37,388 nucleotides of DNA from a virus: positions 1 through 37,388 of the IMG/VR virus record IMGVR_UViG_3300000956_000089, one strand, 5' to 3'. The stretch's first letter is position 1; each line of letters starts with the position of its first letter. Made by a program: the position numbers and the translations under genes. Below are positions 1 through 37,388 of this stretch, in pieces. The notes beneath the pieces are model-generated. The model was given only the letters and a program-made list of their open reading frames with translations, was not told where the DNA came from and ran no database searches.

Positions 1-1
1 G

Positions 2-274
2 GTGATCCGTGACGAGCCGCCCTATGGATGGTGGCAGAACACCAGCCAGAACTATCGTTTCTCTGGCGGGTGCGATGCTTCGACGTGGCGCGAGTTCCTG
101 GTTGAGAAGGGTGTTGTACGCGTGCGGCTGGACAGCGCAGACGTGGAATGGCAGCGCGAAGCCGATGCAGCAGCCCCGACGCCGGAAGACGCGCTCACGG
201 AGCGGCTGATCCGAGCGTGGATCATCTGGGCAGTAGCGGCCTTTCTGCTGTCGCTCTGGCAGCGCTATCGCTAA
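2..274 (+). CDS. Truncated ORF with C-terminal membrane segment, function unknown
   Basis: The reading frame is open to the left edge of the window, so the GTG at position 2 is probably not the real start and the gene is likely 5'-truncated. About 90 residues are visible. The body is hydrophilic and Trp-rich at its N-terminal side (YGWWQN). The last 20 residues form one hydrophobic helix (AWIIWAVAAFLLSLW) ending in RYR, as expected of a tail-anchored or single-pass membrane protein with its C-terminus in the cytoplasm. I do not recognise the family. A long inverted repeat begins two bases after the stop. Confidence 0.55.
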   Translation: MIRDEPPYGWWQNTSQNYRFSGGCDASTWREFLVEKGVVRVRLDSADVEWQREADAAAPTPEDALTERLIRAWIIWAVAAFLLSLWQRYR

Positions 275-275
275 G

Positions 276-360
276 TCCGCGTGCGTAGGCTGGGCAGGTG
301 GCACTGTGACCGTACAGTACACCGCCGACTCCCGCTACCTGCCCAGCTCACGCACGCGGA
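276..360. repeat. Long imperfect inverted repeat (26-bp arms)
   Basis: Arms 276-301 and 335-360 match at 23 of 26 positions and begin with TCCGCGTGCGT. Between them lies a smaller inverted repeat, ACTGT/ACAGT (303-318). The structure starts two bases after the stop of the upstream ORF and ends just before the next gene. It may act as a terminator or RNA-stabilising hairpin, but there is no T-tract. See the similar structures at 1522-1604 and 1632-1706. Confidence 0.75.
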
Positions 361-390
361 ATCTATCAAACGATGTAAGTGGAGGAACCA

Positions 391-711
391 GTGAACGATC
401 CCGTTGAAGTCAGCTCAAATGGTTGGCGAGCGCGAGCGCCGGTCGAGTTTACCTATGTCGGCAAAGCGCCCTGTGGCTGCATTCTGGCTGCCGTCGTCGA
501 TGACCGAGACCCGGATGGCAACAAGCTGCGTGGCGCTCATCTCAAGATGTGGTGTGAGATGGGGCTGATCGTGGAACGGATACCCTCAGAAGACATCCCC
601 GCGCTGGGCTTTGGGCACTGCCACCACTGCCCCAATTGCCAGACCGAAATGAAGGCCGATCTGGTTGGCACGCTGGTGTGCCCATCGTGCGGACAAAAAC
701 GGGGGGGGTAG
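391..711 (+). CDS. Small zinc-ribbon protein, function unknown
   Basis: The GTG at 391 is chosen because GGAGG (381-385) lies at normal Shine-Dalgarno distance; an in-frame GTG at 379 has no such site. The protein of about 106 residues has an N-terminal part with a CGC motif. Its C-terminal half carries Cys/His pairs (HCHHCPNC, then CPSCGQK), the knuckle pattern of a zinc ribbon. This suggests nucleic-acid or protein binding, but no specific role can be given. It is the first of three consecutive Cys-rich proteins. The gene ends in an 8-G tract (701-708), three bases before the next ATG. A one-base slip there would fuse it to the ASCH protein. Confidence 0.7.
   Translation: MNDPVEVSSNGWRARAPVEFTYVGKAPCGCILAAVVDDRDPDGNKLRGAHLKMWCEMGLIVERIPSEDIPALGFGHCHHCPNCQTEMKADLVGTLVCPSCGQKRGG
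701..708 (+). other. G8 homopolymer tract at a gene junction
   Basis: Eight consecutive G sit at the last codons of the zinc-ribbon gene, directly before its TAG (709-711) and the ATG of the ASCH gene (714). A one-base change in tract length would place the two ORFs in one frame. It could be a slippage-prone or contingency tract, or a site of sequencing error. Confidence 0.6.
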
Positions 712-713
712 AG

Positions 714-1280
714 ATGGACGGGCTTTCGTTGTGGCAGCCATGGGCCTCCCTGATCGCCATCGGCGCGAAGCACTACGAAACGCGCGACTGGAAAACCGCC
801 TATCGCGGGCCGCTCCTGATCCACGCCTCCCGATCTAAAGAAGGGCTAACCCTGTGCCGTCGCGATCCCTACGATGCAGTGCTGCGCCGGGCCGGGATCG
901 CTGAGAAGGATTTGCCGCTCGGAGCGGGGATTGCCATCGCCGATCTGGTGGAGGTGCAGCGCACGGAAGAAGTCCGCGAGCTGCTCTCGGACCAGGAGCT
1001 GGCGTTTGGTAATTATGCAGATCGGCGCTTCGCGTGGCGCTTAGAGAATGTCCGCGTCTTCCCGGTGCCGGTCCCTATGAAGGGAGATCGCGGGGTGTTT
1101 GAAGTTGATCCGCAGTGCGTGCCCGTCATCCGTGAACAAATGATGCAGTACCACAAGCTGTACGGCGCGGGGCTGCTGACGTGCCCATCGTGTGGGCGGG
1201 TGGCACCGGTTGGGAAGTTGATCATCCACGCAGCAACGTGCGCCGAGCCGGGCGAGCTGATGGAGACAGGAGGACGGTAA
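714..1280 (+). CDS. ASCH-domain protein with C-terminal zinc finger
   Basis: The ATG at 714 starts the recognisable domain; the frame is open further upstream but has no better start. Residues 1-130 match the ASCH (PUA-like beta-barrel) family: LSLWQPWASLIAIGAKHYE, then TRDWKTAYRGPLLIHAS, where the G-x-K-x-x-E-x-R pattern is the ASCH hallmark. ASCH proteins are thought to bind RNA or modified nucleosides, and some are nucleases or amidohydrolases; I cannot tell which applies here. The last 40 residues add a CPSC...H...C zinc-finger-like motif. It lies three bases after the zinc-ribbon gene and three before the next gene, so the three are probably co-transcribed. Confidence 0.8.
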   Translation: MDGLSLWQPWASLIAIGAKHYETRDWKTAYRGPLLIHASRSKEGLTLCRRDPYDAVLRRAGIAEKDLPLGAGIAIADLVEVQRTEEVRELLSDQELAFGNYADRRFAWRLENVRVFPVPVPMKGDRGVFEVDPQCVPVIREQMMQYHKLYGAGLLTCPSCGRVAPVGKLIIHAATCAEPGELMETGGR

Positions 1281-1283
1281 GCG

Positions 1284-1517
1284 ATGTGCTGGATGTGTGA
1301 AGAGAACAATGACGAATTTGAACACTGTCAGGATTGCGGCTGCATGATTTGCGATGACATTGAGCCGCCCGGCGATGACGTGCTGAGGCCGGGATTTGTC
1401 ACATCTTCCGGTGATTTGTATTGCTGGCGGTGTGGTCGGTCCAACCAGGCGGAGATTGACCGCCAAGAAGAGCAAGAAGCCGAAGAGTGGGGATGGATGG
1501 ACGAAGATCCCTACTGA
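1284..1517 (+). CDS. Small cysteine-rich, acidic zinc-binding-like protein
   Basis: The 77-residue protein has a dense N-terminal cysteine cluster (CWMC, then CQDCGCMIC) and a second pair, CWRCGR, near residue 50. This would suit two zinc sites. The C-terminal third is strongly acidic (EEQEAEEWGWMDEDPY). It starts three bases after the ASCH gene. No family is recognised. A long inverted repeat follows the stop by five bases. Confidence 0.65.
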   Translation: MCWMCEENNDEFEHCQDCGCMICDDIEPPGDDVLRPGFVTSSGDLYCWRCGRSNQAEIDRQEEQEAEEWGWMDEDPY

Positions 1518-1521
1518 TCGC

Positions 1522-1604
1522 GCCTCGCCGAGAGAGTCGGGCTAACGGCTTGCGCAGCAGCGCAGATCAGGACCGGGCAAGACTGCCGACTCTCTCGCCG
1601 GGGC
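1522..1604. repeat. Long inverted repeat, GAGTCG/CGACTC type
   Basis: Arms 1522-1540 and 1586-1604 pair over 19 bp with one wobble and one mismatch; the core CGAGAGAGTCGG/CCGACTCTCTCG is perfect. The 45-nt loop contains a further TGCGC/GCGCA stem-loop. It begins five bases after the upstream stop. This and the next entry occupy the gene-free stretch 1518-1848, together with two palindromes. Confidence 0.75.
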
Positions 1605-1631
1605 ACGGCCTGTAAGGGGGCTATGACCTGG

Positions 1632-1706
1632 GGCGCGCCTGGCCTCACCGGGGGAGTCGTTGTTAGGCCGCTGGCGTTCCACCCGACTCCCCCAGCCGGG
1701 CGCGCC
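1632..1706. repeat. Second long inverted repeat with the GAGTCG core
   Basis: The outer arms GGCGCGCC (1632-1639 and 1699-1706) and inner arms CGGGGGAGTCG (1649-1659) with CGACTCCCCC (1684-1693) form an interrupted hairpin. It shares the GAGTCG...CGACTC core with the hairpin just upstream, so the two may be copies of one element or bind the same factor. No T-tract follows, and no ORF of convincing quality lies in the region. Confidence 0.7.
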
Positions 1707-1793
1707 GCCTCACCTTAACCCTTTAGCGACCCAGCGCCCCGGAAGGCGTGACGGCCTGCGATGGACCTTAACAACCTATTTGGAGTACGATAA

Positions 1794-1815
1794 AAGTATG
1801 AACCGGTTCATACTT
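1794..1815. promoter_or_regulatory. Perfect 22-bp palindrome, candidate parS or operator, copy 1
   Basis: The half-site is AAGTATGAACC, followed by its exact reverse complement, centred at 1804/1805. Twenty-two nucleotides (1792-1813) are identical to a segment inside the parB-like gene (6817-6838). The second palindrome is 33 bp away centre to centre, about three helical turns, which suits cooperative binding on one face of the DNA. It could be bound by the ParB-like protein or by the HTH protein at 3120. Confidence 0.7.
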
Positions 1816-1821
1816 CGTCCT

Positions 1822-1853
1822 GGTGAAAGTATGAATCGATTCATACTTTCACC
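1822..1853. promoter_or_regulatory. Perfect 32-bp palindrome, candidate parS or operator, copy 2
   Basis: The half-site is GGTGAAAGTATGAATC, followed by its exact reverse complement, centred at 1837/1838. Its inner 18 bp differ from copy 1 only at the symmetric central positions (ATCGAT in place of ACCGGT). The right half overlaps the stop codon of the leftward lipoprotein gene (stop at 1849-1851), so it could also fold as a hairpin at the end of that transcript. Confidence 0.7.
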
Positions 1854-3015
1854 CGCACAGCGCCTCACAGGGTATACCATCGCCATCGTTATCCAGGTTG
1901 CCCCAATACTGCGGACAGGCCGTGAGGTATGCATGAACAGCCCCGCATGAGCCGAAGCTTCCACAGGTGCGCGCGGGGCAGCCCTCATAAGGATTCTCGG
2001 TTGCCGTCGGCGCAGCGGTTGGTGGAACGGAAGTCGGCACGGTAGTTGGTGTTTTAGTAGGCGGCGCGGATGTAAAAGTTGATGCCGCTGTGGGGGCTGA
2101 TGTAGAGGTTGCAGCAGAGGTGGCGGTGCTGGTTTGGCGGGTGGGCGATGCTGTCGCAGTAGGCGCGTCGGTCACAACTTCGGTCGGCGTAAAGGCTGGT
2201 CGGGGTGTGCGAGTAACAGGGCGATCTGTGGCGGCTGCCTCCTCGGTTCCAGGCGTTGCACCGGACTGGCTTTGGTTGGCCTGCTGGATCAGGCGATCAG
2301 CAGCAATGTCGGCGTATTCCTCAAACTCTGCCAGATCAAGCAGCCCCGGCCTTGCCGTCATGGTTACGCCACTGATCAGATTGTGGTAGCGGATCAGCAG
2401 CTCAACGGCGTCGTATTCATCTCCGTTGTCAAGGACGCGCTTCCCTGAGAAAGCAATGCTCTGATCAGCGTACTGAGTGAACGACATAGGGCGAAGGGAA
2501 ATAGTCGCATCCGAAAGCGCTTCGTAGTCTTCTATGAGCGCCCGCGCTTCTTCGTGGCCTGGAAATTCAACGATCCAGTTTCGAAGAAATGCACCCCTTA
2601 CCAGATCGGAGCGATTAAAAATCTGGTTATACCCTTTGATCTCTCCGTCAAATGTAAGCGCATCAACATACAACTGACCCCGGAGAGAAAGCATATACTC
2701 GGCAGTCATCGGGCCGCTATCGTCGGCGTTGAAGGTGAAACCGGGGTACAGATCGGAGATTTGCAGCAGCGCAGCCTCCATATCTGAATCAGAAAGCACA
2801 ATAGGTTGCGGCGCGGGTGTATCTGTGGCGGTTGGAGTTGATGTCTCGGTGGGCGCGGTAGTTGCCGTTGCTGTACGCGTGATAGTGGGCAGGGGTGACA
2901 AAGTAGGCTGCGCGGCAAGAGTCTCAGCAATAGCCGTCTCGACGGAATTTGCGCTCGGAGTGGCAGGGGCGCAGCCAGCCAGCAGGATAGTCAGGGCGAT
3001 CAGGATGCGACGCAT
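1849..3015 (-). CDS. Lipoprotein with Thr/Pro-rich linkers and C-terminal Excalibur domain
   Basis: The 388-residue protein begins with a short lipoprotein signal and lipobox (LLAGC, acylated Cys15), so it should be anchored outside the cytoplasmic membrane. A Thr/Ala/Pro linker (about residues 36-70) leads to an unrecognised globular region (about 75-250). A second low-complexity linker (about 255-340) follows. The last 43 residues match the Excalibur calcium-binding domain, with paired cysteines and DNDGDGIPCE. GGAGGC lies four bases before the ATG. It is the only leftward gene in the left part and is flanked by palindromes, so it looks like a cargo ('moron') gene expressed from a lysogen or carried for host-surface change. 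Its function is not established by sequence. Confidence 0.8.
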   Translation of the reverse strand: MRRILIALTILLAGCAPATPSANSVETAIAETLAAQPTLSPLPTITRTATATTAPTETSTPTATDTPAPQPIVLSDSDMEAALLQISDLYPGFTFNADDSGPMTAEYMLSLRGQLYVDALTFDGEIKGYNQIFNRSDLVRGAFLRNWIVEFPGHEEARALIEDYEALSDATISLRPMSFTQYADQSIAFSGKRVLDNGDEYDAVELLIRYHNLISGVTMTARPGLLDLAEFEEYADIAADRLIQQANQSQSGATPGTEEAAATDRPVTRTPRPAFTPTEVVTDAPTATASPTRQTSTATSAATSTSAPTAASTFTSAPPTKTPTTVPTSVPPTAAPTATENPYEGCPARTCGSFGSCGAVHAYLTACPQYWGNLDNDGDGIPCEALCG

Positions 3016-3119
3016 AACAGCCTCCGGCAGACGATGAAGGGTCTAGCGAAATTGTCAGGGAAGCCGAATAAAAAGTAAAGGGTCAATCAACCCATGAGCA
3101 GGAAAGGGGGTGATTTTGG

Positions 3120-3413
3120 GTGGTAGCAGTAGCTTATGATCAGCTTGAATTTGACGTACCTTTCGCCACGCCTATCATAGAGGTTGTGGCGAAAGTCAGG
3201 CGCATCTCAGTCGCGCCGGTTCGCAGAATGGCAGAGGCACGCGGAATCAAGACGGCGCGTGCGTTTGAACAGGCAACCGGCCTCAGTCATCCAGCCGCCT
3301 TAAAATGGTGGGGGGATAGGCAAGAACGCCTCGATCTTGAAAGCATGGTCACTCTAGCAAACTTCTTTGGTTGTCTTCCGCAGGCACTAATCGAGCCAGA
3401 ATTCGAAGAATAA
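3120..3413 (+). CDS. HTH DNA-binding regulator (Cro/XRE-like)
   Basis: The protein has 97 residues. Residues 38-90 (MAEARGIKTARAFEQATGL, ...LESMVTLANFFGCLPQAL) read as a five-helix Cro/XRE HTH domain, although the recognition helix (HPAALKWWGDR) is unusual in holding two Trp. The GTG at 3120 is preceded by AAAGGGGG at about nine bases. It lies divergent to the lipoprotein gene and just upstream of the early promoter at 3427, the usual site for a phage repressor or early switch protein. Its targets may be the palindromes at 1794-1853 or sites at 3421-3455. Confidence 0.7.
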   Translation: MVAVAYDQLEFDVPFATPIIEVVAKVRRISVAPVRRMAEARGIKTARAFEQATGLSHPAALKWWGDRQERLDLESMVTLANFFGCLPQALIEPEFEE

Positions 3414-3426
3414 TAGTAACGCTAGC

Positions 3427-3455
3427 TTGACATTATAGCAGTTTGGCCTTATACT
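3427..3455 (+). promoter_or_regulatory. Consensus sigma70-type early promoter
   Basis: TTGACA (3427-3432), a 17-bp spacer and TATACT (3450-3455) make a near-perfect vegetative promoter. It would drive the rightward early operon from 3550. A GCTAGC palindrome (3421-3426) touches the -35 box and could be part of an operator. The leader of about 90 nt contains an imperfect hairpin (AGGGAAGCC at 3488-3496 with GGCCTCCCT at 3503-3511). Confidence 0.8.
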
Positions 3456-3549
3456 GAGGGTGTAGTTTAACAACCTGAGACGCGGAAAGGGAAGCCTTGC
3501 AGGGCCTCCCTCTCCACATAGTCACCGACATACCAGACTTGGAGGTCAT

Positions 3550-4185
3550 ATGTCAGCAACCACCCATCAGTATACCGATTCTCATTCCACAGCACAACCG
3601 TTCCACCCTCTCCCCATCCCTGTCGAGTTTATCCACCACATCACGCCCGACGGGACATTCTTCCGCTTCCGCCTGAGCAAGATCACCGCCAAAAGCTGGG
3701 TGCTGGAAAACCTGCGGACCGGCGCGCGGCTGCCCGTGAAGGGCGAGGCAGCGTGGAAAGTCATCCTCAAGGAACTGATCGAGTCTCTCAACCAGAAGCA
3801 CCCCGCCCCTGTGCCCCTGCTGCCCGCTGTCGCTGCTAGCACTGCGGTTGCTGCCAGCGCTGCGGTTACTACCAGTACCGTGACGGCCCAGCCAGAGATG
3901 GCAGTCGCCGCCGTCGCAGCGCCGATCATGGAGCAGAAGATCGCCCTGCCGTCCGAGTCGCTCGCTGATGGCTACGCGCTGGGCACCTGCGAGGGTTGGC
4001 TGAACGCCCACCCGGATACGTACCCCTACGCTGACGTGCCGGTCACTACCCCGAAGGGTCACCACAAACACCTGTGCGCCCACTGCGCGCTGGCCTATCA
4101 GAAGGCAATGGCAACCGTGCGACTCAACGAGCGGGACACAAAAGCGCGCGGCCTGCGGTATGTGCCCTTCCAGGAGAATGCATAG
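3550..4185 (+). CDS. Hypothetical early protein with Ala/Val-rich linker and C-terminal Cys/His motif
   Basis: GGAGG (3541-3545) sets the ATG at 3550. The protein has 211 residues. Residues 25-80 form a compact N-terminal domain (FFRFRLSKITAKSWVLENL). An Ala/Val/Thr linker follows (about 90-130). The C-terminal part has GTCEGW and HLCAHCALAYQ, a possible metal-binding module. It is the first gene behind the early promoter. I do not recognise the family. Confidence 0.7.
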   Translation: MSATTHQYTDSHSTAQPFHPLPIPVEFIHHITPDGTFFRFRLSKITAKSWVLENLRTGARLPVKGEAAWKVILKELIESLNQKHPAPVPLLPAVAASTAVAASAAVTTSTVTAQPEMAVAAVAAPIMEQKIALPSESLADGYALGTCEGWLNAHPDTYPYADVPVTTPKGHHKHLCAHCALAYQKAMATVRLNERDTKARGLRYVPFQENA

Positions 4186-4187
4186 TC

Positions 4188-4448
4188 ATGAGCACCAACA
4201 ACATGGACTCTTGGACGGTACGGCAGCTCCTGGAAGCTGCCAAGCGCGGCGATCAGGATGCACTCTTCGCCCTCGCGATGTTGACGCATGACGCGATCTC
4301 CGAGGTGACCCGGCTGCACCAGCGGATCGGGCAGCTTACCCGCGAGGTAGACGAGCTGGCCCTGGAGAATGAGGAACTGAAATTCGACCGGGATCAGCAG
4401 GCGATTCTGAGCGCGCTGGATGTGCGTCAGGGCCGCGTGCCGAATTAA
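4188..4448 (+). CDS. Small coiled-coil early protein
   Basis: The ATG at 4188 lies two bases after the stop of the preceding gene. The 86-residue protein has an N-terminal helical part (VRQLLEAAKRGDQDALFALA) and a heptad-rich segment around residues 42-70 (RIGQLTREVDELALENEEL), which is likely a coiled coil used for self-association. Role unknown. It is probably translated together with the neighbouring small genes. Confidence 0.65.
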   Translation: MSTNNMDSWTVRQLLEAAKRGDQDALFALAMLTHDAISEVTRLHQRIGQLTREVDELALENEELKFDRDQQAILSALDVRQGRVPN

Positions 4449-4457
4449 GGAGGGGAG

Positions 4458-4796
4458 ATGGATCAGACACAAAAAAAGCTCACGCGCGGCCCGGTCACTA
4501 TGAAGATGCGGTTGCCGGGCGAGCGCGACTACCAGGATGTCGCGGTCAACGGCCTGATCTTGGGCCAATTCGGAGTTGCTCGCTACCCGGATAAGTCGGG
4601 CTGGTCGGTCACGCATCTGCCATCGGGAACATCTGTTCAGCAGCGCGGCCCCATTCCGACCATGGCGCGGGCTGTCGCGCTACTGCTTCTCGCCCATGCC
4701 GTCAGCGGGGATACCGATCTGCTGTCCGATCCCCCGCCGACCGAGGTGCGCGAGGCGCTTACCGCTGCTTATCGCGCCTGGGAGCGCGGGGAGTAA
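4458..4796 (+). CDS. Hypothetical early protein
   Basis: AAGGAGGGG just upstream is a very strong Shine-Dalgarno sequence for the ATG at 4458. The protein has 112 residues and starts with a basic stretch (DQTQKKLTRGPVTMKMRL). A beta-rich middle (DVAVNGLILGQFGVARYPDK) is followed by helices (ARAVALLLLAHAV and EVREALTAAYRAW). Function unknown. Confidence 0.65.
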   Translation: MDQTQKKLTRGPVTMKMRLPGERDYQDVAVNGLILGQFGVARYPDKSGWSVTHLPSGTSVQQRGPIPTMARAVALLLLAHAVSGDTDLLSDPPPTEVREALTAAYRAWERGE

Positions 4797-4801
4797 GGCG
4801 C

Positions 4802-5080
4802 ATGAATCACATCGACTTAATCGCCCTGCTGGTGATCCAGCCCATCCCCGCCGATCTGTACGCCGATGTCTGTGCGCACTTTCACTGTGACGCACGGGGC
4901 TGCACATCGGAGCAGGTGGCGGCCTATCTCCGGCATGAGCTGACCAACTACGACGCGGTCCTGAGGCTGTTCTGGGTCAGCGCCGAGGATTACGCCCTGT
5001 TTAAGGCCGCTACCAATCGGCTAACTCAAACCGCATATGAAGCGTGGCGCGCCGAGCAACGTCAGCGCCGCGCATCCTAG
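4802..5080 (+). CDS. Small hypothetical early protein
   Basis: The 92-residue, largely helical protein starts five bases after the previous stop. It has a Cys/His-containing stretch (DVCAHFHCDARGC) and a basic C-terminus (EAWRAEQRQRRAS). No family recognised. It is the last gene before a strong hairpin at 5088-5118, so it may close a transcription sub-unit. Confidence 0.6.
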   Translation: MNHIDLIALLVIQPIPADLYADVCAHFHCDARGCTSEQVAAYLRHELTNYDAVLRLFWVSAEDYALFKAATNRLTQTAYEAWRAEQRQRRAS

Positions 5081-5087
5081 ATCACAC

Positions 5088-5118
5088 GCCCCTCGCTGGT
5101 ATACCGTCAGCGAGGGGC
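5088..5118 (+). terminator. Perfect 11-bp GC-rich hairpin after the stop codon
   Basis: GCCCCTCGCTG (5088-5098) pairs perfectly with CAGCGAGGGGC (5108-5118) around a 9-nt loop. It begins eight bases after the stop at 5080 and ends about 30 bases before the next gene. There is no clear U-tract, so it may be a weak terminator or an mRNA 3'-end stabiliser. Confidence 0.65.
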
Positions 5119-5147
5119 TATTACCACACTGACGCGAGGAACCCACC

Positions 5148-5468
5148 ATGACCCAAGAATTAACCCACCACACGCCCGGCCCCTGGAAAGCCCCAGAGCA
5201 TCCCTCTGGCGAGATGGGTTTTGTTTGGCAGATTACACCAGAGCGCCCCCATCACCGGCACGCGTGCGCCGTCGGTACGGTCTTCCGCTGGGGCGATCTA
5301 CTTGCCGAGTCGGAGGCCAACGCGCGCCTGATCGCCGCATCCCCCGACCTGCTGGCAGCTTGCAAGGCCGCCGTCGAAGTGATCTCCGATCTGGACTCCG
5401 AAGAGACTGGGCACGTTTATTACCAGCTCCTGAAGGCCATCGAACGAGCCGAATCCAGCCATGAGTAA
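5148..5468 (+). CDS. Conserved phage protein of the TPGPW / NARLIAASPDLL type
   Basis: The 106-residue protein has the N-terminal HTPGPWK motif and the central EANARLIAASPDLLAACKA motif typical of a widespread family of small phage proteins of unknown function. They are usually found among early or replication genes, as here. The C-terminal helix contains EETGHVYYQLLKAIERA. Its last eight bases overlap the start of the initiator gene, which suggests translational coupling. Confidence 0.8.
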   Translation: MTQELTHHTPGPWKAPEHPSGEMGFVWQITPERPHHRHACAVGTVFRWGDLLAESEANARLIAASPDLLAACKAAVEVISDLDSEETGHVYYQLLKAIERAESSHE

Positions 5469-6348
5469 CACCACCCTTAATTGGAATATGCGCAACGTGC
5501 TGGTCTATCTCAAGGACGAAGGCCGCCTTGCGGTATATCTCGCCTACGTCCTCCATGCCGATCATCGCGGGCGCGCATATCCCTCCATCGACACCTTAGC
5601 CAAAGAGACCGGCTACGGCAGAACCACCGTGATCGCTGCCAAGTCGTGGCTCTTAGAGCATAAGGCGCTTGCCGTCGTGCCCTTCGAGAAACGCATGGGG
5701 CAGCGCGAAACCACGCTCCACCACCGCCGCGAGGTCATCGAAGTAACGGGGCTGATCAAGCTCGATGACGGGCGCATCGTAGAGCTGCTCTATGAGAATC
5801 ATCGCCATCCAGATGACGATGATAGTTCAGCAGATGAACCAAAGAATAGTTCAGCAACTGAACGTTCACCTGCTGAACCCGAAGTTACTTCTGTTGTTGT
5901 TGATCCTGAATCAATTCAAATTGAGGAATCAACAACAACACCCTTGGAGTACCTTCCACCTTCAGAGGGGGAGTGTGAGGGGGAGGCGGACCTGGAAGAC
6001 GATGACCCCTGGGCAGAAGTTGAGCGCGCGCGCGAGCGAGACAAGCTCGACTTGCCCCGCACGGGCGATCCCCGCCTGGCACGGCTGGCCCGCACGAATG
6101 ACCTGTGCGCTCATGTGTCGCCAGAGCAGCTCCGTGCATGGATTGGGCAATACGGCGCGGATCGGGTGGTCGAAGTCGCGCGCTGGTTTTGCTCGGAGAT
6201 GATGCGCGGCAAGGCCGAATCGGGCGGATGGATGCGCCGCGCGCTGGAATATCGCTGGGCAAACCCACCCTATAGCTTTGTTGAGGATAACTGGCTCACT
6301 GAAGATGAGCGCCGCGCGCGGTATGCGCGGGATGCCGCTGAGTTTTAG
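5461..6348 (+). CDS. Winged-helix replication initiator-like protein
   Basis: The 295-residue protein begins with a winged-helix DNA-binding domain (about residues 1-85; YPSIDTLAKETGYGRTTVIA is the HTH core) of the type found in phage replication initiators. An acidic, low-complexity linker (about 110-185) follows. The C-terminal helical domain (about 195-295) contains WMRRALEYRWANPPYSFVE, which resembles DnaD-type C-terminal ends. The linker-coding DNA holds iteron-like repeats and an AT-rich stretch, the layout of lambda gene O. I infer that it binds these repeats and opens the origin; a purely transcriptional role remains possible. No helicase or polymerase gene is recognised nearby, so host replication proteins are probably recruited. 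Confidence 0.7.
   Translation: MSNTTLNWNMRNVLVYLKDEGRLAVYLAYVLHADHRGRAYPSIDTLAKETGYGRTTVIAAKSWLLEHKALAVVPFEKRMGQRETTLHHRREVIEVTGLIKLDDGRIVELLYENHRHPDDDDSSADEPKNSSATERSPAEPEVTSVVVDPESIQIEESTTTPLEYLPPSEGECEGEADLEDDDPWAEVERARERDKLDLPRTGDPRLARLARTNDLCAHVSPEQLRAWIGQYGADRVVEVARWFCSEMMRGKAESGGWMRRALEYRWANPPYSFVEDNWLTEDERRARYARDAAEF
5825..5940. other. Candidate replication origin inside the initiator gene
   Basis: Three 15-bp copies of GTTCAGCA-NN-TGAAC occur at 5825-5839, 5849-5863 and, inverted, 5864-5878. The first two lie 24 bp apart and share the preceding ATA. They are followed by an AT-rich stretch bounded by an inverted repeat (TGTTGTTGTTGAT at 5892-5904, ATCAACAACAACA at 5928-5940). Iterons followed by an AT-rich unwinding element within the initiator gene is the known lambda origin design. 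The assignment is inferred. Confidence 0.6.
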
Positions 6349-6363
6349 TGTTAGGAGACCCGT

Positions 6364-8775
6364 ATGATCATCCACATCGCGCCGCTGCTGATCCAGGCCA
6401 ATCCCTGGCAGCCCCGGCTCAACCATGACCCCGCCGGGATTCGCGATCTCGCCCTGAGTATTCGAGGGGAATATGAGCGCCTCCCCCGTGAGCATCGCGG
6501 CTTGCAAAGCCCTCCGATGGCGCGCTTTGCCGATCTGTCTGGGGTGGGCTTACAGCATCCCCTCAGCATGGATGCTGTCTATGAGCTGGTCCACCAGACC
6601 GAAGCGGGTGAGGCGCAGATTCAGCTTGCTTTCGGGCATCGCCGTCTGGCTGGCTTCCGGCTGCTGGCAGATGGCGATGGGTCGCAGGACTGGCGGCCTG
6701 ATGAGCGGTTTGACGAGATCCCCCTGGTGATCGCGATACTCACCGACCGCCAGATGGCAGAGACGGCAGCGAGCGAGAATATTCACCGCGTCGATCTGAG
6801 CTGGTTCGAAATTGCAAAAAGTATGAACCGGTTCATACATGACTTCGCAACCTCTCAGGCTGAAGCTGCGCAGATTTACGGCCTGGGCAGCCAGTCAAAC
6901 GCAGCGCACTATCTGCGCGCCCATGACGCTGTTCAGGAGTTTAACAGCGTTGAACTTACTCACTTGGTACAGACGGGGCAGCTTGGCCTCAAGCACGCCC
7001 TACACCTCGTTCCCCTGCTGCGCGATCAGCCTATCGCGGCGCGCCAGTGGATCGTAGGGGGCAGCGGGCTGTACGCCAATGCCGAGCATACCGAGATTTT
7101 GTCGGCGAACGCCATTCGTGAGCAGGTGGATCGACTGCTGAGTCGGGCGCGCCCTGCGCCGCGCGTCGCCAGCCAGCCCATGCTTGAGCGCGAGTACAAC
7201 CATGATCCGCATCGTGTGCGGGTGGATGGTGCGCGCCTGGTGGATGGTTCTGGCGTGCCGAAATATAAGGGCGTTCACAAGACTCATACCGAGGTGGACG
7301 GCTGGAAAGAGCAAGAGAAGGTCATCTTCGCTACTCACAGCGAGGCGAATGCGTGGTTCGAAGCGACCACCGCGCGCCTGATCGCTGAACAGCAAGCCGC
7401 GATCCCTCAACCCGCCGAGGCCGCGCCTGACGCGCTGCCCTGGTATGCGGCCTATGACAAGGCGGTCGAAGCGCACCCAGACCAGACAGTATTTATGCAG
7501 CTCGGAGACGGGGGGCATATCTGGCTGGCAGTTGGTATTACGGCCTACAAGCTCACGGACAAAATCCAGGGCATGACGGCTACACTCACCTATGCCACCC
7601 CCGCCGATCCTGTGGCAACGACCTTTGCGATAAAACTCTGGATGGGCGATCCAGATCAGGTAGATCGCCTTACTGCCGTCATTGGACCGATCCACACCTA
7701 TCTGGAGCCAGATCGCAGCCTGTGGGCACTGATCGGTGATCTGCCGTCTGCGCCACTGCCCAGCGAAGCCCCTGTTTCTGAGCCAACTGCCACCACGCCG
7801 CCCGAAGACGCATCGCAGCCCGGCGCACCTGTTGAGGCTGCTGCGCCCGCCGATCTCCCGACTGAGGACGGCGAAGACGATCCGGAGTGGTGGCAGTCCA
7901 GCGCCAGCGAGGAATGGTACACACCGGGGCATATCATCAGCCGGGCGCGCCGGGTGCTGGGTGAGATTGCACTCGATCCCGCTTCGAATTGGATCGCGAA
8001 TAAGACGGTGCGCGCGGGGCGCTACTTCGACAAAGAGCAGGACGGCCTGGCGCAAGAGTGGATCGCGGACACCGTATGGCTCAACCCACCCTATGGACGC
8101 GGTATCGGCGCGTGGGTGGATAAGCTGGTGGATGCAGTGGAGGCTGGGCAGGTCAAGCGCGCCCTGCTGCTGCTGCCCGCGCGCACGGATACGAAATGGT
8201 TTCGCCGGTTGAGGGGCTACCCGCGCTGTTTTGTGGGCGGGCGGCTGCGCTTCCGAGGATCAAAGGGCGAGCACAGCAATGCCGCCACGTTTCCCAGCAT
8301 GATCGTGGCGTTGGGCGATGTTGATGCGCGCCTCTTCGAAGAAACGTTTGGCGATGTCGGCGACATCTACCTGCTGAACGAGCTGTGCGCGGCCCCCGCC
8401 CTGGTGCGCGCCGTCGCGCTGCCTGACGATGCCCCGCCGGTTGAGCGCGGCCTCGCCGAGGTCATCGCCGCGCTGACACTGGCACAGACGGCCATGGATC
8501 AACTTGGCGCGATCTCTCTCAGTGCGGCGGATCGGGAGCTGTTCGCCTTCACCAAGCGCGCGATGGAAACCACCGTGCTGCCGTATCGAGAGATGGTGGA
8601 GCTGATCGCTGGGTCGCTCCCCGCGCTGCGTGAGCGCGTCGAAGCTGCGCCCGATCTCGCGCGCGAGGTGCGTATGGCGGTGCTGGATCTGCGCAAGCCG
8701 CGCCCTACACTGCGTCCAGAGGACTTGATCGGAGCCGAGCAGCCTGCTGCCCCGCCAGAGCAGGAGGCCGCATGA
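6364..8775 (+). CDS. ParB-like protein fused to a phage Dam-type N6-adenine methyltransferase
   Basis: The protein has 803 residues. The N-terminal part matches ParB/Spo0J: NPWQPR (13-18), FGHRRLAGFRLL (90-101, the GERR-box equivalent) and SENIHRVDLS (137-146). A ParB-type HTH (about 150-195) follows. The middle (about 280-500) includes a possible DNA-binding segment near 300 and an acidic linker. Residues 505-670 match the phage DNA N-6-adenine-methyltransferase family: SSEW-like start, IALDPAS (535-541) and the catalytic NPPYG (574-578). A helical tail ends the protein. ParB domains bind and hydrolyse CTP in partition proteins; the methylase would modify adenine in phage DNA. No ParA gene is visible. 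The gene contains an 18-bp palindrome at codons 153-158. Its end overlaps the next methylase by four bases. Confidence 0.85.
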   Translation: MIIHIAPLLIQANPWQPRLNHDPAGIRDLALSIRGEYERLPREHRGLQSPPMARFADLSGVGLQHPLSMDAVYELVHQTEAGEAQIQLAFGHRRLAGFRLLADGDGSQDWRPDERFDEIPLVIAILTDRQMAETAASENIHRVDLSWFEIAKSMNRFIHDFATSQAEAAQIYGLGSQSNAAHYLRAHDAVQEFNSVELTHLVQTGQLGLKHALHLVPLLRDQPIAARQWIVGGSGLYANAEHTEILSANAIREQVDRLLSRARPAPRVASQPMLEREYNHDPHRVRVDGARLVDGSGVPKYKGVHKTHTEVDGWKEQEKVIFATHSEANAWFEATTARLIAEQQAAIPQPAEAAPDALPWYAAYDKAVEAHPDQTVFMQLGDGGHIWLAVGITAYKLTDKIQGMTATLTYATPADPVATTFAIKLWMGDPDQVDRLTAVIGPIHTYLEPDRSLWALIGDLPSAPLPSEAPVSEPTATTPPEDASQPGAPVEAAAPADLPTEDGEDDPEWWQSSASEEWYTPGHIISRARRVLGEIALDPASNWIANKTVRAGRYFDKEQDGLAQEWIADTVWLNPPYGRGIGAWVDKLVDAVEAGQVKRALLLLPARTDTKWFRRLRGYPRCFVGGRLRFRGSKGEHSNAATFPSMIVALGDVDARLFEETFGDVGDIYLLNELCAAPALVRAVALPDDAPPVERGLAEVIAALTLAQTAMDQLGAISLSAADRELFAFTKRAMETTVLPYREMVELIAGSLPALRERVEAAPDLAREVRMAVLDLRKPRPTLRPEDLIGAEQPAAPPEQEAA
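6821..6838. promoter_or_regulatory. Palindrome inside the parB-like gene, candidate parS, copy 3
   Basis: The half-site GTATGAACC is followed by its exact reverse complement. The 22-nt segment 6817-6838 is identical to 1792-1813. It lies within the part encoding the first helix of the ParB HTH region (SMNRFI). The protein aligns with ParB here without an insertion, so this is a binding site embedded in the gene rather than an inserted element. Bacillus subtilis has a parS site inside spo0J, a precedent. Confidence 0.65.
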
Positions 8776-9647
8776 TCAGCAGTCCACCCCTTCGATACTT
8801 CGGGAGCAAGTGGCGGATCGCCGAATGGATCATCGCCACCTTTCCATCGCATCGCACCTACTGCGAACCGTACTGCGGTGGGGCGAATGTGTTCTTTCGT
8901 AAACCGCCGTCCGTCTATGAGGTGCTTAACGATTTGGATGGCGAGGTGATCAACTTCTTCCAGATGCTTCGCACTCGCGAGGCCGAGCTGATCCGAGCGA
9001 TTGATCTCACGCCCTACAGCCGCGAAGAGTGGCGGTTGTCGCGCATCGACGACGGCTGCACCGATCCTTTGGAACGAGCGCGTCGGTTCTATATCTCCTC
9101 TCGGCAGTCGTTCGGCCCCGGATCGAGGAAGCGACAACCCGGTTGGCGCTTCGCGAACGGGAAACACATCGACAATAAGGAGCGCTCTGTTACACGTGAA
9201 TGGAGCAACCTAGATCATCTGCTGGCAGCAGCACACCGCCTAAAAGCAGCAATGATTGAGTGCGATGATGCGCTGAAGGTCGTTGAGCGCTTTGACACGC
9301 CCCGGACTCTCTTCTACGTCGATCCGCCATATGTTCATGCTACCCGCTACAGCCGTGACGTGCCCAACGACTACACCCACGAAATGACCGATGCGGATCA
9401 CGAGCGCCTCGCCGAAGTGCTGCACAATGTCAGTGGGTACGTGGTGATCTCTGGGTATCGCTCTGATCTGTATCAGCGGTTATACCCAGACTGGAAGCGC
9501 CTGGAGAAGGCGGCCCGCTCCAACTATAACGGTACACATGGCAATTCGGGCGATGCCAATCGCGTCGAATGCCTCTGGCTATCGCCCCGTGTGACCAGTG
9601 TGGACGCGCTTCCGCTATTTGCTATGCGGGGGGGGGTACGACGTTGA
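8772..9647 (+). CDS. D12-class DNA adenine N6-methyltransferase (Dam-like)
   Basis: The 291-residue protein is near the usual length for Dam-like enzymes. It shows the family's N-terminal motif (YFGSKWRIAEWI, residues 9-20, with W where K is common), the SAM-binding region (EPYCGGANVFF, 32-42), NDLDGEVINFF (53-63) and catalytic DPPY (184-187). The reaction is SAM-dependent methylation of adenine, in relatives often at GATC, which is abundant here. It starts by ATGA overlap with the ParB/Dam fusion, so two adenine methylases are made from one transcript. Its 3' end contains a 9-G tract and overlaps the TTG start of the next gene by three bases. Confidence 0.9.
   Translation: MISSPPLRYFGSKWRIAEWIIATFPSHRTYCEPYCGGANVFFRKPPSVYEVLNDLDGEVINFFQMLRTREAELIRAIDLTPYSREEWRLSRIDDGCTDPLERARRFYISSRQSFGPGSRKRQPGWRFANGKHIDNKERSVTREWSNLDHLLAAAHRLKAAMIECDDALKVVERFDTPRTLFYVDPPYVHATRYSRDVPNDYTHEMTDADHERLAEVLHNVSGYVVISGYRSDLYQRLYPDWKRLEKAARSNYNGTHGNSGDANRVECLWLSPRVTSVDALPLFAMRGGVRR
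9628..9636 (+). other. G9 homopolymer tract at the junction of two methylase genes
   Basis: Nine G lie three codons before the stop of the D12 methylase and eight bases before the TTG of the C5 methylase. Reading it with one extra G, or a -1 ribosomal slip, would join the two enzymes in one frame. As assembled, the genes are separate and overlap as TTGA. Confidence 0.6.
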
Positions 9648-10309
9648 AGCCGCTTCTACTTGATTTGTTTTGTGGGGCCGGAGGGTGTGCGATGGGCTAT
9701 GCCCGCGCGGGCTTCGACGTGATCGGTGTGGACACTGCTCCGCAGCCGCATTATCCCTTCTGGTTTCACCAGGCGGACGCACTCGAATTCGTTGCGAAGT
9801 ATGGGGGCGAGTTTGATGTGATCCACGCGAGTCCTCCGTGCCAGCGCTACACAGGGATGCGTAAGGTGACTATCGCGCGGTTTGGTTTTGTCTCGACTGA
9901 CTATCCTGACCTAATTGAACCTGTGAGAGAGGCACTCACAAAAAGCGGTAAACCCTACGTTATTGAAAACGTACAGAACGCGCCGCTCAAGACACAGATT
10001 ATTCTATGTGGGGTCTCGCTGGGGTTGAATCGTTTGGCGAGACATCGGCATTTCGAGTCTAACATCTTGCTGTTCGCTCCGAAATGTGCTCACAGATCTG
10101 TAAAAGAGACTATAGGTGTTTATGGCTCGAAGCCGGACGGTCGCCGGGTCAGCTACCCACAACATAAATTAAGCCGTATCGCTAACAGCATCGATGAAGC
10201 TCGCGAAGTGATGGGCATTGATTGGATGGATTGGGACGAAATAAAAGAAGCTGTACCCCCCCCCGTACACAGAGTACATCGGGCGACAACTTGCGACGGT
10301 GCTGGATAA
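9644..10309 (+). CDS. C5-cytosine DNA methyltransferase, C-terminus frameshifted at a C9 tract
   Basis: From TTG 9644 the protein shows motif I LDLFCGAGG (6-14), catalytic SPPCQ (63-67, Cys66) and the ENV motif (108-110), all as in short phage C5-cytosine methylases. Near the end it reads MGIDWM...EIKEAVPP and then, after nine C (10256-10264), an unrelated tail to a stop at 10307-10309. Dropping one C instead gives PPPYTEYIGRQLATVL, the expected family ending, stopping at 10332-10334. So the gene is frameshifted, by mutation, phase variation or sequencing error. The gene is less GC-rich than its neighbours, which hints at separate acquisition. The TTG overlaps the upstream stop. Confidence 0.85.
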   Translation: MKPLLLDLFCGAGGCAMGYARAGFDVIGVDTAPQPHYPFWFHQADALEFVAKYGGEFDVIHASPPCQRYTGMRKVTIARFGFVSTDYPDLIEPVREALTKSGKPYVIENVQNAPLKTQIILCGVSLGLNRLARHRHFESNILLFAPKCAHRSVKETIGVYGSKPDGRRVSYPQHKLSRIANSIDEAREVMGIDWMDWDEIKEAVPPPVHRVHRATTCDGAG

Positions 10310-10340
10310 TCGCCGTCTTTCTCGGTCGCTGTAGTGTAGT

Positions 10341-10365
10341 GGGTGCTTGCTCACAGCAAGTACCC
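10341..10365 (+). terminator. 11-bp hairpin with 3-nt loop
   Basis: GGGTGCTTGCT (10341-10351) pairs with AGCAAGTACCC (10355-10365) with one G-T wobble. It begins seven bases after the frame-corrected stop of the C5 methylase (10334), in line with the habit in this window of placing hairpins right behind stop codons. No T-tract. Confidence 0.55.
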
Positions 10366-10401
10366 TGCTATCTCTAAGGAAGTAGGCGAGATAACAACGT
10401 A

Positions 10402-10845
10402 ATGAACGAACAAGTAGACGAATACGGCTATCGCCATTGTGGTGAATGCGGAGTCCCTCTGGCCTATGATGAGGCTGATCTGTGCCGTCCATGCCGGACA
10501 GGAATCGAGAGCCAGCCAAAGATCGTCTGCCTCTGTGGTAGTACGCGTTTTAGTCAAGCTTTCCGGGACGCCAATCTCCAAGAAACGCTCGCGGGTCGGA
10601 TCGTTCTCTCTATCGGCTGCGATATGCGCGCCGATACCGATGTATTTGCCGAGATGACGGAGCAGGAACGCACAGCTATTAAGGCGCGCCTCGATGAGCT
10701 GCATCTTCGCAAAATCGATCTCAGTGATGAGGTGCTGATCTTGAACTGTGGTGGGTATATCGGCGAGAGCACGCGCCGTGAGCTGGAATACGCCCGTAGT
10801 TTAGGAAAGTGCATTCGTTTCCTGGAAAGTGAGGTGATCGAATGA
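10402..10845 (+). CDS. Zinc ribbon fused to nucleoside deoxyribosyltransferase-like domain
   Basis: The protein has 147 residues. Residues 10-33 hold two Cys pairs (CGEC at 13-16, CRPC at 28-31), a small zinc ribbon. From residue 41 the sequence KIVCLCGSTRF opens a Rossmann-like domain ending in GGYIGESTRRELEYARSLGK. This is the arrangement of nucleoside 2-deoxyribosyltransferase-like proteins common in phages and used in nucleotide metabolism or base exchange. The GES-x-x-E segment is the usual catalytic region, but activity is not proven. Its end overlaps the next start as ATGA. Confidence 0.75.
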   Translation: MNEQVDEYGYRHCGECGVPLAYDEADLCRPCRTGIESQPKIVCLCGSTRFSQAFRDANLQETLAGRIVLSIGCDMRADTDVFAEMTEQERTAIKARLDELHLRKIDLSDEVLILNCGGYIGESTRRELEYARSLGKCIRFLESEVIE

Positions 10846-11708
10846 CCCTGATCCTCTGCAACCCCATTGACGCGCTCTTTGTCGGGCGCAACCTCACCGA
10901 GGGCGATGTCTTACTGCCCCTGGAGCGTGTGCCGTTGCAAGTGGTGATCTGTCTCGCGGACCGGCTTCGCCCCCTGGTGGACAGCGGCGCATGGTTCGAT
11001 ACACCCGACGCGGCCTACCTGCATCAGATTGGCGACTCCTACCGCCGCGATTTTCAACCGCGCTTTGAGATTGCCATGGATGGCGCGCTGGTGGAAGGCA
11101 AGCCGCGCTGTCAGGCGCTCACCCAGAGCTATACCCAGTGCAAGAATTCGGCACGCGCCACCTACTGCGGGCGGCATGATCAGGCGCGCCACTTGATCAC
11201 GATGGGCGTCGGCGAGCCAGCGCTGGCCCAACCCAACGAGTCGCCGCTGTCTGCCGGGGCGATCCGGTCGTTGGAAGAGGCGCAGGAGATGATCCGCCGC
11301 GCGATGCGCCGCGCGTCCCGCTTCGGCGAGATCCTTCAGCACGGCTTATTGGGGCCGGAAGATGCAGACTATGTAAGCAACCTGCTGGAACAAGCTCACG
11401 AGATAATCGGCGGCGTGATCTCTGGCGACCGGGCCAGAGATGCCACTCAGCGCAGCGAGCTGCGGCGGCGCATCCAGCGCATGGTGGACCGGATTGCCAT
11501 CGCCAACAAGTGCGAGGGGCGCGAGATTCACGCGGCCTATCTGCGGCTGGGTGGGGTGCCACAGGGCGAGATGACCATTGAGCAGCTCAAGGCTAAAGTC
11601 AACTGGCTGCACACCACCTACCCGGATGTGATCGGCGCGGACACCAGGGAGTGGGAGCCGCCCGCAACGACTTTATCCGGGATGGAACCGGCGATCACCA
11701 AAAGGTAG
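10842..11708 (+). CDS. Hypothetical protein with a Cys3-His zinc-binding motif
   Basis: The protein has 288 residues. The N-terminal 80 residues are unrecognised. Residues 89-113 (RCQALTQSYTQCKNSARATY, then CGRHD) match a short Cys-x9-Cys-x8-Cys-x2-His motif seen in many small phage and bacterial proteins annotated as zinc-binding. The rest is helical and rich in Arg (about 135-225; MIRRAMRRASRFGEIL), possibly a coiled coil. It is coupled to the deoxyribosyltransferase-like gene by ATGA overlap. Function unknown. Confidence 0.65.
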   Translation: MTLILCNPIDALFVGRNLTEGDVLLPLERVPLQVVICLADRLRPLVDSGAWFDTPDAAYLHQIGDSYRRDFQPRFEIAMDGALVEGKPRCQALTQSYTQCKNSARATYCGRHDQARHLITMGVGEPALAQPNESPLSAGAIRSLEEAQEMIRRAMRRASRFGEILQHGLLGPEDADYVSNLLEQAHEIIGGVISGDRARDATQRSELRRRIQRMVDRIAIANKCEGREIHAAYLRLGGVPQGEMTIEQLKAKVNWLHTTYPDVIGADTREWEPPATTLSGMEPAITKR

Positions 11709-11747
11709 AGGGATCACTTTCACGCCGAACAAAGGAGCCGCATCCCC

Positions 11748-12026
11748 ATGCTACGTTGTCCAAACTGTGGAATCAAGCTTGATATAGAGGAGCTGGCGCT
11801 CACTGAGCGCCAGCGTACCATTCGTACCGCCGTCGAAGAGATCGAACGGGATACCGCTAAACCCGCGCGCACACTGGCGATTGCCGAGCACGTCGGTTAT
11901 GCGCCCACCACGATTAAGCCTGATCTGGCTCATATGGAGCAGGTTGGGATTCTCTGCCGTCCAGATGGCCCTAAGTCAGGGTGGAGTCTCAAGAAGAAAC
12001 ATCTGCGCCTGGTGCGCGCCGCCTAG
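11748..12026 (+). CDS. Small winged-helix regulator with N-terminal CPNC
   Basis: The 92-residue protein begins with a CPNC knuckle (Cys4, Cys7). A winged-helix-like domain follows (about 20-80): RTLAIAEHVGYAPTTIKPDL is the HTH, and GILCRPDGPKSGWSLKKK is the wing. It is the last rightward early gene, and its final four bases overlap the 3' end of a leftward HTH gene. A role in the early-late switch is plausible but unproven. Confidence 0.65.
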   Translation: MLRCPNCGIKLDIEELALTERQRTIRTAVEEIERDTAKPARTLAIAEHVGYAPTTIKPDLAHMEQVGILCRPDGPKSGWSLKKKHLRLVRAA

Positions 12027-12250
12027 CTTTTGCGCGGACGGCCTTGCTTGGCATTTTTCCATGCCTGCGCGCTCGCGCGCGGGATCAGCCAGCTACCCCG
12101 CCACTTATCGCCGACCCTTTGCGCCCCCGGAATCTTTTGTGCTTCTGGTGGGCGCTTCTGATCGGCTCGCAGGATGCGGTAGATCGTCGTGAGTTGAACC
12201 CCATGCATCGCGGCCATCTCTTCAGGGCTTATCATATCTTGATCATCCAT
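12023..12250 (-). CDS. Small HTH protein, excisionase/MerR-like
   Basis: The 75-residue protein has an N-terminal HTH (ISPEEMAAMHGVQLTTIYR) followed by a wing-like stretch (GDKWRGSWLIPRASAQAW) and a basic tail. This is the layout of small excisionase-type or MerR-N DNA-binding proteins. GAGAGG lies just upstream of its ATG. It is the last gene of the leftward operon, and its stop overlaps the stop region of the rightward regulator. No integrase is present in the window, so a true excisionase role is doubtful and repression is more likely. Confidence 0.65.
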   Translation of the reverse strand: MDDQDMISPEEMAAMHGVQLTTIYRILRADQKRPPEAQKIPGAQRVGDKWRGSWLIPRASAQAWKNAKQGRPRKS

Positions 12251-12259
12251 GACTGCCTC

Positions 12260-12685
12260 TCAGTGCAACAGATCGGACGGCTCGCCGCCGCGCGCTGTTA
12301 GGTGCTCAATATTGATCAGCCAGCCGTTATAGTCACGGGAACGCCCCGACCACTGCGCGTCATAGTCGGCCCGCGTCGAAAAGCCCAGCGCGCGGATGTC
12401 TTCATCTGCCAGATCAGCGCAATGAACATAGCGAATCTGCACAATCTGCACCTGTGCAATCGGCTGCTGCGCTGCGTCTTCCACGATCAGGACATCGCCC
12501 AGCGCGCTGGTGTGGCGCTCGAAGTGCTCTACCTGCTGGACGGCTTGATCGCGGGTCATTTCGCTGGCCGTGCGCCAGCCTTCCGGCGTTAGTGCCCGGT
12601 CCTTTGGTGTAACCAGAGTCAGCATGGCGGTTTTGTCGCGGGGCAGACCCTGATCGGCGGTCAATACAACTGTTCTGGTAGCCAT
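12260..12685 (-). CDS. ASCH/PUA-like domain protein
   Basis: The frame is open further upstream, but the ATG at 12685 has an AAAGGGGG Shine-Dalgarno sequence and begins the compact 141-residue protein. The C-terminal segment (ADLADEDIRALGFSTRADYD) has the 'D-E-D-x-x-x-x-G-F' helix pattern of ASCH domains. The middle (GDVLIVEDAAQQPIAQVQIV) fits a PUA-like barrel. Binding of RNA or modified nucleosides is the likely activity. If correct, this is a second ASCH protein in the window besides 714-1280. Confidence 0.55.
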   Translation of the reverse strand: MATRTVVLTADQGLPRDKTAMLTLVTPKDRALTPEGWRTASEMTRDQAVQQVEHFERHTSALGDVLIVEDAAQQPIAQVQIVQIRYVHCADLADEDIRALGFSTRADYDAQWSGRSRDYNGWLINIEHLTARGGEPSDLLH

Positions 12686-12737
12686 TCTATCCCCCTTTCT
12701 GTTAGTCGTGGGGTTAAGCCAACGAGAGGGCGAGTAA

Positions 12738-12759
12738 GGGAGGCGGTTGCCCGCCTCCC
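12738..12759 (-). terminator. Perfect 9-bp hairpin between two leftward genes
   Basis: GGGAGGCGG (12738-12746) pairs with CCGCCTCCC (12751-12759) around a TTGC loop. It lies nine bases beyond the stop of the leftward gene 12768-13133, inside the leftward transcript. It could lower read-through into the genes at 12685 and 12250, but no T-tract follows. Confidence 0.6.
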
Positions 12760-12767
12760 CGCCGCGC

Positions 12768-13133
12768 TTACAAAACGAAGCGCAGCTTTCCGGCAATCTC
12801 GACTGCGATTGCCTCTTGCTCAAGTTCCTGTTTTAAGTTTAGGCAAAAGACGCGAACTCTTTCGAGTTGCTCCTTTGACAGGTTCTCGGTGAATGAATAC
12901 ACTATGGTTACGTCTTCAGTAACCAGTGTTCCATCAGCCGAGAGCCATACACCTCTCGCGGGAACCGAGGTAGCGCCGCCAAACTCGCTTGCCATAAACC
13001 GCTCAACCCGGCTTATGACAGCAGCGGCGGCGCTACTGGTTAAGGGCGCGTCCACCGATACGGTAGATGGTACATAGACCTCTACCCGGTTTCCCAACCC
13101 CCGACCAAAGAGCAAATCCGCTAGTTCAGACAA
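12768..13133 (-). CDS. Hypothetical protein, first gene of the leftward operon
   Basis: The protein has 121 residues and starts at TTG 13133 with an AAGGAAGG-type Shine-Dalgarno sequence about seven bases away. The sequence alternates beta strands and helices: VEVYVPSTVSVDAPL, MASEFGGATSVPARGVWLS, EDVTIVYSFTENL, then an amphipathic helix and QEAIAVEIAGKLRFVL. The small alpha/beta fold does not look like a DNA-binding protein. I do not recognise the family with confidence. It is transcribed from the promoter at 13271-13299. Confidence 0.65.
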   Translation of the reverse strand: MSELADLLFGRGLGNRVEVYVPSTVSVDAPLTSSAAAAVISRVERFMASEFGGATSVPARGVWLSADGTLVTEDVTIVYSFTENLSKEQLERVRVFCLNLKQELEQEAIAVEIAGKLRFVL

Positions 13134-13237
13134 TTCACACCTTCCTTTCCAAGATTGCGGTGTCGCCTTCTCTCGTGGAGCTTTGTTTAGCGGTCTCCCC
13201 TACCGCTCTTCGGAACTGTCGGCTTCCGGTTACGCCG

Positions 13238-13257
13238 TGAGAGTGCCGTCACTCTCA
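13238..13257 (-). promoter_or_regulatory. Perfect 8-bp hairpin in the leftward leader
   Basis: TGAGAGTG (13238-13245) pairs with CACTCTCA (13250-13257) around a CCGT loop. It lies about seven bases into the predicted leftward transcript, so it could protect the 5' end, act in attenuation, or serve as an operator. Confidence 0.5.
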
Positions 13258-13268
13258 ACCTTATGATG

Positions 13269-13299
13269 TAATTGTATATCAGCTACACAATTATGTCAA
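13269..13299 (-). promoter_or_regulatory. Leftward sigma70-type promoter with overlapping operator-like dyad
   Basis: Read on the minus strand, TTGACA (13299-13294), a 17-bp spacer and TACAAT (13276-13271) form a near-consensus promoter for the leftward operon. A perfect inverted repeat TAATTGT (13269-13275) / ACAATTA (13287-13293) overlaps the -10 box and fills most of the spacer, as expected of a repressor-binding site. Confidence 0.75.
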
Positions 13300-13337
13300 G
13301 TACCAATTTCTGATTTTTGAGAAATTTCTTCCGTGAG

Positions 13338-13388
13338 TTTCGTCTACTTTCGTCTATCTTGACGCCCATCTGTTCTATGCTTTATACA
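13338..13388 (+). promoter_or_regulatory. Putative late promoter with helically phased tandem repeat
   Basis: TTGACG (13359-13364), an 18-bp spacer and TATACA (13383-13388) resemble a moderate sigma70 promoter facing terS. Just upstream are two copies of TTTCGTCTA (13338-13346 and 13348-13356), ten bases apart, next to the -35 box. That is a good position for an activator that turns on the late operon. Confidence 0.6.
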
Positions 13389-13427
13389 GACGCACTGGGT
13401 TCCTCCTTGAAGCGTAATGCGGCATTA

Positions 13428-13457
13428 GATCGGGGCAGTCGGGGATCTGCCCCGATC
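13428..13457 (+). promoter_or_regulatory. Perfect 11-bp hairpin in the terS leader
   Basis: GATCGGGGCAG (13428-13438) pairs with CTGCCCCGATC (13447-13457). It lies between the putative late promoter and terS. Two GGTTGACAG copies (13471-13479 and starting at 13480) follow, the second supplying the TTG start. It could be a leader hairpin or a terminase recognition site (pac/cos), which often lies near terS. Confidence 0.5.
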
Positions 13458-13480
13458 CGCGCTGCCCAGAGGTTGACAGG

Positions 13481-13918
13481 TTGACAGTAGAAAAAGGGGA
13501 CTGGCAATCCAAATTCATTCAGAATTTGCGCCGCACGGGAAATGTCCGCGCGGCGTGTAAGGTTGCCAAGATTTCCCGCACGGCTGCCTACAACCACCGC
13601 AACACCGACAACGAGTTCAAAGCCGTCTGGGACGAAGCGCTAGAGGAAGCCTGTGATGATCTAGAGCTTGAGGCGCGCCGCCGTGCATTCAAGGGCGTCA
13701 AAGAGCCAGTCTACCAGGGGGGGAAGCTGGTCGGGTATGTCCAGAAGTACAGCGATACCCTGCTGATCTTCCTGCTGAAAGCGCACCGGCCCGAAAAATT
13801 CCGCGAGCGGTATGACGTGCAGCACAGTGGGGCCATCGTGACCGTGACGGCGGATGATATGGCGACGGCGCGGGCTGCCGTCCGGGAGTGGGAACGTGAG
13901 CGTTTCGGCTCTGAGTAA
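13481..13918 (+). CDS. terS: Terminase small subunit
   Basis: The 145-residue protein has an N-terminal HTH (RRTGNVRAACKVAKISRTAA) and the typical TerS region KEPVYQGGKLVGYVQKYSDT followed by LLIFLLKAHRPEKF. TerS binds the packaging site in phage DNA and loads TerL. It starts at TTG 13481, the first convincing start in frame, and overlaps the terL start by 23 bases. A 7-G run inside the gene is kept in frame. It is the first gene of the late operon. Confidence 0.88.
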   Translation: MTVEKGDWQSKFIQNLRRTGNVRAACKVAKISRTAAYNHRNTDNEFKAVWDEALEEACDDLELEARRRAFKGVKEPVYQGGKLVGYVQKYSDTLLIFLLKAHRPEKFRERYDVQHSGAIVTVTADDMATARAAVREWERERFGSE

Positions 13919-15350
13919 TGAGCAGCTCGAATGGCTGAAATGCAGCGAATCGCCTGCCTACTTCATTGATCGCTACTGCTGGGTCTATGACGCGGTAGCC
14001 GGTGAATGGCTGCGATTTGAGCTGTGGCCGGAGCAATTCCGCGCGCTGCAAACCATGACCAGCTATCTGCTGGTGATCGCTCTGAAGGCGCGACAGGTGG
14101 GTATGACGTGGCTGGCGCTGGGGTACGCCTTATGGGTGCTGTTGTTTCGCCCAGCTGCTACGGTGCTGCTTTTTTCGAAGCGTGACGATGAAGCGATTGA
14201 CCTGCTGGAATTCAGATTGAAGGGGATGTACCGGCGACTTCCGGCCTGGCTTCAGGCGCGTGCCGTCGAAGCGGACAGCAAGCATGAGCTGCTGCTATCG
14301 AATGGCTCGCGCGCGCTGGCCTTCCCGACCACCGCAGGCGACAGCTATACCGCTACGCTGGTGATCGGCGATGAATTCGATCTGGTTCCGGATCAGGCGC
14401 GGCTGCTGGCGGCGGTGAAACCCACTGTCGATAACGGCGGACAGATGATCCTGTTGAGCCGTCCAGACAAAAAGCGCCCCATGACTTCCTTTAAGCAGAT
14501 TTACCGCGCGGCCCGGCAGGGACTGAATCGCTGGGCGGCGATCTTCCTCGCGTGGACGGCACACCCAGGCCGCGATCAGGCGTGGTATGCCGAACAGCGC
14601 GCGGACATCCTGAGCCGGACAGCCTCGCTGGATGAGCTGTATGAGCAGTATCCGGAGACAGATACCCAGGCGCTGGCCCCGCGCACCTTAGACAAGCGCC
14701 TCGCGCCGGTCTGGTTGGAGCGCTGTTGGCAGGAGATCGCGCCACTGTTCGCGGTGGGCGATGAGGCTGATCCTCCGGCGGGTATCCCTGCGATTCCGGG
14801 GCTGCTGATCTGGCGGCTACCAGATCGGGGGCGTCGCTATGTGATCGGGGGCGACCCAGCCGAGGGCAACCCAACCAGCGATGACAGCGCGCTCACGGTG
14901 CTGGATCGGGATACTGGCGAAGAGGTTGCCAGCCTCGCCGGGAAGTTTCAACCCTCCGTGCTGGCGGCCCACGCCCATGCTATCGGGATGTACTTTAACC
15001 AGGCGGATGTGCTGATCGAGCGCAACAATCATGGTCATGCCGTCCTACTCTGGTTCAGGGAGCACTCTAAGCTCAAGCGGCTCGCAGGCCATGACGGGAA
15101 AGAGGGCTGGATGTCCAGCACGCTCGGCAAGGCAAAGCTGTATGACGCGGCGGCGGATGGGTTTCGCACTGGTGACACGGCGATCCATACCTTCGCTGCT
15201 ATGGTGCAGCTCCAAAGTATCGAAGGATCAACGCTGCGCGCGCCAGACGGTGAGGCGGATGATCGGGCGGATAGTTATGCGCTCGCTCTGGTTGCTCGCG
15301 CGATTAAGCCATCAGGAATACAAGGGGCACGGAACCCCTTTTACGGATAA
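13896..15350 (+). CDS. terL: Terminase large subunit (packaging ATPase/nuclease)
   Basis: The GTG at 13896 is chosen as start inside the end of terS. The 484-residue protein has a deviant Walker A (ALKARQVGMTW, about 62-72, with the lysine moved upstream, as in many TerL), Walker B plus catalytic Glu (VIGDE, 156-160), and an RNase H-like nuclease domain with GGDPAEGN (Asp320), DVLIERNN (371-378) and a late Asp near DDRADSY (455-461). It powers DNA translocation into the procapsid and cuts the concatemer. Length and motif order are normal. Confidence 0.93.
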   Translation: MSVSALSNEQLEWLKCSESPAYFIDRYCWVYDAVAGEWLRFELWPEQFRALQTMTSYLLVIALKARQVGMTWLALGYALWVLLFRPAATVLLFSKRDDEAIDLLEFRLKGMYRRLPAWLQARAVEADSKHELLLSNGSRALAFPTTAGDSYTATLVIGDEFDLVPDQARLLAAVKPTVDNGGQMILLSRPDKKRPMTSFKQIYRAARQGLNRWAAIFLAWTAHPGRDQAWYAEQRADILSRTASLDELYEQYPETDTQALAPRTLDKRLAPVWLERCWQEIAPLFAVGDEADPPAGIPAIPGLLIWRLPDRGRRYVIGGDPAEGNPTSDDSALTVLDRDTGEEVASLAGKFQPSVLAAHAHAIGMYFNQADVLIERNNHGHAVLLWFREHSKLKRLAGHDGKEGWMSSTLGKAKLYDAAADGFRTGDTAIHTFAAMVQLQSIEGSTLRAPDGEADDRADSYALALVARAIKPSGIQGARNPFYG

Positions 15351-15353
15351 ACG

Positions 15354-16877
15354 ATGCCATACGCACAGCGATACATCCCTGACTTGAATGGCAGCGAGGC
15401 GCGCACCATCGAAGCGGCCTTCGATGAAGAACGGCGCGCGCGGTCGGCTGTGCATCAGGTGGCATGGAACTACTACGACGGCAAGCACCGCGAACCGCTC
15501 AAGCCAGACGGCACCGGCACGAATGACAACCTGATTATCAACCGGGTAGAGAGTGTTGTTGATAAGGACGTGGCTGCCAACGTCGGGGTGGATGATGCCG
15601 GTGTCGTCAAAGGGGTTCACTTTGACATCGTAGATCAGCCTGATGAACAGGGCTTTGTCGGGCGGGTCATGCGCGCCGCCCGCCGGATCATACGGAAGCC
15701 AGAGCAGGTGAGCAGAGATCAGGCCTATCTAGATGCTGTGTGGCGCGCCAACAAATCCGCGCTGCTGCTGCTGGATGCCCTGACGAATGGCTCCATCATG
15801 GGGCATGTGTTTATCAAGATCGTGCCAGAGGGTCGCGAAACCGATGACGGTATAAGTGTCCCCCGGCTGATCAACCTGCACGCCAGCAATGTGACGGTCT
15901 TCTGGGATCAGGCAGATGTTGAGCGGGTGCTGTGGTATCGGATTGAGTTCGGCGAGGATTACCACAAGACCCGGCAAGACATTGTGCGCGAAGTCGATGA
16001 GGATGGATCGGACGGCGTGCGCTGGCTGATCCTTAATTACTCGAATGTCAGTGGGCGATGGGAGCTGACCAGCGAAGATGTGTGGGCGTATTCATGGCCG
16101 CCCATCATTGACTGGAAGAACTTGCCCGCGCCCAATCAATACTATGGCAAGGCCGACGTAGGCAAGATCGGACGGCTGAACGACGGCTTGAATTTCCTAC
16201 TGTCGAACATGCAGCGAATTCTCAAGCACCATGCACACCCAAAGACCATTGCCACCGGAGTCGGGGCGAGCGGTATCGAGGCAACGGCGGTCGATGGGCT
16301 GTGGGCAATCGGTGCGGCTGAGGCGAAGGTCTACAACCTTGAGATGCAGAGCGATCTGGCCTCCACCATGAGCCTTGCCGAATTGGTGGATCGCACCATC
16401 TACGACCTGAGCCGTGTGGTCAATCTGGCGCAGCTCGAAAGCCTGAACACGATCACTAATTTTGTGATGCGCGTTCGCTTTCATGATGCGCTGGGCAAGC
16501 TCGGTGTGAAGCGGCTGCTGGCAGGGGAAGCGCTGCAAAGGCTGTGCCGCCATCTGCTGGAATTGGGCGGCTTTAACCCGCGCGTGATGATCAATGTCGT
16601 CTGGCCTGACCCACTGCCCACCGATTTAGGGCAGCTCGCGCAAGCGTTGGAGTCCTTCACGCGCATTGGCCTTAGCAATGAGACTGCCTTAGAGCGCGCC
16701 GGGTTTGACCCGGATCAGGAAGCAAAACGCAAAGCAGAGCAGATGCAGAACCTGCCTCAGCCCTTGCGTGATGCGATGCAATCAAACAACAACCAGCCAG
16801 CGCAGGACGGCGACACGCCAGATGAGCCTGCCATGATGAATAGAAACAATGCGCTTGAAGCGCAGAGGAGATCGTAA
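15354..16877 (+). CDS. Portal protein (SPP1 gp6-like)
   Basis: The 507-residue protein directly follows terL. The N-terminal part (AWNYYDGKHREPL, NDNLIINRVESVVDKDVAAN) and the central part (WELTSEDVWAYSWPPIIDW, LNDGLNFLLSNMQRILKHHA) match SPP1-type portals, which form the dodecameric DNA channel at one capsid vertex. The C-terminal tail is polar and Gln/Asn-rich (QSNNNQPAQDGDTPDEPAMM). Order terL-portal-scaffold-capsid is standard. No MuF-like gene is seen after it. Confidence 0.9.
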   Translation: MPYAQRYIPDLNGSEARTIEAAFDEERRARSAVHQVAWNYYDGKHREPLKPDGTGTNDNLIINRVESVVDKDVAANVGVDDAGVVKGVHFDIVDQPDEQGFVGRVMRAARRIIRKPEQVSRDQAYLDAVWRANKSALLLLDALTNGSIMGHVFIKIVPEGRETDDGISVPRLINLHASNVTVFWDQADVERVLWYRIEFGEDYHKTRQDIVREVDEDGSDGVRWLILNYSNVSGRWELTSEDVWAYSWPPIIDWKNLPAPNQYYGKADVGKIGRLNDGLNFLLSNMQRILKHHAHPKTIATGVGASGIEATAVDGLWAIGAAEAKVYNLEMQSDLASTMSLAELVDRTIYDLSRVVNLAQLESLNTITNFVMRVRFHDALGKLGVKRLLAGEALQRLCRHLLELGGFNPRVMINVVWPDPLPTDLGQLAQALESFTRIGLSNETALERAGFDPDQEAKRKAEQMQNLPQPLRDAMQSNNNQPAQDGDTPDEPAMMNRNNALEAQRRS

Positions 16878-16878
16878 C

Positions 16879-17562
16879 ATGACGCTGCCCAATCAGCCCC
16901 CGATGGGCGATCCGCAGACCACTCCGGTACCGGGCATGACGCCCGATCCATCTGTGCCGCCCACCGCTGGGCAGCAGCCGCAGGAACCTACTCCCCAGCC
17001 GACGCAGGGGGATATGTTCCCGCGCGAATACGTTGAGCAGCTTCGACACGAGGCCGCCGAGCGTCGCCAGCAAAACAAAGATCTCAAGGCGCAGCTCGAT
17101 CAGCTTCAAGCTATGCTGCAAAAGACTCTGGGCGTTGATCCTGCTGCGCCGTCCGATCAGGTACAGGCTACCCTCGGACAAGTGGCGGATCTGCAAAAGA
17201 AGTTTGAGCAGGCGCAGACTAAGCAGCGTGATAGCGAGCTGCGCGCGGTTGTGATCGCCGAGGCTGCTAAAGTGGGGGTTGCCGATCCGATGGATGCGGT
17301 ACGGCTAGCCGACTTGACCAAAATCGAATTCAAAGACGATGGCACCATCATCGGAGTAGACGAAGCGGTTAAGGCGTTGGTGGAAGCCAAGCCGTATCTG
17401 CTCAGGCAGCAGACTCCGCACGCTCGGCCCGGCAATCCAGGCCCCACCAACCCGGCAGGCGGCGCGCCGCAAGGTCCGCCTCAGTGGGCGGTGGATATGT
17501 TTCGGCCTGGCATGGGCGCAAGTATCGGTGATGGCGGTGTCGCCTACAAGGGCACTGAATAG
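16879..17562 (+). CDS. Capsid scaffold protein
   Basis: GAGGAG precedes the ATG at 16879. The 227-residue protein has a Pro/Gln-rich N-terminus and a central coiled coil (about 52-125; EYVEQLRHEAAERRQQNKDL, ...DLQKKFEQAQTKQRD). A short globular part near 130-180 is followed by a Gly/Pro-rich tail. This build and its position between portal and major capsid genes are typical of scaffolding proteins, which guide capsid assembly and are then removed. Confidence 0.85.
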   Translation: MTLPNQPPMGDPQTTPVPGMTPDPSVPPTAGQQPQEPTPQPTQGDMFPREYVEQLRHEAAERRQQNKDLKAQLDQLQAMLQKTLGVDPAAPSDQVQATLGQVADLQKKFEQAQTKQRDSELRAVVIAEAAKVGVADPMDAVRLADLTKIEFKDDGTIIGVDEAVKALVEAKPYLLRQQTPHARPGNPGPTNPAGGAPQGPPQWAVDMFRPGMGASIGDGGVAYKGTE

Positions 17563-17572
17563 GAGTTAGTCC

Positions 17573-18433
17573 ATGACCACAGGATCAAGCCGTTACGCGG
17601 ATATATCCACTCTGATCAATGACATCAGAGAGGGAGCTGTATTCGCAGCGCGGCAGCAGAATTTACTGGTACCCACTGTCACGGTTTTTCGCGACACGAT
17701 GGGTATGAATCCGCGCAAGAATTCCCAGTATGGCACGCTGGCTGTTCGCTCTCTGGCAGAGGGCGAAGATCGCGTTGCCTCTCAGTTCAACCGGACGGCG
17801 CTCTCCACCCTGACCCCCGCCAGCTACGGCGATCAGGTGCTGCTGACCGATCAGCGCCTCGCGACCGATGACCAAAACGTTCGCGCCGATGCTGCGATGG
17901 AGATGAGTGCGGCGGTGTCTCAGGCTGTTGACGAGGCTATCGCGGATAACTTCCCCAGCTTGACGGGCGGCACGATTGGTAGCGCGGGCAGCACCATCCT
18001 TTGGAGTAGCATTATCGCCGCCCGCGCGCTGGCGCATGGACTGAAGATCCCTGGCCCATACTGGTGCGCGCTGCACCCGTATCAGTGGAATCACCTGCTG
18101 CAATCGGCACTAACCGACAGCACAGCACAGATCAGCAACGCCCCGATCTTCCAGGATCGGCTCACGTCGAACTACTTCATGAGCACGCTGTTCAATGATG
18201 TGTTCTTCGTGATTACGCCATCGGTCGATGTGGACAGCAGCGACGATGCCACCGGCGCATTCTACAACCGGATGGCGATGGCCTATGACGAGCGCAAGGG
18301 CTTCTATATCGAGCCAGAGCGCGACGGCAGCCGGGAATCGTGGGAGCTGAACTATGGGCTGTGGTATGCCACCGGCGTCTGGCGGCCCGCCTTCGGGATC
18401 AAGCTCATCGGCGACGCAGCTACGCCAAGCTAA
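17573..18433 (+). CDS. Major capsid protein (HK97 fold, inferred)
   Basis: The 286-residue protein lies after the scaffold gene, the usual capsid position, with AGGAG just upstream. Features typical of phage coat proteins include the N-terminal helix region (DISTLINDIREGAVFAARQQ), the central VSQAVDEAIADNFPSL, the P-domain-like WCALHPYQWNHLLQS, and a C-terminal GLWYATGVWRPAFGIKLIGD. No protease gene or long cleavable N-arm is evident, so scaffolding is by the separate protein. Identity rests on position and general likeness. Confidence 0.82.
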   Translation: MTTGSSRYADISTLINDIREGAVFAARQQNLLVPTVTVFRDTMGMNPRKNSQYGTLAVRSLAEGEDRVASQFNRTALSTLTPASYGDQVLLTDQRLATDDQNVRADAAMEMSAAVSQAVDEAIADNFPSLTGGTIGSAGSTILWSSIIAARALAHGLKIPGPYWCALHPYQWNHLLQSALTDSTAQISNAPIFQDRLTSNYFMSTLFNDVFFVITPSVDVDSSDDATGAFYNRMAMAYDERKGFYIEPERDGSRESWELNYGLWYATGVWRPAFGIKLIGDAATPS

Positions 18434-18457
18434 GGCGAGGGGAGAGGAAATAACACA

Positions 18458-18871
18458 ATGGCAAGTCCAAACGATGTGAAGGTCATCTCCTACCAGCTCG
18501 CCAATACGGCAAATGACTGGCAGGGGGATACCGTAGTGGGGCATGTGTTCAAGGCCCCCGAAGCGGCGGATGGCGGCGGGATTTATATCCTGCGTGCCTA
18601 CTATATCGATCAGGCCGCCCATGGCGCTGGCACAGCGTTCATTCTGCGCCTGGTCAACTACGGGACGGCGGGCACGCTGTCCGAGGGCACGATTGGCACG
18701 GTTGGCGGCACGGCTGATCCCGTTGCGGCAGGCGTGCCGGAAGCGTTCACGCTCACAGCAGCCCAGCAGTATGTGGACGCTGGCGAGTGGGTGGTGCTGG
18801 AAAAGGATGAAACCAACTCCAGCGATCCCACGCGCGGTTGTGTCGTGATCGAATACCTGATCGGTCAGTAA
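18458..18871 (+). CDS. Probable head decoration or minor capsid protein
   Basis: The 137-residue, Ala/Gly/Thr-rich beta protein directly follows the capsid gene. The sequence (GHVFKAPEAADGGGIYILRA, AFILRLVNYGTAG, GCVVIEYLI) suggests a compact beta sandwich. Position and size suit a decoration or head-stabilising protein, but no family is recognised. A terminator-like hairpin follows, before the glycosyltransferase island. Confidence 0.6.
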   Translation: MASPNDVKVISYQLANTANDWQGDTVVGHVFKAPEAADGGGIYILRAYYIDQAAHGAGTAFILRLVNYGTAGTLSEGTIGTVGGTADPVAAGVPEAFTLTAAQQYVDAGEWVVLEKDETNSSDPTRGCVVIEYLIGQ

Positions 18872-18891
18872 CCGACCGGGCAAAGGAAATC

Positions 18892-18912
18892 GGGGAGGGT
18901 TGATCCCTCCCC
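18892..18912 (+). terminator. Rho-independent terminator-like hairpin before the glycosyltransferase island
   Basis: GGGGAGGG (18892-18899) pairs with CCCTCCCC (18905-18912) around TTGAT and is followed by TTT. It lies about 20 bases after the stop of the preceding gene and just before the Shine-Dalgarno sequence of the first glycosyltransferase. It probably lowers expression of what follows relative to the capsid protein. Confidence 0.65.
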
Positions 18913-18925
18913 TTTCGAGGAACGC

Positions 18926-20128
18926 ATGAAAATTCTCTGGCACAGCAATGCCCCCTGGACACCAACGGGCTACGGCAATCAGACCGACACCTTTATCTGG
19001 CGGCTGCGCGATGCGCTCAAGCACGAGATAACCGTTTCCTGCTTCTATGGGCTGGACGGCGCGCCGATGGTGATCAACGGCATGACGATGCTCCCTAAAG
19101 GGCGTGATGCCTATGGGCTGGACACGCTTCAGGCCAATACAGAGTACATCGGGGCGGATGTGGTGATCACCCTGATGGATGTATGGGTGTTTCCAGCGCA
19201 GGTGACCAGTAATGTACGCTGGTGCCCCTGGTTCCCCATCGATCACGATCCTGCCCCGCCGGGCGTGCTTCAGGCGCTTCAGTCAGCGTTTATGCCGATT
19301 GCATACAGCAAATTCGGGCTGCGCAAGCTGGAAGAAGCGGGGATGAAGGCGCTGTACGTGCCGCACGGTATCGACACGAATACCTATAAGCCCATTGATC
19401 AGAAGGTGGCCCGCGAAGCGATGGGCGCGCCAAAGGATGTATTCCTGGTCGGGATTGTGGCAGCCAATAAGGGCGTACCCAGCCGTAAGGCATTCGATCA
19501 GCAGATCCGGGCGCTTGCTGCGTTCCACAAAAAGCACCCTGACAGCATGTTGTATCTGCACACCGACATGATGGGGCTGATCGGTGAGGATCTGGGCAGC
19601 ATCATTGTGGATGCGGGCTTGCCCCCAACGGCAGTTGCGACGCCGCCTGTCTATCGCTATGCGATGGGGATGCTCGGCAAGGATTACATGGCGCACCTCT
19701 ACAGCAGCTTCGATGTGCTTATGAATTGCTCGCGCGGTGAGGGCTTCGGTGTGCCCATCGTGGAAGCGCAGGCGTGTGGCGTGCCGGTGATCGTGGGGGA
19801 TTACACCTCCATGCCTGAGCTGGTCTTCGCAGGGTGGACGGTTGGTTACTCGGACAAGTTCCGCTCACAGGAAAGCTACCAGTTTGTACCCTCGGTAAAT
19901 GAAATGGTAGACGCCCTGGAACTTGCCTATGAAATGAAGGGCAATCAGGCGATGCGAGCGCAGGCCCGCACGGGCGCGCTGGAATACGACGCGGATCGGG
20001 TGACACAGGTGTACTGGAAGCCTGCGCTGGAAACGATTGCCGCCAAGCTCAATGCAGGGCGTGAGCGTCTCAAGCCAGTCGTAATTGAGTCGAAGGCTCC
20101 GATGTCGGAGCAGGCAGCGGCAGACTGA
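18926..20128 (+). CDS. Glycosyltransferase family 4-like protein (GT-B)
   Basis: The 400-residue protein begins MKILWHSNAPWTPTGYGNQT, the N-terminal GT-B start. It has the linker phrase VPHGIDTNTYKP and the C-terminal donor-site motif NCSRGEGFGVPIVEAQACGV with the E-x7-E pattern (EGFGVPIVE), followed by PVIVGDYTSMPEL. It should transfer a sugar from a nucleotide-sugar donor; acceptor unknown. GAGG precedes the ATG. It opens a 3.7-kb island between the capsid and connector genes and is coupled to the next gene by TGATG. Confidence 0.85.
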   Translation: MKILWHSNAPWTPTGYGNQTDTFIWRLRDALKHEITVSCFYGLDGAPMVINGMTMLPKGRDAYGLDTLQANTEYIGADVVITLMDVWVFPAQVTSNVRWCPWFPIDHDPAPPGVLQALQSAFMPIAYSKFGLRKLEEAGMKALYVPHGIDTNTYKPIDQKVAREAMGAPKDVFLVGIVAANKGVPSRKAFDQQIRALAAFHKKHPDSMLYLHTDMMGLIGEDLGSIIVDAGLPPTAVATPPVYRYAMGMLGKDYMAHLYSSFDVLMNCSRGEGFGVPIVEAQACGVPVIVGDYTSMPELVFAGWTVGYSDKFRSQESYQFVPSVNEMVDALELAYEMKGNQAMRAQARTGALEYDADRVTQVYWKPALETIAAKLNAGRERLKPVVIESKAPMSEQAAAD

Positions 20129-20844
20129 TGAAACAGCCCGATGTGTCTGTGTTGATGGCAGTGCGTAATGGCTTGACGGCCTATCCAGACGGAATGCTGT
20201 CTCGTGTGATTGATCAAACTTTGCAAGAAGAGAATGTTGAACTCTGCATTGTAGATGACTGCTCTACCGATGATACCCGCGTATGGTTGTTGAGTTCGCT
20301 CGATAAAACCAGGGGGCGTTTTTATCATCTTCACGAACGACGCGGCCCAGCGGCTGCTTATCAAGATGCTACCCATCTGGCGACCGGGCGCTACATCATT
20401 CTTCAGAGTGTACGGAGCTGGTATGAGCCGGGCGCACTCAAGGCGATGGCTGAAGCTCTTGATAGTCATCCGGAGGTTGGGTTTGTCTATGGGCAGACGC
20501 GCTATCACGGGGCAAGTGAGCACATACACGTGCCGCCGCCTTTCATTAAACAGCGCTTCTTCCACAACTTCGATTCGCTGTTTGGGTATATGTATCGGTG
20601 CGAGGCGCTCGACGCAGGCTGCGAGTATGTGAGCTATTTGGAGAAGGACGGCAATCCTATCGATATTGCCGACTATGACTTCGCGATGCAGCTCATTGTA
20701 AAGATGGGATGGTCAGGGCTGGCACTGAGAGATCGCCTCTGCCTTCATTACTACTACAGCGGGCAGGGGCAGCAGACTGCTCTGGTGCATCGGCATCAGC
20801 ACGAGATTGACGCGATCTTCAGAGAGCGATGGGGGACAGCGTGA
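20128..20844 (+). CDS. Glycosyltransferase family 2-like protein lacking a clear DXD motif
   Basis: The 238-residue protein has the GT-A start DVSVLMAVRNG (5-15) and the family's VDDCSTDDT (42-50). Further on are HERRGPAAAYQDATHLATGR and YIILQSVRSWYEPGAL. In active family-2 enzymes the segment before WYEPGAL is normally D-x-D-D or similar; here it reads SVRS (94-97). So metal-dependent catalysis may be lost, or another acid may serve. It starts by overlap with the preceding glycosyltransferase stop and ends overlapping the next gene as GTGA. Confidence 0.8.
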   Translation: MKQPDVSVLMAVRNGLTAYPDGMLSRVIDQTLQEENVELCIVDDCSTDDTRVWLLSSLDKTRGRFYHLHERRGPAAAYQDATHLATGRYIILQSVRSWYEPGALKAMAEALDSHPEVGFVYGQTRYHGASEHIHVPPPFIKQRFFHNFDSLFGYMYRCEALDAGCEYVSYLEKDGNPIDIADYDFAMQLIVKMGWSGLALRDRLCLHYYYSGQGQQTALVHRHQHEIDAIFRERWGTA

Positions 20845-21206
20845 CAGTGCTTAAGTTTAGCGGCGTTTTGAATATCAAGTCGTCGGGCGATCCCGGCGGC
20901 GAGGTGTTTATCGGTGAACGCGACGTTTTTGCAGAGGTTTCAGAGGTGTTTGCCGATGGAACGAGGGTGTATGTGGCGCTGGCGGACGAATATTTTGATG
21001 GCGACCTGTACGCCGAAGATGGTATCCAGGGTTACAGCGAGTGGACACCTGGCGAGGCGTGCCAGCTAAAAATTGGCAAACATGATTTAGTGCAAAGGCT
21101 TGACGATATTTTTTGGAAAGCTGCACCCCGCGATGTCGCTGTCACGCTATGGGTTGCGGATGAGCCAGTAAACACACTTGAAGACAACAAGGATCGTGAC
21201 GAATGA
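20841..21206 (+). CDS. Hypothetical protein within the glycosyltransferase island
   Basis: The GTG at 20841 overlaps the previous stop (GTGA) and is preferred over an in-frame ATG at 20829. The protein has about 121 residues, is acidic and beta-rich (LKFSGVLNIKSSGDPGGEVF, VYVALADEYFDGDLYAEDG), and ends in a charged tail (NTLEDNKDRDE). No family is recognised. Somewhat lower GC than the late genes around it. It overlaps the next start by four bases, so it is co-translated with the sugar-transfer genes. Confidence 0.6.
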   Translation: MTVLKFSGVLNIKSSGDPGGEVFIGERDVFAEVSEVFADGTRVYVALADEYFDGDLYAEDGIQGYSEWTPGEACQLKIGKHDLVQRLDDIFWKAAPRDVAVTLWVADEPVNTLEDNKDRDE

Positions 21207-21982
21207 TGCGCGTTGGCTGGCTGGCGGACAAACCCGATTACAAGGGCGGCGCGGAACTGGAAGCCGAGCGGCTGATCGCCTGTGCTCCATCGGGGATAGA
21301 GATAATCCCGTGCCCGCCGGGGCGGATCGTGGCGGATGTGGATGTGTATGTCATTCACAACTGCTTCGACTATGACCGCACGATCATTGGCACGCTCTCT
21401 CAGAAGCCCGTGATCAAGCGCATTCATGATGTCTGGCTCGCAGGCAATATGGACCTGCGGCGCTGGCTGCTAGCGCACAGCAAAGTCCTGCTGTTTTCCA
21501 GCCCACTTCATTTAGAGGTGTTCAAGTGGCAGGTGAGCGCGCCGATCCGCCTGATCCCCAGCGCGATAGATACCACATCATTCGAGGTGCTCAAGCCCAA
21601 TGGTCGCACCGGGGCGTGTTGGATCGGGCGGATGGTAGACGGCAAGGGGATTCTGGAAGCGGCGGCGTGGGCCAAGATGGAGGGCTTGACTCTCGACTTG
21701 TACGGCTTCCCGCGCATTAACAACCTGCCCGCGCCCATTCGCTACTGTGGCGAGCTGCCCCCGGAGGCAGTTGCTAGCACGCTGGCGCAGTATCAAACCT
21801 TCGTGTTCCTGCCTGAGCAACCTGAGCCGTATGCGCGGACGGCGGTTGAGGCGTGGCTCGCTGGGTGCAAGCTGGTGATCAACGGCAATGTAGGCGCGCG
21901 GTGGTGGATCGAAAAGCACCCTGAGCAAATCCCCCAGGCGGCGAGCCTGTTCTGGGAAACGGTTACAAGGGCAGTGAACTGA
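21203..21982 (+). CDS. Short glycosyltransferase-like protein (GT-B type)
   Basis: The 259-residue protein begins MMRVGWLADKPDYKGGAELE, a GT-B N-terminus. It has LIPSAIDTTSF, then GRTGACWIGRMVDGKGILEA, and a donor-site-like end (FVFLPEQPEPYARTAVEAWL), where the second Glu pairs with one upstream in GT4 style. It is shorter than usual GT4 enzymes, mainly in the N-terminal domain. It ends in TGATG shared with a small ORF. Substrate unknown. Confidence 0.75.
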   Translation: MMRVGWLADKPDYKGGAELEAERLIACAPSGIEIIPCPPGRIVADVDVYVIHNCFDYDRTIIGTLSQKPVIKRIHDVWLAGNMDLRRWLLAHSKVLLFSSPLHLEVFKWQVSAPIRLIPSAIDTTSFEVLKPNGRTGACWIGRMVDGKGILEAAAWAKMEGLTLDLYGFPRINNLPAPIRYCGELPPEAVASTLAQYQTFVFLPEQPEPYARTAVEAWLAGCKLVINGNVGARWWIEKHPEQIPQAASLFWETVTRAVN

Positions 21983-22104
21983 TGTTTGAGGCATGGCCCG
22001 CCAACTATCGCTATGCCGTGCTGCTGTATTGGGCGCGGCGACGGGGCAACCAGGCGGCCCCTGGTTACTGCTGGCGAAGCACTCGCCGTCCGAGGGTGAA
22101 CTGA
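21982..22104 (+). CDS. Possible 40-residue peptide gene between two TGATG overlaps
   Basis: An ATG overlaps the stop of the upstream glycosyltransferase (TGATG, 21980-21984), and the stop of this ORF overlaps the methyltransferase ATG (TGATG, 22102-22106). The predicted peptide starts MFEAWPANYRYAVLLYWARR and ends in a basic tail. Two back-to-back coupling signals support real translation. Alternatively, it is a frameshifted remnant of an N-terminal extension of the methyltransferase, whose frame is also open upstream (PWLLLAKHSPSEGELM). Confidence 0.45.
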   Translation: MFEAWPANYRYAVLLYWARRRGNQAAPGYCWRSTRRPRVN

Positions 22105-22622
22105 TGGACGCCTACGCTTCTCACCTACCCGTGTTGCGCGCGCTCGGCAAGGCGCTGCCCATTGAAGCGGTGCTTGAATTCGGATGTGGAAAATATAGCA
22201 CGCTGGAGTTCTTAAATCGCGCGAGTTTTTCACGCCTAGAAAAGTTGATAAGTTACGAACGCTCAAAAGAATGGATCGCGCTGGTGCAAGGAATGACCGT
22301 CGATCCTCGTCTAGAACTGCGCTATTGCACCCATACATACTTTCAAGTGATTTGGGGCGGCACAGTTGGCTATGACTTGATCTTTATTGACGATGGCGAG
22401 AATGAATTCGAGAGAATAAGCACGATTGACGCTGTGGCAACTGCGCGGCCCGGATGCCCAATTGTCATTCACGATTTCGAACATACGCCCTACCAAGAAG
22501 CGGCTCGCGAGTTTGATCATATTCGTGTATTCACGGGGCTTATGCCCCACACAGCAATCTGCTGGTTTGGACACAAGCCAGAGTTAGAGGTGGTGCTAAA
22601 TGGTCTACATCTTGAAGCGTGA
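22104..22622 (+). CDS. SAM-dependent methyltransferase-like protein of the sugar island
   Basis: From ATG 22104 the 172-residue protein shows a Rossmann methyltransferase motif I (VLEFGCGKYSTLEF), an acidic motif II (KLISYERSKEW) and motif IV-like YDLIFIDDGENEF. IVIHDFEHTPYQEAA follows. Its place behind three glycosyltransferase-like genes suggests it methylates a sugar or a glycosylated product rather than DNA. The frame is open upstream to 21993, so a longer form cannot be excluded. Its end overlaps the next gene by 23 bases. Confidence 0.7.
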   Translation: MDAYASHLPVLRALGKALPIEAVLEFGCGKYSTLEFLNRASFSRLEKLISYERSKEWIALVQGMTVDPRLELRYCTHTYFQVIWGGTVGYDLIFIDDGENEFERISTIDAVATARPGCPIVIHDFEHTPYQEAAREFDHIRVFTGLMPHTAICWFGHKPELEVVLNGLHLEA

Positions 22623-22872
22623 TCACGAAACCATCGAAGTGCTGGAAGGCCGCGAGGATAAGCGGGATCGGCTGATCCAGGCGGGCTATACGCTGGTTGA
22701 GCTGGGCAGCGTCAACCGGATGCGGGTAGGTGAGCCTGGGCCGGAGATTGTGACGCTGCCCCCAGGCGCGCACCTCATTGGCGGGGAGCCGGTGGACATT
22801 ACTGGTGTGCTCAATGGGGAAGAGCCAGAGCCGCCCATGAAGCCACTGCGCCACCCAAGGGGGGATGAGTAA
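22600..22872 (+). CDS. Small protein carrying a tape-measure-like GEPGPEIV motif
   Basis: The protein has 90 residues. The centre reads VGEPGPEIVTLPPGAHLI, closely matching VGERGPELVDLPPGARVH near the C-terminus of the tape measure protein in this window (27919-27972). The N-terminal part (ILKRDHETIEVLEGREDKRD) is polar, and the C-terminal tail is Pro/Glu-rich. It lies between the methyltransferase and connector genes. It may be a structural or assembly protein that shares a docking motif with the tape measure, or a duplicated fragment. Function not established. Confidence 0.6.
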   Translation: MVYILKRDHETIEVLEGREDKRDRLIQAGYTLVELGSVNRMRVGEPGPEIVTLPPGAHLIGGEPVDITGVLNGEEPEPPMKPLRHPRGDE

Positions 22873-23450
22873 TGTCTGTTCGCGCGGGGATGAATAACCT
22901 CATTGCGCGGCTCCGTGCGCTGGCAGCGGTGGGTACATCCGACTACAGCATTGGCAACGTGTCCTACTGGTCAAGCCGTCAGTTGCAGGATCGGCTGGAC
23001 GGCGCACGCACGGATATGCCTCGTGTTCCGCTGACCGCCGAACCAGAGTACAGCGGCGGTTCGGTGCTGTACCATGACTACTGCGCGCCGCTGGGCGACC
23101 TGGAAGAGGCCAGTAGTGGCTCGGTGTACTGGTCGGTTCAGGATAGCAACGGCAACGAGGCCGACACAGACGACTACACCGTCGATTACATCGCTGGTCG
23201 CATCCGCTTCGCATCCGATCAGGGGGGCACGGCCTATTACCTGCGTGCCCGATCTTATCATCTGAAGCGTGCAGCGGCGGGTATCTGGCGCGAGAAGGCG
23301 GGGCAGGCGGCGGCTTACTACTCCTTTAGCGCTGATGGGCAGTCGTTTAGCCGCAGTGATTGGTTCGACCACTGCATGAAGATGGCAAACGAGATGGATG
23401 GCAGCGCGGGGATGCAGTTCTCGCGGATCAGCAGGGTGGATCTGACATGA
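22872..23450 (+). CDS. Head-tail connector (adaptor) protein, inferred
   Basis: The 192-residue protein starts with a helix (NNLIARLRALAAVGTSDYSI) and contains YTVDYIAGRIRFASDQGGTA, which is often seen in phage neck proteins. The C-terminal helices contain WREKAGQAAAYYSFSADGQS. It overlaps the head-closure gene by ATGA. In phages of this order, this slot holds the adaptor that sits under the portal. Assignment rests mostly on position. Confidence 0.6.
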   Translation: MSVRAGMNNLIARLRALAAVGTSDYSIGNVSYWSSRQLQDRLDGARTDMPRVPLTAEPEYSGGSVLYHDYCAPLGDLEEASSGSVYWSVQDSNGNEADTDDYTVDYIAGRIRFASDQGGTAYYLRARSYHLKRAAAGIWREKAGQAAAYYSFSADGQSFSRSDWFDHCMKMANEMDGSAGMQFSRISRVDLT

Positions 23451-23815
23451 GCTTAACGCCTGGTGAATTGGCGGGGTTTCGAGACACCGCCGACAACATC
23501 CTGCCCAGCACCTGCACCATCCAGACAGTGACGCGCACCAGCGACGGTATGGGCGGCTGGTCGGAGGCGTGGGTTGATACCTATACCGATGTGGCGTGCC
23601 GTCTGGGAGTCCAGGCTCGCGGGATGGCGGTGGAGACGGAGCAAGGCGCGCGGATCGTAACGGTGCGCAGCTACGTGCTGACGCTTGAGTATGACCAGGC
23701 CGTCCATCCGCATGATCGAGTCGTCGTGGGCGGCAATACCTATGAGGTGTCCGAAGTGCTTGATGGGCACACCTGGATCACCGTCAAGCGTGTATCCCTG
23801 GAGCGGCTCGACTGA
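23447..23815 (+). CDS. Head closure (head-tail stopper) protein
   Basis: The ATG at 23447 overlaps the previous stop. The 122-residue beta-barrel-like protein has TIQTVTRTSDGMGGWSEAW, the hallmark of SPP1 gp16-like stoppers (x-DGxGG-W-x-x-W). It also has HDRVVVGGNTYEVSEVLDGH near the end. It would close the DNA channel and join the tail. The next gene starts at its stop codon. Confidence 0.8.
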   Translation: MSLTPGELAGFRDTADNILPSTCTIQTVTRTSDGMGGWSEAWVDTYTDVACRLGVQARGMAVETEQGARIVTVRSYVLTLEYDQAVHPHDRVVVGGNTYEVSEVLDGHTWITVKRVSLERLD

Positions 23816-24225
23816 TGACCAGTGTCGATCAGCTTCTCGAAACCGCGTTGTTTGGCAAGCTGGCAGGGTATGCCCCGCTGATCTCAGAGCTGGGCGGCAC
23901 GCTGATTTTTAACCAGCTCGCGCCGCCAGATACGGCGCTGCCTTATGTAATTTTTCAGTACCAGGGCGGGGGCGACGAAAACCTGATCTCGCGGCGCATG
24001 ATCAATACGCCCTACACCGTCAAGGCGGTGGCTGCATCGAAGGCTAAAGCGCACAGCATCAATGAAGATATTGACGCGGCGCTGCACATGCAGACCCTGA
24101 CCGTATCGGGCTACACAAACTTCTGGACGGCGCGCGAGGATCGCGTGTCGTATCACGAATTGGAATCGGATGGTGCTCCCGTGTTTCATGAGGGCGGGGT
24201 GTACCGCATTCGCTTAGGACAATAG
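23815..24225 (+). CDS. Tail terminator/completion protein (DUF3168-like)
   Basis: The 136-residue protein has the family's LIFNQLAPPDTALPYVIFQY (about 37-56) and a C-terminal VFHEGGVYRIRLGQ strand, as in small phage tail-completion proteins. These cap the tail tube at the head end. It is preceded by the head closure gene and followed by the tail tube gene, as expected. Confidence 0.8.
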   Translation: MTSVDQLLETALFGKLAGYAPLISELGGTLIFNQLAPPDTALPYVIFQYQGGGDENLISRRMINTPYTVKAVAASKAKAHSINEDIDAALHMQTLTVSGYTNFWTAREDRVSYHELESDGAPVFHEGGVYRIRLGQ

Positions 24226-24237
24226 GAGACCTTCATC

Positions 24238-24639
24238 ATGGGAGAATATACCGGATCGGGAATGTATCTTGCCTTCAAGGGCACGAGTCTCGCGGTGGAC
24301 TATCGCGAGTTCGCGGACAGCGAAGAGGTGGCGCTCGCCGAGGGCAGCGCGGGCGCAGACGTGGCCCGCACGTATCTCAAGACGCTGGAGGATGGCACGG
24401 CAACCTTGAGCATGGTGGATCAGACCGGAGGCACGGCGGCAACAGCACCCTGGAATCTGATGGACAAGGGAGCTGAGGGCACGCTGGAATGGGGGCCGGA
24501 AGGGACTGCCACCGGCAAGCCTCGCCACTATGTCAACGCCATCGTGGTCAGCCGCGAGAGGACGTTCCCGTATGACAATGTGGTCGAGTCCACGTATGGG
24601 TTTCAATTCAGCGGTGTCGTGACAGACACGGCTTACTAA
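24238..24639 (+). CDS. Major tail tube protein
   Basis: The 133-residue protein has AGGAGA upstream of the ATG. Its beta-rich sequence (GSGMYLAFKGTSLAVDYREF, DGTATLSMVDQTGG, ESTYGFQFSGVV) fits a tail tube subunit, and it lies exactly between the terminator and the tail chaperone genes. It would polymerise into the hollow tail tube. It is on the short side for the family. Confidence 0.78.
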   Translation: MGEYTGSGMYLAFKGTSLAVDYREFADSEEVALAEGSAGADVARTYLKTLEDGTATLSMVDQTGGTAATAPWNLMDKGAEGTLEWGPEGTATGKPRHYVNAIVVSRERTFPYDNVVESTYGFQFSGVVTDTAY

Positions 24640-24650
24640 AAGGAGCAGCA

Positions 24651-24941
24651 ATGGCAGATAAGAACGGAAACGATCCGCGCAAGGTAAAGCTCTCGACTGG
24701 CAAAGTCGTGACTCTGGACATCTCGACCGTGACATGGGGTGAGGTGATGGCAGCCACCCGGCCCGGCGCGCCGCGCGCTGGGGAGGCGTTTACCAACCTG
24801 CTGACCAAAGTGTCAGGCATGACAGCAGAGGAGTTCAGCGCCCTGCTGTACGTGGATGGGGATAAGGTCGAGACAGGGATTTTTGCCCTGCTGCGCAACC
24901 CGGTGGGTGCTGACCCAAACTCAGTCGAGCCATCTACCTAG
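24651..24941 (+). CDS. Tail assembly chaperone, short form (gpG-like)
   Basis: The 96-residue protein (MADKNGNDPRKVKLSTGKVV..., TWGEVMAATRPG) lies between the tail tube and tape measure genes. Near its end it contains the slippery heptamer C CCA AAC (24914-24920), in frame. It is the short product of a two-protein system in which a -1 frameshift makes a longer form, as in lambda G/GT. Both forms help the tape measure and tube assemble and are not part of the mature virion. Confidence 0.8.
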   Translation: MADKNGNDPRKVKLSTGKVVTLDISTVTWGEVMAATRPGAPRAGEAFTNLLTKVSGMTAEEFSALLYVDGDKVETGIFALLRNPVGADPNSVEPST

Positions 24942-25174
24942 CGCGGCGCACGGGCGGCAAACTCAGCTTTGCTGAGTGGTGGGCGATGGTGCGCTGGGAT
25001 CTGGCGGAAAAGACGGGATGGACACTGGACTATATTGCCACCCTGACGCCACAGGATGTGTACGAATATTTCAGTGTCAAGGACGCCAACACAAAGCTTG
25101 ATCAGTCGATGGCGAGCAAACGAAAAGTGCAGATGGACCTTGCAAACAGCAAGCGACGCGGACGGAGACGGTAA
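24651..25174 (+). CDS. Tail assembly chaperone, -1 frameshift product (gpGT-like)
   Basis: Slipping by -1 at CCCAAAC (24914-24920) continues into the frame LSRAIYLARRTGGKLSFAEW and on to the stop at 25172-25174, giving about 174 residues. The downstream frame is open from 24914 and has no Shine-Dalgarno sequence of its own. The internal ATG at 24986 would cut away a conserved-looking helix. The extension has EWWAMVRWDLAEKTGWTLDY and a basic tail (MDLANSKRRGRRR). The next gene starts at TAATG on its stop. Confidence 0.8.
24914..24977 (+). promoter_or_regulatory. Programmed -1 ribosomal frameshift signal
   Basis: The heptamer C CCA AAC (24914-24920) has the canonical X XXY YYZ form and lies 18 bases before the 0-frame stop (24939-24941), inside the only overlap of the two frames. 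A perfect 7-bp hairpin, ACTCAGC-TTT-GCTGAGT (24961-24977), lies 40 bases downstream. GC-rich DNA in between could form an additional stimulator. Confidence 0.8.
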
Positions 25175-25515
25175 TGCCTGGTGCGATTTATCTCAAAATC
25201 GAGATCGATACCAAGAAGCTTGAGGCGCTCTATCACAGCGCCGAAGGGTTGGACGATTCGATCTGCGACATCGCAGTGGAGCACGTCCATACAGAAGCGG
25301 CAAAACGCGCGCCGGTGCTGTCGGGGTATCTGCGGGATCACATCACGAAGATTAGTCAGGGTGGGGTGTTTCGTGTACTAAGTGAAGCGCCCTACTCCCT
25401 CTTTGTTGAGTACGGCACCCGCAAGATGCGTGCTCAACCGTTCCTTCGACCCGCGCTAGAAAGCGTGAAATGGCCTGTCGTACTCAGAGAAGCCTTTCGC
25501 AGAGCAGGATGGTAG
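25174..25515 (+). CDS. HK97 gp10-like neck/tail component
   Basis: The 113-residue protein has the family's AAKRAPVLSGYLRDHI, then APYSLFVEYGTRKMRAQPFL and RPALE, all hallmarks of the HK97-gp10 / phage neck family. In most phages this gene lies before the tail terminator; here it lies between the tail chaperones and the tape measure. It starts on the stop of the chaperone gene (TAATG). A role in the neck or tail completion is likely. Confidence 0.8.
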   Translation: MPGAIYLKIEIDTKKLEALYHSAEGLDDSICDIAVEHVHTEAAKRAPVLSGYLRDHITKISQGGVFRVLSEAPYSLFVEYGTRKMRAQPFLRPALESVKWPVVLREAFRRAGW

Positions 25516-25518
25516 ACC

Positions 25519-28128
25519 GTGACCCAAGTTGCCAGCGCTGAGGTTGGCGGTAAATCCGATGTAGGACACAGCATCCAGAAGGATTTAGGCGCAGCGATTC
25601 ATTCGTTTGAGGAGCTGCGCGAGAAAGCTAACAAGGCCGCTCAGGATCTACAGACCGGAAGCAAGCTCACCTCAAAAGAGGCGAGCGCGCTGGGTCGTTC
25701 TCTAAACCTGACGGCGGGCGAAGTACGCGGACTGGTCAAAGAAGAGAAGCTCGCTGTGTCAGAGGCTCGCACACTCGCGCAAGAGCAGATGCGCCTCGAC
25801 AAAGAAACGCGCTCGCTCGCTGATGCAGCGAACGATTCAGCGGATGGCATCGGAGCGATGGCAGCCGGATTGCAGGCGGCTGCTAGCGCGGCGGTTATCC
25901 ACGAATTAGTAGAAGCCGGAACCGCCCTCTTTAATATCGGACTGGCTTCAGATTCTGCCGTGCGCGGACTCAATGCCCTGACCGGATCGCACGCAGACGA
26001 ATTTATCAACGACGTAACTCGCGGGACACGACTGACGGTTTCCGAAATGAAAGCGGCTCAGATAAGTTCGCAGCTTTTTAGTATGGGGCTGGCGGACACC
26101 TCAGAGGAAGCCACCGAAATGACCCGCGTTGCAGTGATTCTTGGCGGGGCACTTAAGGGCATGAACGCGAGTGACGCGGCATCTGAATTTGCCGTCATGA
26201 TGGCAAATATGAGCGTCGAACGACTGGACAGCTTTGGGATCAGCAGTGGGCGCGTGCGCACACGCATCAATGAGCTTATGGAGGCTACCGCTGGGCTTAC
26301 CCGTGAGGAAGCATTTCATATTGCAGTGATGGAGCAAGCTGTCCCACGCGCTGATCAACTCGAAGGCTCGATCAGCGATGCCCAACTCGCCGTGCAACAA
26401 ATAGCCGCCGCGTGGGAAGATTTAACAGCGGCGGGCGGCGAAGCAGTGATGGAATTTTTTACCCCCACCATTGAGGGGGCGCGCAATCTAGTTGTGGGGT
26501 TGAATGAAACCCGTAAAGCAACAGACGACTTCAAGCGCTCGACAGCGCTCGCCGCGAACGATGCTGGAGAATACGCTCGCGCACTGGCTGACGCCAATCT
26601 GATCAACGATGTTCACGCTCGCCATCTGGAAAGACTCATTAGAGAGAATGTTGATCTCAGCAAGAGTACCGATGAAGTGGTTGTGGAATATAGAGAACTT
26701 CATCAAGAGATGGTTGTGGCAACCGCCCTCACCGAGGGGCAGGCGATGGCCGAGGCCGATCTCTTGCATATTCAGCGCCAGCGCGTTGATCCCCTAGAAG
26801 AGATTGGGCAAGCAACGCACCACCTGGCACTGGCAAACAAAGTGCTTAACCCGGCAATTTTGGACGTGGTAGCTGCGCTAAAGAGCGGCACGATGACCGA
26901 GCTTGAGGCTAACCGCGCGCTGTGGATGCTTGGGGCAACCTCTGAGGATGTGACAGTCGCGCAGTCTCAGCTCGCCCAATCGCAGCGCGACGCCGAACAA
27001 GCGGCACGGGATCACGCTCAAGCGCTTCGCGATCAGCAGCGGGAATTCGAGAGTATCGCAGGGTTGGTTGTCTCGACATCAGAGGACATTGGAAAGATGG
27101 GGGCGCAAGCGTGGCAGGAGTCCACCGCCAGCGGACAAGCCTACCTTGAGTTCCTTAAGAATGTTGGCGTCGATCTATCTCAGATTCCGGGGATGTGGGA
27201 TCAAATCCGGCTGCAACAGGGGCTGGCGACAGAAGAAACGCTCGGCATGGAACAAACGCTTCGTGGGCTGGGAAGCGCTATCCAGGCGGGGCTAATTGAT
27301 CCTCTGGCGGGTGCAGATCTGTTTGAGCAGATTAGAACCGGGCAGATGACCCTGGATGAGCTGCAAGGCAAGCTAGACAGCCTGAACACGGCACACATCA
27401 TGGAGATGATGGACTCTATTCATCCTGAGAACTTCGACATTCTGGGGCAGAAGGCGACCGAGGCAAACAGTACCGTCCAGACCACTACGGACGATGCTAC
27501 CCTATCGCTGCAAAACCAGGATAGCCAGCTTCAGCTCATCTCCGACAAATTTACTGCCATGCCAGAGCTGGTTACAACGGGGATGGCATCGATTGTGGAA
27601 ACTGTGCCGGGTGTCATGGAGGCGCTCGCGCCCCTGTCTGACACCCTCAAGCGGTACACCGACTTCTTCTTACTCGCGCCTGAAATGGCAAAAAGCGCCT
27701 GGGATCAGATTGCTGCTGCGATGCAGGCCAATTGGGAGGTGCTCGGCACTACCGCAGGTTTTATCAACGGGATGACCGAGAATTGGAAGTACCTCCAAGC
27801 TAACCCCAACCTACATCTGAATATCGAGGTGGAGACGGAGGGCACGGTGCCGGGCGGCGGCGGCGCAGCAGGGAATGCCGCTGGAACTCCCCACTGGCGC
27901 GGCGGCATGACATGGGTAGGCGAGCGCGGCCCGGAATTGGTAGATCTGCCCCCTGGTGCGCGGGTGCATTCGTACAGCGACAGCATGAATATGCAGCGGT
28001 TGGGCGAGTTAGGCGGCCCGGCGAGCAGCACCGAGCTGCGCGTGATGGGGCCACAGAACATCATTCTGCCGGGAATCAACTCGCCTGACGATATGGTGTA
28101 TCGGTTGGCAGAAATGGCGGCGGCATGA
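25519..28128 (+). CDS. Tape measure protein
   Basis: The 869-residue protein starts at GTG 25519, three bases after the previous stop. It is largely helical with heptad-rich N-terminal coiled coils (about 30-110; EELREKANKAAQDLQTGSKL), a hydrophobic helix near 115-145 (GAMAAGLQAAASAAVIHELV), and the C-terminal GERGPELVDLPPGARVHSYS motif that many tape measures share. It sets tail length. At the usual 1.5 angstrom per residue the tail would be about 130 nm. Its central part is less GC-rich than the flanks. It overlaps the next gene by four bases. Confidence 0.9.
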   Translation: MTQVASAEVGGKSDVGHSIQKDLGAAIHSFEELREKANKAAQDLQTGSKLTSKEASALGRSLNLTAGEVRGLVKEEKLAVSEARTLAQEQMRLDKETRSLADAANDSADGIGAMAAGLQAAASAAVIHELVEAGTALFNIGLASDSAVRGLNALTGSHADEFINDVTRGTRLTVSEMKAAQISSQLFSMGLADTSEEATEMTRVAVILGGALKGMNASDAASEFAVMMANMSVERLDSFGISSGRVRTRINELMEATAGLTREEAFHIAVMEQAVPRADQLEGSISDAQLAVQQIAAAWEDLTAAGGEAVMEFFTPTIEGARNLVVGLNETRKATDDFKRSTALAANDAGEYARALADANLINDVHARHLERLIRENVDLSKSTDEVVVEYRELHQEMVVATALTEGQAMAEADLLHIQRQRVDPLEEIGQATHHLALANKVLNPAILDVVAALKSGTMTELEANRALWMLGATSEDVTVAQSQLAQSQRDAEQAARDHAQALRDQQREFESIAGLVVSTSEDIGKMGAQAWQESTASGQAYLEFLKNVGVDLSQIPGMWDQIRLQQGLATEETLGMEQTLRGLGSAIQAGLIDPLAGADLFEQIRTGQMTLDELQGKLDSLNTAHIMEMMDSIHPENFDILGQKATEANSTVQTTTDDATLSLQNQDSQLQLISDKFTAMPELVTTGMASIVETVPGVMEALAPLSDTLKRYTDFFLLAPEMAKSAWDQIAAAMQANWEVLGTTAGFINGMTENWKYLQANPNLHLNIEVETEGTVPGGGGAAGNAAGTPHWRGGMTWVGERGPELVDLPPGARVHSYSDSMNMQRLGELGGPASSTELRVMGPQNIILPGINSPDDMVYRLAEMAAA

Positions 28129-30077
28129 AACTGAGCCTGATCAGCTTCGACGGCACAAACATCAATGACAGCGTGACCTATCGCGCCCGTTTTGCGCCGC
28201 AGATGGAGCTACCCAGCGGAATCGCTGAGGCTGAATTTGCCGAGCGCTATGGTACGTCGCCCCTGCTGACCCTCAAGCGCCCAAAGGAAAAGTATCTGAT
28301 TATCTTTGTGGAGCTGCTTGGCACAATCAGCACGCAGCTTGACACGATCAAGCGGCTGTTTGATCCGCGCAAGGGTATGGACGGCACGCTCTACACCCTG
28401 ATCGCAAAGGATACAGCCAACAGCGATAAGCAGTGGTATCTCCAATGCTCACCGCTGGGTGTGCAGGCGGTCGATGGGCGGCTGTGTACGATCTCGTTGG
28501 CAGTTCCTGATCCTATCTGGTACAGCAACACCGAAAACAGTAACAGTGAAGCCTTCAGCGCCACCGCGCACACCTGGGCGATCACCGTTACCGGCAACGT
28601 CGATGCCTCTCCCACCTTCCGGATCACGCCCAAAGTCGCGAAGGCGGGCGGGAACGGCTTCCTGTATCAGCGCTTCGTGGTCATCTACAACAACACAGAT
28701 GAATCCCTGATCAACTTCCCGTTCAGCGTGTTAGGGGCGGGCTTAGACACGGCGGCGCTTGTAAGTGGTACTAAGATGCAGGCCGATGGCGACGATCTGC
28801 GAATTTACGTGGATGGGGTGGAGGCGGATCGCTGGCTGCCTGGCAGTGGAAGCTACGTCATCAACGGGAGCAGTACCCGGCCCTGGATCAATTTTAACTT
28901 GCAGCCTCGCATTGAGATGGCGCTGGGCACGGCGATTGCCTCAAGCGGCGCGGTCAGCACCATCCAGATCGTCAAAACAAAGGAGCAGAAGAAGTTCCTC
29001 CAGCGTCTGCCCGCGCGCGGCCTCGTGTATATCGACAGCGAGTTGTTTAGCTACACCGCCAAAGATGATCAGGCGTACCAGTTGACGGGCTGCACACGTG
29101 CCGCCAAAGACACCTCGATGGCAGCGCACAGCGCTAACGCCACTGTACGCTGGATAGAGCATGAGGTGTATCTCTATTATGGCGACTCCGGACTGAGCGC
29201 ACCGAGCGTTGATAACAGCTACCAACCTATCCTTGATCTGACGGTATCAGGTAATGCGGATTGGGCATGGACCTCCTTCTCCACTCTGGATCGGCTGCGC
29301 ACAGGAGGATGGAGCGGCGCAAAAGTGAATGGCGCGGGCGATGACACGGACATCTACACCGGAGATCATGGCGTTGAAGCCGATCCATTTACCGAGTTGG
29401 GTATGTCCATCGCCGCCTACCAAAAGCGCGATAGCAAATGGAACAGCGATAAAGGCGATTTGCTGTGGATGATTCACCACCCAGCGGGCGGCACGGCCCT
29501 CGCCTTTGGCGGGGAAAAGTATCGCAACTCCGATAGCTGGCCCACCGCAACGATTGATAAGTCGCTCACTGGGCAAAAATGGACGGTCCACGCGACGGAG
29601 GCCACGCCCGGCACAGTATCCACCTGGACGCCCTGGATGCAGAGCGGATCACTGTCTGGCACATTCCCCTATCTGCGCTTTCGCTTTCAAGGCGTCGTCA
29701 AGGCGGGGGTGAGCTACGAAGCAGATTATGAGGTCAACGGCGGCACGATTAACTGGCACAGCAGCAACGTGCCAACGGTTGTGTTGGGCAGCGAGATTGG
29801 CGGCTACCGGCTCAGGGGCACGATTACCTATCAGGAAAGCGGCGAATGGCTGGCAGTTGATACCGTCGTCAATGTGGGCGGCACACTGGAAATTAACTGC
29901 GGCGCAAAAACGGTGCAGTATCTGGCAGACAATACCTATCGCCTGGATGCGCTAACGCTATCCACTCTGCGCCGCGATTGGCTGCGTCTGGCCCCTGGCA
30001 CTTGCACTTTTCGCTACGACGAAACCGCCTTTGCGGGCGGAACCATCGCAACAACATGGCGGGATCGTAACTCATGA
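28125..30077 (+). CDS. Distal tail (Dit)-like protein with large C-terminal extension
   Basis: The 650-residue protein follows the tape measure. The first 150 residues look like a Dit core: GTNINDSVTYRARFAPQMEL, then RKGMDGTLYTLIAKD and an ISLAVPDPIWYS end. Beta-rich modules follow, including FVVIYNNTDESLINFPFSVL, HEVYLYYGDSGLSAP and TWTPWMQSGSLSGTFPYLRF, which resemble carbohydrate-binding-type domains. Dit forms the hub at the tail tip. The extension may help in adsorption. ATGA overlaps join it to both neighbours. Confidence 0.75.
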   Translation: MKLSLISFDGTNINDSVTYRARFAPQMELPSGIAEAEFAERYGTSPLLTLKRPKEKYLIIFVELLGTISTQLDTIKRLFDPRKGMDGTLYTLIAKDTANSDKQWYLQCSPLGVQAVDGRLCTISLAVPDPIWYSNTENSNSEAFSATAHTWAITVTGNVDASPTFRITPKVAKAGGNGFLYQRFVVIYNNTDESLINFPFSVLGAGLDTAALVSGTKMQADGDDLRIYVDGVEADRWLPGSGSYVINGSSTRPWINFNLQPRIEMALGTAIASSGAVSTIQIVKTKEQKKFLQRLPARGLVYIDSELFSYTAKDDQAYQLTGCTRAAKDTSMAAHSANATVRWIEHEVYLYYGDSGLSAPSVDNSYQPILDLTVSGNADWAWTSFSTLDRLRTGGWSGAKVNGAGDDTDIYTGDHGVEADPFTELGMSIAAYQKRDSKWNSDKGDLLWMIHHPAGGTALAFGGEKYRNSDSWPTATIDKSLTGQKWTVHATEATPGTVSTWTPWMQSGSLSGTFPYLRFRFQGVVKAGVSYEADYEVNGGTINWHSSNVPTVVLGSEIGGYRLRGTITYQESGEWLAVDTVVNVGGTLEINCGAKTVQYLADNTYRLDALTLSTLRRDWLRLAPGTCTFRYDETAFAGGTIATTWRDRNS

Positions 30078-31102
30078 CCGAGCGCATTCTGATTTACGAC
30101 CGGCGCGGCCATGCCCTGGCAGAGATTGACTGTCACGCCTCCCGCGCATGGGCGATCAACGATAAGAGTAAGGGCAAGATCATCATTGGTCTGAACGATC
30201 CCAAGCATGTCGAGCACGTCTTTCGCTATGGGAATCTTGTGGTCATGAAGCACGCAACGGCGGGCGATTGGGGCGGCGTGATCCGTGCGCCCATCCAGTG
30301 GAGCGCGGGCGACAAAGAACTCACGCTCGAATCGGCGGCGAGCCTCCTAGAGGATCGGGTTGCTGCCCACAAGGTTAAGTTTGAGGGCAGCGGCGGCGCG
30401 ATCTTTTCCAGCCTGATCGATCTCGCCAACGAGCCAGAGGACACGCGCCTGCGAGTGGGTTCCGCTGAAGGCACGGGGCGCTCACTAAAAGAAAAGGTGT
30501 ATGACGAAACGCTGTACGATGCCCTGGTACGCCTCGGCGAGCGCACCGGTTACGAGTGGCAGTTTGCGCCCGTTGAAGATGCCTTCGGGCAATTGACGTT
30601 CGAAGGTCGGTGGGCTGCGCGTTTGGGTGTCTTTACGGGTTTCGGGTTAGCTGAGGGCGAAGGGGGCAATATCGAGCTACCTAAGCGCATTCTGGTTGAG
30701 CAGGGGCGTATCGCCAACGACGTGTACGCCTTTGGGTCTAGTGGGGCGGAATCGGAGCGTAAGCGCGCCCGCGCGTTCGACGTGGACAGCATCGCGCTGT
30801 ATGGCCTCAGACAGGGCATTGCAAAGGCGGGCGGCGACTCGGACGCCAAGGCGAATGTTGAGGTGATGGCAGAAACGGAACTCGTCAACAAGAAAACACT
30901 GCTGCGTGTGTTCTCGCCGATTGCTCTCCCGGTGGGTGATACCTTCGCCATGTGCCGGATTGGAAACATCTTGAAGCTGACGTTGACGAGGCAGGGGTGG
31001 CGTGGTAGCAGTCCTGGCACAGAAACCTATGTCCGTATCCGGGCCAGAGAGTACGACGATCTGGAAAACAAGATGGCGCTTGTGGTGTACGAGGTAAGCT
31101 GA
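30074..31102 (+). CDS. Tail-tip hub protein (Gp37/Tal N-terminal-like)
   Basis: The 342-residue protein lies directly after Dit. The start (ILIYDRRGHALAEIDCHAS), the central WGGVIRAPIQWSAGDKELTL followed by ESAASLLEDR, and the later LYDALVRLGERTGYEWQFAP match siphovirus hub proteins of the ReqiPepy6 Gp37 type. No lytic domain is attached. It would cap the tail tube and open on infection. Stop and start overlap the following gene as TGATG. Confidence 0.75.
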   Translation: MTERILIYDRRGHALAEIDCHASRAWAINDKSKGKIIIGLNDPKHVEHVFRYGNLVVMKHATAGDWGGVIRAPIQWSAGDKELTLESAASLLEDRVAAHKVKFEGSGGAIFSSLIDLANEPEDTRLRVGSAEGTGRSLKEKVYDETLYDALVRLGERTGYEWQFAPVEDAFGQLTFEGRWAARLGVFTGFGLAEGEGGNIELPKRILVEQGRIANDVYAFGSSGAESERKRARAFDVDSIALYGLRQGIAKAGGDSDAKANVEVMAETELVNKKTLLRVFSPIALPVGDTFAMCRIGNILKLTLTRQGWRGSSPGTETYVRIRAREYDDLENKMALVVYEVS

Positions 31103-31779
31103 TGCCATTTGGAGATCTGGTAGCGAAGTATCTGAGGGAGCGCGACGATCCGTTTATGCGGCTGGCGGCTGTGGAGCGCAAGCTGCGGGGCGAATCGCGC
31201 GAGGAGGTTAGCTTAGAAGAACTGGCGAGCCTTACCTCTGCCGCCGGGGTCTTAGAGACCGGGGCCATGCTGAATCTGGCTGGCGGCTATATGCACAGCA
31301 ATGGCGGCAATTCTCTGGATATTGACAGCAGTACCGCCGAAAACGAATTTTACCGGGTCATTATCCCGGCGGGCTTATTTTCCGCCAACAATTTTATCTT
31401 GTGTCGCCAACAGTGGGTCGTGATCAACTCGTCAGGAAGCGGTCGTACTTTCACATGGAGATACAAATTAGGCTCCACCACCATCACGACTGTTGCTGCT
31501 ACGCTGAGTAGTCAAGCTGCGCTACGGCTGGTGACGTGCTGGTTTCGGATTCGCCGTCGTGATGACGCGGACGATCAGCGCACAGACATCCTGTTTGAGA
31601 TGTTTCGATCCACGACTCCATCCGGGCATGAATTTATCCACGTTGACGGCGGCACAGCGGCTGAAGATCCGTTTACCGATCTGGCCTTTGTCATCACAGG
31701 TCAAATGAGCGCGTCAAGCGTCGCCGTGAGTATGGGGCTGTTTACAGCGGTTACGCTTGGCCCATTCGAGGAACTATGA
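31102..31779 (+). CDS. Minor tail protein, possible baseplate/receptor-binding component
   Basis: The protein has 225 residues. The N-terminal 60 residues are helical (AVERKLRGESREEVSLEELA). A beta-rich domain follows, with GYMHSNGGNSLDIDSSTAEN and FRSTTPSGHEFIHVDGGTAA. Position between hub and fibre genes suggests a tail-tip structural protein. No family recognised. It overlaps its neighbours at both ends. Confidence 0.6.
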   Translation: MPFGDLVAKYLRERDDPFMRLAAVERKLRGESREEVSLEELASLTSAAGVLETGAMLNLAGGYMHSNGGNSLDIDSSTAENEFYRVIIPAGLFSANNFILCRQQWVVINSSGSGRTFTWRYKLGSTTITTVAATLSSQAALRLVTCWFRIRRRDDADDQRTDILFEMFRSTTPSGHEFIHVDGGTAAEDPFTDLAFVITGQMSASSVAVSMGLFTAVTLGPFEEL

Positions 31780-32132
31780 AACGCATCACCATCCCAGCAC
31801 CCGCTGCTTATAACATCCACTGGCTTCAGGAGCAGGCTAGAGCGCGCTTCGGTGCGCTGGATCTCAACCAGGTGGGCGATCATCTGGCGATCTATTTCGA
31901 AGACGAGCGAGACGGCGGCGAGGAAATACTCACCCAGTTGACCCAAGAATGGCAAGGGCAGGAGTCTCAGCGCGAGCAAATGCAGCGTCAGCGAATCGAG
32001 TCGGAAGACCGAATACACAGAACCGACATCGCTGCCATTCGAAGCCGCACAGCAGCAGCAAACAGCGTGCCCGCCCTGCGTGCCGAAGTAGAACGCCTGA
32101 TTGACTTGGTAGAGGCGCTGATCCATCGATGA
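31776..32132 (+). CDS. Small tail-region protein with coiled coil
   Basis: The 118-residue protein begins with an alpha/beta part (ITIPAPAAYNIHWLQEQARA, DHLAIYFEDERDGGEEIL) and continues with a long charged helix (about 60-118; QREQMQRQRIESEDRIHRTD), likely a coiled coil. ATGA overlaps join it to its neighbours. Function unknown; a trimeric tail accessory protein or chaperone is possible. Confidence 0.6.
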   Translation: MKRITIPAPAAYNIHWLQEQARARFGALDLNQVGDHLAIYFEDERDGGEEILTQLTQEWQGQESQREQMQRQRIESEDRIHRTDIAAIRSRTAAANSVPALRAEVERLIDLVEALIHR

Positions 32133-32353
32133 CTAAGAGTGTCAAGACGCCGCGTGGATTTGACTGGCAGGTCGAAGAGGACGCCGACTCGTGGTGTACT
32201 CTCGACCTGCCGGAGACGACTGAGGATGTGAGCGTAACGCGCGGCGCAGTGAGGTGGTGGGACATTGAAGAAGCGGTCAACCTGCCCCTGATGGCGGCCT
32301 GGATGTGGGCGTGGTGGGCTGCGCTCATGGGACTGATACGCGGAAGCGAGTAG
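32129..32353 (+). CDS. Small Trp-rich protein with one hydrophobic segment
   Basis: The 74-residue protein is polar at first (VKTPRGFDWQVEEDADSWC) and ends with a Trp-rich hydrophobic stretch (LPLMAAWMWAWWAALMGLI, about 52-70), probably membrane-inserted. It starts by ATGA overlap and opens the membrane-protein cassette at 32.1-34.1 kb. It could be a small holin-like or membrane-accessory protein; this is uncertain. Confidence 0.55.
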   Translation: MTKSVKTPRGFDWQVEEDADSWCTLDLPETTEDVSVTRGAVRWWDIEEAVNLPLMAAWMWAWWAALMGLIRGSE

Positions 32354-32388
32354 ACGGCGGGAAGGTAGACCGCCGAATCGGAGACAGT

Positions 32389-32949
32389 ATGCCACTTGAA
32401 ACCATCAACGCACTAGCACAGACGGCAATCGGGTCACTCCTGGTCATTGCCGCTATCGTGTTTGTCTACCGCTTCCCTGAAAACGCGAATGCGGTGCGCG
32501 TTCTGGCGGGGGAGATTCGACAGACTGCCGAGGCGGGTGTAGGACGCGTCGAAGGTGCTAACAAGATTTTGGAAGGCACAGTTATGACGCTGATGGAGGC
32601 GGTTAAGCTCTTGCAGGAAAGCAATTCCGCCGCCATTGCCAGCCGGGAAAGGATTGAGCATCGCTACGAAGCGGTGCAGGCGGATCTCGCAACAGTCAAG
32701 CGCGATTTTGAGCAGCAGCTTGCCGCGAAGGACGCGGAAATTGAATTGCTAAAAGGGCAAATTGTCGCTCTTCGCGAAGCTGATCAGGACAAGAGCAAGA
32801 CGATTGAGCAGCTTCAGAAGGATCTCAGGGAGGCGCTCAGGGCACGCGACGATCTCAAGGCGCAGATTGGCGACCTCGAAAAGCGCCTTATTGCGCAAGA
32901 GGACAAGGGTAGCGGAACAGACGATGAACCTAAGACTCTTGCTGCCTAG
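32389..32949 (+). CDS. Membrane-anchored coiled-coil protein, spanin- or holin-accessory-like
   Basis: The ATG at 32389 is chosen. The 186-residue protein has one transmembrane helix (about 11-27; TAIGSLLVIAAIVFVY) and then an unbroken charged coiled coil to about residue 175 (ELLKGQIVALREADQDKSKT). Its last 26 bases overlap the start of a lipoprotein gene. A membrane-anchored coiled coil followed by an overlapping lipoprotein gene resembles Rz/Rz1 spanins. However, the charge pattern around the helix may favour a cytoplasmic C-terminus, and Chloroflexota are usually held to lack an outer membrane, so the role is open. Confidence 0.6.
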   Translation: MPLETINALAQTAIGSLLVIAAIVFVYRFPENANAVRVLAGEIRQTAEAGVGRVEGANKILEGTVMTLMEAVKLLQESNSAAIASRERIEHRYEAVQADLATVKRDFEQQLAAKDAEIELLKGQIVALREADQDKSKTIEQLQKDLREALRARDDLKAQIGDLEKRLIAQEDKGSGTDDEPKTLAA

Positions 32950-33478
32950 TCTACTGACGCTGCTACTGGTCGGTTGTGCGGCCTCGCAGGTGGGCGGTGG
33001 GGGTGGCTGCACCTGTGAAGTCGTTATCGTGACGGCGACACCGGTAGGGCTTCCAGCGCGGACGGCGACGGCTGCCCCCGTCCCGGCGAGTGTCACGCCG
33101 AGTATCACAGCGAGTGCGACGCCGAGCGCTGCGCCAACCGTGACGCCTACCCCAACAAACACACTACCGCCCACGCCAACAATGCTCCCGCTCATGCCTA
33201 CGTGGTCGGGGGTGGAGCACAACCCTGAATGCACTCCGGCAACATGGGCTGTACCGATCAAGGGGCTGGATTATGTCTACCGTGATCCCAACTACTCCTA
33301 CATCAAGCAGAACGTTCGGAGCGGACCAGGGACGCAGTACAGCATCGTAGGTAAATTAGAGCGGGATATTCCACAGCCCGTGCGCTGGATCGCGGGCGCA
33401 TGGGTGTCCATCACGTTGGATTGTAGCCACTGGTTGTATACGCCGTTAGGGGAACTGCTTCCCCATTCTACTCAATAA
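32924..33478 (+). CDS. Lipoprotein with TPT-rich linker and SH3-like domain
   Basis: The 184-residue protein begins with a lipoprotein signal (LLLPSLLTLLLVGC, acylated Cys18). It has a Gly-rich/Cys segment and a Thr/Pro-rich linker (about 38-90; TVTPTPTNTLPPTPTM), typical of Chloroflexota surface lipoproteins. The C-terminal bacterial SH3-like domain contains NVRSGPGTQYSIVGKLERD (130-148), a cell-wall- or ligand-binding module. It overlaps the coiled-coil membrane protein and precedes the holin-like gene, so a part in lysis or superinfection exclusion is possible. Confidence 0.75.
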   Translation: MNLRLLLPSLLTLLLVGCAASQVGGGGGCTCEVVIVTATPVGLPARTATAAPVPASVTPSITASATPSAAPTVTPTPTNTLPPTPTMLPLMPTWSGVEHNPECTPATWAVPIKGLDYVYRDPNYSYIKQNVRSGPGTQYSIVGKLERDIPQPVRWIAGAWVSITLDCSHWLYTPLGELLPHSTQ

Positions 33479-33491
33479 GGAGAGTGTCGCT

Positions 33492-34103
33492 ATGGTAACT
33501 TGGAAACGTCGTATTGCTTCGCTGTTTTTGGTGCTGATCGCGCTCATGGCCTTCGCCGCCCCGGTGCTGGCTCAGGACGAAGACCCGCCGCCACCCACGC
33601 AGGAACCAGAGGGTGAAGGGGTGACGGTGGTGGTCGAGGAAGCGGCTAGCGAAGAGGCTCCGCCAGATGATGAGCCAGTCGGAGTTGATTACTCCCTGGA
33701 AGGCGTCGCTGCGTTTATCTTCTTCCTGTGCTCGTTCTTCCCTCTGGTAGGGGGGAGCGTGGGAAGTCTCATCAGTACCCTCGTGAACGGCGCTAAAGCC
33801 TTTGGCCTGATTAAGGATAATTGGGCGGCACTCGCATTTACGCTGCTGAACGTGATCGCGCTCGCGGGCCTCTACTTCTTCTTTGGTGTTACTCCGGCAG
33901 ATGCGCTTCCGGCTGAGTTGGATGAACAGATCAAACTGCTGGTCACAATCCTAACGGCGGGGCTAACCCTCACAGGACAGCTTGGTCTAGGACGGCTCTT
34001 TCACGAAAAAGTGATGAAGCCTATCTCGCCATGGTTTAGTCACAGCAGACGCAAGACGGAAACATGGCGGGGAAAAGAGGCTCCCAGCCACACACCGGTC
34101 TAG
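33492..34103 (+). CDS. Holin-like membrane protein with signal peptide
   Basis: AAGGAGAG lies upstream of the ATG at 33492. The 203-residue protein starts with a classical signal peptide (RRIASLFLVLIALMAFAAPV, cleavage likely after VLAQ or so). An acidic, Pro-rich segment (29-65) is followed by three hydrophobic helices (about 71-95, 111-133 and 146-165) and a basic tail (SHSRRKTETWRGKEA). Phage holins often have two or three such helices. The signal peptide and acidic segment are unusual. It is the best holin candidate in the window. Confidence 0.6.
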   Translation: MVTWKRRIASLFLVLIALMAFAAPVLAQDEDPPPPTQEPEGEGVTVVVEEAASEEAPPDDEPVGVDYSLEGVAAFIFFLCSFFPLVGGSVGSLISTLVNGAKAFGLIKDNWAALAFTLLNVIALAGLYFFFGVTPADALPAELDEQIKLLVTILTAGLTLTGQLGLGRLFHEKVMKPISPWFSHSRRKTETWRGKEAPSHTPV

Positions 34104-34267
34104 TGACGCTGGGATGGATGCAAGAGACCGACCGAGTAATCGCCGCCGAGATTGCATCGCGTGATGTGCCGGTCGGTCTCGATCCGCGCTTCGTGCAGGA
34201 GCACCTTCGGGGTAAGGGTAAAGCGAGGCAGTTGGGGCAGTATCCGGCTACTGGAGAGGATAGCTGA
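34064..34267 (+). CDS. Small hypothetical protein overlapping the holin-like gene
   Basis: The 67-residue protein overlaps the 3' end of the preceding gene by 40 bases in another frame. Its stop overlaps the next ATG (TGATG, 34265-34269), a coupling signal that supports translation. The sequence is basic and soluble (MAGKRGSQPHTGLVTLGWMQ, EHLRGKGKARQLGQYP). No family recognised. Confidence 0.55.
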   Translation: MAGKRGSQPHTGLVTLGWMQETDRVIAAEIASRDVPVGLDPRFVQEHLRGKGKARQLGQYPATGEDS

Positions 34268-35418
34268 TGCTCGGACCACTCAATGGGATGCTGGGACCGC
34301 TGGGAAGGGCGCTTAAAAAGCCGTTCATCTTCCTGCTGCGGGATGACTTCACCACCACCGCCTCGGCTCCCCTTGCCTCGCCCCGGACGTGTGAGCCGGG
34401 ACCGGGGACATTCACGCTCGTCCAGGTCGATGGTCAGTTGAGTACATCCAGTGCAAAGCTGGTTGTCCCGGCTCAATCAACACCGACGTGGAGCGATGAG
34501 GGTATCTATACATCTGGCAACGCCTTCACGCGCGCGGCGGGGGTGATGTGCGTTTCTTTGATCCGGTGGAGTGTAAAGGGCGGCGAAGGGTCCATCTTCA
34601 GCTTCGGCAATGTAACCGTTCCGGGGAACATTTTTGCCGCCTTAAATGGCGCCTATCAATTTCAGACATCAATCATGCAGCTTTGGCCCACTGGTAGCGC
34701 ATCCGTCACGGTCTCATTCACGGCTGCAACGAGCACGGATTACTATTTCGCGATTATTCTGCGGGCGAGCGGCTGTCTTTGGCTCGTCAAGGGTGGCATT
34801 TTTACTCAGTGGACACTCCTATATGTGACCCATGTGGGCACACAGTCAGGTATCGATGCCTACCTGTTTAATTACAACGACGCGTTTACAGCAGATCTAT
34901 TCCGAGTGGCAGACTTAAATGCCAACGGACAATCAACATGGGGCGACGATTACGGGATCGCAACAGTGCGCTATGCCGGAACGGTGACGGTCGGGCAGAC
35001 CTTTACCCATGAGGCAGACTTTAAGCAAGAGTTCACGACAACCGTACTGCCTGGCCTGGGTGGGGATGTGATTGTGAAATTTCGCAAACAGGATGCCAAC
35101 AATTGCTGGCAACTCCATCATGACGGCAATGGGGCAGTCAAGCTCATTGAGAACGTTGCGGGAAGCTGGACAACCCGCGTGTCAGTAGGCGGAACAACGG
35201 GGCGGGTGTGGTTGTCGGCGGCAGGGAGCACAATCCGCATCCATGCACCCAGCCTCACCAGCGTCGCTCATACAGGCGCGACAAACTTTCAAACACAGAC
35301 CGTAGGTGAGTATGCATCAGCCGGAAACGCTCCGGGGACCATTACAAATTTGGTCATTTGGCCTCATACGCTCTCTGCGGCGCTCTCTGCGGATCTTGAT
35401 ATGGTGGTGGGAACATGA
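34267..35418 (+). CDS. Tail fibre or surface-binding protein with lectin-like beta domains
   Basis: The protein has 383 residues. The N-terminus repeats MLGPL (residues 1-5 and 8-12) before KKPFIFLLRDDFTTT. Two beta-rich modules of about 150-180 residues follow, with GEGSIFSFGNVTVPGNIFAA, KFRKQDANNCWQLHHDGNGA and VSVGGTTGRVWLSAAGSTIR. These resemble concanavalin/laminin-G-type folds found in fibres. Binding to host glycans is the probable role. ATGA overlap with the next gene. Confidence 0.6.
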   Translation: MLGPLNGMLGPLGRALKKPFIFLLRDDFTTTASAPLASPRTCEPGPGTFTLVQVDGQLSTSSAKLVVPAQSTPTWSDEGIYTSGNAFTRAAGVMCVSLIRWSVKGGEGSIFSFGNVTVPGNIFAALNGAYQFQTSIMQLWPTGSASVTVSFTAATSTDYYFAIILRASGCLWLVKGGIFTQWTLLYVTHVGTQSGIDAYLFNYNDAFTADLFRVADLNANGQSTWGDDYGIATVRYAGTVTVGQTFTHEADFKQEFTTTVLPGLGGDVIVKFRKQDANNCWQLHHDGNGAVKLIENVAGSWTTRVSVGGTTGRVWLSAAGSTIRIHAPSLTSVAHTGATNFQTQTVGEYASAGNAPGTITNLVIWPHTLSAALSADLDMVVGT

Positions 35419-35987
35419 CAAAAGCCTACTGGACAATTCGGCAAAACTCCGGGGGAGCGCCTAGCTTGCCCGCGCTAGCAAGTATGTCGTATATCAATCC
35501 GTGTGATATATGGATCTTGCCCGCCGGGGCAGGTGCAGCCAATCACATCCACACACTAGCAGGGACGCTCGCGTGGCCGTCCTATCAGGTGGCAAGCAAA
35601 CACACCCACGCGGTACTCAAAACCCCCTCGGATAATGCAGTACATTTCCATATCCATGAGAGCGAGGCGGCGCACACTCACCCTGACCCGGTATTGGCGT
35701 ATTTCATGTCCTTCGTGATTTGCTCCGATAGTGACTTTGTAACCCTGCAAGGTGCGCCGCACAACGTTCGGGTGATTGCCCAAGCAACGATTGCTGATGG
35801 TCAAGTTGGGGCGCTCGATACAACACCCTGGACAAGCCAAGAGCGCACGCTCTGGGCAAACCAAGCATTGAGTAATCTGGGGATTGCGCTGCCTTCCCAG
35901 ATTGACCGGGGGGCACGGCTTATCGCTTTGTTTTCTCAGGTGTTCCTGGCGCGCTACGGCAATGACGAGCGGGGACTGAGGGGGTAG
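35415..35987 (+). CDS. His-rich tail protein with HxH metal-binding motifs
   Basis: The 190-residue protein has clustered histidine pairs: NHIHTL (about 43-48), SKHTHAVL (about 61-68), VHFHIHESEAAHTHPD (about 76-91). HxH repeats in tail fibres such as T4 gp37 chelate iron along the fibre axis, and a similar role is plausible. The C-terminal part (about 100-190) is a mixed alpha/beta domain (DRGARLIALFSQVFLARYGN). It is preceded and followed by other fibre-like genes. Confidence 0.6.
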   Translation: MTKAYWTIRQNSGGAPSLPALASMSYINPCDIWILPAGAGAANHIHTLAGTLAWPSYQVASKHTHAVLKTPSDNAVHFHIHESEAAHTHPDPVLAYFMSFVICSDSDFVTLQGAPHNVRVIAQATIADGQVGALDTTPWTSQERTLWANQALSNLGIALPSQIDRGARLIALFSQVFLARYGNDERGLRG

Positions 35988-35989
35988 AG

Positions 35990-37117
35990 ATGCTTGAGGT
36001 AGCAACCCGAACCATCAATTTTTACTTCCATTTCACGGCTTCTAAGGCAGGGAAAACCGGCATCGCAGGGACCACTGTATTTAATGTGGTGCGCATCAGC
36101 GATGGCTCTGTGGTGGTGGACGGGACGGCGGTAACTGAGGTGAACGCCACCAAGCTGCCCGGAATCTACAAGGGGTCGTATGCGACCACTGCTGGCGTGG
36201 ACTCTGATTTTGTGGCGATGGCCCACACCACAGACACGACGGTGGATCAATACGATGTTCCCTCCTTGCAGCAGGTGGGGAAGCCCTGGGTTGAGAACGC
36301 GGCCAATGCATTGAAACCCACAACAGCAGGGCACACCCTAGATGTGGCTGTAACGGGCGAAGCCGGGGTGGATTGGTCCAATATCAGGTCACCAACCACC
36401 ACGCAAAACCTGTCTGGCACAACAGTTAAGGCAGTGACGGATGCTGTGACAGCAGGCACTGTGTCGGATAAGACCGGCTACAGCCTGAGCAGCGCAGGCA
36501 TTCAAGCGATCTGGGACCGGCTGGTCAGCGCGCTCACCACGCCGGGTAGCATCGGAGCCTGGATTTTGGCCGCGCTGGATGTCACGGTCAGCAGCCGGGC
36601 TGAACCGGGCGACGCCATGACCCTGGAAGACGGGTCCATCACCGCCGACACCATCGCGGATGGCGCAATCACCGCCGCGAAGGTGAGTATTGGAGCAGCA
36701 GAGGCCATTGGCAATATCGTTGATGGTGTAGATGTGACCGTGATCCGGCGCGATTCTTGGGCGTTTACTATAGCAGTCGGCGATCTGTCGGGCTTCGATG
36801 GCCTGTATGTGACAGTCAATGATCCAGAGAGTGCCGAGAATCCGATTGCGCAGTGGTTTATCGACTTGGTTGGGAGCGATCCCGATGGGCTACTCTACAT
36901 CGACCGCGAAGTAGCCACTTCCAGCGACGGCAGTATCACCGTCAACGATGTACCAACGGGCAATATTACCGTCCGCGCAAAGTCGGCTGTCACAGGAATG
37001 GAGAGCGGCGTGTGGGACTACGACGCCAAGGGGTTAGTGTCGGGTGGAGATGACACCACACTGCGCCGCGCGAAGTTTACAATCGCGGATAACGTCACGG
37101 AAGAGGTTAGCGCATAA
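35990..37117 (+). CDS. Tail fibre/structural protein, last gene of the late operon
   Basis: The protein has 375 residues and starts two bases after the previous stop. The N-terminal domain (TRTINFYFHFTASKAGKTGI, ...KLPGIYKGSYATTAGVDSDF) is a beta domain. The middle contains TGEAGVDWSNIRSPTTTQNL, a phrase frequent in phage structural proteins, and a pseudo-repeat SITADTIADGAITAAKVSIG of fibre-shaft type. The C-terminal domain is beta-rich and acidic. The stop is followed by terminator-like hairpins, so the late transcript probably ends here. Confidence 0.6.
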   Translation: MLEVATRTINFYFHFTASKAGKTGIAGTTVFNVVRISDGSVVVDGTAVTEVNATKLPGIYKGSYATTAGVDSDFVAMAHTTDTTVDQYDVPSLQQVGKPWVENAANALKPTTAGHTLDVAVTGEAGVDWSNIRSPTTTQNLSGTTVKAVTDAVTAGTVSDKTGYSLSSAGIQAIWDRLVSALTTPGSIGAWILAALDVTVSSRAEPGDAMTLEDGSITADTIADGAITAAKVSIGAAEAIGNIVDGVDVTVIRRDSWAFTIAVGDLSGFDGLYVTVNDPESAENPIAQWFIDLVGSDPDGLLYIDREVATSSDGSITVNDVPTGNITVRAKSAVTGMESGVWDYDAKGLVSGGDDTTLRRAKFTIADNVTEEVSA

Positions 37118-37123
37118 GAACGC

Positions 37124-37201
37124 ACAGGGGATTACACGACGGCCCCTTGGGGGCATCAGGCAATCCCCTGTCTATCCAGGCCCCGACACACCGCCGGGGC
37201 C
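37124..37201. terminator. Two hairpins between convergent genes
   Basis: ACAGGGGATT (37124-37133) pairs with AATCCCCTGT (37162-37171) and encloses a GCCCC/GGGGC stem (37142-37154). A second stem, GGCCCCG (37179-37185) with CGGGGCC (37195-37201), follows. The first begins seven bases after the rightward stop; the second lies ten bases beyond the leftward stop at 37211. Together they likely end both transcripts. Confidence 0.7.
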
Positions 37202-37210
37202 TCTTGCTGG

Positions 37211-37388
37211 CTACAACTTATCGAAGTTCAGCCCCAGCATCGACAGCACCAGCGGATCGTTGGGATCTTCTCTATCCTCTTCAGGGTTAGCCTCCGCATG
37301 ATGCCCATTCCCATTGCCGTTGCTTTGCACCACGATCTGCCCGCCCGCCAGCATCTGCGCGATCCGCTCGGCCCCGTCTCGGATCGCA
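37211..37388 (-). CDS. 3' end of a leftward gene, function unknown
   Basis: Reading leftward from the window edge, an open frame of 58 complete codons ends at a TAG (37213-37211). The visible part has a helix (AIRDGAERIAQMLAGGQIVV), an Asn/Gly/acidic linker (QSNGNGNGHHAEANPEEDRE) and a C-terminal end DPNDPLVLSMLGLNFDKL. It continues beyond the window, so no family is assigned. Its low-complexity linker and convergent hairpins suggest it is a real gene. Confidence 0.6.
   Translation of the reverse strand, partial: AIRDGAERIAQMLAGGQIVVQSNGNGNGHHAEANPEEDREDPNDPLVLSMLGLNFDKL

Follow-up and report, generated by a model that had tools for sequence, protein, structure and literature searches.

The window, by which we mean the whole 37,388-nucleotide stretch of tailed-phage DNA analyzed here, carries three copies of a mirror-symmetric word of 16–18 bases, one of them inside the phage's own ParB-like gene, and these palindromes are likely to be parS-like nucleation sites for that ParB-type protein, which would act as an orphan clamp-loading system. 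We favor this reading because the palindrome is repeated, recurs in a phage that encodes a ParB of the same helix-turn-helix (HTH) type, is replaced in phages with another HTH type, and accompanies a ParB fold with CTP contacts while ParA is absent. A phage parS set had been suggested in a preliminary description of this DNA, and the suggestion gains support both from the sharing of sites with the phage G001 and from the switched sites in relatives with the other HTH.

The 16-mer TATGAACCGGTTCATA is present twice in the window, together with one TCGA-centred variant, vs. about 2e-6 copies expected. Site 1 (1794–1815, no strand assigned) lies between convergent gene ends, and here the first copy extends to a 22-bp perfect palindrome, AAGTATGAACCGGTTCATACTT; site 2 (1822–1853, no strand) is a 32-bp perfect palindrome with a TCGA centre, GGTGAAAGTATGAATCGATTCATACTTTCACC, whose core at 1829–1846 is the variant 18-mer GTATGAATCGATTCATAC; and site 3 (6821–6838, no strand), within the parB/dam gene, is the 18-bp palindrome GTATGAACCGGTTCATAC, which is also exact at 1796–1813. 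These three are the only perfect palindromes of at least 16 bp in the window, and 0.01 matches of the 18-bp type are expected in the shuffled window; the repetition is not due to chance. The 22-nt identity reported earlier (AAAAGTATGAACCGGTTCATAC, at 1792–1813 and 6817–6838) is exact. The half-site given for the set, GTATGAACC, holds for two of the copies, but the third has GTATGAATC; likewise the 32-bp palindrome near site 1 is indeed perfect, but the “33 bp” said to separate the two is the distance between their centres. Neither Rfam families nor tRNAs were found in the window, and we rejected the idea that the 32-bp palindrome is a terminator, there being no T-tract or terminator call at 1794–1853.

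Site 3 occupies codons 153–158 (SMNRFI), in the helix directly preceding the HTH of the ParB/Dam protein. Given that peptide, codon usage assigns this DNA a probability of about 4e-4, and a chance origin in coding DNA was rejected on that figure. As previously described, the copy sits in the gene without an insertion: the protein aligns to four relatives with no indel.

The gene (6364–8775, + strand) encodes a ParB-like/Dam fusion of 803 aa, recognized from Pfam, TIGR00180, a structure model and motifs, with a ParB CTPase fold at about residues 1–143, a ParB HTH domain at about 144–265 and a Dam methylase at 514–649. The Dam domain (PF05869) matches at E 7.7e-13 (48.9 bits vs. a cut-off of 28.1) and has its catalytic NPPY motif at residue 574. 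For the ParB portion, the Pfam scores for HTH_ParB (E 6e-4) and ParB_N are under the curated cut-offs, as are the NCBIfam scores (TIGR00180 matches at E 4.3e-10), and ParB boxes I–III follow in order as NPWQPR, GHRR and ENIHR. An AlphaFold model of residues 1–265 (pLDDT 81) finds its closest structures in KorB, Noc and ParB at Z 12–13, with KorB the top match to the ParB module (Z 13.4); the HTH domain is matched by the DNA-binding domains of Noc (6y93, Z 9.6 against residues 144–264) and KorB (1r71, Z 8.2). As modeled, the first 265 residues thus form a ParB module of CTPase plus HTH.

The residues that contact CTP in C. crescentus ParB (R60, R103, R104, N136, R139, Q58, and E135; PMC8367383) have as their counterparts, in order, R18, R93, R94, N139, R142, Q16, and E138; with these contacts kept, the window ParB is a candidate for CTP binding and clamp closure. 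The hydrolytic glutamate of GERR is replaced by histidine (H92 in the window), a change also seen in G001 and the relatives whose sites are switched. The candidate reader of the palindromes is the ParB DNA-binding domain (6793–7158, + strand), with its recognition helix at residues 177–193 (QSNAAHYLRAHDAVQEF). Noc recognizes A1 and C6 of its own site through Q173 and R201 (PMC7383237); the aligned positions of the window ParB are Q and K, with A1 in all three window sites and C6 in two of them. The T at position 6 of site 2 counts against reading by ParB. The called ORF begins 12 residues before NPWQPR and, if this predicted start is correct, would have no room for an N-terminal membrane-binding helix.

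The preliminary description had proposed looking for the sites near parB homologues in related phages, and G001, a distantly related circular phage of 44.5 kb whose ParB is the nearest relative of the same HTH type, holds seven exact copies plus one degenerate copy. Its ParB is 33% identical to the window ParB domain over 276 aa (E 4e-38) and shares the HTH features Q177, H182, Y183, and K210. Seven of the ten perfect sites of the two phages are intergenic (P ~3e-5), several lying between convergent gene ends. Across IMG/VR the exact 16-mer is confined to three lineages, the third being G004/G005, with one exact word and a near copy 20 bp away; this lineage has no detectable similarity to the window or to G001, and no ParB was found in its 19.8-kb fragment. 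The exact 22-mer has no other match in IMG/VR, and INPHARED yielded none for the G001 ParB or winged-helix protein. Several other matches were set aside: a phmmer match of the G001 ParB to an alpha-amylase was judged spurious, L004/G002 is a Dam-domain relative only, without sites, and the matches in scans for AGTATGAA-N4-TTCATACT and its Y/R-relaxed form, G001 and L049/L050 excepted, were single, mostly in AT-rich contigs, and judged chance. The window and G001 have further proteins in common (a winged-helix protein, a small terminase, and a replication protein), and co-occurrence alone therefore fails to single out ParB.

The relatives with another HTH type bear more directly on the reader. 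G3, G7, and G8 lack the TATGAACCGGTTCATA word and instead carry dispersed, exact, parS-like GTTTC-N4-GAAAC sites (four, five, and three, respectively, vs. 0.00–0.05 expected), a motif that is absent from the window and from G001 and occurs once in 54 control loci (473 kb). In all five phages the parB-like gene itself contains a site, exact or degenerate (joint chance ~0.001 if independent). These comparisons support the view that the site set switches along with the phage ParB HTH type, in a test that comprises five phages split two to three. G3 and G7 each encode a second, canonical ParB, which is a possible owner of the GTTTC sites; in G8 the ParB relative is the only HTH-bearing ParB. The D/E173 of these three phages, found with G at site position 1, is contrary to the Noc/ParB code.

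An operator set for a phage transcription regulator would also produce repeated palindromes, and the chief candidate is a LexA/HrcA-like winged-helix protein of 92 aa with a Cys-rich N-terminus (11748–12026, + strand), whose HTH fits the LexA_DNA_bind and HrcA models and which is 53% identical between the window and G001 over 79 aa, above the identity of the ParBs; mycobacteriophage repressors, moreover, reportedly have many dispersed sites (stoperators). This protein, however, is absent from G3, G7, and G8, whose own dispersed palindromes follow ParB. The intergenic majority, with its several sites at convergent gene ends, is unlike operators, and many sites lie inside genes or between such ends and not at promoters. 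The LexA box, GAAC-N4-GTTC, also has a different spacing. We therefore regard the operator reading as unlikely, and only a small share of it falls to the Cro/C1-type HTH protein (HTH_26, Pfam; 3120–3413, + strand) named earlier as a rival reader, which lacks a homologue in G001, has none of the sites at its promoter region, and was rejected as the reader on both counts.

The same sites in G004/G005, where no ParB was found in the fragment, would be explained if the palindromes belonged to a host DNA-binding protein and had been acquired by unrelated phages of one host group, and the G+C of the three lineages is alike at about 59%. The GTTTC/TATGAA switch nevertheless follows the phage ParB type, and the 18-mer form (three of the ten perfect sites) has a single match in 84,980 species genomes, inside a gene of an AT-rich Flavobacterium and judged chance; thus no sequenced species has a repeated set of this form, and a host factor is quite improbable. 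A selfish repeat or a structural DNA or RNA element (cruciform, terminator) that no phage protein reads would fit the near-identity of the copies, the absence of intermediate forms and the presence of some copies in coding DNA, but the parB copy took the place of existing codons without an insertion and the site type is bound to the ParB type across phages, which makes this explanation highly unlikely.

The parS-like reading finds its nearest parallel in Noc, the Firmicutes nucleoid occlusion protein, likewise an orphan ParB fold without ParA that has a dispersed 16-bp palindrome; its NBS, TATTTCCCGGGAAATA, shares TAT...ATA ends and a CCGG centre with TATGAACCGGTTCATA, and both proteins have Q at 173 and a basic amino acid at 201. 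Half-site bases 3–5, on the other hand, are GAA here and TTC in NBS (which has no window match with up to three mismatches allowed), the contact residues N178 and R204 are H and L in the window ParB, and the window protein is a phage protein joined to Dam. KorB of plasmid RK2 is likewise an orphan CTPase clamp, one that silences at long range from several dispersed palindromes (PMC11790492), and it resembles the present system in its sites as well as its structure; its OB core, TTTAGCSGCTAAA, has no window match with up to two mismatches allowed, no KorA-like partner was identified, and Dam is fused here. ParABS systems, including the phage-plasmids P1 and N15, share the ParB fold, 16-bp palindromes, a site in or beside parB and spread sites, and dispersed iterons have been noted in such replicons (PMC5016525). 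Several palindromic parS-like sites per replicon are found here too, three in the window and seven plus one in G001. At E<=1 neither the window, in keeping with the earlier remark that no ParA was visible, nor circular G001 matches the ParA-type ATPase model (PF13614), which is matched in 14 of 14 control genomes; a regular-expression search found the ParA-binding motif (L/F/I)G(K/R)G(L/F/I) in neither ParB, and the partition role entertained earlier accordingly lacks support. The G001 homologue lies in a PRTRC-like cassette (ThiF E 8e-40, B E 1.8e-14, C E 1e-6), whereas the window gene matches TIGR03734 weakly (21.5 bits vs. a cut-off of 278.6) and no other cassette genes were identified in the window. 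In its available portion, a recent PNAS survey (2025; PMC12704722) reports that phage ParB-CTPase/methyltransferase fusions and orphan ParBs are common, the fusions combining a ParB fold with a DNA methylase and no ParA motif, as here; the common methylases in that portion are N6_N4 and type-23, unlike Dam, and no DNA sites are described there for these proteins; for the window protein a candidate site set is identified here.

The best reading is thus an orphan ParB/parS-like system of new site specificity, here joined to a Dam methylase, and binding of ParB to the sites is predicted with good confidence. A ParB dimer would use its HTH to recognize the two half-sites, and on binding a nucleotide, probably CTP, would close as a clamp and slide onto the adjoining DNA; the change of glutamate to histidine predicts slow release and long spreading. 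Without ParA, the likeliest use would be to coat the early region in the manner of KorB or Noc, whether to control genes or to organize the DNA, and in the window phage the ParB-coated DNA may be methylated by the Dam arm of the fusion. A rather doubtful extension is that the clamp marks its own genome, loading at the phage palindromes, sliding, and methylating in cis, which could serve as an anti-restriction or timing mark; we know of no earlier description of such a use of the ParB switch.

Thus, the TATGAACCGGTTCATA site set goes with one distinct type of ParB HTH and GTTTC-N4-GAAAC with another, in phages without a ParA match, and the role of ParB clamps in phages that lack a partition motor becomes directly testable. 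If self-marking were true, a ParB clamp would steer a DNA methylase onto its own genome.

The window spans a whole virus record (37,388 bases) and encodes terminase, portal and tail proteins. It contains only three perfect palindromes of at least 16 bp, all at positions already assigned in the preliminary description: site 1 (22 bp, 1794-1815), site 2 (32 bp, 1822-1853) and site 3 (18 bp, 6821-6838), the last inside the gene for a ParB-like/Dam fusion protein (6364-8775). A dinucleotide model predicts 2e-6 copies of TATGAACCGGTTCATA in the window, and the sites are all-or-none: the three score 36-41 bits and the next best position scores below 0. The left-end intergenic DNA also carries three long imperfect hairpins (276-360, 1509-1617 and 1635-1708) with no Rfam match, and 1849-3015 encodes a putative lipoprotein of 388 aa whose C-terminal Excalibur-type calcium-binding domain falls slightly under the Pfam cut-off.

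Outside the window, the exact 16-mer occurs in only two IMG/VR lineages. One is phage IMGVR_UViG_3300037762_000489 (G001, 44,471 bp), where the proposed search for sites in phages with parB homologues was positive: the word occurs in it seven times exactly and an eighth time in degenerate form, TATAAACCGGTTAATA, and its seven perfect palindromes of at least 16 bp are every one this word. The ends of G001 overlap by 159 bp at 98.7% identity, and it is therefore a complete circular genome or a permuted equivalent; downstream of its parB, this circular, 44.5-kb phage encodes ThiF, B and C of a PRTRC-like cassette. The other lineage (L049/L050, from G004/G005) has one exact 16-mer with a near copy 20 bp away, the pair lying at a methyltransferase-stop/HTH-start junction (L052 12993-13028 in G004, L053 7125-7160 in G005) of an unrelated phage fragment. 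Relaxed forms of the site elsewhere were single copies and were judged to be chance; among 84,980 species genomes the 18-mer had one match, within an AT-rich Flavobacterium gene.

By BLAST, the ParB-like proteins of the window and G001 are 33% identical over 276 aa (E 4e-38), and the two phages also have in common a replication protein, a small terminase, a winged-helix protein and a scaffold-like protein; the Cro/C1-type HTH gene at 3120 has no counterpart in G001. As the preliminary description had it for the window, a ParA-type ATPase was found in neither phage, and neither has a tyrosine or serine integrase domain. Glycosyltransferase-like genes, judged from translations alone, lie within the structural gene block of the window (18926-21982).

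An alignment-based search gave ParB relatives in three further phages (G3, G7 and G8), with HTH sequences GLSDSAVRNKMR, GLSESAVRNKIR and GMSDATVRGMVR, versus GLGSQSNAAHYLR in the window and GLNTQASVSHYVR in G001. TATGAA-N4-TTCATA is absent from all three, and GTTTC-N4-GAAAC, built on the canonical parS half-site GTTTC, is dispersed in exact copies through G3 (4), G7 (5) and G8 (3; shuffle means 0.00-0.05), although G3 and G7 have a second, canonical ParB and only in G8 is the relative itself the sole HTH-bearing ParB. The same motif has no copy in the window or G001 and one in 54 control phage loci (473 kb total); among controls of at least 8 kb, 1 of 30 loci had a palindrome family of any kind, with two members. 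PF13614 has no match in G3, G7 or G8. By computation, a repeated site accompanies a ParB module, site class tracks HTH class, and there is no ParA match. Enterococcus phage Efs 1-1-1, a sixth phage and one whose ParB match is weak, carries TGTTTCATGTGAAACA twice (L085 12256 and 15738), one mismatch from canonical parS.

All five main-set phages have a site within the parB-like gene (degenerate in G001 and G8; joint chance ~0.001 if independent). Alignment bears out the claim that the ParB protein aligns without insertion: site 3 substituted existing codons in place, and these are rare (AGT, 12% of Ser; ATA, 5% of Ile; product 4e-4). Of the four copies in coding DNA, counting the degenerate one, three are read in a common frame, as MNRFI or INRFI (6820-6837; L042 3613-3634 and L040 336-357 in G001). 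Perfect sites are mostly intergenic (5/7 in G001, 2/3 in the window) in DNA that is 87-90% coding by a simple gene caller, an excess with P ~6e-4 for G001 alone and 3e-5 for both. Convergent gene ends flank the pair of sites 1 and 2, and also two of the sites in G001, a location that leaves an operator nothing to control.

A structure model of residues 1-269 of the fusion protein (five aligned input sequences; pLDDT 81) has KorB, Noc and ParB as its top solved-structure matches. Boxes I-III read NPWQPR, GHRR and ENIHR, and the residues on which CTP binding or control of the clamp depends in Caulobacter crescentus ParB (R60, R103, R104, N136, R139, Q58 and E135; PMC8367383) align, in order, to R18, R93, R94, N139, R142, Q16 and E138. 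The position of the hydrolytic E102 is H92, and the relatives and G001 likewise have H there; the E102A variant of ParB lacks CTP hydrolysis and spreads more widely in Escherichia coli (PMC8367383), and because of this substitution we predict by analogy that the window ParB would release its clamp slowly. A ParA-binding motif is absent from it. As to specificity, a phmmer alignment places Q177 with ParB R173/Noc Q173 and K210 with G201/R201, both kept in G001. Bases A1 and C6 of the Noc site are read by Q173 and R201, respectively (PMC7383237); the phage half-site T-A1-T-G-A-A-C6-C contains both bases and so fits the Noc/ParB code, although the fit is weak. Against it are a one-residue insertion in the turn and T6 in site 2; the half-site differs from parS and NBS at bases 3-5, the usually conserved contacts N178 and R204 are replaced by H and L, and D/E173 paired with G1 in the relatives is not predicted by the code.

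Among shared proteins, the serious rival as reader of the sites is the winged-helix protein (11748-12026), yet it is missing from G3, G7 and G8, where palindrome sets are present. The sites in the 19.8-kb fragment of G004/G005, in which no ParB was seen, would be explained if a host factor read them. The Dam arm (residues 514-649), which retains NPPY, might methylate the window phage's own DNA; marking cannot, however, be a function common to both phages, because the G001 homologue has no NPPY motif. Dam is the first of three consecutive methylase-like genes (6364-10309), followed by a D12-class and a weak C5-type gene.

ParB dimers probably nucleate on the palindromes, bind nucleotide, close and then slide. 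What such clamp loading would be for is less certain. KorB, an orphan clamp with dispersed sites, is able to silence genes across 1.5 kb (PMC11790492), and KorB-like gene silencing is the analogy that we favor for what these sites may do in both the window phage and G001.
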